A DNA stretch of 43,226 nt from Clostridia bacterium (GTDB taxonomy: Bacteria > Bacillota > Clostridia > Oscillospirales > Butyricicoccaceae): NCBI GenBank assembly GCA_017441945.1, contig JAFSBG010000114.1, positions 1 to 43,226 on the forward strand. The letters are read 5' to 3'. Both the position numbers and the translations under genes were made by a program. Below, one piece after another: positions 1-43,226 of this stretch. Position 1 is the stretch's first letter; each line of letters starts with the position of its first letter. Under the pieces are notes generated by a model. That model saw only the letters and a list, made by a program, of their open reading frames with translations, was not told where the DNA came from and made no database searches.

Positions 1-629
1 CTATGATCGACGTTGTTTACGAAGGCTATGCTCTCCCAGGCGAATCTCCATTCCCTAACATCATGCCTTTCTGGAAGTCCAACCCAGTTCCATACGATCT
101 CGAAAAGGCAAAGGCACTCCTTGCTGAAGCTGGCTACCCAGATGGTCTCGGCAGAACAGTTGAACTCGGCGTATCTTCCGACGAACGTAACAGAATGGCT
201 CAGATTTTCCAGGCTGACTGTGCAAAGATCGGTATCGACATCGAAATCGCTCTCATGGAATTCGGTACTCTCATGGAACACTGCGATGGTAATCATGACC
301 TCATCATGCTCGGCTGGGGCCATGCTACTAACCAGGATAGAACAATGAGAATGAACTTCCACTCCTCCACAATCGGTCCTAACGGTAACCGTTCATGGTG
401 CAACAACCCTGAAATCGACAGACTTATCGATGAAGGCGCAAGAGAAATGGATCAGGAAAAGCGCGAAGCTATCTACCACGAACTCCAGGATCTCATGGCT
501 GATGAAACACCTTGGATCCCAATCATGCAGCAGATTTCCGTTTACGGTATGAACAAGAACCTCGAAGGTATCGTATGGTACAAGCGTGGCGGCGGTTACT
601 ACACAAACGGTTACGTAGTAGAAGAATAA
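1..629 (+). CDS. peptide ABC transporter substrate-binding protein, family 5 (C-terminal part, copy 1 of 4)
   Basis: Only the last 208 or so codons are in the window; the reading frame is open to the left edge, so the gene starts upstream. The product is the C-terminal lobe of an extracellular dipeptide/oligopeptide-binding protein (SBP_bac_5 family), which would hand peptides to an ABC permease. The identification rests on near identity with the complete copy at 6073-7665: by eye about 20 substitutions in 208 residues, the same DLIMLGWGHA segment and the same WYKRGGGYY ending. The sequence after the stop codon, including a terminator, is also shared with that copy, so the duplication unit includes the 3' flank. 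No permease or ATPase gene follows. Ligand unknown. Confidence 0.93.
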   Translation, partial: MIDVVYEGYALPGESPFPNIMPFWKSNPVPYDLEKAKALLAEAGYPDGLGRTVELGVSSDERNRMAQIFQADCAKIGIDIEIALMEFGTLMEHCDGNHDLIMLGWGHATNQDRTMRMNFHSSTIGPNGNRSWCNNPEIDRLIDEGAREMDQEKREAIYHELQDLMADETPWIPIMQQISVYGMNKNLEGIVWYKRGGGYYTNGYVVEE

Positions 630-677
630 TTCACGTATTCTCTGACTAACCTAAAAATTAACTGAATAATCAGTTTA

Positions 678-706
678 AACCGGGTGCCTCGCGCACCCGG
701 TTTTTT
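678..706 (+). terminator. rho-independent terminator of SBP copy 1
   Basis: A 10-bp perfect stem (AACCGGGTGC / GCACCCGGTT) with a 5-nt loop runs into six T. An almost identical hairpin follows copy 2 at 7715-7746. Confidence 0.93.
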
Positions 707-728
707 ATGTAAAAATTTTTTGATTTCC

Positions 729-764
729 TGTCCCATTTCAGCACGCAGAATTGTCTTATATATA
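729..764 (+). promoter_or_regulatory. putative ECF-sigma-type promoter
   Basis: TGTCCCATTT at 729-738 and GTCTTATATATA at 753-764. The same two blocks with exactly the same spacing (18 nt between TGTCCC and GTCTTA) lie on the minus strand at 20607-20572 in front of another small exported protein. It does not match the sigma-A pattern used elsewhere in the window. Which sigma factor reads it is inference; two ECF-like sigma genes lie at 22664 and 24654. Confidence 0.55.
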
Positions 765-775
765 GAAAGACATTT

Positions 776-802
776 TGTAGGGGCGACCATTGGTCGTCCG
801 TA
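776..802 (+). repeat. REP-like palindrome beginning TGTAGGGG
   Basis: TGTAGGGGCGACCATTGGTC followed by GTCCG forms an imperfect hairpin with a GTAG tetranucleotide at its foot. It lies between the putative promoter at 729 and the gene at 823, so it would be in that transcript's 5' leader. Related copies are at 32513, 34556, 35393, 40987 and 42665. Confidence 0.6.
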
Positions 803-822
803 AATCAAGAAAGGACACCATC

Positions 823-1227
823 ATGAAACGAAAAATATTTGTTATAGCGTCAATATTGCTTGCGGCGGTTGTAATTTTCATACTGACCAACTTAAATCCG
901 CGTATTGTGCCGCAGAAAAAGACATATCCCGAAGGAACGCAGACGATAACGGCAATATGGAAAGGTATTACCCTGTTTGGTCACAGCACAGGCTATCCTT
1001 TTACATTGGAAAAGCTTGAAAACGGCGAGTGGAATGAAGTGACGGAAAAAGAGGGCGTAATGTTCCATCTTCCGGCATTCACTCTTTTCCACGGCAAAAA
1101 ATTCGACTATAATATAAGTATATACACCGACAATATAACCGCAGGGCAGTACCGTATCGTCACAAGCATGCGCAACGATAAAACCGGCGAAAATATCTCT
1201 ATGTACTGCGAATTTGAAGTAAAGTAA
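823..1227 (+). CDS. small membrane-anchored exported protein, possible Ig-like fold
   Basis: 134 residues. An N-terminal hydrophobic segment (about residues 4-23, after MKRK) acts as signal peptide or anchor; there is no lipobox. The rest is a compact, strand-rich domain with phrases such as YPFTLEKLENGEWNEV and a C-terminal CEFEV. This resembles the immunoglobulin-like domain often found alone in small exported Firmicutes proteins, where a line on residues left free is followed by FTLEK..NGKW; that is a family impression, not a proof. Start chosen at the ATG preceded by AAAGGA seven bases upstream; the upstream in-frame extension would translate a REP repeat. The gene stands alone under a putative ECF-type promoter (729-764). 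Function unknown. Confidence 0.8.
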   Translation: MKRKIFVIASILLAAVVIFILTNLNPRIVPQKKTYPEGTQTITAIWKGITLFGHSTGYPFTLEKLENGEWNEVTEKEGVMFHLPAFTLFHGKKFDYNISIYTDNITAGQYRIVTSMRNDKTGENISMYCEFEVK

Positions 1228-1239
1228 TTATTTCCCCTT

Positions 1240-1326
1240 TTGCCTCCCTTGTGTAAAGGGAGGGGGCGCCGTAAACGGCACTAGCTGCGCGTCGCCGCCG
1301 AATGGTGGTGGAGGGATTGTAAAAAG
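1240..1326. repeat. intergenic structured repeat (GCCGTAAACGGC family)
   Basis: A G-rich stretch, then GCCGTaaACGGC, CACTAGCTGCGCGTCGC and GCCGCC..GGTGGTGG. The same arrangement occurs at 4365-4435 and partly at 35321-35371. No ORF fits. The unit has short nested palindromes, typical of non-coding mobile or structured repeats. Confidence 0.6.
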
Positions 1327-1399
1327 TTTTCAAAACTTACATCGACCCGCGGCAGATGAAGGCATCCGCCCCTATAGTAAATCACAGAAAGGAGCTGCT

Positions 1400-1834
1400 A
1401 TGAAAAAATATCTTCTTCCGACAGCGGCGTTCATTATCGTACTGATAATATTCTTCCGTCCAGCGGGATTTGTCAATACAAAAGGTGACGGAAAGGTTGA
1501 CATTGCCTTTGAAACGGCACGAATAAATGCTTATTTTCACAATGTGCAGGGGGAAAGCTATTTTGCTGAAAACAAAATAGCTGTTCCTGACGGAATAGTA
1601 GAAGTGATAAAAAATCTGAAGCCTGTCCGCTATGTTGAGTCGATGGGACTTGGGGATTATTATAAAATACACCTTGATGATGGTGAAAACTGCTTTGAAG
1701 TCATGTTTTACATAAACGAGGGCGGAATAAATGAAACTGCCGCAGTTAGAAAAGTCAACGAAAGCTTAAGTGTCGAATGGGTATGGGAATGTAAAATTGC
1801 AGATGTGGAGAAAGTGAACGAGATATTAAACTAA
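1400..1834 (+). CDS. hypothetical membrane-anchored exported protein
   Basis: 144 residues. MKKYLLPTAAFIIVLIIFF is a signal-anchor helix (about residues 4-19), followed by an outside domain of about 120 residues with alternating charged and aromatic residues (for example YYKIHLDDGENCFEVMFYI) ending in short helices. No lipobox, no recognised domain. The start is supported by AAAGGAG at 1387-1393. It is followed at once by a terminator hairpin that it shares with the convergent gene at 1880-3571, and preceded by a repeat. It may belong with the other small exported proteins of the window (823, 20549), but no copy of their promoter motif is seen here. Confidence 0.75.
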   Translation: MKKYLLPTAAFIIVLIIFFRPAGFVNTKGDGKVDIAFETARINAYFHNVQGESYFAENKIAVPDGIVEVIKNLKPVRYVESMGLGDYYKIHLDDGENCFEVMFYINEGGINETAAVRKVNESLSVEWVWECKIADVEKVNEILN

Positions 1835-1864
1835 AAAAGACCACCCGTACGGATGGTCTTTTTG
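1834..1864. terminator. bidirectional terminator between convergent genes
   Basis: AAAAAGACCA..TGGTCTTTTT with one internal mismatch; an A-tract on one side and a T-tract on the other let it serve the plus gene ending at 1834 and the minus gene ending at 1880. Confidence 0.85.
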
Positions 1865-1879
1865 TTATATATGTATATC

Positions 1880-3571
1880 TTATTCGATAACGATGCCGCA
1901 AGGGTGAACAGGTCTTTCGTCAAAGACAAGGTCTGTTGTGACGGAAGAATAAAGACCGTAGCCGCCTGCGAGGTTGTAGCAGTCATAGCCATACTGTTCG
2001 AGCATTCTTGCTGCAACATAGCTGCGGAGACCGCTCTGGCAGATGAGGAATACAGGCTTACTCTTGTCAACCATTGGAATGGAAAGACGGAGTTCATCAA
2101 CAGGAATGTGGATAGCGCCTTCGATTGTGCCCTTTTCGTTTTCAGCAACAGTACGAACGTCGAGGAATGTCACCTTATCCTTTGGAATGGATGGAACATC
2201 GTGCCAGTGATACTGTTTTACAAGACCATCCATAATGTTTTCAGCCATGAAGCCTGCCATGTTTACAGGGTCCTTAGCGGAGGAGAATGGTGGTGCGTAG
2301 CAGAGTTCGAGCTCAGCGAGGTCACTTACTGTCATGCCTGCGCGGATAGCTGTTGCAATAACGTCACAGCGCTTGTCAATGCCTTCAAAGCCCACAACCT
2401 GTGCGCCGAGAACCTTGCCGTTTTCGCTGTTGAAAATAAGCTTTACGCGGATGTTGCCTGCGCCAGGATAGTAACCTGCATGGCCGCCGCCGAATGTGTA
2501 AACCTTTTCATAAGGAATGCCTGCAGCCTGAGCGACAGTTTCGTTGATACCTGTTGTAGCAACTGTCATATCGAGGATCTTGAGAACAGCGGAGCCCTGT
2601 GTGCCCTTATATGTTTCGTCCATACCGCAGATGTTAGCTGCAGCGATTCTGCCCTGCTTGTTTGCAGGACCTGCAAGCGGTGTGAAGCCCTTTTCCTTAG
2701 TTACAAAGTTTGTGATTTCGATAGCGTCACCAACTGCGTAGATGTTTTCATCGCTTGTGAGCATATGATCGTTAACAACGATAGAGCCGCGCTTGTTAAC
2801 TTCAAGACCGGCCGCAGCAGCGAGCTTGGAGTCTGGGCGAACGCCGACAGACATGATAACCATATCTGCGACAACAGGACCCTTGTCTGTGTTTACGCAG
2901 ATGGAGTTTTCGAGAGCCTCGAAGCCTTCAACCTTTGTCTTGAGCATGAGGGACATATTGTTCTTCTGAACATAATGGTGAACATCGCAAGCCATATCGT
3001 AGTCGAGCGGAGCGATGAGATGATCCTGCATTTCGATGATTGTGACCATAAGACCTGCGTTGCGGAGGTTTTCGGCCATTTCAACACCGATGTAGCCGCC
3101 GCCTACAACAACTGCGGAGAGAGGGAAGTTGTTGTCGATAAAGTCCTTGATCTTATATGTATCAGGAATGTTGCGGAGTGTGAAAATTCTTTCGTTGTCG
3201 ATGCCAGGGAGAGGAGGGCGGATTGGGTCTGCGCCTGGGGAGAGGATAAGCTTATCGTAGCTTTCTTCAAATTCCTCGCCTGTCTTGACATTCTTTACGA
3301 GAACAGTCTTTGCTTCTCTGTTGATGCCGATAACTTCGTTGAATGTGCGTACATCAATGTTGAATCTGTTCTTGAAGCTCTGTGGTGTCTGAAGTGTGAG
3401 AGACTTCTTGTTTGTGATTTCGCCGCCGATATAGTATGGCAGGCCGCAGTTTGCATAGGAGATGTATTCACCTCTTTCGAAGATGATTATCTCTGCGTGT
3501 TCGTCGAGTCTGCGGAGTCTTGCTGCTGCACTTGCGCCGCCAGCAACGCCGCCTACGATTACAACTTTCAT
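1880..3571 (-). CDS. CoA-disulfide reductase / NADH-dependent flavoprotein fused to a rhodanese domain
   Basis: 563 residues. The first 450 or so are a pyridine-nucleotide-disulfide oxidoreductase: FAD-binding GGVAGGASAAARLRR at residues 7-21, the single catalytic Cys42 in SYANCGLPYYIGG (the signature of the NADH oxidase/CoA-disulfide/persulfide reductase branch), an NADH-binding VVGGGYIGVEMAE, and the second FAD motif IYAVGDA. The last 100 or so are a rhodanese domain with active Cys511 in CQSGLRSY. Such fusions reduce CoA disulfide, persulfide or polysulfide with NAD(P)H in the cytoplasm and serve in thiol and oxygen stress; the precise substrate cannot be read from sequence. A tail Cys (558, HPCGIVIE) is an extra. 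GGAGGT precedes the start. Codon use is strongly biased as in the peptide-binding genes, suggesting high expression. A weak promoter candidate (TATAAT at 3623-3618) lies upstream. Confidence 0.93.
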   Translation of the reverse strand: MKVVIVGGVAGGASAAARLRRLDEHAEIIIFERGEYISYANCGLPYYIGGEITNKKSLTLQTPQSFKNRFNIDVRTFNEVIGINREAKTVLVKNVKTGEEFEESYDKLILSPGADPIRPPLPGIDNERIFTLRNIPDTYKIKDFIDNNFPLSAVVVGGGYIGVEMAENLRNAGLMVTIIEMQDHLIAPLDYDMACDVHHYVQKNNMSLMLKTKVEGFEALENSICVNTDKGPVVADMVIMSVGVRPDSKLAAAAGLEVNKRGSIVVNDHMLTSDENIYAVGDAIEITNFVTKEKGFTPLAGPANKQGRIAAANICGMDETYKGTQGSAVLKILDMTVATTGINETVAQAAGIPYEKVYTFGGGHAGYYPGAGNIRVKLIFNSENGKVLGAQVVGFEGIDKRCDVIATAIRAGMTVSDLAELELCYAPPFSSAKDPVNMAGFMAENIMDGLVKQYHWHDVPSIPKDKVTFLDVRTVAENEKGTIEGAIHIPVDELRLSIPMVDKSKPVFLICQSGLRSYVAARMLEQYGYDCYNLAGGYGLYSSVTTDLVFDERPVHPCGIVIE

Positions 3572-3662
3572 ATATTACCTCCATAGATTATTGATTACAA
3601 TTTACCTATAAATATATATTATATGTTTTTGCCAAACAAATCAATATTTTTTTACAAAATAT

Positions 3663-3691
3663 TTTACATATCGCTTATTATTTGTTATAAT
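3663..3691 (+). promoter_or_regulatory. sigma-A promoter of the HD-domain gene
   Basis: TTTACA at 3663-3668, 17 bp, TATAAT at 3686-3691; the gene starts at 3726. Confidence 0.8.
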
Positions 3692-3725
3692 ATACCCATT
3701 AAGAAAAATTATGGAGGGCGATATT

Positions 3726-4286
3726 ATGTCTTATATCCCAACAGTCGAACAGGCTAAAGAAATTCTCATGCAGTTTAACAAGGAACCATTCCACATTTCC
3801 CACGGTGAAATCGTGTCCGGTGTTCTCGGTGAAATCGCAAAGAAGCACGATCCTGAAAAGGTTGAATACTGGAAGGTAGTCGGTATGCTCCACGACATCG
3901 ACTATGAACTCTATCCAGACCAGCATTGTATCAAGAGCCAGGAAATGATGCGTGAGCTCGATATTGATGAAGGCATCATCAGAAGCACAGCAAGCCATTG
4001 CTTCGGTCTCCACGAAGGCTGTGACATCGAGCCGACACATATTATGGAAAAGTATCTCTTTGCAACAGATGAACTTACAGGCCTTATCGGTGCAGCGGCT
4101 CGTATGAGACCAAGTAAGTCCTGCCAGGATATGGAGCTCAAGAGCGTTATGAAGAAGTTCAAGACTCCTGCTTTTGCCGCAGGCTGCTCCCGTGATGTTA
4201 TCACAAAGGGCGCTGAAATGCTTGGCATCACAGTAGACGAGCTCTGCCAGATCACTCTCGATGCAATGAAGGCATTGGGCTTGTAA
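3726..4286 (+). CDS. HD-domain phosphohydrolase-like protein
   Basis: 186 residues, a cytoplasmic HD-superfamily protein. Candidate metal ligands are visible: His26, the His56-Asp57 pair in GMLHDIDYEL, a His in TASHCFG, and an Asp in FATDELTGL. HD proteins of this size, with the ending TKGAEMLGI..DEL, are common in Clostridia and are usually annotated only as hydrolases; substrate unknown (a nucleotide or phosphoester is the family norm). The start is the ATG with GGAGG at 3713-3717. The gene has its own sigma-A promoter, and only a weak hairpin overlaps its end. Codon bias indicates good expression. Confidence 0.88.
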   Translation: MSYIPTVEQAKEILMQFNKEPFHISHGEIVSGVLGEIAKKHDPEKVEYWKVVGMLHDIDYELYPDQHCIKSQEMMRELDIDEGIIRSTASHCFGLHEGCDIEPTHIMEKYLFATDELTGLIGAAARMRPSKSCQDMELKSVMKKFKTPAFAAGCSRDVITKGAEMLGITVDELCQITLDAMKALGL

Positions 4287-4317
4287 TTTAGCTACAATTT
4301 TTATGCCTCACCTTGTT

Positions 4318-4435
4318 TTTTACCCCAGACAGCAGGCTGCCAGGGGACCCCGTTATCGGGGAGGGGGTGCCGTAAACGGCACTAGCTTCGCGTCGCCACC
4401 GAATGGTGGTGGAGGGGTGTAGCTGTGTAACAGCG
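4318..4435. repeat. composite intergenic repeat
   Basis: Two repeat modules in a row: CCCCAGACAGCAGGCTGCCA..GGGGACCCC (a variant is at 36637-36664) and the GCCGTAAACGGCACTAGCTTC module (also at 1268 and, in part, 35340), ending in GTGTAGCTGTGTAACAGCG, which recurs as GTGTAGCCGTGTAACGGCG at 20034. No gene fits here. Confidence 0.6.
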
Positions 4436-4490
4436 TCTATTATATCCTGTATAAATATAAAGTAAAGTTAAAAGAGGTGTTATATAGCAA

Positions 4491-5735
4491 ATGAACGAAC
4501 ATCTTGAAAAAAACTATAAACTCAACATAACAGGCAGCCTTATGGGCGCCTTTGTTGTGGCGGTGGCAAACTATCTTGCCACATATCTCAAAGCTCTGGG
4601 CGGCGGCGATTACCATTTCGCTATGCTGAGTGCAATGCCGTCTATTGTGGCGGTTATCGCCCTTATTCCGGGCGCTGTCATTATTGACAGTACGAAAAAC
4701 AAGCTTAAAACCACCCTGCTCATCTGCTTCGGCTCGCGAGCATTTTTCCTGCTTTACGCCATTGTGCCATTTTTGCCGAGGATTATTCAGCCTTTCTCGC
4801 TTGCCGCTCTCGTCGGTCTGAGAAACGCATTTGAATCGGTGTGGCAGATTGGCTATCAGTCGCTTATGGCTGATGTTTTCCCAAAAGACAAGCTCAACGA
4901 AGTCATTGGCAGACGAAACAAGTACAACAACATTCTCACAATCGGCGCGACTTTCATTTTAGGTACATATCTTACACTTTATGAAAAGCTTCCGATAACC
5001 GATGTGGGACTTTTCCAGATTCTTTTCATATTCACTCTCGCCATAGGCACATGGGAGATTTATCAGTACAGCCGATTTAAGTTTGAGTCTGCACCTCCTG
5101 TTGTGGGCGAAAGCTTCGGTAAAAGACTGATTACCGCCCTTAAAGAGGCGAAAAACTACCCTATGTACTGCCGTTACTGCGCAACTGTCATAGTTTTCTA
5201 TCTCGGCTGGCAGATGGCGTGGCCTCTCTATAATATGTATCAGCTCAATGTCCTCAACGCAAATGCGGCGTGGATAGGCTACTTCAATATAGCTTCCCAG
5301 ATTACACAGGTGCTGACCATGGGCTTATGGATAAAGCTGAGCAAGAAAATCGGCAGCAACTTCGTCCTTGCAATATGTATGTTCCTTATGGCGATTTCTC
5401 CTGTGGTATATGCGCTTTCGGGTACATTGTTCACATTGCTTCTTGCCCAGTTTGTCGTCGGCTCGGGCACAGGCGGCGTTATCTTCCTCGTTTTCAACGA
5501 GCTTATCTATGTTGCTCCTGAAAAGAACAGAACACTTTATATGTCGCTTTTCACCTGCCTTACACAGATTACAAGCTCCTTTATGCCGTTTGTCGGTACA
5601 TTCATCAAGCAGACATGGTCGATTTATGCGGCGCTCTATCTCAGCGCGGCTATAAGACTTATCGGCGCAGGCATCTTCCTCTGGGGATGTCAGGTCAATA
5701 AAAAGCTGATGGCAAAAGAGAAAGAAAATAATTAA
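4491..5735 (+). CDS. MFS transporter
   Basis: 414 residues, about 12 predicted membrane helices, no signal peptide: a major facilitator superfamily permease in the cytoplasmic membrane. Visible features are the N-terminal LMGAFVVAVANYLATYLKALGG helix region, a loop-2-like segment IIDSTKNKLK, and GLRNAFESVWQIGYQSLMADVFP, typical of the helix 4-5 region of drug/sugar MFS proteins. Substrate unknown. The start ATG is preceded by GAGG 13 bases upstream, longer than usual, but no better start lies in frame. It is monocistronic with a terminator 6 bases after the stop. A repeat cluster fills the space before it. Confidence 0.85.
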   Translation: MNEHLEKNYKLNITGSLMGAFVVAVANYLATYLKALGGGDYHFAMLSAMPSIVAVIALIPGAVIIDSTKNKLKTTLLICFGSRAFFLLYAIVPFLPRIIQPFSLAALVGLRNAFESVWQIGYQSLMADVFPKDKLNEVIGRRNKYNNILTIGATFILGTYLTLYEKLPITDVGLFQILFIFTLAIGTWEIYQYSRFKFESAPPVVGESFGKRLITALKEAKNYPMYCRYCATVIVFYLGWQMAWPLYNMYQLNVLNANAAWIGYFNIASQITQVLTMGLWIKLSKKIGSNFVLAICMFLMAISPVVYALSGTLFTLLLAQFVVGSGTGGVIFLVFNELIYVAPEKNRTLYMSLFTCLTQITSSFMPFVGTFIKQTWSIYAALYLSAAIRLIGAGIFLWGCQVNKKLMAKEKENN

Positions 5736-5740
5736 ACAAC

Positions 5741-5774
5741 AAAAAGGCTTCTCTGAAAAGGGAGGCCTTTTTTA
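5741..5774 (+). terminator. terminator of the MFS gene
   Basis: AAAAAGGCTTC..GGAGGCCTTTTTT hairpin directly after the stop codon. Confidence 0.85.
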
Positions 5775-5992
5775 TGCGCAAATGCCGTTTTACAGTACAC
5801 AAAATGGAGAAATATTGCATGATAACATAATCGAGTGACCGAAATATCGGATATATCTATAAAGCTTATAAATATGAGCAAAAAATTAAGAAAATGTGAA
5901 GATTTTCGTTAATTTTGCTGATTATTTGAAAAAAATATGGAAACCGCATAAAAAATAGCTGAAAAGTTTATTTTTTAACTATTAAAAAACTA

Positions 5993-6021
5993 TTGACATT
6001 TAACAATTTGAGGACTATAAT
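5993..6021 (+). promoter_or_regulatory. strong sigma-A promoter of SBP copy 2
   Basis: TTGACA at 5993-5998, 17 bp, TATAAT at 6016-6021, both perfect. The leader has a short GCGG-GAAAA-CCGC hairpin (6033-6045) before the ribosome site. The 218 bases between the preceding terminator and this promoter are AT-rich with no ORF. Confidence 0.93.
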
Positions 6022-6072
6022 TCTTAACAAATAGCGGGAAAACCGCAAAAAAATTATAGAGAGGTAAAATGT

Positions 6073-7665
6073 ATGAAGAGATTTATTTCTTTGATGCTCG
6101 CACTCGTAATGATGTTTGCTATGCTCGCAGGCTGTGCTAAGGAAGAAACACCTACAACAGCTGCTCCAGCAGGCGACACAACAACAGCTGCTGGTACTGA
6201 CACAACTCAGTCCACAGAAGGTAAGAAGATCCGTACAGACCTTGTTATCTGTCAGATGGCTGACGTTGTAACACTCGACCCACCAGAATCCACAGACTCC
6301 TACTCCAACACAGTTATCAACTTGGTATTCGATACTCTTATCGACCTTGATGCAGACTCCCAGTACATTCCTGGTCTTGCAGAATCCTGGGAAGTAAGTG
6401 AAGATGGTATGGAAATCGTTTTCAAGATCCGTGAAAACGTTAAGTTCCACAACGGCGAAATTCTTAAGCCATCCGACGTTAAGTTCTCCTTCGACCGCGC
6501 AAAGGATGAAATCGCTCAGTCCAAGGCAATGTTCGTTTCTGTTGAAGAAATTCTTTGTGATAACGATGCAATGACAGTTACACTCAAGATGAAGGAACCA
6601 TCTGCTGCTATCCTCACAAACCTTACAGAAGGTGCTTGCCATATCCAGAACGAAAAGTTCGCTAAGGAACATCCAGAAGATCTCAACCAGGTAGCTTGTG
6701 GTACAGGTCCAATGGTTCTTGACGAATGGAAGATCAACGACTACGTAATGCTTAAGCGCTTTGATGAACACTGGGCAGGTCAGCCTGTTGCAACATCCAT
6801 CAAGATCCGCGTTATCCCAGAACCAACATCCCGTACAATCGCTCTCGAAGCTGGTGAAATTGACTGGCTCGCAGGTGTTAACTCCATCGACATCGCTCGA
6901 GTAATGGAAAACGAAAACCTCAAGACAATGGAAGTTCCTGGCTCCTCCATCGTTTATATCGCTCCTAACCAGAACAGAGAACCTTGGAACAATAAGCTCG
7001 TTCGTCAGGCTCTCCACCATGCAGCTGACAAGGCAACTATGATCGAAGTTGTTTACGAAGGCTATGCTCTCCCAGGCGAATCCCCATTCCCTAACATCAT
7101 GCCTTTCTGGAAGTCCAACCCAGTTGAATTTAACCTCGAAAAGGCAAAGGCTCTCCTTGCTGAAGCTGGCTACCCAGACGGTCTCGGCAGAGAAATCGAA
7201 CTCGGTGTATCTTCCGACGAACGTAACAGAATGGCTCAGATTCTCCAGTCTGACTGCGCAAAGATCGGTATCGACATCAAGATCGAACTTATGGAATTCG
7301 GCGCACTCATGGAACACTGCGATGGTAACCACGACCTCATCATGCTCGGCTGGGGCCATGCTACTAACCAGGACAGAACAATGAGAATGAACTTCCACTC
7401 CTCCACAATCGGTGCTAACGGTAACCGTGCATGGTGCAACAACCCTGAAATCGACAGACTTATCGATGAAGGTGCAGTTGAAATGGATCAGGAAAAGCGC
7501 GAAGCTATTTACCACGAACTCCAGGATCTCATGGCTGATGAAACACCTTGGATCCCACTCCTCCAGCAGATCACAGTTTACGGCATGAACAAGAACCTCG
7601 AAGGTATCGAATGGTACAAGCGTGGCGGCGGTTACTATGCTAATGGTTACGTTATCGAAGAATAA
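6073..7665 (+). CDS. peptide ABC transporter substrate-binding lipoprotein, family 5 (copy 2 of 4)
   Basis: 530 residues, the usual length for dipeptide/oligopeptide-binding proteins (SBP_bac_5). A lipoprotein signal peptide ends in LAGC with Cys21, so the protein is tethered to the outer face of the membrane; a Thr/Ala-rich linker (TTAAPAGDTTTAAG) follows. Further hallmarks are FKIRENVKFHNGE, KPSDVKFSFDRA and VRQALHHAADK. Its job is to capture peptides outside the cell for an ABC permease that is not encoded here. AGAGAGG precedes the ATG. The gene has its own promoter (5993) and terminator (7715). Codon use is extremely biased (Lys almost always AAG, Thr ACA, Pro CCA), as in very highly expressed genes. 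Closest relative in the window is copy 1; copies 3 and 4 are a more distant pair. Confidence 0.95.
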   Translation: MKRFISLMLALVMMFAMLAGCAKEETPTTAAPAGDTTTAAGTDTTQSTEGKKIRTDLVICQMADVVTLDPPESTDSYSNTVINLVFDTLIDLDADSQYIPGLAESWEVSEDGMEIVFKIRENVKFHNGEILKPSDVKFSFDRAKDEIAQSKAMFVSVEEILCDNDAMTVTLKMKEPSAAILTNLTEGACHIQNEKFAKEHPEDLNQVACGTGPMVLDEWKINDYVMLKRFDEHWAGQPVATSIKIRVIPEPTSRTIALEAGEIDWLAGVNSIDIARVMENENLKTMEVPGSSIVYIAPNQNREPWNNKLVRQALHHAADKATMIEVVYEGYALPGESPFPNIMPFWKSNPVEFNLEKAKALLAEAGYPDGLGREIELGVSSDERNRMAQILQSDCAKIGIDIKIELMEFGALMEHCDGNHDLIMLGWGHATNQDRTMRMNFHSSTIGANGNRAWCNNPEIDRLIDEGAVEMDQEKREAIYHELQDLMADETPWIPLLQQITVYGMNKNLEGIEWYKRGGGYYANGYVIEE

Positions 7666-7714
7666 TTCACGTATTCTCTGACTAACCTGAAAATTAACTG
7701 AATAATCAGTTCCG

Positions 7715-7746
7715 AACCGGGTGCCTTGTGCACCCGGTTTTTTCGT
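7715..7746 (+). terminator. terminator of SBP copy 2
   Basis: AACCGGGTGC / GCACCCGGTT stem with a CTTGT loop and a T-run; same stem as after copy 1. Confidence 0.93.
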
Positions 7747-8283
7747 GTACATATATAATATAGTAAGGCGAAAGCAAATGTTAAGGAAAGATTAGGCGTA
7801 TGGGCCGTTTTTAAGGCCTGTACGCCATTTTTATGTCTTTTGCGGGAAGTTAGCGGGGCAGAAGACAGAATGGCTTATATGGCTTTATATTGCAGAAAAG
7901 ATATGCAATGTGCATAAAAAATAATTTCATGTAAATTCTTATTTTCGTTGTACTGCATAAAGGACACCTGAAAAATAAACCGGGAAATTCAGAGCACATA
8001 AGAAATTTTGCAAAAATTTAAATATTAATAAAATATTAAGACTAAAATATAATATTTTTTAGGAAAAAATTCTTGAAAAATTCTTGCAAATTTAAAAAAT
8101 CGAACATTTTATATAATATTATATAATGTATTCGGAAGGAAAAGAATTCAGACAGAAAATCTGTTAAAAATAGATTGTAAAAATTGCACAATAAAATTGA
8201 AATAAAACTATGCTTTATGCATATGACATACAAAAAAGTTTGGAAAAAAGTTGAAAAATCTTAAATAAATGTTAAAAATCCCA
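7747..8283. other. AT-rich non-coding region upstream of SBP copy 3
   Basis: No convincing gene. It holds a second terminator-like hairpin at about 7795-7831 (GGCGTA..GGGCC / GGCCT..TACGCC then ATTTTT). Its left part (TATAATATAGTAAGGCGAAA and on) resembles 10135-10190 after copy 3, so this flank was duplicated along with the genes. The rest is very AT-rich up to the promoter. Confidence 0.6.
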
Positions 8284-8312
8284 TTGACAAACCGACACCT
8301 CTAAGTTATAAT
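8284..8312 (+). promoter_or_regulatory. strong sigma-A promoter of SBP copy 3
   Basis: TTGACA at 8284-8289, 17 bp, TATAAT at 8307-8312. Confidence 0.93.
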
Positions 8313-8319
8313 ACTGTCA

Positions 8320-8406
8320 TGCACAAGACAAGAATGTAATTTTTATGTGTACGAAAATCCACACGCAAAGATGAAGTATTCAGAAAAGTGCAAAATAAAG
8401 AAAGGA
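8320..8406 (+). promoter_or_regulatory. conserved 5' leader of SBP copy 3
   Basis: The leader keeps several blocks in common with that of copy 4: TGCAC at 8320-8324 that can pair with GTGCA at 8388-8392, a GTGT/ACAC hairpin at 8347-8364 whose loop differs between copies, ACGCAAAGATGAA, and AAAATAAAGAAAGGA carrying the ribosome site. The conservation of leader blocks between the copies suggests a role, but recent duplication could explain it too. Confidence 0.4.
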
Positions 8407-8415
8407 AATAAAAAC

Positions 8416-10011
8416 ATGAAGAAATCCAGACTCCTCGCTTTAACACTCGTTATGGCAATGATGTTCGCAATGCTCGCAGGTTGCGGTGCTAAGGAAGAAG
8501 CTACAACAGCAGCTCCAGCAGGCGACACAACAACAGCAGCTGGCTCCAATGAACCAGCAGCTCCAGCAGATAACGCACGTAAGGACATCGTTATCGCTAA
8601 GGCATCTGACGTTGTTGGTCTCGACCCACACGACGTAAACGACACATCCTCCGCAGCAGCTCTCCGTCACATCTACAACTCCCTCCTCGTTCGTAAGACA
8701 GAAACTGGTGAACTCCAGCCATGTCTCGCTGAAGAATACGAAGTAGTAGACGATCTCACTTACAAGTTCAAGCTCCGTGAAGGCGTTAAGTTCCACAACG
8801 GTAATGACTTCAACGCTGAAGACGTTAAGTTCTCCCTTGAACGTGCAAAGGAAATGCCAAAGGTTAAGTTCATGGCTGAAATGATCGACACAGTTGAAAT
8901 CGTTGACGATTACAACGTAGTTGTTAAGACACTTTATCCATGTGCTCCATTCCTCGCAAACCTTTCCGGTAACCAGACATCCATCATCGACAAGGAAACA
9001 TTCGAACAGTATGAAAAGGAAGGCAAGTCCTACTCCGAATTCCCAGTCGGTACTGGCGTTATGAAGCTCAAGGATTGGCACGTTAACGACTCCTGCACAA
9101 TGGAACGTTGGGACGGCTTCTGGGGTGAAATCGCAGTTGCTGACACAGTTACATTCAAGGTAGTTCCAGAAGAATCCTCCAGAACAATCGCTCTCCAGTC
9201 CGGTGACGTTGATATGATCGACGAAGTTCCACCAGTTGACATCGACCGCGTTCTCGAAGACGACTCCATCAAGACAATTGAAAACGTTTCCTCCTCCATG
9301 ACATATGTTGGCTGGAACATGACAAAGAAGCCATTTGACGATGTTCGCGTACGTAAGGCTCTTGCACACGCAACAAACAAGCAGGATATCATCGATGTAG
9401 TTATCGAAGGTAAGGGTATCGAAATCAACACAGCTTGGTCCGCACTTGGTGACTTCCATGATAACGAAATCTTCAAGTACGAATACGATATGGAAAAGGC
9501 AAAGGCTCTCATGGCTGAAGCTGGCTACCCAGACGGCTTTAAGGCAAACATCGCTCTTAACTCCGACGAACGTTCCCGTGTTGCACAGGTTCTCCAGACT
9601 CAGTGGGCTGATCTCGGTGTAGAACTTGAAATCACACTTATGGAGTGGGGCGCATACCTCGAACACATCTCCGGTAAGTCTCATGACCTCTTCGTTCTCG
9701 GCTGGTCCATGTCTTACGACCCAGCATCCACAGCTCTCGCACTCTTCCACACAGAATCCGGTGGTGCTACAGGTAACCGTGGCTGGTACTCCAACCCAGA
9801 AATGGATAAGCTCATCGACGAAGGCGCACAGCTCATCGACGGCGACCGCGAACCTATCTACAGAGAAATCCAGAGACTCGTTATGGACGATATGGTCTTC
9901 ATGCCTCTCTACTCCAAGCAGTGTATCGTTGCTATGGCTAAGGGCCTTGAAGGTATCCGCATCAATCCAGCTGGTTCCCATATGTACTGCTACGCATACG
10001 TTAACGAATAA
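8416..10011 (+). CDS. peptide ABC transporter substrate-binding lipoprotein, family 5 (copy 3 of 4)
   Basis: 531 residues. The lipoprotein signal ends in LAGC with Cys23, followed by a TTAAPAGDTTTAAG linker. SBP_bac_5 hallmarks: FKLREGVKFHNGNDF, NAEDVKFSLERA, EESSRTIALQSGDVDMID, VRKALAHATNKQDI. The start is the ATG nine bases after AAAGGA; an in-frame ATG further up (8347) lies in the conserved leader and lacks a ribosome site. It is monocistronic, with its own promoter and a UUCG-loop terminator. It is very similar along its whole length to copy 4, and clearly paralogous but more distant to copies 1 and 2. Very biased, high-expression codon use. The peptide ligand and partner permease are unknown. 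Confidence 0.95.
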   Translation: MKKSRLLALTLVMAMMFAMLAGCGAKEEATTAAPAGDTTTAAGSNEPAAPADNARKDIVIAKASDVVGLDPHDVNDTSSAAALRHIYNSLLVRKTETGELQPCLAEEYEVVDDLTYKFKLREGVKFHNGNDFNAEDVKFSLERAKEMPKVKFMAEMIDTVEIVDDYNVVVKTLYPCAPFLANLSGNQTSIIDKETFEQYEKEGKSYSEFPVGTGVMKLKDWHVNDSCTMERWDGFWGEIAVADTVTFKVVPEESSRTIALQSGDVDMIDEVPPVDIDRVLEDDSIKTIENVSSSMTYVGWNMTKKPFDDVRVRKALAHATNKQDIIDVVIEGKGIEINTAWSALGDFHDNEIFKYEYDMEKAKALMAEAGYPDGFKANIALNSDERSRVAQVLQTQWADLGVELEITLMEWGAYLEHISGKSHDLFVLGWSMSYDPASTALALFHTESGGATGNRGWYSNPEMDKLIDEGAQLIDGDREPIYREIQRLVMDDMVFMPLYSKQCIVAMAKGLEGIRINPAGSHMYCYAYVNE

Positions 10012-10060
10012 TAGTTACGTATAGTGATACATAACAAATTAACTGAATAAGTTAAAATAA

Positions 10061-10093
10061 AAATATGAGGTCTTCGGACCTCATATTTTTTTA
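10061..10093 (+). terminator. terminator of SBP copy 3
   Basis: A 12-bp perfect stem (AAATATGAGGTC / GACCTCATATTT) closed by a TTCG tetraloop, then T-rich. Confidence 0.93.
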
Positions 10094-10431
10094 TGTGCCT
10101 GACGCATTGAAAATTAAAGCAAAAATTAAATAATATATATTATATAGTAAGAAAACGAGAAAAGTTAAGAAAGTATTAAGTCAAAAAGAGAAAGGTTAGA
10201 ATAAAAGATACATAAATTATCATAATATTGCATCTGAAATAGCGATAATTTGAATTATTTTTATGCGAAAGTCCGAATTTTAAAGAAAAATCTGTCTTTG
10301 TATATAAGTTAGAATAAGTTCAATGTCGAAATTGCACAAAAAATGTATGGTGATTTTATACAATTTGTGAGATGGCTCCAAAAAAACTTGAAAAGGTTTC
10401 CGCAAATTTTAAAAAAATATTAAAATTGTGG
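10094..10431. other. AT-rich non-coding region upstream of SBP copy 4
   Basis: No gene seen. Its left part is related to 7750-7800 and its right part to the sequence before the copy 3 promoter, in keeping with duplication of a promoter-gene-terminator unit. Confidence 0.55.
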
Positions 10432-10460
10432 TTGACAAAAGCATAACATGGGTTTATAAT
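10432..10460 (+). promoter_or_regulatory. strong sigma-A promoter of SBP copy 4
   Basis: TTGACA at 10432-10437, 17 bp, TATAAT at 10455-10460. Confidence 0.93.
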
Positions 10461-10467
10461 ACGGATA

Positions 10468-10556
10468 TGCACAAGAGATGAATACATAATTTTTAAGTGT
10501 AGTAATGTAACACGCAAAGATGAAACATTCTGAAACGTGCAAAATAAAGAAAGGAA
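10468..10556 (+). promoter_or_regulatory. conserved 5' leader of SBP copy 4
   Basis: TGCAC at 10468-10472 and GTGCA at 10537-10541 can pair; GTGT at 10497-10500 and ACAC at 10510-10513 form a small hairpin with a loop unlike that of copy 3. The block AAAATAAAGAAAGGA before the gene is the same as in copy 3. Confidence 0.4.
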
Positions 10557-10565
10557 AAATAAAAC

Positions 10566-12161
10566 ATGAAGAAATCCAGACTCCTCGCTTTAACACTCGT
10601 TATGGCAATGATGTTCGCAATGCTCGCTGGCTGTTCTTCCAAGGAAGAAACAACAACAGCTGCTCCAGCAGGCGACACAACAACAGCAGCTGGCTCCAAT
10701 GAACCAGCAGCTCCTTCCGAAAACGTTCGTAAGGACATCGTTATCGCAAAGGCATCCGACGTTGTTACACCAGACCCACATGATGGTAACGACACATCCT
10801 CCTCTGCAGCTCTCCGTCACCTTTACAACTCTCTCCTCGTCAGAGACGTTTACACAGGTGAAATCGGTCCATGTCTCGCAGAATCCTATGAAGTAGTTGA
10901 CGACGTAACTTATAAGTTCAAGCTCCGCGAAGGCGTTAAGTTCCACAACGGTAATGACTTCAACGCTGAAGACGTTAAGTTCTCCCTTGACCGTGCAGCT
11001 GTAGAAGCTAAGGTTAAGTTCATGGCTGAAATGATCGACGAAGTTACAATCATCGACGATTACAATGTTCAGGTTACAACACAGTATCCATATGCTCCAT
11101 TCCTCGCTAACCTCGCAGGTACACAGCTCTCCATCATCGATAAGGAAACATTCGAACAGTACGAAGCAGAAGGCAAGTCCTACGGCGAATTCCCAATCGG
11201 TACAGGCGTTATGAAGCTTAAGGAATGGCACGTAAACGACTCCTTCGTTATGGAACGTTGGGACGGTTACTGGGGCGAAAAGGCTGTTGCTGATACAGTT
11301 ACATTTAAGGTAGTTCCAGAAGAATCCTCCAGAACAATCGCTCTCCAGTCCGGTGACGTTGATATGATCGACGAAGTTCCACCAGTTGACATCGACCGCG
11401 TACTCGCAGACGATACAATCAAGACAGTTGAAAACGTTTCCTCCTCCATGACATATGTTGGCTGGAACATGACAAAGGCTCCATTCGATAATAAGCTCGT
11501 TCGTCAGGCTCTTGCACACGCAACAAACAAGCAGGACATCATCGACGTAGTTATCGAAGGTAAGGGTATCGAAATCAACACAGCTTGGTCCGCACTCGGC
11601 GACTTCTTCGACAACGAAATCTATAAGTACGAATACGATATCGAAAAGGCAAAGGCAATGATGGCTGAAGCTGGCTACCCAGACGGCTTTAAGGCAAACA
11701 TCGCTCTTAACTCCGACGAACGTTCCCGTGTTGCTCAGATGCTCCAGACTCAGTGGGCTCCAATCGGTGTAGAACTCGAAATCACACTCATGGAGTGGGG
11801 CGCATACCTCGAACACATCTCCGGTAAGGATCACGACCTCTTCGTTCTCGGCTGGTCCATGTCCTACGACCCAGCATCCACAGCTCTCGCACTCTTCCAC
11901 ACAGAATCCGGTGGTGCTACAGGTAACCGTGGCTGGTACTCCAACCCAGTAATGGACGAACTCATCGACAAGGGCGCTCAGACAATCACAGGCGACCGCG
12001 AACCTATCTACAGAGACATTCAGAAGCTCGTTATGGAAGATATGGTATTTATGCCTCTCTACTCCAAGCAGTGTATCGTTGCTATGGCTCAGAATCTCGA
12101 AGGCATCCGTATCAATCCAGCAGGTTCCCATATTTACTGCTACGCATACGTTAACGAATAA
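10566..12161 (+). CDS. peptide ABC transporter substrate-binding lipoprotein, family 5 (copy 4 of 4)
   Basis: 531 residues, same length as copy 3 and nearly the same sequence: the first 22 residues and the stretch around EESSRTIALQSGDVDMID are identical. Lipobox LAGC with Cys23, Thr/Ala linker, then the full family-5 binding fold. Differences from copy 3 are scattered (for example VRQALAHATNK against VRKALAHATNK, and the helix after DVKFSL), which is compatible with a slightly changed ligand range. AAAGGA precedes the ATG. Own promoter and terminator; the terminator is identical in stem and loop to that of copy 3. Extreme codon bias as in the other copies. No transporter partner in the window. 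Confidence 0.95.
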   Translation: MKKSRLLALTLVMAMMFAMLAGCSSKEETTTAAPAGDTTTAAGSNEPAAPSENVRKDIVIAKASDVVTPDPHDGNDTSSSAALRHLYNSLLVRDVYTGEIGPCLAESYEVVDDVTYKFKLREGVKFHNGNDFNAEDVKFSLDRAAVEAKVKFMAEMIDEVTIIDDYNVQVTTQYPYAPFLANLAGTQLSIIDKETFEQYEAEGKSYGEFPIGTGVMKLKEWHVNDSFVMERWDGYWGEKAVADTVTFKVVPEESSRTIALQSGDVDMIDEVPPVDIDRVLADDTIKTVENVSSSMTYVGWNMTKAPFDNKLVRQALAHATNKQDIIDVVIEGKGIEINTAWSALGDFFDNEIYKYEYDIEKAKAMMAEAGYPDGFKANIALNSDERSRVAQMLQTQWAPIGVELEITLMEWGAYLEHISGKDHDLFVLGWSMSYDPASTALALFHTESGGATGNRGWYSNPVMDELIDKGAQTITGDREPIYRDIQKLVMEDMVFMPLYSKQCIVAMAQNLEGIRINPAGSHIYCYAYVNE

Positions 12162-12210
12162 TAGTTACGTATAGTATTACATAACAAATTAACTGAATAA
12201 GTTAAAATAA

Positions 12211-12241
12211 AAATATGAGGTCTTCGGACCTCATATTTTTT
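12211..12241 (+). terminator. terminator of SBP copy 4
   Basis: The same 12-bp stem and TTCG loop as at 10061-10093, followed by T-rich sequence. Confidence 0.93.
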
Positions 12242-12317
12242 ATGTGTAATTTTGGAGAAAAGCCGAAGAATCTACAGACTTTTTCGCCTACGCATATTTT
12301 GTGCATAATATCGGGTC

Positions 12318-12346
12318 TTGTTATTTTCTGTGAAATATAGTATGAT
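12318..12346 (+). promoter_or_regulatory. sigma-A promoter of the methyltransferase-like gene
   Basis: TTGTTA at 12318-12323, 17 bp, TATGAT at 12341-12346; the gene starts 30 bases on. Confidence 0.7.
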
Positions 12347-12375
12347 ATTATCAGTATTCTATAAGGAGAAATCCA

Positions 12376-12903
12376 ATGAAAATATCGAGATTCACAAATC
12401 CGCTTTCAAATATATACGAGCAGAAAATGCTGCAGAATGCCATAAAAACAGGGGTGCAGCAGTATCTTCTCTTTAAAAATCCATCGAATATCCTGGGTAG
12501 GAAGAAGGATATTTCGATAAAAGTCATCGAAGTCCCGCCGCCAAAGAACAAGTACTGGATAAAAGAGCTGGAGGAGATAGGCTTTACGAAAAACACTCTG
12601 TCTTTTGTCAACTTCCTCGGTATGAGCTTTCATCTGCCGCAGATGGTTTTTTCATCGATACTAATTCACGTTGCCGATATGGTGAAATCAGGCAGCACGA
12701 TAGTGCTCGACTATGCCGAAAAAGGCGGCGAAGGGGTGAGCAGTTATTCATATATTGAAATGGTGACTATGCTCAACTTTGCAGGCTTCGATGTCTGTGA
12801 ATATATCTCGCCTGATGATTGGGCAAAAAGCTGGAATAGCGGACAGACTGTGGACAAAAGTGAGTTTGACGGTGTGATTTTAGCTGTAAAGCGTGTTGTA
12901 TAA
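12376..12903 (+). CDS. shortened methyltransferase-like protein (leucine carboxyl methyltransferase type)
   Basis: 175 residues. Order and phrasing follow the SAM-dependent methyltransferases of the LCMT/PPM1 type: AIKTGVQQYLLF (where family members have A...GV.QVVILGAG), a short IKVIEVPPPKNKYWIKELEE (family: FEVD.P..Q..K...L), LSFVNFLGMSFHLP (family: WEGV..YL), and GSTIVLDYAEKGG. The glycine-rich SAM-binding loop is not visible: FKNPSNILG stands in its place. The protein is also roughly half to two-thirds of the usual length, so it may be inactive as an enzyme, bind something else, or be decaying. AAGGAG precedes the ATG and the frame is intact. Assignment is by pattern only. Confidence 0.6.
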   Translation: MKISRFTNPLSNIYEQKMLQNAIKTGVQQYLLFKNPSNILGRKKDISIKVIEVPPPKNKYWIKELEEIGFTKNTLSFVNFLGMSFHLPQMVFSSILIHVADMVKSGSTIVLDYAEKGGEGVSSYSYIEMVTMLNFAGFDVCEYISPDDWAKSWNSGQTVDKSEFDGVILAVKRVV

Positions 12904-12910
12904 TACGAAA

Positions 12911-12945
12911 ATGTCATCCTGAGGCATCGCCGAAGGATCTTTCGC
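12911..12945. repeat. short intergenic repeat (GTCATCCTGA..GAAGGATCT)
   Basis: GTCATCCTGAGGCATCGCCGAAGG and on; relatives at 14334-14366 and 19143-19176 share GTCAT(C/T)CTGA and GAAG(G/A)ATCT ends. Confidence 0.5.
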
Positions 12946-13006
12946 GGCTGGAAAATTTAGCTTGAATATAAAAAAATCAAATTGGTAAAAATAATCAAAA
13001 AAACTC

Positions 13007-13035
13007 TTGACAAATTGGTAAAAGTGTTGTAAAAT
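13007..13035 (+). promoter_or_regulatory. sigma-A promoter of rpsF-ssb-rpsR
   Basis: TTGACA at 13007-13012, 17 bp, TAAAAT at 13030-13035. Confidence 0.85.
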
Positions 13036-13045
13036 ATGAGCTGTT

Positions 13046-13094
13046 ATGGGCGTAAAACGTACGCCTATCCTTTCCTGTGTAGGATGACACAGGA
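13046..13094 (+). promoter_or_regulatory. two-hairpin leader of rpsF
   Basis: Two consecutive stems lie between promoter and gene: 13046-13054 with 13060-13068 (9 bp including GGCGTA/TACGCC, one G-T pair) and 13073-13080 with 13087-13094 (TCCTGTGT/ACACAGGA, perfect, 6-nt loop). Ribosomal operons of this kind are commonly autoregulated by the S6:S18 pair binding the leader. I could not match the known conserved bulge with confidence, so the regulatory role is inference. Confidence 0.45.
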
Positions 13095-13121
13095 CAAAAG
13101 TCCAGAAGGAGGTAAAGAACA

Positions 13122-13412
13122 ATGCCAAAGCTCACAAGCAAGTATGAAACAATTTTCGTTGTTGACGTAACACTTGGTGAAGAACAGATGAACTCCGTAA
13201 TCGAAAAGTTCAAGACAATGATCGCAGAAAACGGCACAGTTACTAACGTAGCTGACTGGGGTAAGCGTCGTCTTGCATACACAATCGACTACAAGACAGA
13301 GGGTTACTACACACTCGTAGAGTTCGAAGCAGACCCAAGCTTCATTAAGGAACTCAACCGTGTTTACAACATCACAGAAGGCGTTATGCGTTCTATCGTA
13401 ATCGCTAAGTAA
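13122..13412 (+). CDS. rpsF: 30S ribosomal protein S6
   Basis: 96 residues, the normal length for bacterial S6. S6 sits at the platform of the 30S subunit and forms a pair with S18, encoded two genes downstream. Family marks are YETIFVVDV at the N-terminus, WGKRRLAYTIDYKTEGYYTLVEF in the middle, and the RVYNITEGVMRSIVI end. AGGAGG precedes the ATG. First gene of rpsF-ssb-rpsR, an arrangement conserved over most Firmicutes, with a sigma-A promoter and a structured leader upstream. Confidence 0.98.
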   Translation: MPKLTSKYETIFVVDVTLGEEQMNSVIEKFKTMIAENGTVTNVADWGKRRLAYTIDYKTEGYYTLVEFEADPSFIKELNRVYNITEGVMRSIVIAK

Positions 13413-13421
13413 GGTGTAAAA

Positions 13422-13838
13422 ATGCTTAACAAGGTAATTCTTATGGGCCGCATCACTGCGGATCCAGAACTTAAGCACACACCAAGCAATGTTGCAGTTT
13501 GTTCATTTTCCCTGGCAGTAAACCGCCGCTTCAACCGTAACGAAACAGATTTTATCGATATCGTTGCATGGAGACAGCAGGCTGAGTTTATTTCCAAGTA
13601 CTTCACAAAGGGCCAGCAGATGGTAGTTTGCGGCGCACTTCAGACAAGAACATGGGAAGATAAGAACGGCAATAAGCGCAAGAGCGTTGAAGTTGTTGTA
13701 GACGAAGTTCACTTTGCAGACAGCAAGAGAACTGCAGGTAACACATCACCAAGAGACGAAGCGTTACCTTTTGATTTCTCTGCGGGCAATGCCTTCAGCG
13801 AGATCGAAGATGAAGATGATGGCAATCTGCCATTCTAA
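13422..13838 (+). CDS. ssb: single-stranded DNA-binding protein
   Basis: 138 residues. The N-terminal OB-fold spans about residues 1-105: MLNKVILMGRITADPELK, VCSFSLAVNR, DFIDIVAWRQQAEFISKYF, KGQQMVVCGALQTRTWEDKNG. A flexible linker follows and then the acidic tail DDGNLPF that binds partner proteins in replication and repair; the usual tail is DDDLPF or DDIPF, so the Gly-Asn insertion is a mild variant. It starts 9 bases after rpsF with AAGGTG as ribosome site, and is co-transcribed with rpsF and rpsR. The tetramer coats exposed single strands during replication. Confidence 0.98.
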   Translation: MLNKVILMGRITADPELKHTPSNVAVCSFSLAVNRRFNRNETDFIDIVAWRQQAEFISKYFTKGQQMVVCGALQTRTWEDKNGNKRKSVEVVVDEVHFADSKRTAGNTSPRDEALPFDFSAGNAFSEIEDEDDGNLPF

Positions 13839-13862
13839 ACTAATTAAGGAGGAACAGCGAAA

Positions 13863-14129
13863 ATGGAAAAAGAAACAAGAGAACGCCAGGACCGTCCAGA
13901 ACGTCCAAACATGCGTGACAGACGTCGTCGCAAGGTATGCCAGTTCTGTGTAGATAAGGTTGAAGCTATCGATTACAAGGATACAGCAAAGCTCCGTAAG
14001 TATATCTCTGAAAGAGCTAAGATCCTTCCACGTCGTATGACAGGCACATGTGCTATGCACCAGCGCCAGCTCACAGAAGCTATCAAGAGAGCTCGTCATA
14101 TTGCACTTCTCCCATACACAGTTGAATAA
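13863..14129 (+). CDS. rpsR: 30S ribosomal protein S18
   Basis: 88 residues. The core [21 protein letters not shown] and [21 protein letters not shown] and the ending [10 protein letters not shown] are diagnostic. It carries CQFC plus a later Cys (TCAMHQ), the zinc-binding form of S18. It binds the 30S platform beside S6. Start with AAGGAGG upstream; 24 bases after ssb. A strong terminator ends the operon. Confidence 0.98.
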
Positions 14130-14143
14130 TTACTGTTAATATG

Positions 14144-14172
14144 AAGCCACTCCGTAAGGGGTGGCTTTTTTA
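14144..14172 (+). terminator. terminator of the rpsF operon
   Basis: AAGCCACTCC-GTAA-GGGGTGGCTT hairpin (one G-T pair) with a T-run. Confidence 0.93.
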
Positions 14173-14306
14173 GTGTCGAAAAAGTATTTTCGACACTTCA
14201 AACGCGTTTGATTCTGCATCGGTCTGCGCGTACGCTATGCGTACACTTGCCCGATAGAGGTGCAAAAATCCATGCACATGTCCTGGATTTTTGCGGATTT
14301 AATAGG
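14173..14306. repeat. multi-hairpin intergenic element, copy A
   Basis: 134 nt starting directly behind the terminator T-run. In order: GTGTCGAAAA/TTTTCGACAC hairpin; a TCAAACGCGTTTGA palindrome; TCGG..CCGA enclosing GCGTACGC and GCGTAC repeats; CAAAAATCCA/TGGATTTTTG hairpin; then CGGATTTAATAGG. Copy B is at 37849-37992 and also sits behind a terminator. The second palindrome differs in sequence between the copies but stays a palindrome. Confidence 0.7.
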
Positions 14307-14333
14307 GGTGTAGCTGTGGAAGCAGAAAACACT

Positions 14334-14366
14334 TGTCATTCTGAACGAATGTGAAGAATCTCCTGC
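14334..14366. repeat. short intergenic repeat (GTCATTCTGAACGAATGTGA)
   Basis: Close relative of 19143-19176; see also 12911. Confidence 0.5.
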
Positions 14367-14429
14367 CTTTCAAAAAATACTTGATTTATGTCAAAAGTAT
14401 AATATATATGTGAATTTTTTAACTTCCTA

Positions 14430-14488
14430 TTGACAAATCACCCTGTAAGTTATACAATATTTAAGTAGCTTAACAAACACTATTTGTT
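14430..14488 (+). promoter_or_regulatory. promoter and palindromic operators of the MarR-ABC operon
   Basis: TTGACA at 14430-14435, 17 bp, TACAAT at 14453-14458. Directly downstream are two perfect inverted repeats: TTAAG-TAG-CTTAA at 14461-14473 and AACAAA-CACTA-TTTGTT at 14472-14488. Palindromes covering the transcription start are where a MarR repressor would bind to control its own operon; which of the two is bound is not known. Confidence 0.75.
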
Positions 14489-14511
14489 TATCATAGAAAG
14501 GAGCAAGTAAA

Positions 14512-14988
14512 GTGGCAACAATAGGAGATAAGCTTGTAAGAGCAATGCGTGATCTTCACAGAGGATGGATGGATGTCACACCGAAGAATGTTGTGATCAA
14601 TAAATCCCAGCACTTTGCATTGAGAGGAATAAAGGTGTTCACAGATGAACATCCGGGCACTAAAGGTGCAACTGTCAAGGACCTTGCTAAAAACAGCAGC
14701 CGCAGTCCGGCAAGTATAAGTCAGAAAATCTCTGCGCTCGAGGAACACGGCCTTGTGTACAGAACGCCTGACGATAAGGATAAGCGTATCGTTTATTTCC
14801 ATCTTACAGAGGATGGTGAAAAGGTACATGACGATATCCACAGCCAGATGACAGGTTTTATCGATAAAATTATCGAAAAACTGGGTGAAGATGAGATAAT
14901 TGAAACGACAGCCCGCATTGAAAAACTGGTGAAGTGCATACAGGAGACCAATGCGGAAATGATGGAGGGCATTGATGAAACTGATTAA
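14512..14988 (+). CDS. MarR family transcriptional regulator
   Basis: 158 residues, starting at GTG with AAAGGAG eight bases upstream. Winged-helix DNA-binding domain: TVKDLAKNSSRSPASISQKISALEEHGLV is the recognition part and RTPDDKDKRIVYFHLTEDG the wing with its D.R.. pattern, followed by dimerisation helices. MarR proteins are dimeric repressors released by small ligands. The gene is first in an operon with the two ABC exporter subunits and its stop overlaps the next start by 14 bases, so it most likely represses this exporter and senses one of its substrates or a related compound; that part is inference. Confidence 0.93.
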   Translation: MATIGDKLVRAMRDLHRGWMDVTPKNVVINKSQHFALRGIKVFTDEHPGTKGATVKDLAKNSSRSPASISQKISALEEHGLVYRTPDDKDKRIVYFHLTEDGEKVHDDIHSQMTGFIDKIIEKLGEDEIIETTARIEKLVKCIQETNAEMMEGIDETD

Positions 14989-17188
14989 AAAATACATCAG
15001 ACCTTTCCTCGCAGCAGCAATCGTATGTATATTGCTGCTTGGTGGCCAGGCAATTTTAGAGCTTATGCTGCCGGAATATATGTCGAGAATCGTAAACACA
15101 GGCCTGCAGAAGGGCGGTATTGAGCAGACATATCCTGAAATCCTTCCGGTAAGGACGCTTGAAATTTTCGCGAGATACATGAGCAGAGAGGACAGGGAGC
15201 TTTTTACGCACAATTATATCCCGTTGGGGGCTTTGGAAAATAAGGACGAAATCCTCAAAAAATATCCTGAAGCACCGGAAAATGCATTGGTTATTTCTGA
15301 TGGATTGAGCAAAAAAGAGCTTGATGCCTTGGAAAAAGCCTTTGCAAAAAGCGCCTATTGTATCTATGAAGTCTATTCCCGTAACGACCTTCTTGCGATA
15401 GACCCTAATGACACAAACCAGAAAATCGACCCGTCGATACTTATTGAGTATAAGAACTTCTTTAACTTTTCCGATAACGAGGTAAACGAACTTATGGCGG
15501 CTGCAGAGGATGCCCAGGAAACTTTGATGAGCAGCATTTCCACAGTTTTCATAAAGGGCATTTATGAAAGCTTCGGCGCAGACCTCAGCGGAATCCAGAA
15601 TGGTTTTATCGTAAAAGCAGGTCTTGCAATGCTTGCGCTCAGCGCCCTCAATGTTGCCTGTACAATAGGATGCGGCTATATTTCCAGCCGCGTCGGTGCA
15701 GGTGTTGCGCGCAATATGCGTAAGGATATATTCAATAAGGTCACAAATTTCTCCTCCCAGGAGATAAATAAGTTTTCCACAGCTTCTCTTATCACAAGAA
15801 CAACCAATGACGTCGGTCAGCTTCAGATGATAGTCACAATGGGCCTTCGTATGATGCTTTTTGCCCCTGTAATGGGCATCGGCGCTATTGTTATGGCGCT
15901 GAGAAAGGCGGTTTCCATGAGCTGGATTATTGCCCTTGCGGTAATCTGCCTTCTCGGTCTCATTGCCGTGCTTTTCAGCATCGCAATGCCGCGATTCAAG
16001 ATGATGCAGACACTTGTGGATAAGCTCAACCTTGTCACAAGAGAAAACTTAAACGGTATGCTTGTCATCCGTGCATTCGGCACTCAGGACTTTGAAGAAA
16101 AGCGTTTTGACAAAGCGAATAAGGAACTGACAGAGAATAATCTTTTTGTCAATCGTGTTGTCAACCTGCTTATGCCTGCAATGAATCTCATTATGAACTT
16201 TGCAACGCTGACCATAATCTGGATAGGCTCCCACAAGGTGGCCATGGGCGCAATGCCTGTGGGCGATATGATGGCGTTTATGTCATATGCGATGGAAGTA
16301 ATTATGAGCTTCCTCTTTGTAAGCATGATGTTTATGAATATCCCGCGTGCCCTTGTTTCGGCAAACCGTATTCAGGAGGTTATGGATACAGAAATCAAAA
16401 TCAGGGATGTGGCAAATCCTGTCAGCCTGCCTGAAAAGCCAAAGGGCGAAATCGTTTTCGACAATGTTTCCTTCCGCTATGAAGGTGCTGAAAGCGATAC
16501 CCTTGAGCGCATCAATTTCACAGCCGAAGCAGGCAAGACAACTGCAATTATCGGCTCGACAGGCTCGGGCAAATCGACGCTCATCAATCTTATTCCGAGA
16601 TTTTTCGATGTCACAGGCGGCAGAATCACCTTTGACGGCGTGGATATAAGACAGCTTAAGCAGACAGACCTGCGTGATAATATCGGCTTTGTGCCGCAGA
16701 AGGGCGTACTTTTCAGCGGCACCATCGAATCAAATCTCCGTTTCGGCGGTGAACACGCTGTAAAAGAGGCTCTTATGGAAGCCCTCGATGTGGCGCAGGC
16801 AACCGAGTTTGTATCGGAAAAGGAAGACGGAATCGAATCTGAAATCAGCCAGGGCGGCACAAATGTTTCGGGCGGACAGCGTCAGCGCCTGTCTATTGCG
16901 CGAGCTCTTGTGAAAAAGCCTCCTGTCTATATTTTCGACGACAGCTTCTCGGCTCTCGACTTCAAAACAGATGCCAAGCTGCGCAAGGCGCTTAACGAAT
17001 ATACAGGCGGAGCTACGGTCATTATCGTCGCTCAGCGCATCAGTACTATTATGAATGCCGATAAGATAATCGTTCTCAATGACGGCGAAATCGCAGGTGT
17101 AGGTAAACACCGTGAGTTGTTAAAGAATTGTGAAACATATCGTGAAATCGCAGAATCCCAGCTGAGTAAGGAGGAGCTTGAAATATGA
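14975..17188 (+). CDS. heterodimeric ABC exporter, subunit with degenerate ATP site
   Basis: 737 residues. The N-terminal membrane domain has six helices; the loop between the first two is unusually long (about 150 residues, from NTGLQKGGIEQ to near SSISTVFIKGI) and is expected outside. The C-terminal ATPase domain has Walker A GSTGSGKS (527-534), signature NVSGGQ (630-635) and Walker B IFDD at 653-656, where Asp656 stands in place of the catalytic Glu. A degenerate Walker B with an intact signature is the mark of one half of asymmetric exporters of the BmrC/TM287 type; the partner follows. I chose ATG 14975 because GGAGGG lies 5 bases ahead; TTG three bases earlier is too close. Likely substrate: drugs, lipids or peptides, not determined. 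Confidence 0.93.
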   Translation: MKLIKKYIRPFLAAAIVCILLLGGQAILELMLPEYMSRIVNTGLQKGGIEQTYPEILPVRTLEIFARYMSREDRELFTHNYIPLGALENKDEILKKYPEAPENALVISDGLSKKELDALEKAFAKSAYCIYEVYSRNDLLAIDPNDTNQKIDPSILIEYKNFFNFSDNEVNELMAAAEDAQETLMSSISTVFIKGIYESFGADLSGIQNGFIVKAGLAMLALSALNVACTIGCGYISSRVGAGVARNMRKDIFNKVTNFSSQEINKFSTASLITRTTNDVGQLQMIVTMGLRMMLFAPVMGIGAIVMALRKAVSMSWIIALAVICLLGLIAVLFSIAMPRFKMMQTLVDKLNLVTRENLNGMLVIRAFGTQDFEEKRFDKANKELTENNLFVNRVVNLLMPAMNLIMNFATLTIIWIGSHKVAMGAMPVGDMMAFMSYAMEVIMSFLFVSMMFMNIPRALVSANRIQEVMDTEIKIRDVANPVSLPEKPKGEIVFDNVSFRYEGAESDTLERINFTAEAGKTTAIIGSTGSGKSTLINLIPRFFDVTGGRITFDGVDIRQLKQTDLRDNIGFVPQKGVLFSGTIESNLRFGGEHAVKEALMEALDVAQATEFVSEKEDGIESEISQGGTNVSGGQRQRLSIARALVKKPPVYIFDDSFSALDFKTDAKLRKALNEYTGGATVIIVAQRISTIMNADKIIVLNDGEIAGVGKHRELLKNCETYREIAESQLSKEELEI

Positions 17189-19092
17189 GTGAAAACAAAA
17201 GACAATCGCAACCTTCAGGCGGCTCCCCATTCGGCGGTCCGGGCTCGGGCAGGGGCAGAGGCGGTCCTGCTGGCAGAATGATGCCGGGCGAAAAGGCGAA
17301 AGACCTTAAAGGCTCGCTTAAAAAGCTGGTTAAAAAGCTTAAAGGACAGTGGCTCAGCATATTTGTCGTCTGTATTTGTGCCGTTTTAAGTACGGTTTTC
17401 AATACGATAGGTCCGAAAATTTCCGGTCTTGCCACAACAGAAATTGCCCGCGGCTTTGCTGCATCAATCGCAGGCACAGGCGGTATCGACTTCGATTATA
17501 TCCTCAATGTCATTATAACTTTGCTTATCCTCTATGTCGTTTCGGCGCTTATGCGATATCTGCAAAGCTTTATTATGACAGGTGTTACAAATAAGGTGAC
17601 ATACGGCTTGCGCAAGGACATCTCCGAAAAAATCAACCGTATGCCTCTTGGATATTTTGACAGAGTGCAGAGCGGCGAGGTTTTAAGCCGTATCACAAAC
17701 GACGTTGAAACTGTCAGCGGCAATCTCAATCAGAGCATCGTGCAGGTTATAACAAGTGTCACAACCCTTATAGGTGTTGTCATTATGATGCTGACAATCA
17801 GCCCGATTATGACACTTATCGCCTTTGCAACCCTGCCGTTTACCCTTATCATAACTAAAAAAGTTGTAAAGCTGAGCCAGCCGCACTTTATCGGCAGACA
17901 GAAATATCTCGGCCAGGCAAACGGCCATGTTGAAGAAATGTTTTCTGGCCATGTGGTTGTAAAAGCTTTCAATCGTGAAGATGAAAGCCAGGCTCAGTTT
18001 GAAGAAATTCTCGATAATCTCTACGAAGCCAACTGGAAAAGCCAGTTTTACAGCGGTATTATGATGCCGCTTACGAAGCTTTTGGGCAATATCGGCTATG
18101 TGCTTATCTGTATCGTGGGCAGTGCGCTGACTATCGCAGGCAAAATCGGTCTTGGTGATATTCAGGCATTCACCCAGTATATGCGTAACTTCACACAGCC
18201 TATCCAGCAGATTGCCAATATTTCCAATGTGCTCCAGAGCACAGCTGCAGCCGCCGAGCGTGTCTTTGAATTCCTTGACGAAGAGGAAGAAGTCAGAGAT
18301 AAGGCCGATTCATATGACATTGTCCATAAGGATTATTTTGAAAATATCAAGGGTGAAATTACATTCGACCATGTAAACTTCGGCTATCTCCCTGGCCAGA
18401 CCATTATCAACGATTTTTCAATCAAGGTCGAGCCGGGCAAGATGGTTGCCATCGTCGGTCCGACGGGCGCAGGCAAGACGACTATCGTCAAGCTGCTTAT
18501 GCGCTATTACGATGTAAACAGCGGCTCCATCAAGGTGGACGGTGTGGATATTCGTGACTTCACACGCAACGGTCTGCGCGATATGTTTGGTATGGTACTT
18601 CAGGACACATGGCTGTATAACGGCACTATTGCAGATAATATTCGCTACGGCAGACTTGATGCAACCGATGAAGATGTGAAAAATGCGGCTAAAGCGGCGC
18701 AGGTGCACCACTTTGTCAAGACGCTCCCTGACGGCTATAATATGACTCTCGGCGAGGATGCAACTAATATTTCACAGGGACAGAAACAGCTTCTCACAAT
18801 CGCTCGTGCGATTTTGTCCGACCCTAAGATTCTTATTCTCGATGAAGCGACATCCAGCGTCGACACCCGTACCGAAATCCTCATTCAGAAGGCTATGGCT
18901 AACTTAATGAAGGGCAGAACAAGCTTTGTCATCGCCCATCGTCTGTCGACGATACGAGATGCCGATATGATTCTCGTTATGCGTGACGGCGACATTGTCG
19001 AAGTTGGCAATCACGATGAGCTTATCGCCAAGGGCGGCTTCTATAAGGAGCTTTACCAGAGCCAGTTTGAACACCCGACAGCAGCAGATTAA
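17185..19092 (+). CDS. heterodimeric ABC exporter, subunit with canonical Walker B
   Basis: 635 residues. A Gly/Arg/Pro-rich disordered N-terminus of about 40 residues (GGPGSGRGRGGPAGRMMPG) precedes six membrane helices and an ATPase domain: Walker A GPTGAGKT (425-432), signature NISQGQ (528-533, altered from LSGGQ), Walker B LILDEA with Glu554 intact, and the H-loop IAHRLST. The intact Glu combined with the altered signature complements the neighbouring subunit exactly, giving one working and one degenerate ATP site in the dimer. The start overlaps the previous stop (ATGA) with GGAGG upstream, so the two subunits are translationally coupled. Confidence 0.94.
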   Translation: MSENKRQSQPSGGSPFGGPGSGRGRGGPAGRMMPGEKAKDLKGSLKKLVKKLKGQWLSIFVVCICAVLSTVFNTIGPKISGLATTEIARGFAASIAGTGGIDFDYILNVIITLLILYVVSALMRYLQSFIMTGVTNKVTYGLRKDISEKINRMPLGYFDRVQSGEVLSRITNDVETVSGNLNQSIVQVITSVTTLIGVVIMMLTISPIMTLIAFATLPFTLIITKKVVKLSQPHFIGRQKYLGQANGHVEEMFSGHVVVKAFNREDESQAQFEEILDNLYEANWKSQFYSGIMMPLTKLLGNIGYVLICIVGSALTIAGKIGLGDIQAFTQYMRNFTQPIQQIANISNVLQSTAAAAERVFEFLDEEEEVRDKADSYDIVHKDYFENIKGEITFDHVNFGYLPGQTIINDFSIKVEPGKMVAIVGPTGAGKTTIVKLLMRYYDVNSGSIKVDGVDIRDFTRNGLRDMFGMVLQDTWLYNGTIADNIRYGRLDATDEDVKNAAKAAQVHHFVKTLPDGYNMTLGEDATNISQGQKQLLTIARAILSDPKILILDEATSSVDTRTEILIQKAMANLMKGRTSFVIAHRLSTIRDADMILVMRDGDIVEVGNHDELIAKGGFYKELYQSQFEHPTAAD

Positions 19093-19103
19093 AATATTAA
19101 CAT

Positions 19104-19136
19104 AAAAGACCTTCCGGTACATCGGGAGGTCTTTTG
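19104..19136 (+). terminator. terminator of the ABC exporter operon
   Basis: AAAAGACCTTCCG / TCGGGAGGTCTTTT hairpin directly after the last gene. Confidence 0.9.
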
Positions 19137-19142
19137 ACTATA

Positions 19143-19176
19143 TGTCATCCTGAACGAATGTGAAGGATCTTTCCAC
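19143..19176. repeat. short intergenic repeat (GTCATCCTGAACGAATGTGA)
   Basis: Nearly the same as 14334-14366, and behind a terminator in this case too. Confidence 0.5.
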
Positions 19177-19239
19177 CCTTGAAATACCCCCTCTACGATT
19201 CGTTTACCCGTAAAAATCTGCCGCTAAAGGCATAATCGG

Positions 19240-19268
19240 TTGAAAAATTACAGGTTTTTCGCTATAAT
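19240..19268 (+). promoter_or_regulatory. sigma-A promoter of the XRE regulator
   Basis: TTGAAA at 19240-19245, 17 bp, TATAAT at 19263-19268. Transcription should begin near 19275, only about a dozen bases before the ATG at 19288, which rules out any earlier in-frame start. Confidence 0.85.
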
Positions 19269-19287
19269 AAGGGCAAGAGGTGATAAG

Positions 19288-19974
19288 ATGGACGCAAAGA
19301 AATTCGGCGCATTTGTCGCTGATATACGCAAGGAAAAAGGAATGACTCAGGCTGAACTTGCCGAGAAGATTCATGTCACAGACAAGGCGGTCTCCCGTTG
19401 GGAGCGCGGTCTGGGATTTCCGGATATAAATACCATAGAGCCCCTTGCCGAGGCTTTGGGGATAACGATGCATGAGCTGATGAAGCAGGAGAAAAACGAG
19501 GCTGAAACCATAACTAAGGAAGAAGCCAACGAAGCTGTGGAAAATGCAATTTCCATGGCTGAGATACAGCGGAAAAAGCTTGTTAAGCGGGTTTTCAGAT
19601 GGGTTTCGGTGCCTGTCGTGATTATTGTTGCCCTTATGATTTTCCACATGGTGATAACGGGATTTATGAAGCGAACCGATGTTTTTATGCTCGATTATTC
19701 GGTGACCGAGCACACAGGCGTTGTCACAATGCATGTCGGTGTCGCAAGCTCGATAGGCTATGTGCGAAGCATGGAAAATGTTTCCGATGACCCTACTGTG
19801 GTCGAGCTTGAGTTTTATTCGGCATTCGGCGGGCTCAACAGCTCACTTGGGGCGCAGAATGTCTATACCATTCAGCCGGGCGCACAGTGCAGTAAGATAT
19901 ACTTCCGCAGCTATGACGGCTGGCGGCTTGTGCTCGAGAAAAATACAAGCGGCGAATGGATAAAAGCGGAATAA
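19288..19974 (+). CDS. XRE-family regulator with membrane anchor and outside domain
   Basis: 228 residues. The N-terminal 65 residues are a Cro/CI-type helix-turn-helix: FVADIRKEKGMTQAELAEKI, HVTDKAVSRWERGLGFPDI, IEPLAEALGITMHELM. A charged linker is followed by one membrane helix (about 112-135, WVSVPVVIIVALMIFHMVIT) and a C-terminal domain of about 90 residues predicted outside, strand-rich, with QPGAQCSKIYFRSYDGWRLVLE. The layout points to a membrane-bound transcription regulator that couples an envelope signal to DNA binding. The target is unknown; no operon partner is visible. AGAGGTGA precedes the ATG. A repeat follows the stop codon. Confidence 0.9.
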   Translation: MDAKKFGAFVADIRKEKGMTQAELAEKIHVTDKAVSRWERGLGFPDINTIEPLAEALGITMHELMKQEKNEAETITKEEANEAVENAISMAEIQRKKLVKRVFRWVSVPVVIIVALMIFHMVITGFMKRTDVFMLDYSVTEHTGVVTMHVGVASSIGYVRSMENVSDDPTVVELEFYSAFGGLNSSLGAQNVYTIQPGAQCSKIYFRSYDGWRLVLEKNTSGEWIKAE

Positions 19975-19985
19975 AACGACCAACA

Positions 19986-20052
19986 ATAGCCTTCTCCTTG
20001 AGGAGAAGGGGGACCGCGTTAGCGGTGGATGAGGTGTAGCCGTGTAACGGCG
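19986..20052. repeat. intergenic repeat (CTTCTCC..GGAGAAG and GTGTAACGGCG modules)
   Basis: CTTCTCCTTGAGGAGAAG palindrome, CCGCgttaGCGG, GGATGAGGTGTAG, GCCGTGTAACGGC. Reverse-oriented relatives are at 32625-32700; the final module also closes the repeat at 4318-4435. Confidence 0.55.
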
Positions 20053-20062
20053 TTTATTGAAT

Positions 20063-20090
20063 AAAAAGGCGGCTAATTTGCCGCCTTTTT
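20063..20090. terminator. bidirectional terminator
   Basis: AAAAAGGCGGC-TAATTT-GCCGCCTTTTT; the stop codon of the minus-strand gene at 20073 lies inside the stem and the hairpin also serves the XRE gene. Confidence 0.9.
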
Positions 20091-20549
20091 GATTTCCAGA
20101 AACTTCTTGAAATTATCCTCCCTGCGTGCGTGAACCTCCTGAAGCATATTATACACATCCCATGTGAGGTCCTGATTTTGTGAAACGTATTCATAGCGTG
20201 AAGCATGGGAAACCCTTGTCGGAATTGAAAAATCAGGGACATCAAACACATAAAACGCAGGCACAGTTAACTGCATATATTTTTCACCTGCTTCAACATA
20301 AAGCTTTATATAGCTGACACCGGGGTCTTCCCCTACATCAATGCCGGCTTTGATATGAGGTCTTAAACTCGGCAGCCATTTTTCAATAAGCAGAAGTTCT
20401 TCCTCTGTCAGGTATTCGTCATAATATTGCCCTGCCAAATGTGCCGAGGTTATATCAATCATAAACTCCTCATTCGGGATGTAAATCGGCGCGTAAAACA
20501 GAATAAAAAGGAAAGTTATTGCCAGTATACAAGTGATAATTCGCTTCAT
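20073..20549 (-). CDS. hypothetical exported, membrane-anchored protein
   Basis: 158 residues. MKRIITCILAITFLFILFY is a signal peptide or anchor (helix about 4-20), followed by an outside domain rich in acidic and aromatic residues (YYDEYLTEEELLLIEKWL, LYVEAGEKYMQLTVPAFYVF) and a basic C-terminus (REDNFKKFLEIKKAAN). No recognised domain. GGAGG lies 8 bases before the ATG. The promoter region (20607-20572) has TGTCCCATTT and GTCTTATATATA in the same geometry as the gene at 823, so the two are likely in one regulon. Confidence 0.82.
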   Translation of the reverse strand: MKRIITCILAITFLFILFYAPIYIPNEEFMIDITSAHLAGQYYDEYLTEEELLLIEKWLPSLRPHIKAGIDVGEDPGVSYIKLYVEAGEKYMQLTVPAFYVFDVPDFSIPTRVSHASRYEYVSQNQDLTWDVYNMLQEVHARREDNFKKFLEIKKAAN

Positions 20550-20571
20550 AAAATCGCCTCCTTTGTGTCTT

Positions 20572-20607
20572 TATATATAAGACCATCGACAAGGCAAAAA
20601 TGGGACA
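20572..20607 (-). promoter_or_regulatory. putative ECF-sigma-type promoter
   Basis: On the minus strand TGTCCCATTT begins at 20607 and GTCTTATATATA ends at 20572. Block sequence and spacing are identical to 729-764, while the bases between the blocks differ, which argues for a functional site and not a simple copied segment. Confidence 0.6.
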
Positions 20608-20628
20608 AATATTTTGAAAAAAATAAAA

Positions 20629-20661
20629 AATCCATCCGGTCTGCTGTCGGATGGACTTTTT
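20629..20661. terminator. terminator-like hairpin
   Basis: TCCATCCG / CGGATGGA stem flanked by an A-tract on the left and CTTTTT on the right. On the minus strand the tail is T-rich, and it could end the flavodoxin transcript after a long 3' segment; on the plus strand no gene ends here. Confidence 0.65.
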
Positions 20662-20665
20662 ATCA

Positions 20666-20860
20666 GGGTATGTAAAAAGCGAGAGATAACTATGCAGTAA
20701 GTCAATGACTTACATACCCGGAGGACCGAGTGTCCGACCGGCGGTGAGTACCGCCGTACCGAGCGGACGAATTTATTTCGGCCAGCGAGTATTTAATAAA
20801 TGGGGTCCCCATGAAGCCAGCTTCATGGTGAGAAAATGTAAAAAGCGAGAGATAACTATG
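20666..20860. repeat. structured element bounded by 25-bp direct repeats
   Basis: A 25-bp sequence occurs at 20670-20694 and again at 20836-20860, 166 bp apart. Between them lie GTAAGTC/GACTTAC (20697-20703, 20707-20713), a CGGCGGT/ACCGCCG stem, and CCATGAAGC/GCTTCATGG. GGGTATGTAA at 20666-20675 can pair with TTACATACCC at 20710-20719, which overlaps the GACTTAC arm, so two folds exclude each other. No protein fits. It is either a mobile or structured repeat with a flank duplication, or a non-coding RNA. Confidence 0.55.
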
Positions 20861-20914
20861 TACAATTTAATCAAAAAGGGTGTTTCCGAGGGTGTGCAGC
20901 CCCGCAGAAACTGA
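20858..20914 (+). CDS. possible 18-residue ORF
   Basis: An ATG at the end of the second direct repeat, 8 bases after GAGAGA, opens a frame of 18 codons (MYNLIKKGVSEGVQPRRN). After the first repeat copy the same ATG runs into a stop after two codons. Ribosome site is weak and there is no conservation evidence, so this may be chance. Confidence 0.15.
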   Translation: MYNLIKKGVSEGVQPRRN

Positions 20915-20970
20915 GATAATGTGCTATAAAATTTTTAATGGAGTTATTTGTGTCTGCTAAATTTGTAAAA

Positions 20971-21393
20971 TTAAATAAGTGCCTTGCCGAGAGATTTACA
21001 TATCTCAACACCGTCTGCGTCAGGTGCCTGACAGCAGATTACGAAATCGTGAGGCATAACAGCGCCGTCATTTTTACACTGCTCAGCCCAATTTCTCATC
21101 CATTCTCCGTCGCCCCAGCCGTATGAGCCGAAAAGACCGATTTTCTTGCCGTTCAGCTTGCTTTCACAAGCGTTGAACATTGGCTCGAACTCACTATCTT
21201 CAAGCGTTTCAGCTCCCATTGAAGGACAGCCGAATGCGATTGCGTCAAAATCATCCATCATGGACGAATTGAACTCGGCGGAAGTCATCATTACACCTTC
21301 GCCGCCGTTTTCTCTGATACCGTCCAGCACAGCCTTTGCCATAGCTTCTGTGTTGCCTGTGCCGCTCCAGTATACTACTGCGATTTTGCTCAT
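20971..21393 (-). CDS. flavodoxin
   Basis: 140 residues, a typical short-chain flavodoxin. The phosphate-binding loop is WSGTGNTEAMA at residues 9-19; a second FMN loop is FGCPSMGAETLED and the third GSYGWGDGEWM. FMN-containing electron carrier of the cytoplasm, which commonly replaces ferredoxin when iron is short. AAAGGC precedes the ATG. It lies 138 bases after, and in the same direction as, an AraC regulator, and has between them its own TATAAT (21479-21474) and the palindrome TTAGGTTAAACTAA (21430-21417). The same palindrome occurs before the AraC gene. Regulation by iron is therefore a reasonable inference. Confidence 0.95.
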   Translation of the reverse strand: MSKIAVVYWSGTGNTEAMAKAVLDGIRENGGEGVMMTSAEFNSSMMDDFDAIAFGCPSMGAETLEDSEFEPMFNACESKLNGKKIGLFGSYGWGDGEWMRNWAEQCKNDGAVMPHDFVICCQAPDADGVEICKSLGKALI

Positions 21394-21416
21394 TGTAATA
21401 TATCTGCCTTTCTTGA

Positions 21417-21430
21417 TTAGTTTAACCTAA
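21417..21430 (-). promoter_or_regulatory. palindromic operator before flavodoxin
   Basis: TTAGGTTAAACTAA in coding orientation, 23 bases before the start codon and downstream of a probable -10 (TATAAT, 21479-21474; no good -35). It matches the core of the palindrome at 22490-22515 in 13 of 14 positions and recalls TTAGG-type DtxR/IdeR iron boxes. Confidence 0.55.
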
Positions 21431-21531
21431 CTGATTTGCTTATTTATTGATCTCTCATCGAGATCATGGCTATATTATAGAGCAAAAGAGCGAGCATTTC
21501 CGCTCCGAAAATATACAAAAATGCTCCAAAA

Positions 21532-22464
21532 CTATCGTCTGTGATTTTTGCGGTATTCGAGAGGAGTTTCTCCCATAATATCTTTAAATGCCGACGAAAA
21601 CTTGCTTGCATTGTCATAGCCGAAGCTGCCTGCAATGTCGAGAACAGAAAGCTCGGTGCTTATAAGCTGAACAGCCGCCGCCTGCATTCTCAGCACACGG
21701 ACGTATGAGAAAATCGGCATACCGTAAACACCCTTGAAAGCCTTCTGCAGATGACTCTGAGAGATGTGAAACGTCTCAGCAAGGTCAGCAACGGTGATGC
21801 GGCTGTCAAGATTTTGCGCCAGATATGCCGCCGCCATTTTGGCAACCGAAGCCTGAGTTGACGAAAGGGAAGCAGGAGATGCTTCCTGAGGCTCAATGCC
21901 GCTGAGCACAAGCAGAAGCTCTAAAATCTTCACCTTGAGATAACCCTTTTTGTAGCTCTCAGGTACAGAATAAAGCTCGGAAAAAATATGCTCGATGTAG
22001 CTCTCATTTCGTATGAGAAAAACGCCTTTTTCACCGCAAAGCCTGCGGGCGATTCGCACAGGCTGGACCTCCACATCGTCGAGCAGACAGGAAAAGCATT
22101 TCGGCGCCTTTTCAGGGTCGATAACTATTGATATTCCGTGGTAGTGGGACAGCGGAAAGCTGTAAAGTTCGTTGGGTTTACAACCGTTGGAAATGCTCAG
22201 GTCGCCCGGCATAAGATAGAAAAATCCATCCTCGGTCTGTTGTTCAAGGCGTCCCTCACGGCAATGATGAATGACGATGAGCCTGTCACTGTCAAAGGCA
22301 TCAAGTGGGCAGCACCCTGTGTGAATTGAGTTGTAAATCAGGCGGACACCGGGGAAAACGTCGAAAACATGCCGTTCGCTTTTGCCTGTGCCCGAATGTA
22401 TCGTGTGGACGATACTGCCGTCAGATTGTGTCAAAAATGATGAATTATTGTTATATTTTGTCAT
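21532..22464 (-). CDS. AraC family transcriptional regulator
   Basis: 310 residues. The C-terminal 100 or so form the two-HTH AraC domain: ITVADLAETFHISQSHLQKAFKGV and LSVLDIAGSFGYDNASKFSSAFKDIMGETPLEYR. The N-terminal half is a sensing domain with VIHHCREGRLEQ and MPGDLSISNG, a pattern seen in AraC regulators of siderophore and iron-uptake clusters in Clostridia (PchR-like); ligand not determined. The promoter is on the minus strand at 22596-22568, back to back with that of the sigma-factor gene. A 26-nt palindrome lies in its leader. AGGAAT precedes the ATG. Probable target: flavodoxin downstream, and possibly itself. Confidence 0.93.
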   Translation of the reverse strand: MTKYNNNSSFLTQSDGSIVHTIHSGTGKSERHVFDVFPGVRLIYNSIHTGCCPLDAFDSDRLIVIHHCREGRLEQQTEDGFFYLMPGDLSISNGCKPNELYSFPLSHYHGISIVIDPEKAPKCFSCLLDDVEVQPVRIARRLCGEKGVFLIRNESYIEHIFSELYSVPESYKKGYLKVKILELLLVLSGIEPQEASPASLSSTQASVAKMAAAYLAQNLDSRITVADLAETFHISQSHLQKAFKGVYGMPIFSYVRVLRMQAAAVQLISTELSVLDIAGSFGYDNASKFSSAFKDIMGETPLEYRKNHRR

Positions 22465-22489
22465 ATTATTCCTAACTGTAATCGATTTA

Positions 22490-22515
22490 CATAGGTTAGT
22501 TTAAGCTAACCTATG
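22490..22515. promoter_or_regulatory. perfect inverted repeat before the AraC gene
   Basis: Two 10-bp arms (CATAGGTTAG / CTAACCTATG) separated by TTTAAG. It lies between the AraC promoter and its start codon. Its core TTAGTTTAAGCTAA is shared with the site before flavodoxin. Confidence 0.75.
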
Positions 22516-22567
22516 GGCGCACTCCCCGTCAAAGAATTGAACGAGCAGATGCAACTGTAACACCATT

Positions 22568-22596
22568 ATTATATCTCTCCCGAAATCACTTGTCAA
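22568..22596 (-). promoter_or_regulatory. sigma-A promoter of the AraC gene
   Basis: On the minus strand TTGACA at 22596-22591, 17 bp, TATAAT at 22573-22568. Its -35 box is 8 bases from the -35 box of the divergent promoter at 22605, so binding at one would affect the other. Confidence 0.9.
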
Positions 22597-22604
22597 GTGC
22601 CGTA

Positions 22605-22633
22605 TTGACAGTAAAATTTCTTTGTGCTATAAT
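22605..22633 (+). promoter_or_regulatory. sigma-A promoter of the sigma-factor fusion gene
   Basis: TTGACA at 22605-22610, 17 bp, TATAAT at 22628-22633. Confidence 0.92.
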
Positions 22634-22663
22634 CGAAAACCATAAAAGCAAGGAGGTCTTGCT

Positions 22664-24532
22664 ATGAGCGATAAAGAGATAATCGGTCTGCTTAATTCCG
22701 ACCCTGAAAGGGGCATGGAGCAGATTATAACACAATACGGCAGTCTGCTGTGGGCGGTGGCATCTCATCACATCAGCCAGCCTGAGGACATTAAGGAATG
22801 TGTCAACGACGCATACGCCGAGTTTTTCAGGGCGAAGGATGATTTTGACGAGAGCAAGGGAAGTCTGAAAAACTTCCTCGTCATCATTGCGCAGCGCATT
22901 GCCATTAAAAAATACCACGAAAACATTCGTCAGCCCCAGACAGCGGAGTATATGGATGAAACAGCTGATGACCCGATAACGGATTTTGAGCAGAAGGAGG
23001 ATATCGAAAGATATCTCCATATGCTCGATACTGTGGACGAAAAAATCATCCGCATGAAATACTATGAGGGTATGACAGCAAAGGAAATTGCCGCAACTCT
23101 TGATATACCCTATGAAACTGTAAAGAAGCGCCACCAGCGAAGCCTTAAAAAGCTGCGCAAGTATATGACTCTGGGCATTATTCTTGCAATTCTCGCTGCA
23201 CTTCTCACAGGCTGTGTATGGTTTATTCTCCGTTATTTCGGTATTGTACCGGGCTATGGTATCAACAAAAACCCGGACTTGCCGGCATATATACTGGAGG
23301 AAGATGCATCTGTAAGTTCACATTATGCCGATATCACCTTTACATACGCCTATTGGATGAACAATCAGCTCACTCTCGACTGTGAAATTTGTTTCGATGA
23401 GGAAAAGCTGAAAGAAGGATATTATTCCAAAAACAAATTCTATGGCAAAATGGATGATATTCAGGGCGTGAAGGTCAGCTATTCAGAAGTTTCAGATGAA
23501 CTTGTGTTTTTGGGTTCGATAGACAGAACGCAGGGTACGAATGTCAACGAAGAACGAAGATATATCATTCCGTGTGAGCTGCCTGATGATTTTGATAAAA
23601 AATCCGATACCCTTCCGCTCACCATTTTATGGAAAGACGGCGCACAGCTTGATATCGAGCTGAAAAAGGCTGAAAGTGAAATCTCCTTTGAAAAGGCGGG
23701 CTATTATTCCATGACAGAAGATGAAGGCGGTCTGCTGGCTATGCCAAGAATAGAGGATGGCAATCTTATCGTTGCGGTTTATCCTCTCAGTGAAGGCGAT
23801 TATGTCATTCAGCCATACCTCAGCAAGGGTGTGTGGGACGGAAATGTGCCTGATGACAGCACAATCACAGTCACAGCCGAGGACGGCACTGTGATGGAGG
23901 GCTATGCCGAAGGCTATTCGCCGTTCAGCGGTTACGAATTCTATGAATGGAACTTCGGTCCTGCCCAGCCGGGCAAATACACCCTCAATGTGCCGTTTGT
24001 CTATCAGCAGCTGAAAGAAGACCTTATCGGCCAGAGCATAACACAAAGAGTGTGGTTCGATAATGACGGAGGCACACTTGGTACCGAATACAATGTCCAC
24101 GATGCTGTTGTCCGCCTCACCGATTACAAGGTTTCTGAGCACAGGGAGTATGTGCCTGATATCGATGAGATAACAAAGCTGATAAACGAGCTGTACAGCG
24201 AATGTGTATGGTGGGATGCGGAGTATGAAATCGAAAATAAAAATGAAGACCGCAAGCTTGTGTGGTTCAACCTCAATGCTTCAGATCCGGAAGGTGTCCA
24301 GAGTTTAGAGAAAAAAACAAAGGACGGACAAAGCGCCAATGTGAACGTCTGTCATTGCGATATGCATTGTGAGCATACCACAGACCCTGAAAGCGGAAAG
24401 GAATATTACAAGCCTGAATTCTGCCGATTATATATCTATGGCGGCGAAAACTATGTCGATCTCACATTGAATTATTATTCATTGGGATATCAGTGGAAAC
24501 ATCCCTTTACAATTGAATTTGAGGTGGAATAA
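22664..24532 (+). CDS. membrane-tethered sigma-70-family factor fused to a large outside domain
   Basis: 622 residues. Residues 1-167 are a complete ECF-like sigma factor: region 2 (IITQYGSLLWAVASHHIS, DIKECVNDAYAEFF, GSLKNFLVIIAQRIAIKKY) and region 4 (DEKIIRMKYYEGMTAKEIAA, LDIPYETVKKRHQRSLKKLR). At 168-191 follows one hydrophobic helix, then about 430 residues expected outside the cell, beginning FGIVPGYGINKNPDLPAYIL and continuing as strand-rich segments (QLTLDCEICFDEE, ITVTAEDGTVMEGYAEGYSP). The phrasing of the outside part recalls DUF4179-type domains of sigma/anti-sigma proteins; that is an impression. The factor would be held at the membrane, so release or signalling through the helix is implied. 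AAGGAGG precedes the ATG; the frame is continuous, so this is a true fusion. The next gene is a soluble paralogue of the sigma part. Confidence 0.9.
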   Translation: MSDKEIIGLLNSDPERGMEQIITQYGSLLWAVASHHISQPEDIKECVNDAYAEFFRAKDDFDESKGSLKNFLVIIAQRIAIKKYHENIRQPQTAEYMDETADDPITDFEQKEDIERYLHMLDTVDEKIIRMKYYEGMTAKEIAATLDIPYETVKKRHQRSLKKLRKYMTLGIILAILAALLTGCVWFILRYFGIVPGYGINKNPDLPAYILEEDASVSSHYADITFTYAYWMNNQLTLDCEICFDEEKLKEGYYSKNKFYGKMDDIQGVKVSYSEVSDELVFLGSIDRTQGTNVNEERRYIIPCELPDDFDKKSDTLPLTILWKDGAQLDIELKKAESEISFEKAGYYSMTEDEGGLLAMPRIEDGNLIVAVYPLSEGDYVIQPYLSKGVWDGNVPDDSTITVTAEDGTVMEGYAEGYSPFSGYEFYEWNFGPAQPGKYTLNVPFVYQQLKEDLIGQSITQRVWFDNDGGTLGTEYNVHDAVVRLTDYKVSEHREYVPDIDEITKLINELYSECVWWDAEYEIENKNEDRKLVWFNLNASDPEGVQSLEKKTKDGQSANVNVCHCDMHCEHTTDPESGKEYYKPEFCRLYIYGGENYVDLTLNYYSLGYQWKHPFTIEFEVE

Positions 24533-24534
24533 TC

Positions 24535-24567
24535 AAAAGCGTCTCTGATTTTCAGAGGCGCTTTTTG
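24535..24567 (+). terminator. terminator of the sigma fusion gene
   Basis: AAAAGCGTCTCTGA / TCAGAGGCGCTTTT with a 3-nt loop and T-run; it separates this gene from the next sigma gene. Confidence 0.9.
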
Positions 24568-24601
24568 TATGCGTAAAAAAATTAAAATTTTTGAAAAATT
24601 G

Positions 24602-24640
24602 TGTCCCCTTTTTCTCCCAATCACGCAATTAAAATATATA
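24602..24640 (+). promoter_or_regulatory. weaker copy of the putative ECF-type promoter
   Basis: TGTCCCCTTTTT at 24602-24613 and AAAATATATA ending at 24640, about 3 bases further apart than in the copies at 729 and 20572. No sigma-A promoter is evident here. It may allow the sigma factor to activate its own gene. Confidence 0.35.
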
Positions 24641-24653
24641 GGGAGTGATGGGG

Positions 24654-25160
24654 ATGAATGACAAGAGTCTGATAGAATTGCTCAATGCAAATCCGACAGA
24701 AGGCATGAAAATGCTTGAAAAGCATTTCGGGGAAAGCCTTTATTATACTGTCGGGCAGCGGCTGCAGAGCAAGGCGGATATAAGCGACTGCGTAAGTGAT
24801 ACACTTGAGGATTTTTATCTGCAGAGAGATAAGTTTGATGCGGATAAGGGGACACTCAAGGCTTATCTTACAGCGATTGCCGACCGCAAGGCGATACATA
24901 AGTTTCACGAAAATAATCTTATCGTGCTGACAGAGCATGGGATGGAAGCCCCTGCTGTCGATGAGCTCAGCCGATGGGAGGACAGAGAGCTTCTCAATGA
25001 AGCAATGGAAAAACTTTCCGGGCAGGACAGAAAAATAGTCGAGCTGAGATATTATGAAGGCTACACTGTAAGGCAGATAGCCGAAATGATGGAAATGAAT
25101 TACGAAACGGTCAAAAAACGTCTGCAGCGGGCATATAAAAAACTGCGGACAATATTGTAA
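24654..25160 (+). CDS. ECF-like sigma-70-family factor (soluble)
   Basis: 168 residues from ATG 24654, chosen because GGGAG lies 8 bases ahead and because the start then aligns with the sigma part of the gene at 22664 (MNDKSLIELLNANPTEGMKM against MSDKEIIGLLNSDPERGMEQ). Region 2 is seen in DISDCVSDTLEDFYLQRDKFDADKG and region 4 in IVELRYYEGYTVRQIAEMM, EMNYETVKKRLQRAYKKLR. It has no membrane segment and no anti-sigma gene beside it. It ends 63 bases before the giant surface-protein gene, with no terminator between, so the two are probably one transcript. Promoter specificity unknown; the TGTCCC motif upstream is the obvious candidate. Confidence 0.92.
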   Translation: MNDKSLIELLNANPTEGMKMLEKHFGESLYYTVGQRLQSKADISDCVSDTLEDFYLQRDKFDADKGTLKAYLTAIADRKAIHKFHENNLIVLTEHGMEAPAVDELSRWEDRELLNEAMEKLSGQDRKIVELRYYEGYTVRQIAEMMEMNYETVKKRLQRAYKKLRTIL

Positions 25161-25223
25161 GATATATTACAGGCTCAGAACACCTGTTGATATATAAAAA
25201 TCTATAAAGAAAGGAAAACAAAA

Positions 25224-28200
25224 ATGAAAAGAAGAATTTGTAGTTTGCTGATGGCAATCGTAATGGTCATCGGCATGCTGCCAATGCAGGCTTTTGCGGC
25301 GGACAGCTATCAGGTCAAAATCGCATATAATGATGAACTTTGTGATTTCATTGTATATGATATCAATCAGGAAAGTGCAGAAGGCTATGCGATTATTGAA
25401 AATGGTGGATCGGCTATTGCAGTTGATGGATATGCATCTGCGATTTTTGAAATCAAGAATATTGCACAGGGATATCGTATCAAGTCAGTTTCAATGAATG
25501 GCGAAGACTGGTCCGAATCTTTTATTGATGGCGGATATGGCGGTATAGCAAGAAGCTTTGATTCTACATTGGAAATCAGTGTAGAATTGGAAGAAATACC
25601 GTCAGTATTACCTGAAATTACAGGTGTAAATGTTTACGATGGCACCGGAGAAGGCAATCCTCTTACAAGTGTAAACTTTTTGGATGGAAGTACTATTCCA
25701 TACCTTAAATCAAAAGTAACATTTGACACAGAAAGTATTCCTACATATCATGCAGGAACATACTGGTATTATTCATTGGATGGTTCCAACTATAAAAGAA
25801 TAGATAGTTGGGGCTGCAACAATGATTTTAATGTTGGCTGGTCAGGTCACGAAAGTACAGACAACAATCCTGTTATTGACTTCGAAACCTTGCAGGACTA
25901 TTACATCAAGGTGCTTGCAGTCGGTAAAACAGGCTATAGTCAGGCAGATAGCGAAGTGTGGTCTGCACCTATCGAAGTAAATCATACCGACTGTGCTCAT
26001 GAATGGGATGGTGGTGTTGTAAAGAACGAAGTATCTTCCACCGCAGACGGTTCCGTGACATACACCTGCGAAAACTGCGGAGGCACAAAGGTTGAAATCA
26101 TTGCTACAGGTTCAGGTGAGACTGCTGATATGGTGCCTGCTGTCACAAATATCAATACAAGTGACACAAAATTGTATTGGAATGGTATTGATGATAATAG
26201 TGAGATAGAGCATCTTCTGCTTGAATATTCCCAGGATAATGGTGAATCATGGAAGACATTTGGTAAATTCAGACCATCTGACTCAGGTGTTGAATACTGG
26301 AAGACACTTCCTTATGCAGGTCTCCAGGGTACTATATCGTGTTGGAAAGCAACAACTGTTGCTACAGCAGAATCAGGTAAAGAAAACAGCATCTACATGC
26401 AGGATTGGGGTATTACAACAGCTGTATGGAAAGAGGACAGTACAAAGCCAGTTACTGTATCTTATGTAGAAAATGGCGACGCGTATGATATAACTCTTTC
26501 TGGACTGACTAGTGGTAACGAATATATAATCTACAATCAGGCTGAAAAGAACTTTACATCAAACAAGCTGCTTGAGCCGCTTTATGTAAAGGCAACAGGT
26601 GAAACACACATATTTTCCTCAAATACTGTTGATAGTAAGACAAATTACATTGTTTATCAGTATGCTATAACAGGCAATCAGGGATATAGAACATATACAT
26701 TTACAGATGTATCCGGATGGAATGAAATAATCCCTGCAGGTACAGGCTCCGGCGAAACACAGGAAGGCTGTCTCCTGACTTTTCAGTTCCCTGATGAACT
26801 TTGCGATATGTACGCAGTCAAGGCTAATACTGATAACCCTAAATACTATTCGGGTGACAGAGTTGCATCCGGTACATATCTTGCATATGAAATCGTAAAT
26901 ATCGCAGATGGCTACAGAATCAAATCTGTAACTATGAACGATGACGATCGGACGGATGGTTTTGTAAACGGCGGCTACGGTGGGCTCGCTACAACAATTA
27001 CTAAGGACACAACGGTGGTTGTTGAACTTGAAGAAGTTCCTGAAAAATTGCCATCTGTAGAAAATGTTACACTTTACATGGAACATGATTTTACGACACC
27101 TGCTCCTGAAAATGTAACAGTTGATGCTAACACACGTTTCTATGGCAAGGCTACATATAGCGATGGTGTGGAATATCCTATCTACTACATTGGCGGTATA
27201 TGGGAATACTCCACTGACGGCACAACATGGACAAAGGACTATGCGTGGGGCAGCAACCGATATGATTTCTACCCAGGCTGGTCATCACGCGAACAGTTTG
27301 ATCCGGGCAAGGGGGATTTCTTCCTTAATGGCAGCTATGACCTCCGTCTTTGCGTAGAGCCAAAGAATCTTTATACAACAGGTAATAATGTATACTCCAA
27401 TGTAATCCATGTAAACGGCGGTGCAGGCTCAGGCGAAGAGACTGCAAAGGCTACAGCGCCGAAGAATGCCACATGGAACAAGAAATTCTACTATCCATTT
27501 AGCGAAAACAGCTATTTTGATTATACGGGAAGCATTTCCTGGCAGATAGGCGATATGTCCAAAGATCAGAAATTCGCTATCGACGTATATAAGGATGACG
27601 AAGTTATCTGGAGCACAACTTATAACTGGTATGCATCTTCAGCGCGTGAATATGTTTCCAGCCATGACTTTGCTCTCAGCGAACTGGAAAACAAAGAAAA
27701 TGGCGAATATTATTTCACAGTCCAGACTCTCGGTGATGACACAACTGAAGCAAGTGACATTGTAAAATCCGAAGTACTGGATTTCACAAAGGCAGAAAAT
27801 AAGCTTGCCGCTCCATCTGACCTTAGCTGGACAGATACTGTTGTTGCAAACTGGAATGAAGTCGAAAATGCGGGTGGTTACCATATTCAGGCTTTCTATT
27901 CAGAAGACAATGGCAGTGCTACAAGCACAGACGATATGACACTGGTAGCTAACTATGTAAGCTATACAAAGCAGGACAGCAACTATACAAGCTTTGATGT
28001 ATACAGCTGGATGAGCCAGAACAACAGACCTGACGGTTACTATTACTTCAAGGTGAAGAGTGTAACAACCGATGCGGAAACTGTTCTTTCTTCCGACTGG
28101 TCTGCTCTCAGCCCTGTTTATGCAAAGGGTGTAACTCCTGAAGAAGGAAAGTTTGCAGCTCCTACAGAACTTACATGGGGCAAGGTATGGACAAACGATG

Positions 28201-31200
28201 ATACTGAAACATACGATTATCCTGGCGCAATTTCCTTCAAGGAAAACGCAGCTGATATGCAGTACGAGCCATGGTATACAATTTCTGTTTACAAGAAGGG
28301 TGAAACAGATACTCTTGTAAGAGAATTCGGCTGGTATTCAGGCTCGAATAATGCAAATGAACCATATTTCGTCTTAACAGACTTTATTAACACTTATGGC
28401 AATAATCTCGAATCTGGTCAGTATTATTTTACAGTACAGGCTTGTCCTAACGATACCGATACAACTTCCATAGCAAGTGATGTTGCAACATCAGGTATCT
28501 GGGATTATACAAGACCGGATGCACAGATTGAAACACCTACAGGCCTTGCCTGGAAGACTGATGCAGACGGCAATCCTGTAGCAACATGGACACCAATTGA
28601 TGATGAAAATCTTGGCGGTGGCTCTGTTGAAGTATGGTACTCTGAAACAGACGGCGAAGATGCAAGCTGGAAACGCGTCGGTGCAACAGGCTGGAGTGGT
28701 GAAGAGAGCTCCGAATATAATGGCGAGTTCCCTATTTTCCCATATCATCAGCATTTGATGACTAAGTATGGCAACGGTTACTATTACTTTATCGTACAGG
28801 CTGAATCTGCCAACGTGGAAAAAGCTCGTCATTCAGAAGAATCCGAAGCTAGCCTAATTCTGGCTTACGGTGTAACTCCTGAAGAACCTGAAAATACAGT
28901 TCCTGCAGTTGCAGAGGCATTCTTCTCCAATGGCGGTCTTCGTGTGGTTTACAGATACGCAGAAAACACAGAAGAAGCTTTTGAAAATGCAGATTATGTC
29001 AAGGCTGAAATATCCACAGATGGTGAAAATTGGGTAACCATTATGGATAACATGGGCATTGTAACTGATGGTGGTAACGGCAATTTCTACACAACTTATA
29101 ATTCCATTCAGCACAGTGTTCCTGCTGGACATTATACAAAGCTTCGCTTTACAACAGTTGCAAAAAGCGGTTATACAGATGCGGTAAGCAACTTCGATTT
29201 TGACCTTACTATCAATCGTGAAACAGATGAAAACGCACCTGCAAAGATTACAAGTATCACTCAGGAAGAAGGAAGTGATACATACACAGTAAAGCTGACA
29301 GGTCTTGCAGGCAAGCCGGACGGCGTGATCATGATTGATGAAAACGAAGATCTTCTTTACTGCAACCAGTATATTTACTTCAGCGAGTATAAGTTCGATG
29401 GCGATACTGCAGATTCAATAGCAACATTGGATGCTGAGTATATAAATGATCTTACAGAAGACAGCAAGTACATTGTGTTCACAATTTCTCAGGATGTTCA
29501 GACAACTGATACTGATTCCGAGCTTGCTTTTGATGCTACAACAGCTTCTGTCACATTGACTGATGTATCCGGCTGGAAGCCATGCTTTACAAAGTGTGAA
29601 CATCAGTGGAATGAGGGCGAAGTTACAACAGAGGCAACTTGCGGAGAGGCTGGCGTAAAGACATTTACATGTACACTTTGCGGAGAAACAAAGACAGATG
29701 TCATCTCTGCAACAGGCAACCACAGCTATAATGACGGCGAAGTTACAACAGAGGCAACTTGCTGTGAAGAAGGTGTAAAGACATATACATGTACTGTCTG
29801 CGGCGCAACAAAGACAGAATCTGTTCCTGCAACAAATGAGCATGAATGGAGCGATGCATACTCAAAGAATGATAAGCAGCACTGGTTCAAGTGCACAAAT
29901 CCTGAATGTACAGCTACTAATGAAGTTGAAAATCATTCTTCTGACAACAAGATTTGTGACGTTGACAGCGTTTGTGAATGTGGCTATATCGTAAAATATG
30001 CCGGTGAGCATACATTCCCAACAGAATGGCAGACAAACGAAACACATCATTGGAAGGAATGTACAGTTGATGGCTGCACAGGCAAGGAAGAAGCAGAACA
30101 TACTGTTGTAATTGACGAAGCTGTTCCACCAACAGAAACAACTGAAGGTAAGACAGAAGGTTCACACTGTGAAATCTGTGGCTACGTAATCAAGGCTCAG
30201 ACAAACATTCCTGCTCTTACAGCACAGGATGTTTACTGGTTCCCTGATGAATCCATTACAATCACATACGGTGAATTCAAGTCTGTACAGAACTCCGCAT
30301 ACAACAATTCTGAGGATGGCGCTGAACTCACATACTCTTCTTCCGATGAATCTGTTGCAACTGTCGATGCAAACGGCAAGGCAACTATTGTAGGCGCAGG
30401 CGAATGTGAAATTATCGCAACTGCCCCTGCAGTTCCTGGCAAGTACATCGAAACATCTGCAAGCTATAAGCTCATCGTAAATAAGGCTCCGCTTACAATC
30501 AAGGCAAATGACAAGGCTATTATTTATGGCGAAGTTCCTGCAAATGCCGGCTGGACAGCAACAGGCCTTATCGATGGCGAAACTGCTGACGTTGTAAAGG
30601 GCACAGCGGTTTATGCTTATAACTATGAACAGTTTGGCAAGGCTGGCACTTATGAAATCAGCGTTTCCGGCCTTACAGCAGATAATTACGAAATTACATT
30701 TGAAAAGGGTGCTCTTACAGTAAATAAGGCATCTGATTACACAATCACACTGGGCAACCTCGAACAGCTCGATAAGGAAGTTACAGCTGTTACAGCAGCT
30801 ATTGCTCCACAGGATGCAACTGCGGTTATCAAGGTTGAATACAAGATTGGTGAAGAATGGGTTGAAACACTCACTGAAACTCTTGCAGCAGGCGAATACG
30901 AAGTCCGCGCTTCTCTCGTTTCCTCCGATAATATCGCAGTAAATGATGCATACACAACAGCAACTCTCGTTGTAAACCGCAGCATTGTTGTAGGCGATAC
31001 AAATATCGAAGTAAATGTTGAAGGTGAAAAGGCTGAAATCGTTGTAACACCTGAAGAACTCGATGAAATCATCGAAAATACAGAGGGTGAAGTCACTGTT
31101 GAACTCGGCGGCGTCAAGGACGTTACAGAACTTGAAATCCCTGGCGACTTTGTCGATGCCATCAGCAAGAGCGAAAAGACAGATGGTCTTGTTATCAACA

Positions 31201-32435
31201 CAGAAGATTCTTCCATCAGCATGAGCGAAGCAGTTGTCGATACAGTTGCTGAAAACGTAAAGAGCGGCGAAGATACTATCGCTGTAAAGCTTGAAGCTAT
31301 CGAAAAGAATGAACTTAACGAAAAGCAGCAGGCGGCTCTTGATGCTATCACTCAGGATGCAGTTATCGTTGAAGTTTCCCTCGTTATCACTCACGCAGAC
31401 GGTACTGAAACAGAACTCCATCAGCTTGGCGGCAATGTTGAAGTTACAGTGCCTTATGAAGGTGAAGTTCCTGAAGGAAAGTACATCGTTGTAAGCTATG
31501 TTTCCGATGACGGTAACGTATCCTATGTACGTGCAACTTACAATGCTGAAACAAAGCAGGTTACATTCAAGACAAATCACTTCTCCAACTACGCAATCTT
31601 TGTAAGCGGTAGCCCATCTGTTGTTGTAAATGAAGGTACAGGAGGTGGCATCTACGAAGTAGGCACAACTGTAACTATCAAGGCAGATGAAAAGTCCGGC
31701 TACACATTTGCAGGCTGGGAAGTAAATGTTGGCACAGTAACACTTGCAGATGCAAATAAGGCTGAAACTACATTTGCAATGCCATCTGAAAATGTTGAAG
31801 TAACTGCAACATATCGCAAGAATGTACCAAGCGGCGGTGGCGGAGGCTCTATGGCTCCATCCAAGCCTGCAGTTCCTGAATATGTAAATCCATTTACAGA
31901 TGTAAAGGAAGGCGACTACTTCTTTGACGCAGTAAAGTGGGCTGTTGAAAACGGCGTCACAACAGGCACAACTGAAACAACATTCTCCCCTGATATGGAA
32001 TGCACACGCGCACAGGCTGTAACATTCCTTTATCGTGCAGCGGGCTCTCCTGCTGTAAAGGGCGATATGCCATTTGCTGACATAGCAGAAGATGCATACT
32101 ATTATGATGCAGTTCTCTGGGCAGTAAATAACGGCATCACAAAGGGCGTTTCCGAAACAGAATTTGCTCCGGATGAAGTTTGCACACGCGAACAGATCGT
32201 CACATTCCTCTATCGCACAGCAGTAAGCCTTGGCAAGGATGTTTCTGTAGGCGAAGACACAAATATCCTCTCCTATGACGACGCTTTTGATATAGGCGAA
32301 TGGGCAATCCCTGCTATGCAGTGGGCAGTCGGCGAAGGCGTTATGACAGGTACAAGCGAAAGCACACTTTCTCCAAAGATGGTTTGCACACGCGCTCAGA
32401 TCGTAACATTCCTCGCAAGAGCATTCGGCGAATAG
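25224..32435 (+). CDS. giant S-layer-homology surface protein
   Basis: 2403 residues. Signal peptide ending MQAFAA (about residue 26). Residues about 28-245 and 515-740 are two copies of one module (DELCDFIVYD../DELCDMYAVK.., GYRIKSVSMN/GYRIKSVTMN, GGYGGIA/GGYGGLA, VGWSGHES/PGWSSREQ). Several fibronectin-like segments (SDLSWTDT, PTELTWGKV, TGLAWKTD) follow. Cysteine-pair modules (CAHEW..CENCG near 257; CEHQW..CTLCGETK and its repeats about 1458-1550) look like small metal or disulfide knots. Then a Big_2-like domain (SSSDESVATVDANGKATI), an MBG-like domain from about 1753, an InlB-like repeat (GYTFAGWEV) near 2140-2195, a Gly-rich linker, and three SLH domains (2222 to the end) that bind the cell wall polymer. 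Function is probably adhesion or matrix; it follows the sigma gene at 24654. Confidence 0.95.
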   Translation: MKRRICSLLMAIVMVIGMLPMQAFAADSYQVKIAYNDELCDFIVYDINQESAEGYAIIENGGSAIAVDGYASAIFEIKNIAQGYRIKSVSMNGEDWSESFIDGGYGGIARSFDSTLEISVELEEIPSVLPEITGVNVYDGTGEGNPLTSVNFLDGSTIPYLKSKVTFDTESIPTYHAGTYWYYSLDGSNYKRIDSWGCNNDFNVGWSGHESTDNNPVIDFETLQDYYIKVLAVGKTGYSQADSEVWSAPIEVNHTDCAHEWDGGVVKNEVSSTADGSVTYTCENCGGTKVEIIATGSGETADMVPAVTNINTSDTKLYWNGIDDNSEIEHLLLEYSQDNGESWKTFGKFRPSDSGVEYWKTLPYAGLQGTISCWKATTVATAESGKENSIYMQDWGITTAVWKEDSTKPVTVSYVENGDAYDITLSGLTSGNEYIIYNQAEKNFTSNKLLEPLYVKATGETHIFSSNTVDSKTNYIVYQYAITGNQGYRTYTFTDVSGWNEIIPAGTGSGETQEGCLLTFQFPDELCDMYAVKANTDNPKYYSGDRVASGTYLAYEIVNIADGYRIKSVTMNDDDRTDGFVNGGYGGLATTITKDTTVVVELEEVPEKLPSVENVTLYMEHDFTTPAPENVTVDANTRFYGKATYSDGVEYPIYYIGGIWEYSTDGTTWTKDYAWGSNRYDFYPGWSSREQFDPGKGDFFLNGSYDLRLCVEPKNLYTTGNNVYSNVIHVNGGAGSGEETAKATAPKNATWNKKFYYPFSENSYFDYTGSISWQIGDMSKDQKFAIDVYKDDEVIWSTTYNWYASSAREYVSSHDFALSELENKENGEYYFTVQTLGDDTTEASDIVKSEVLDFTKAENKLAAPSDLSWTDTVVANWNEVENAGGYHIQAFYSEDNGSATSTDDMTLVANYVSYTKQDSNYTSFDVYSWMSQNNRPDGYYYFKVKSVTTDAETVLSSDWSALSPVYAKGVTPEEGKFAAPTELTWGKVWTNDDTETYDYPGAISFKENAADMQYEPWYTISVYKKGETDTLVREFGWYSGSNNANEPYFVLTDFINTYGNNLESGQYYFTVQACPNDTDTTSIASDVATSGIWDYTRPDAQIETPTGLAWKTDADGNPVATWTPIDDENLGGGSVEVWYSETDGEDASWKRVGATGWSGEESSEYNGEFPIFPYHQHLMTKYGNGYYYFIVQAESANVEKARHSEESEASLILAYGVTPEEPENTVPAVAEAFFSNGGLRVVYRYAENTEEAFENADYVKAEISTDGENWVTIMDNMGIVTDGGNGNFYTTYNSIQHSVPAGHYTKLRFTTVAKSGYTDAVSNFDFDLTINRETDENAPAKITSITQEEGSDTYTVKLTGLAGKPDGVIMIDENEDLLYCNQYIYFSEYKFDGDTADSIATLDAEYINDLTEDSKYIVFTISQDVQTTDTDSELAFDATTASVTLTDVSGWKPCFTKCEHQWNEGEVTTEATCGEAGVKTFTCTLCGETKTDVISATGNHSYNDGEVTTEATCCEEGVKTYTCTVCGATKTESVPATNEHEWSDAYSKNDKQHWFKCTNPECTATNEVENHSSDNKICDVDSVCECGYIVKYAGEHTFPTEWQTNETHHWKECTVDGCTGKEEAEHTVVIDEAVPPTETTEGKTEGSHCEICGYVIKAQTNIPALTAQDVYWFPDESITITYGEFKSVQNSAYNNSEDGAELTYSSSDESVATVDANGKATIVGAGECEIIATAPAVPGKYIETSASYKLIVNKAPLTIKANDKAIIYGEVPANAGWTATGLIDGETADVVKGTAVYAYNYEQFGKAGTYEISVSGLTADNYEITFEKGALTVNKASDYTITLGNLEQLDKEVTAVTAAIAPQDATAVIKVEYKIGEEWVETLTETLAAGEYEVRASLVSSDNIAVNDAYTTATLVVNRSIVVGDTNIEVNVEGEKAEIVVTPEELDEIIENTEGEVTVELGGVKDVTELEIPGDFVDAISKSEKTDGLVINTEDSSISMSEAVVDTVAENVKSGEDTIAVKLEAIEKNELNEKQQAALDAITQDAVIVEVSLVITHADGTETELHQLGGNVEVTVPYEGEVPEGKYIVVSYVSDDGNVSYVRATYNAETKQVTFKTNHFSNYAIFVSGSPSVVVNEGTGGGIYEVGTTVTIKADEKSGYTFAGWEVNVGTVTLADANKAETTFAMPSENVEVTATYRKNVPSGGGGGSMAPSKPAVPEYVNPFTDVKEGDYFFDAVKWAVENGVTTGTTETTFSPDMECTRAQAVTFLYRAAGSPAVKGDMPFADIAEDAYYYDAVLWAVNNGITKGVSETEFAPDEVCTREQIVTFLYRTAVSLGKDVSVGEDTNILSYDDAFDIGEWAIPAMQWAVGEGVMTGTSESTLSPKMVCTRAQIVTFLARAFGE

Positions 32436-32445
32436 TCGATAATAT

Positions 32446-32474
32446 AAAAAAGACCTCATCTGAGGTCTTTTTTA
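32446..32474 (+). terminator. terminator of the surface-protein gene
   Basis: AAAAAAGACCTCA / TGAGGTCTTTTTT, nearly symmetrical, right after the stop. Confidence 0.92.
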
Positions 32475-32512
32475 TTGTTAATTTATATATTACGATGAAT
32501 AATACAATAAAA

Positions 32513-32562
32513 TGTAGGGGAGGCGTTTCGCCTCCCGCGGACGGGGTAACCACGCCCCTACA
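32513..32562. repeat. inverted REP pair (TGTAGGGG..CCCCTACA)
   Basis: TGTAGGGGAGGCGTTTCGCC to ACGCCCCTACA: two hairpins in opposite orientation with GTAG/CTAC at the outer ends, the form of a bacterial interspersed mosaic element. Close copy at 34556-34605, on the other side of the M3 peptidase gene. Confidence 0.65.
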
Positions 32563-32624
32563 AATAGACCTCCCGAGCCTTGCGCTCAACTGAGAAAAAT
32601 TTGGCTTAATTAAATTGAAATCAG

Positions 32625-32700
32625 GACACCTCATCCGTCACACAATGTGTGACACCTTCTCCTCAAGGAGAAGGCTGCGGTGCGCCGAGGGCGTCGCACC
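32625..32700. repeat. intergenic repeat (CCTCATCCGTCACAC..GGAGAAGGCTGCGG)
   Basis: GTCACAC/GTGTGAC hairpin and CCTTCTCCTCAAGGAGAAGG palindrome; the reverse complement of the repeat type at 19986-20052. Together with the element at 32513 it fills the space between the surface-protein gene and the peptidase gene; no ORF is seen. Confidence 0.55.
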
Positions 32701-32757
32701 CTACAAGGCTAATCAGCCTGAAAGGAAAAATCTCACTGTATTCAGAATGATATAATT

Positions 32758-32789
32758 AAAAAAGACAGCCCTTACGGACTGTCTTTTTA
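32758..32789 (-). terminator. terminator of the M3 peptidase gene
   Basis: AAAAAGACAG..CTGTCTTTTT hairpin with a TTAC loop; T-rich in the minus direction. Confidence 0.88.
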
Positions 32790-32800
32790 TGTAATTGAAA

Positions 32801-34492
32801 TTACTTGTTGAGTTCTGCCATGACCTTTTCAGCGATGAACTTGAGGGAGCCTTCTTCAAATGGAACACGGAGACCTGTCTGACGAACGAGGTCAACGAAT
32901 GTGTACTTGCCGCCCTTCTTTGTGAGGTCAACATACATACGGAAGGACTTTTCAAAGTCTTCTGTGCCGATTGCCCAGAACTGGAATGCGATTGTCTGAG
33001 CGAGAACATAGTCGATGTAGTAGAATGGTGCGGAGAAGAGGTGCTGCTGGCGCTGCCATGTGCGGCCTGTTTCGTAGTATTCGATGTTATCGAAGTCCAT
33101 GAATGGACGGTAGATATTTTCAAGCTTGCGCCATTCTTCGTTACGCTGAGCTGGTGTGAGTTCAGGGTTATCGTAAACGATGTGCTGGAAGTGGTCAACC
33201 ATTGTGCCGTATGCAAGGAATGTGAGGCAGTGTTCAAGGTGGGAAAGCTTCTGCTTTGCAACATCTTCTTCGCTCTTGAAGAACTTGTGGAGACCGCCTT
33301 CTGTCATAAATTCCATTGTCATGGAGTGGATTTCAGCGATATCAAGAGTGGAGTTGTTGAGAACTGTGTTAGGATTTTCTCTGCCGAAGAATACGTTGAA
33401 GCCGTGGCCGAATTCGTGGAATGTTGTTGTAACATCAGCAGCAGAACCTGCGTAGTTGAGGAATACGAATGGAGCCTTGTGAGCTGGGATGCCTGTGCAG
33501 TATGCGCCAACCTTCTTGCCTTCACGGGAAGGAGCATCGTAGTACTTGCCTTCTTCCATGAGGTTGATGTAGTCTCTTGTTTCAGGGGAGAGTTCTCTGA
33601 AAACTTCAACAGCAGCAGCCATCATATCGTCTGCGCTTTCGAATGTCTTAGGATTGCCGTCTGCAAAGTAGAAGTCGTTATCGTAAATCTTGATCTTGCC
33701 TGCTGGCTGGCCGATTCTTTCAAGGTGCATCTGCTTTGCCTTCATGATAGCAGGAACGATATCTTCAGCGATCTGCTTGCGGAATACATCAACGTCAGCT
33801 GGTGTGAAGCAGTTACGGTTTCTGCGGATGTAGCCCAGTTCTGTGTAGTTCTTGAGGCCCATTCTCTTAGCCTGTTCTGTGCGGTTCTTTACGAGAGCAT
33901 CGTAAACGCTGTCATAGAATTCGCCGTTCTTTACATAGAAATCGGAGAGAGCCTGGTAAGCAGCCTTACGTGTTTCCCTGTCGTCAGAAGCCATGAGAAC
34001 GTTGATATCTGGAACTGTGAGAATCTTGCCGTCAAATGGAATCTGAGCTGTTGCGTTGAATTCCTGATACTTTGCGTTGAGAGCGTTTTCTTCCTGCATG
34101 AGTTCGATAACGTCAGCAGTCATGCTCTTAGCCTTGAACTGGATGTTTGTGATGAAGATGTCACCGAATTCAGCCTTGATTTCAGGGATGAAGTTGCAGG
34201 CGAGGATAGCTTCGCCGAATTCAACCATAGCCTTGTCAACAACAGGACCGAACTTGTTGAAGAACTTGTTTTCTTCGAGGTAGTAAGGGTCGCGTGTGTT
34301 GATGTTGTAGCGTGTTGTTGCGATGCTTCTCATGCTCATGTAGTCGATGAGAACATCACGGTAGCCGCGGATAGCGTCAAGAGCCTTTTCAGCTGTGTCA
34401 GCTGCCTTGAGGTCAGCTGTGAGACCGCCGAGCTTTGCTACGATAGCTTCGATGTCAGGACGAACATAAGGGAATTCTGCAAATTTTAACAT
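32801..34492 (-). CDS. M3 family oligoendopeptidase
   Basis: 563 residues, normal length for the M3B oligoendopeptidase F family; no signal peptide, so cytoplasmic. The zinc site is H359-E360-F-G-H363 (TTTFHEFGHGF) with third ligand Glu387 in LDIAEIHSM. It also has the late RTWQRQQHLFSAPFYYIDY and YVDLTKKGGKYTF segments typical of the family. It cuts peptides of up to about 20 residues, fitting an organism with four abundant peptide-binding proteins. GAGGTG precedes the ATG. Single gene with its own terminator. Very biased codon use, like the peptide-binding genes, suggests high expression. Confidence 0.96.
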   Translation of the reverse strand: MLKFAEFPYVRPDIEAIVAKLGGLTADLKAADTAEKALDAIRGYRDVLIDYMSMRSIATTRYNINTRDPYYLEENKFFNKFGPVVDKAMVEFGEAILACNFIPEIKAEFGDIFITNIQFKAKSMTADVIELMQEENALNAKYQEFNATAQIPFDGKILTVPDINVLMASDDRETRKAAYQALSDFYVKNGEFYDSVYDALVKNRTEQAKRMGLKNYTELGYIRRNRNCFTPADVDVFRKQIAEDIVPAIMKAKQMHLERIGQPAGKIKIYDNDFYFADGNPKTFESADDMMAAAVEVFRELSPETRDYINLMEEGKYYDAPSREGKKVGAYCTGIPAHKAPFVFLNYAGSAADVTTTFHEFGHGFNVFFGRENPNTVLNNSTLDIAEIHSMTMEFMTEGGLHKFFKSEEDVAKQKLSHLEHCLTFLAYGTMVDHFQHIVYDNPELTPAQRNEEWRKLENIYRPFMDFDNIEYYETGRTWQRQQHLFSAPFYYIDYVLAQTIAFQFWAIGTEDFEKSFRMYVDLTKKGGKYTFVDLVRQTGLRVPFEEGSLKFIAEKVMAELNK

Positions 34493-34555
34493 AATACACC
34501 TCTTATATATTTTATAATTGATTTTTGTTGCACAGACGAAAGTGTGATGAATATA

Positions 34556-34605
34556 TGTAGGGGAGGCGTTCCGCCTCCCGCGGGCGGGGCAACCCCGCCC
34601 CTACG
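34556..34605. repeat. inverted REP pair (TGTAGGGG..CCCCTACG)
   Basis: Nearly the same as 32513-32562: AGGCGTTCCGCCTCCCGCGG then CGGGGCAACCCCGCCCCTAC. Confidence 0.65.
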
Positions 34606-34711
34606 ATTGTTCTGCAAAGAACACCGATAGGTATACTTCATTTCTCAAACCGCCGTCCGTCTATAATTATACACTAAAAATCATACAAATGGAATATATT
34701 TTTCCAACTTT

Positions 34712-34740
34712 TTGCATAGAATTTAAAGAAAAAATATAGT
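34712..34740 (+). promoter_or_regulatory. sigma-A promoter of the lipoprotein gene
   Basis: TTGCAT at 34712-34717, 17 bp, TATAGT at 34735-34740; transcription starts only a few bases before the ribosome site. Confidence 0.65.
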
Positions 34741-34752
34741 TGTGAGGTCAAT

Positions 34753-35268
34753 ATGAATAAAAAACTGATGGTGTTTTTGTTGGTTTTGCTGGTGGGAGGC
34801 TGTAAGCACGAAACCAGCTTTGAAGATGTTCAGTCTTATTATAATGAAATGGTGAAATATCAGGGCACATATAAGTATGAAACCGACTTCGGCGGTGTGT
34901 TTGAGTTTGTCTGTCAGTACGAATATGACAGCGGAAAAGGGCGGCTTACAGTTATTTCACCTGAGGAGATAATGGGAATAACAGCGGTGACCGACAGCAC
35001 AGGGCAGTATCTTGAGTTTGAGGATATTTCGATAAAGACATATCTGCCCGATGACAGAGAAGCCGCTCCTGCTTCGGCGATTCACAGACTGATAAACGAT
35101 ATCCGCACGAAAAAGCCTCTGCTGATAACAGAGACAGAAACCCTTGAGCTTACATACGAAAGCGGTGAATACACTAAAATCGCAACACTTTCCAAAGAGG
35201 ATTACGCTATTTTATCCTGCGAAATCTTCTATAACGGCGACAGGATATTAAATATCACATTGCAATAG
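34753..35268 (+). CDS. lipoprotein, LolA-like fold suspected
   Basis: 171 residues. Lipoprotein signal LLVGGC with Cys17. The mature part has YKYETDFGGVFEFVCQYEYD, GKGRLTVISPEEIMGI and DISIKTYLPDD, a run of long strands as in LolA/GerS-like lipid-binding lipoproteins of Firmicutes. That is a structural guess, not a sequence match. It would sit on the outer face of the membrane. GTGAGGT precedes the ATG and a sigma-A promoter is just upstream. The promoter of the following gene overlaps its last codons. Confidence 0.82.
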   Translation: MNKKLMVFLLVLLVGGCKHETSFEDVQSYYNEMVKYQGTYKYETDFGGVFEFVCQYEYDSGKGRLTVISPEEIMGITAVTDSTGQYLEFEDISIKTYLPDDREAAPASAIHRLINDIRTKKPLLITETETLELTYESGEYTKIATLSKEDYAILSCEIFYNGDRILNITLQ

Positions 35269-35288
35269 AAACAGAAGTGTGGTATAAT
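35260..35288 (+). promoter_or_regulatory. sigma-A promoter of the MazF operon
   Basis: TTGCAA at 35260-35265, 17 bp, TATAAT at 35283-35288. It begins inside the lipoprotein gene and would give a leader of about 270 nt that contains two repeats. Confidence 0.65.
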
Positions 35289-35320
35289 TATTGTATATCG
35301 AAACGAAATAATACATTTCG

Positions 35321-35430
35321 GGAGGGCGTACTCCAGAGCACTAGCTTCGCGTCGCGAGCCCCTCCCCTACAGCTCTTTTTATTAAAGACGAGTTGCAGGG
35401 GCGGTGGTTCCATCCCCGCCCGTATTATTT
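35321..35430. repeat. two intergenic repeats in the MazF leader
   Basis: 35321-35371 is a partial copy of the CACTAGCTTCGCGTCGC module ending in CCCCTCCCCTACAG; 35393-35425 is a REP-like hairpin (GCAGGGGCGGTGG..CCCCGCCCG). No ORF between 35269 and 35567. Confidence 0.55.
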
Positions 35431-35567
35431 GATTAAAGTGTATGCACTGCTCACCCTACGCGCATTTTCCGCATAATATGTATCGTACAGAAAAATATTT
35501 TCTGTGATTAAATCCAATGTAATTGTGGAAAACTAAAGGCATAATCAACCTTTGGAGCGTGATCATA

Positions 35568-35948
35568 GTGGAGAATATCGGTAACATACGCAGAGGCGAG
35601 ATATATTATGCAGACCTCAGCCCTGTCGTGGGAAGTGAGCAAGGCGGAATGCGCCCTGTGCTCATCGTGCAGAACGATGTGGGCAATAAATACAGTCCGA
35701 CAGTGATAGCGGCGGCAATAACAAGCCAGCTCGGCAAAGCTCGTCTGCCTACGCATATCGAGCTTGAAGCTCAGAGCTTCGGGCTTTCAAAACATTCGGT
35801 TGTTCTTTTAGAACAGATACGGACACTTGATAAAAAGAGATTAAGAGAAAAAATGGGACGGCTTGATGAAGATGTCATGCATAAGGTCGACGGCGCAATA
35901 GCTGTCAGCATGGGGCTTCATTTTGAGCAGAACAGGGAGGAAATATGA
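35568..35948 (+). CDS. mazF: MazF/PemK-family mRNA interferase (NdoA type)
   Basis: 126 residues starting at GTG 35568, with GGAG 10 bases upstream; an earlier GTG (35559) is too close to that site. The protein follows the Bacillus NdoA (EndoA) pattern closely: [20 protein letters not shown], then Arg29 in MRPVLIVQN and Thr52 in AAAIT, the catalytic pair by position (Arg25 and Thr48 in NdoA). Such proteins cut mRNA at short motifs. Bacillus has the antitoxin gene directly upstream; here no antitoxin-sized ORF is seen between 35269 and 35567. Instead the gene downstream overlaps its stop (ATGA). The antitoxin may lie elsewhere or be missing. Confidence 0.93.
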
Positions 35949-36562
35949 AGAAAAAAGCGTTATATGCCCTTACAAGCATGCTTATCGTGGGGCTTTTTGT
36001 GGTCGGCGGCATTTCTGTAATGGCTGAATACGGCGACAGCAACGACCCGCTTATTACAAAGAGCTACATAGACAGCGTGCTGACTCCCCAGGTGGAGGAT
36101 ATGATAGATGAGGCGATTGCCGACAATAAATCTGTCATTGAAAGCTATGTCTCAAGTGCAATGACAGCCCATAAGGCTGAGATCGATAAGAAAATCGCTT
36201 CTATAAATACAGGCAATATCAATATAAATCAGTCGATGGTCGATTCGATTGCAAGCGATGTTGTGGCGCAGATAAAGAGCGAAGGTATCACTGTCGGCAC
36301 AAGCTGGGAAGTTGTCCAGATTCCTGCAGGCAAGAGCCTCATTGGTCAGGTGGGCACGGAAATTGTGCCTCGTCTCGGCTCAGCCAAGGTTTATTCCACA
36401 GGCTCTGTCGGCATTGTAAACCTTTCGGCAGGCGGTATGACAAACCCGGGCGCAGCGGTTGCGGCTAACAATCTTTATCTTGTTTCCATCGCAGACCGCG
36501 GCGTGACAGCCGGAGCAAATGGCGCAACAGTCCTTGTTTCGGGCTCTTATGTAATCAAATAG
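35945..36562 (+). CDS. hypothetical exported protein coupled to mazF
   Basis: 205 residues. Signal peptide or anchor at residues 5-27 ([22 protein letters not shown]). Then a helical, charged stretch (about 40-110, [21 protein letters not shown]) likely to form a coil, and a C-terminal strand-rich domain (about 118-205) with [30 protein letters not shown] and [11 protein letters not shown]. This C-terminal pattern is widespread in unnamed exported proteins of Clostridia; function unknown. The ATG overlaps the mazF stop codon and GGGAGGA precedes it, so the two are translated together. It is not a plausible antitoxin by itself because it is exported. Confidence 0.85.
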
Positions 36563-36577
36563 TGAATATAAAGCACC

Positions 36578-36610
36578 GCTCCTGCATAGAAATATGCAGG
36601 AGCATTTTTT
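36578..36610 (+). terminator. terminator of the mazF operon
   Basis: GCTCCTGCATA-GAAA-TATGCAGGAGC then ATTTTTT. Confidence 0.93.
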
Positions 36611-36613
36611 ATT

Positions 36614-36747
36614 ACAGCCTTCCCCTTGATTCATACCCCAGACGGCAGGCCGCCCGGGGACCCCATTTGGGAAGGTGGCAGCCACAGGCTGACGGATGAG
36701 GTGGTGCCGAAGGCATATTGTATTGGACAATTCATGAATTGTCCTTA
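36614..36747. repeat. composite intergenic repeat with a 20-bp perfect palindrome
   Basis: CAGCCTTCCCCTT, CCCCAGACGGCAGGCCGCC..GGGGACCCC (as at 4318), GGAAGGTGGCAGCC, GACGGATGAGGTG, and finally GGACAATTCATGAATTGTCC at 36725-36744 followed by TTACA. Read on the minus strand the last part is TGTAAGGACAATTC.., a REP-like unit in which G-to-A changes in one arm are matched by C-to-T in the other. Confidence 0.55.
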
Positions 36748-36772
36748 CACAATGCGAAAAGGGAGTGAATTT

Positions 36773-37339
36773 ATGCAATATAAAGTCTTTTACAACGGAA
36801 AAGAAAAGGGCGAGGCGGCGGTTTTCAGCGAAAACGGCAGACTCACTGTAAATTACACCTGCCCCTTTGAAGAGGGCAGAGTATATAAACTTTACGCCAA
36901 GCTTAAAAACGAAAATCTCCCCTTGGGTATAATGCTGAAAAATGGCAATTCCTTTACATATAACCGCCGGTTAAATAAGGCGAAAGTCGGCATAAACGGC
37001 GAGAAAATCACGGGTTTCTATATCGAAAAATATGTTTTAGGCTCAAAAGCCACTCCGCCTTTGTCATTTTCTGCCGATGATTTTGAAAAATGTCAATGGA
37101 TAGATACTCCCGACCGCACCCTGCAAAACTGTATTGTCGAAGGGGGCGTGCTGTGCTGTGACTTTGAAAATACAACTTACATTGCCGCCGATTTGTGTGA
37201 AAATCAGCCCTTTGCTCTCGCGCCGTTTTTCTGCCTTGTCACCCCTGTCAGCCATAACGGAAAAACTCTCGCCGTAATGAAGCTCGATGGCAAAAATATC
37301 CCCACGTATCTGAATAAAAGTGACGAAAATGCGCCATAA
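36773..37339 (+). CDS. hypothetical cytoplasmic protein
   Basis: 188 residues, no signal peptide or membrane helix. The start ATG has GGGAG 7 bases upstream; the in-frame extension to 36626 would translate repeat DNA and is rejected. The N-terminal third looks strand-rich (YKVFYNGKEKGEAAVFSENG, VNYTCPFEEGRVYKLYAKL). Four cysteines are in the C-terminal half (KCQWI, NCIVEGGVLCCDF), and LAPFFCLVTPVS is somewhat hydrophobic. I do not recognise a family. It lies 32 bases before the first CotF-like gene and could share its transcript; a role in sporulation would be speculation. Confidence 0.7.
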   Translation: MQYKVFYNGKEKGEAAVFSENGRLTVNYTCPFEEGRVYKLYAKLKNENLPLGIMLKNGNSFTYNRRLNKAKVGINGEKITGFYIEKYVLGSKATPPLSFSADDFEKCQWIDTPDRTLQNCIVEGGVLCCDFENTTYIAADLCENQPFALAPFFCLVTPVSHNGKTLAVMKLDGKNIPTYLNKSDENAP

Positions 37340-37371
37340 TATGTGCAGAAAATTAAAACGGAGGTATTTTT

Positions 37372-37557
37372 ATGATTCAGCTTACAACCAAAGAGCTGTC
37401 CACACTTTCCGAGCAGCTTGCAGGCGAGCAGTCGCTCATTGCAAAGTACAACAGACTTGCCCAGGAAACTCAGGACCAGAATCTCAGCATGAAGTTTACA
37501 GAAATTGCCCAGCGCCACCAGTCACACTATGATATTATGTTCGCGTATCTCAGATAG
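37372..37557 (+). CDS. small CotF-like helical protein
   Basis: 61 residues, all helical: STLSEQLAGEQSLIAKYNRL, a short turn QETQDQN, and MKFTEIAQRHQSHYDIMFAYL. Layout and residues resemble a half of a CotF/ferritin-like spore coat protein (helix pair with conserved E..H positions). ACGGAGG precedes the ATG. It is 9 bases before the next gene, whose product has the same design, so the two probably assemble together. Expression during sporulation is expected from the family; I did not find a clear sporulation promoter. Confidence 0.75.
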   Translation: MIQLTTKELSTLSEQLAGEQSLIAKYNRLAQETQDQNLSMKFTEIAQRHQSHYDIMFAYLR

Positions 37558-37566
37558 GGAGGAAAT

Positions 37567-37812
37567 ATGGATAAGAATCTTTTGTCAGATGCTCTGCAGA
37601 GCCAGAAATTCGCCACAAGTATGTACAACATGGCGGCAGGTGAGTGCGAGGACCCTCAGCTCAGAACAACTCTTATGAATATTCTCAGCGAGGAGCACGA
37701 TATTCAGAACGACATCTTCACAATTATGAAAAATCAGGGCTTCTATCCAATAAAGCAGGCGACAAACCAGCAGGTTATGGAAGCGAGAACACAGCTCGAG
37801 CAGGGCTGCTAA
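37567..37812 (+). CDS. CotF-like spore coat protein
   Basis: 81 residues with the Coat_F family pattern: LLSDALQSQKFATSMYNMAAGECEDPQLR, LMNILSEEHDIQNDIFTIMKNQGFYP, and a tail QQVMEARTQLEQGC. Coat_F proteins form part of the spore coat of Bacilli and Clostridia and share the ferritin-like helix bundle. GGGAGGA precedes the ATG. Second gene of the pair starting at 37372; a terminator follows. Its presence supports an endospore-forming host or an ancestor that was one. Confidence 0.85.
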   Translation: MDKNLLSDALQSQKFATSMYNMAAGECEDPQLRTTLMNILSEEHDIQNDIFTIMKNQGFYPIKQATNQQVMEARTQLEQGC

Positions 37813-37817
37813 GTAAG

Positions 37818-37846
37818 AAAGGACAGCTACAGCAGCTGTCCTTTTT
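37818..37846 (+). terminator. terminator of the CotF-like pair
   Basis: AAAGGACAGCT / AGCTGTCCTTT with a 5-nt loop and T-run. Confidence 0.92.
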
Positions 37847-37848
37847 GA

Positions 37849-37992
37849 GTGTCGAAAAGGTATTTTCGACACTTCAAGTGAAGTAGGCTTCACTTGAGTT
37901 TACATCGGTCTGCGCGCACGCCATGCGTACACTTGCCCGATAGCGGTGCAAAAATCCATGCGCATGTCCCGGATTTTTGCGGATTTAATAGG
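37849..37992. repeat. multi-hairpin intergenic element, copy B
   Basis: 144 nt, starting directly behind a terminator as copy A at 14173 does. GTGTCGAAAA/TTTTCGACAC, then TCAAGTGAA/TTCACTTGA (in copy A a different palindrome), the TCGG..CCGA block with GCGCGCACGC, CAAAAATCC/GGATTTTTG, and CGGATTTAATAGG. Confidence 0.7.
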
Positions 37993-38017
37993 TTTGCGCC
38001 CACGGGCGCACAAAGTG

Positions 38018-38112
38018 TATAATTACAAGACTATATAAGAGTTATATCACAATATTTATTTTAAAATTTTGTCAATATGAAAAAGGACAGTCTTACGACT
38101 GTCCTTTTTATG
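38018..38112 (+). ncRNA. possible small RNA or orphan terminator unit
   Basis: TATAAT at 38018-38023 (weak TTGCGC -35 at 37994) and a strong terminator at 38080-38109 (AAAAAGGACAGTC-TTAC-GACTGTCCTTTTT) with no ORF between. A transcript of about 80 nt would result. The terminator could instead stop read-through from the left before the molybdoenzyme gene. The rest of 37993-38170 shows a GCGCCC/GGGCGC palindrome near 37995 and AT-rich sequence. Confidence 0.3.
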
Positions 38113-38170
38113 TCGCATACAAATATTGGGTTTTTCTATATACAAACTAAGTTTTATTTATAAAATCAGA

Positions 38171-38199
38171 TTGACGCAGACAAAAATAAGTATTACAAT
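38171..38199 (+). promoter_or_regulatory. sigma-A promoter of the molybdoenzyme operon
   Basis: TTGACG at 38171-38176, 17 bp, TACAAT at 38194-38199. Confidence 0.8.
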
Positions 38200-38244
38200 A
38201 TAAATATATAAGTATGTAAACAAGTTTGATAGAGAGGAATTAAA

Positions 38245-40386
38245 ATGGAAAATCTCGATCTTAAAGCTTTGATTGATGCAAAGATTCCTGGCGAAGAAAC
38301 AGGGATCGAAATAAAAACAGGTGTCTGCGGCTTTTGCGGCGATGCCTGCCTTGTTGACGTCTATATGAAGGACGGCAAGGTTATCAAGGTTGAAGGCAAC
38401 AAGTCTGTCAAGGGTAGTAACGGCAAGCTCTGCTCCAAGGGTGCTGCTCTCAAGCAGACACTTTACAGCCCTGAACGCCTTCTTTACCCAATGAAGCGCG
38501 TTGGTGAACGCGGCGAAGGCAAGTTTGAGCGAATCACATGGGACGAAGCTCTCACAACTATTGCCGACAAGATGAAGGAAACAAAGGAAAAGATGGGCGC
38601 GAAGCACACTATGATCTATGTCGCTCATCCAAAGTGGTTCCGTCCACAGGCAACTGAACTTGCCAACGGCTACGGCACACCAAATATCGGCACAGAATCC
38701 AGTACCTGCGCTTACGCTCTCATGATGGCATTCAAGAGCTCCTTCGGTGCAGACCAGGGTATGCCTGCTCCTGATATGAAGAACTGCAAGGCTCTCTTCA
38801 TCTGGGGTGTAAACCCAATGTATTCCAAGTCGACAACAGGCGGCGCTGCTATCCTCAAGAATAAAGAACGCGGCATGAAGCTTGTTGTTATCGACCCAAG
38901 ATGCACACCTACAACAGAGCACGCTGACATTCATCTCCGTCCATTCCCGGGCACAGACGGCGCTCTCGCTCTCGGCTTTGCACGTGTTCTCATCACAGAA
39001 AACCTTTACGATAAGGAATATGTTGAAAAGTACACAGTCGGTTTTGAAGAATACAAGAACTATGTAATGGAATTCACACCTGAAAAGGTTGAAGCTATCA
39101 CAGGCGTTCCAAAGGATGATGTCATCAAGGCTGCTCGCCTTATGGGTGAAATGAAACCTTGCCCAATCCAGATGTCTGCTTCCCCTGTTGTACATAATAT
39201 CAATGGCGTTCAGAACGCAAGAGCTGTAACACTTCTTCTTGCTCTCACAGGCTCTTTCGGCGTAAAGGGCGGCGCTTGCGCACCGGGCGGTCCTGGCGTG
39301 CCTCTCAAGGGCAAATTCTCGCCTAACGGCAAGATCAAGCGCGTCGATGCTGAAAACGACCTGAGCCATAATGACTTCCCTGCATGGGCAAAGCTTTCTG
39401 CTCATGAAATTCAGGTTACAAAAATCGCTGACTACCTTGAAGGCAAGGGCGAATACCCAATGGAAACTCTCGTTGCATTCGGCATGAACCACCATATGTG
39501 GCCTCGTGTTGACAGAGTCGAAGAAGCCCTTAAAAATATCGGCTTCGTTGCAAATGCAGATATTTACATGACAGAATCCTGCAAGTACTGCGATATCATT
39601 CTCCCTGTCCAATCCTCTCTCGAAAGAGAACAGGTTGTTGTAACAGGCGGCGACACTATCTTCTATCAGGGTCACGTTGTTGAGCCAATGGGCGAAGCAA
39701 GAACAGATATGGACATCATCACAGGTCTTGCAGAAAAGCTGGGCATCACAATCGGCGGTGATGAACCAATTTATAATAATGAAGACTACCTCCGCAAGAT
39801 GATTTCTGCTACAGGCGTAACTCTTGAAGAGCTCAAGGAAAATCCTCTCGGTGTCAAGGCAAGAAATATGACAACTCCAAAGACAACTGAGGATATCTTA
39901 AAGGTCAAGACACCATCGGGCAAGATCGAATTTGTATCTTCCGTAATCGGCTCCTGCGATAAGGAAGGCCACGAAGGCTTGCCTGTATTCCACGATTTCC
40001 GTGAAAAGCTCCCGATGGATGAGTTCCCGCTCATTCTTGCAACAGGCAGCAGAAAGCCTCAGCTCTTCCATTCAAGAAGCTACCGCCATCCATGGCTTTC
40101 TAACCTTGAAAAGTGGCCTCTCGTTGAAATCCACCCTGAAGATGCTGAAAAGCTCGGCATGGCAGACGGCGAAGAAGTTATCGTCGAAACACCAATGGGC
40201 AAGCTCGACGTGACGGTTGCATACACAACATCAAACCTTAAGGGTGTTGTCAATGTATACCATGCCCTCGGCGATAAGGATATCAACTATATTATGGATG
40301 ACACATATCTCGATCCTATCTCCGGCTTCCCGGGATACAAGTCATATTGCTGCCGTCTTTTGAAAAAGGAGAAGTGCCATGAGTAA
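38245..40386 (+). CDS. molybdopterin-dependent oxidoreductase, catalytic subunit (DMSO reductase superfamily)
   Basis: 713 residues. An N-terminal [4Fe-4S] motif C28-x2-C31-x3-C35-x27-C63 is followed by the molybdopterin domains (ITWDEAL, FIWGVNPMYSK, VVIDPRCTPTTEHADIHL, PGTDGALALGFARVLI) and a C-terminal cofactor-binding domain (LPLILATGSRKPQLFHSRS-like segment, LGMADGEEVIVETPMG). Cys155 in ESSTCAYA is at the place of the metal ligand, as in formate dehydrogenases and thiosulfate/polysulfide reductases. There is no twin-arginine signal, so the enzyme is cytoplasmic. Substrate cannot be told. An iron-sulfur partner gene overlaps the end, and mobA is downstream. GAGAGGA precedes the ATG. Confidence 0.94.
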   Translation: MENLDLKALIDAKIPGEETGIEIKTGVCGFCGDACLVDVYMKDGKVIKVEGNKSVKGSNGKLCSKGAALKQTLYSPERLLYPMKRVGERGEGKFERITWDEALTTIADKMKETKEKMGAKHTMIYVAHPKWFRPQATELANGYGTPNIGTESSTCAYALMMAFKSSFGADQGMPAPDMKNCKALFIWGVNPMYSKSTTGGAAILKNKERGMKLVVIDPRCTPTTEHADIHLRPFPGTDGALALGFARVLITENLYDKEYVEKYTVGFEEYKNYVMEFTPEKVEAITGVPKDDVIKAARLMGEMKPCPIQMSASPVVHNINGVQNARAVTLLLALTGSFGVKGGACAPGGPGVPLKGKFSPNGKIKRVDAENDLSHNDFPAWAKLSAHEIQVTKIADYLEGKGEYPMETLVAFGMNHHMWPRVDRVEEALKNIGFVANADIYMTESCKYCDIILPVQSSLEREQVVVTGGDTIFYQGHVVEPMGEARTDMDIITGLAEKLGITIGGDEPIYNNEDYLRKMISATGVTLEELKENPLGVKARNMTTPKTTEDILKVKTPSGKIEFVSSVIGSCDKEGHEGLPVFHDFREKLPMDEFPLILATGSRKPQLFHSRSYRHPWLSNLEKWPLVEIHPEDAEKLGMADGEEVIVETPMGKLDVTVAYTTSNLKGVVNVYHALGDKDINYIMDDTYLDPISGFPGYKSYCCRLLKKEKCHE

Positions 40387-40816
40387 GATTGTTTGTGATA
40401 AGAATAAATGTTCAGGCTGTCTTGCATGTGTCGTAGCCTGCATGGACCAGCACTATGATGAAACAGCGGTCGATGCTGTTTCCCCACGTATCCACGAAAA
40501 GTACACATCACCTCGCACAGGTCTTGTAAAATATGTCACAAAGTGCTGCGTGCACTGCGAAGATGCTCCATGTATCAATGCCTGCCCACACAATGTTTTC
40601 GTAAAGAATGAAAATGGCTTTGTCATTATCAATGACATTACAAAGTGCGACGGCTGTAAGAAGTGCCTTGAAGTCTGCCAGTATGACGCTGTGAGATTCG
40701 ATAAGAACGGCAAGGTCGTCAAGTGTGACGGCTGTGCAGAGCGTGTAAAGCACGGTCTTGAGCCAGCCTGCGTAAGAGCCTGCCCGACAGGCGCACTGGT
40801 TGTAACCGCTGAATAA
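40379..40816 (+). CDS. four-cluster iron-sulfur subunit of the molybdoenzyme
   Basis: 145 residues with 16 cluster cysteines in the DmsB/HycB order: KCSGCLACVVAC; CCVHCEDAPCINACP; KCDGCKKCLEVC; and CDGCAERVKHGLEPACVRACP split as C-x2-C-x11-C-x3-C. It should carry four [4Fe-4S] clusters and pass electrons between the catalytic subunit and a soluble or membrane partner. No membrane anchor subunit is encoded next to it, so the partner may be a ferredoxin, flavodoxin or another dehydrogenase. The start overlaps the catalytic gene by 8 bases, with AAGGAGA upstream. Confidence 0.94.
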   Translation: MSKIVCDKNKCSGCLACVVACMDQHYDETAVDAVSPRIHEKYTSPRTGLVKYVTKCCVHCEDAPCINACPHNVFVKNENGFVIINDITKCDGCKKCLEVCQYDAVRFDKNGKVVKCDGCAERVKHGLEPACVRACPTGALVVTAE

Positions 40817-40986
40817 AATCAATAGCACATTTATCGGTGGCTCCTTTTTCGCCAATAATGCCTAAAAATCCTCGTTAAGGCACAAAGCCTTGCCTGCGGC
40901 TTTTAGCCATTCTGGCAAAAAAATTATCTCACGATAAACGCACTTTGATTTAATCAGAGGTTACTGCAGAGGAATAATATACCCAA

Positions 40987-41039
40987 TGTAGGGACCGGCC
41001 TCCCGGACGGTCCGCAGGAGGGGAGACCCCTCCCCTACA
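40987..41039. repeat. inverted REP pair (TGTAGGG..CCCCTACA)
   Basis: TGTAGGGACCGG..GGACGGTCCG then CAGGAGGGGAGACCCCTCCCCTACA. It sits in the 308-base space between the iron-sulfur gene and mobA. The left part of that space (40817-40986) has GGC/GCC-rich short palindromes but nothing I recognise. Confidence 0.6.
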
Positions 41040-41062
41040 ATATTATCATAATTTTATCGACT

Positions 41063-41093
41063 GTACGGGAGGGTTTTCATGCCCTCCCGTATT
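41063..41093. terminator. hairpin upstream of mobA
   Basis: TACGGGAGGG / CCCTCCCGTA perfect stem followed by TTTATATTC. It could end the molybdoenzyme transcript; the T-run is short. Confidence 0.5.
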
Positions 41094-41124
41094 TATATTC
41101 ATTCAATATAAGAGGAGTTCGCTT

Positions 41125-41685
41125 ATGAAAATCAGTGCCATTATTCTTGCAGGCGGCAAAAGCTCACGTATGGGCGCACACAAGGGCGGTCTTGTGCTTG
41201 ACGGCAGGACATTCACAGAAATAATCGCCGCCGAGCTGAAAAAACTGACAGATGATGTCAGGGTTTCCTGCACGGAAAAAACTGAAAATATACCGCAGGA
41301 CTGCGGCAGGGTTTTCGATATCTTTGAAAACTGCGGCCCTATGGGCGGACTTCATGCAGCGCTGAAAAATTGTGATGCCGATGCCCTCATCGTTTCGGCA
41401 TGCGATACGCCTTTGATAAAGGCTGAATTGTATCAGCTTCTGCTTGAAAACTTAGGCGACCACGATGGAATTATTGCTGTAAGCGATGACCACACCCATC
41501 CGCTGACAGCAATTTACCACAGAAAAATGGCGGATATTTTTGAAGAGTATCTTAAAGAGGGCAATTACCGCCTGATGAGAGCTCTTGACAAGGCTGATAT
41601 CGTACATTATAATTTGCCTGAAACCATGGCGGATATGGTGAAAAATATCAACACACCGGAGGAATATGAAGAAATCAAAGCTTAG
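41125..41685 (+). CDS. mobA: molybdenum cofactor guanylyltransferase
   Basis: 186 residues. The nucleotidyltransferase signature LAGGKSSRMG (8-17) followed by HKGGLVLDGRTF, then CGPMGGLHAALKN and SACDTPLI, is the MobA pattern. MobA attaches GMP to molybdopterin to make the guanine dinucleotide cofactor, which the DMSO-reductase-family enzyme encoded just upstream requires. GAGGAG precedes the ATG. First gene of a tight run: the next start lies 20 bases before its stop. Slightly shorter than E. coli MobA (194), within the normal range. Confidence 0.94.
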   Translation: MKISAIILAGGKSSRMGAHKGGLVLDGRTFTEIIAAELKKLTDDVRVSCTEKTENIPQDCGRVFDIFENCGPMGGLHAALKNCDADALIVSACDTPLIKAELYQLLLENLGDHDGIIAVSDDHTHPLTAIYHRKMADIFEEYLKEGNYRLMRALDKADIVHYNLPETMADMVKNINTPEEYEEIKA

Positions 41686-42193
41686 AATGTATATATTCAT
41701 GGCGCTCTGCTGCACCATGGGGCTTTTCATCAAAAAGCTGGTAAATCCCTTTGCCAACATAATAACCGAAAGCCTTCATATCCCCGGCGGCATAAGCACA
41801 GCTTTTTCCACAATGTTTCTCGTGGTGGCGTGTCAGTTTGCCGATATGAAATGGTGCGGAAGTCTGATGGGGCTTGTGCAGGGTGCGCTTGCTCTCGCTA
41901 TGGGCAGAGTGGGAAGTATGGGCGCACTTATGCCGATAGGCTATTTTGTGCCCGGACTGGTCACAGACATTGCACGAATTGTTTTCGGCAAAATAAAAAT
42001 GACAGATACCGAGCGTATCGCAATGACAAATATGCTTGCCTCCGTTTCGGCGGCATTCACGGCAAACGCCCTCGTTTTCGGCTTGTGGGGCGTAGTGCTC
42101 GTGCTCTATCTTGCAGTTGCAGGGGTAAGCGGACTTGCCTTCGGATTATTGGGGGCAGAGCTTACGAAAAGACTTAAAAAGGTGATAAAATAA
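41666..42193 (+). CDS. ECF transporter S-component-like membrane protein
   Basis: 175 residues, about five or six membrane helices, no signal peptide. The sequence (IPGGISTAFSTMFLVVACQFAD, GLVQGALALAMGRVGSMGALMPIGYFVPGLVTDIAR, ANALVFGLWGVVLVLYLAVAGVSG) has the small-residue-rich helices and the central PG..TD of substrate-binding S components of energy-coupling-factor transporters. No ATPase or T component is next to it, so it would use a shared energising module. Placement between mobA and an exported domain suggests a cofactor- or metal-related ligand; that is inference. GGAGG lies only 3 bases before the ATG, and the overlap with mobA implies coupled translation. Confidence 0.72.
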   Translation: MKKSKLRMYIFMALCCTMGLFIKKLVNPFANIITESLHIPGGISTAFSTMFLVVACQFADMKWCGSLMGLVQGALALAMGRVGSMGALMPIGYFVPGLVTDIARIVFGKIKMTDTERIAMTNMLASVSAAFTANALVFGLWGVVLVLYLAVAGVSGLAFGLLGAELTKRLKKVIK

Positions 42194-42639
42194 TGAAAAA
42201 CAAGAAGATAATTATTATGGCTGTCGCTCTCATTGCCATTGCGGCAGTTGCGGCTGTCGTTCATCTCACAACTCGTGACGAAGTGACAGCAGGCTGTGTC
42301 GAGCTGGTTTATAACGGCAAGAGCCACGATGTAGCAATTTCCGATATGAAGAAGGAGGATGTTTCCGGCATCCGTGTCAACGGAAAGGGCGAGGAAATCG
42401 AGGTCAGCGGCAAGGGCATCTCCCTTGCAGATTTGCTTGCAATGAAGAAAATCGAAGACTTTACAAAGGTGACTGTTGTGTCCGACGATTCATATAGCGC
42501 TGAAGTTTCCAAGGATGAAGTCATGGAAAGCGGAAAGGCCTATATGATGGTGGAGGACGAAGAAGCACGTCTTGTGGTCTTTGGTGATACCAACAGCAAG
42601 CGAAGCGTTTCCAATGTAAAGCAGATAGTTGTGGAGTAA
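42193..42639 (+). CDS. exported small protein with oxidoreductase-molybdopterin-like fold suspected
   Basis: 148 residues. Signal-anchor helix at about 5-24 (KIIIMAVALIAIAAVAAVVH). The outside part ISLADLLAMKKIEDFTKVTVVSDDSYSAEVSKDEV followed by a DEEARLVVF strand and SVSNVKQIVV resembles the pattern of sulfite-oxidase-type (PF00174) domains reduced to about 90 residues (GVSL.DLL...G...VTV...DGYSA). No cofactor-binding Cys is visible in it, so it is more likely a binding module than an enzyme. Its start overlaps the stop of the S-component gene (TAATG), with AAGGTGAT upstream. A lipoprotein-like partner for that transporter is one possibility. Confidence 0.7.
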   Translation: MKNKKIIIMAVALIAIAAVAAVVHLTTRDEVTAGCVELVYNGKSHDVAISDMKKEDVSGIRVNGKGEEIEVSGKGISLADLLAMKKIEDFTKVTVVSDDSYSAEVSKDEVMESGKAYMMVEDEEARLVVFGDTNSKRSVSNVKQIVVE

Positions 42640-42664
42640 AAACAGAAAGGTCGACAATTTATAT

Positions 42665-42698
42665 TGTAGGGACTGACGTCCTCGGCGGTCCGTCTGTC
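42665..42698. repeat. REP-like palindrome (TGTAGGGACTGACG)
   Basis: TGTAGGGACTGACGTCCTCGG then CGGTCCG: same head and tail as the other REP-like units, weaker stem. Confidence 0.5.
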
Positions 42699-42751
42699 AA
42701 ATACTCCGCAGGCACCACACTTTTTCACTTTTAACTATTGCCTATAACCTA

Positions 42752-42782
42752 AAAAAGACACCCCATACGGAGTGTCTTTTTG
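42752..42782. terminator. bidirectional terminator between convergent genes
   Basis: AAAAAGACAC..GTGTCTTTTT with one mismatch near the loop; serves the mobA run and the minus gene at 42858. Confidence 0.85.
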
Positions 42783-42857
42783 ACTTTGATGAGGTGACTA
42801 CCCCTCCCCTCACAAGGGGAGGTAAAGGAGAGGAAGGAGTGTCTTTTGATTTATATT

Positions 42858-43205
42858 TTACCCTTTATCATCGGGAGTGAATGTCTTGCCGCAATTCTGG
42901 CAGGTCTGCTCACAGAGAAAACCGTCAGGCAGATTGAACTTGATTTTATGTATATCCATAACTCTGCTGCAATAAGGACAGCGGATTGTGATTTCCCACT
43001 TGTGCATAAGGAAAAAATACAGACCAAAGAAAATTGCAGTTGCAACACCGATAATTATAAGCCTTATCCAATAAAATTCATTATACAGATTGATGAAACC
43101 TTTGCTACGGATAATTCCATGCTCTGCTGATGCAAAGAAGATATACAGCGCCACAAGAAAGTAAACGAAAAACAGAGTGATAATAATATTATTTTTCTTT
43201 TTCAT
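42858..43205 (-). CDS. membrane protein with C-terminal zinc ribbon
   Basis: 115 residues. Two membrane helices (about 7-25, IIITLFFVYFLVALYIFF; and 47-67, IRLIIIGVATAIFFGLYFFL) followed by a cytoplasmic or outside zinc ribbon formed by CPYCSRVMD and, 22 residues later, CQNCGKTF. Zinc-ribbon membrane proteins of this size are common and uncharacterised. GGGGAAA precedes the ATG; the promoter would be at the right edge of the window and is not seen. Confidence 0.82.
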   Translation of the reverse strand: MKKKNNIIITLFFVYFLVALYIFFASAEHGIIRSKGFINLYNEFYWIRLIIIGVATAIFFGLYFFLMHKWEITIRCPYCSRVMDIHKIKFNLPDGFLCEQTCQNCGKTFTPDDKG

Positions 43206-43226
43206 ATAATTTCCCCTTTCAATATA

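Follow-up and report, generated by a model that had tools for sequence, protein, structure and literature searches.

ECF-type sigma factors are normally held by a separate inhibitor. The locus described here raises the question of how such a factor would be controlled when it is itself a membrane protein. In the window, the whole 43,226-nucleotide stretch of Clostridia DNA (Butyricicoccaceae, contig JAFSBG010000114.1) that was analysed, one open frame of 622 amino acids (22664..24532; this and all other features lie on the forward strand unless stated) encodes an ECF sigma factor, a membrane helix and an ectodomain. The initial annotation had read a region 2/region 4 sigma factor (residues 1-167), a membrane helix and some 430 outside residues in a single frame, and the ORF, Pfam and TIGR02937 matches and hydropathy all agree with it. 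Sigma region 2 occupies residues 22-83 (22727..22912; PF04542, Sigma70_r2, 4.2e-7) and sigma region 4 residues 112-166 (22997..23161; PF08281/PF04545), with Sigma70_r4_2 at residues 112-164 (1.1e-11); both Pfam matches are above cut-off. TIGR02937 (sigma70-ECF) matches residues 18-168 with 82 bits against a cut-off of 42.9, and with regions 2 and 4 within about 170 residues and above curated cut-offs the protein belongs to the ECF sigma-70 factors.

The protein has a single strong hydrophobic segment that starts at about residue 168, with the best 19-residue hydropathy window (2.6) at 170-171. The membrane helix had been placed at residues 168-191 (23165..23236); its start stands, but its core lies nearer 168-184, and residues 185-196 look hydrophobic or amphipathic and are better described as juxtamembrane. 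The helix appears continuous with the last helix of region 4, forming one helix from residue 150 to 191 that runs from sigma4 into the membrane in a low-confidence full-length model (4 rows, mean pLDDT 59) on which no fold claims were based. Pfam gave no match to a zinc-finger anti-sigma domain where sigma4 adjoins the membrane helix, the 15 fused copies described below have no intervening residues there, and the idea of an ancestral anti-sigma domain hidden at this point was rejected. At the membrane exit lies a lipobox-like sequence, L181-T-G-C184 (23204..23215), a candidate site-1 cleavage point. It is followed by a hydrophobic juxtamembrane segment, VWFILRYFGIVPGYGIN (23216..23266), which we propose, by analogy with RsiV (PMC6066255), as the counterpart of the DUF4179 amphipathic helix. 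The outside part of about 430 residues ends in a long beta-rich tail, the predicted ectodomain (residues 202-622; 23267..24529).

A frame of this kind might be produced by a sequencing or assembly error that joins two genes, a reading for which the existence of split relatives is the sole support. We identified 15 fused copies, the window included, in 13 Clostridia genomes, and since all of them read open through the junction on independent contigs, a join error is ruled out and its probability is negligible. The copies come from the same family as the window (G058, MAG RGIG1902 from goat caecum, and G070), from further families within the order (G923, G947, G992, G1156 and two in G1180) and from Lachnospiraceae-type genomes (L016, Faecalicatena contorta L017, G637, G713 and two in G705). 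Every one has both sigma regions and the helix directly after sigma4, with 0 residues between, and in region 4 the sequence YETVKKR is invariant and HQRS nearly so. At the thresholds used, and counting the window genome, 6 of 394 genomes were positive in the search of the order, 3 of 391 in that of the class (two of the three in split form) and 2 of 398 in that of the phylum (one of the two split), so that the family is sparse at class and phylum level. Longer fused members of 843-852 amino acids (L056, L057, L058 and L059) contain part of the ectodomain twice.

The initial annotation had also envisaged that the orthologues might always be two separate proteins. This is not so: two-gene versions occur in distant Bacillota, where they show the origin of the fusion and do not refute it. 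In G286, G327, G477 and G1569, two overlapping or abutting genes encode a sigma factor of 187-202 amino acids and a membrane anti-sigma protein of 458-489 amino acids, the latter composed of a cytoplasmic N-terminal stretch, which the fused protein lacks, a single helix and an ectodomain. The ectodomains of both forms share an IPGYGI motif, and a comparison of their profiles gave 97.7% probability (E 2.5e-12, 303 columns). Because the split pair has this cytoplasmic stretch and matching ectodomains, the fused form looks like a sigma/anti-sigma pair that has lost the cytoplasmic anti-sigma domain. In the sigma tree, the fused proteins and the soluble paralogues discussed below form one clade (98/98) apart from the split and other ECF factors, with the soluble proteins in a clade of their own (98/95). 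Genome G705 holds a third sigma copy (L040, 13702-14343) that stops where the helix would begin, a natural tail-less version; it groups with the two fused copies of the same genome (100/99) and is likely a secondary loss.

Domain search and structure prediction, both suggested in the initial annotation for the outside part, gave unequal returns. There was no usable match to the ectodomain in Pfam, NCBIfam or PADLOC, and a PDB sequence search with the ectodomain profile yielded a chance hit only. Among the nine fused members scanned, neither the DUF4179 profile (PF13786) nor a FecR-like ectodomain was matched, and the DUF4179 profile matched one split relative weakly (0.015). The AlphaFold2 model of residues 185-622 (4 rows, mean pLDDT 69.7), used with caution, is nearly all beta. 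Foldseek ranked 3FBQ first among its matches (E 4.6e-4, with no other hit below 1e-3), the ectodomain of BAS1627, a DUF4179-type anti-sigma factor of Bacillus anthracis (PMC6066255). Because the TM-scores of this match are low (0.15/0.21), with a Z attainable by a common beta arrangement, the modelled fold supports, but does not prove, kinship with DUF4179-type ectodomains. In the VIA-align rows, Ig-like beta matches of a common kind and of middling Z predominated.

At the helix exit, a Cys is found in 14 of the 15 fused copies and is preceded by Gly or Ala in 13 of these 14, the lipobox-like variants being LAAC, LTGC, LVGC, LVAC, ITAC and ASAC. The window sequence, LTGC, agrees with the pattern [LVI][ASTVI][GAS]C and is preceded by a basic n-region and a hydrophobic stretch, at an internal and not an N-terminal position. 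The exceptions are G637, with Phe before Cys, and G992, with Arg for Cys; the latter fused gene (L058) reads LAAR while its close relative G947 has LAAC. The motif is absent from the split relatives. The residues that follow the Cys are unusually hydrophobic for a lipoprotein, and the juxtamembrane segment is strongly conserved, ending in PGYG in most members. RsiV has its signal peptidase site within a membrane-embedded amphipathic juxtamembrane helix that shields it until lysozyme binds, after which RasP acts (PMC6066255); a signal peptidase likewise cleaves RsiP (PMC8844934). The window genome encodes M50 proteases. LspA was not found in its 92%-complete MAG and is present in both same-genus relatives. 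A bolder proposal, possible though doubtful, is that a lipoprotein signal peptide here has the sigma factor at its cytoplasmic end. Site 1 would then be cut, under regulation, by Lgt and LspA, with a lipidated sensor remaining outside and a stump that bears the sigma factor passing to a site-2 protease. The papers that we searched described no release of a sigma factor from a lipoprotein precursor, no lipobox-bearing sigma or anti-sigma factor and no IutY-like sigma factor in Bacillota.

The fused gene is preceded by a consensus sigmaA promoter, TTGACA-N17-TATAAT with TG before the -10 (22605..22633; 12/12 match), and by a Shine-Dalgarno sequence read as AAGGAGG, 7 nt before the ATG (22650..22656). 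A hairpin resembling an intrinsic terminator would end its transcript (24535..24565; -19.9 kcal/mol, z -4.3). On the other strand, a divergent gene for an AraC-family regulator (21532-22464) adjoins the fused gene, an arrangement kept in the congener G070 (L044, 4537-5469), and an inverted repeat, ATAGGTTAG-TTTAAG-CTAACCTAT, between the two genes (about 22490-22515) is a possible operator. Upstream of Lachnospiraceae-type fused genes (L016, L017, L038 and L039), a GGTTAAWWTTWACC-like repeat covers a sigmaA-like promoter and might be a repressor site.

Comparison of the regions downstream of the fused genes revealed a promoter-like element, TGTCCCC-N15/16-GC[G/A]A[A/T]T, with GCAATT or GCGAAT as the -10 half. 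In the window its form is TGTCCCC-N16-GCAATT (24602..24630), a putative cognate ECF promoter. Within 300 nt after the fused stop, the motif occurs exactly in 9 of 15 loci and with one mismatch in 11 of 15, against 0.02% and 0.9% of shuffled regions, the scoring having been made on the loci from which the motif was derived. In 466 kb of strand-bases there were nine strict hits, all at these downstream sites; the motif is absent downstream of G713, of both G705 copies (G705a and G705b) and of G1180b. The genes that follow it are diverse: a soluble sigma factor in the window, G058, G070 and G923, an SLH or related surface protein in G947, G992 and G1156, a companion of 309-329 amino acids in L016, L017 and G637, and a lipoprotein in G1180a. 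Companion proteins of about 310-330 amino acids after the fused gene (L016, 7002-7931; L017, 7100-8056; L039, 4465-5454) had no confident family match. A wide regulon was considered and rejected, as strict matches in the window's own genome were limited to the site in the window plus a single weak one, and a reversed-pattern control gave at least as many (3).

The soluble ECF sigma paralogue noticed in the initial annotation does lie beside the fused gene (GTG 24645 or ATG 24654, 24645/24654-25160, by domain calls; 39% identical over residues 1-168). Its adjacency, which had been taken as notable context, recurs in only 4 of the 15 loci, and the conserved promoter-like element proved more informative. 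Of the 11 fused loci that have no soluble-clade neighbour, seven still show the motif, in front of some other gene, and the fused sigma therefore appears the better candidate as user of the element; in the window itself, the promoter could in reality serve the soluble paralogue. Next in the window is a gene for a 2,403-amino-acid secreted surface protein with SLH, Big_2 and MBG_2 domains (25224..32435; domain calls, homology), the likely output gene. This protein is homologous to the surface proteins of G1156 (47% over 251 amino acids) and of G070, and the fused module probably controls large proteins of this S-layer type.

Taken together, these features suggest a one-protein surface-signalling switch, with a tethered and silent sigma factor, a signal-triggered two-step proteolytic release and activation of a neighbouring promoter, a scheme that we regard as reasonably probable. 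The sigma factor would be made constitutively from its consensus housekeeping promoter, and the protein would insert with its N-terminus inside and its C-terminus outside. The sequences themselves show the fusion and its conservation, its kinship with a split pair, sigma4 abutting the helix, where the motif lies and that M50 proteases are encoded; what follows insertion, namely silence by tethering, cleavage by signal peptidase and site-2 protease, promoter use and relay, we infer at every step. The sigma factor would be silent because sigma4 runs straight into the helix, with the tether in place of the anti-sigma domain that the fusion discarded. A signal acting on the beta-rich ectodomain would lift the juxtamembrane segment and expose a cleavage site at the helix exit. 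There a signal peptidase would make the site-1 cut, type II at LTG|C being favoured because the exit Cys is conserved and type I, a few residues away, being the alternative. An M50-family site-2 protease would then cut the stump and free the sigma domain, which would use the element just downstream of its own gene. In the window this would switch on the soluble sigma as a relay or amplifier and probably also the giant SLH protein. The initial annotation had foreseen either proteolytic release or action on membrane-near DNA, and of these release is the most likely: an anti-sigma domain would find no space where sigma4 meets the helix, and in IutY, which is laid out alike, Prc and then RseP bring about activation (PMC5411451, PMC9249621).

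Other modes of action deserve to be weighed against this scheme. Some regulators, such as ToxR and CadC, work from within the membrane, and a ligand might similarly change the pose of the fused sigma factor so that RNA polymerase is recruited to the neighbouring promoter without any release. Such a mechanism needs no anti-sigma domain, and it suits a regulator of nearby DNA, the sole convincing strict target site in the genome adjoining the gene. We nevertheless think it unlikely, as it leaves the conserved Cys motif unexplained, the recognition helix enters the membrane without a linker in the low-confidence model, and in the IutY and RsiV/RsiP systems it is proteolysis that brings activation (PMC5411451, PMC6066255, PMC8844934).

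The same Cys motif invites a different reading, in which the site is processed constitutively at biogenesis, the sigma factor is always freed and the ectodomain is an ordinary lipoprotein, so that output would be coupled to secretion or lipoprotein processing and not to a ligand. Most copies do combine a lipobox-like motif, a basic n-region and a hydrophobic stretch. The juxtamembrane segment is, however, strongly conserved, and in RsiV a segment of this kind guards against cleavage; moreover G992 has no Cys and LspA was not found in the 92%-complete window genome, and we consider this reading rather improbable. It is very improbable that the fused protein is mainly a receptor controlling the soluble paralogue, its own sigma domain being a decoy. 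Adjacency of the two genes is conserved in the window, G058, G070 and G923, but the high conservation of region 4 and the loci in which the motif stands before another gene, with no soluble-clade neighbour, argue against it. Regulated proteolytic release remains the reading that we prefer. With the fused sigma, whether tethering alone can keep a sigma factor off becomes directly testable, and the gene offers a compact sensor-to-promoter module in one protein. Split relatives of the family can be traced, the protein contains its own candidate cleavage site, and the predicted target promoter lies alongside.

Several known systems resemble the fused protein in part. The initial annotation was right that C-terminal extensions are known in some ECF groups, as in IutY and the Actinobacterial ECF48/52/53 (PMC8999054), but the size and layout seen here are not themselves new, IutY having the same layout. 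Clostridial ECF sigma factors with regulatory extensions are also listed, namely ECF262 (Ruminococcus albus) and ECF288 (Blautia producta), the latter suggested to be CorE-like with a Cys-rich extension (PMC8999054); our family, compared with these groups by description only, may coincide with one of them. ECF48, ECF52 and ECF53, for example SCO4117 of Streptomyces coelicolor, likewise have a C-terminal membrane region and an outside domain, and proteolytic activation has been proposed for them (PMC5826349, PMC8999054), but in them a zinc-finger anti-sigma domain separates sigma4 from the membrane, whereas here there are 0 residues between. RsiV and BAS1627, DUF4179 anti-sigma factors (PMC6066255), share with the fused protein a membrane helix, a juxtamembrane helix, a beta ectodomain and their occurrence in Bacillota. 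They are, however, separate inhibitors with a cytoplasmic sigma-binding part, whereas here the sigma factor itself is the membrane protein and sigma4 abuts the helix. As working precedent we take IutY of Pseudomonas putida (ECF243), which was termed unique in its papers (PMC5411451, PMC9249621) and which also joins an ECF sigma factor, one helix directly after sigma4 and an anti-sigma-derived C-terminal ectodomain in one polypeptide. Its two-step proteolysis ends in a site-2 protease, and a comparable release is predicted here, where the window genome encodes M50 proteases. The ectodomain of IutY is FecR-like, and in its Gram-negative host IutY responds to a siderophore receptor of the outer membrane, whereas the fused protein belongs to Bacillota and has no FecR match, a lipobox-like exit site, a different ectodomain and an SLH surface protein as its predicted output. 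Since relatives keep both the fusion and a matching promoter-like site beside the gene, the protein probably works alone as a surface-signalling device that proteases set free, and is apparently a Gram-positive, independent counterpart of IutY in several bacterial families of gut Clostridia.
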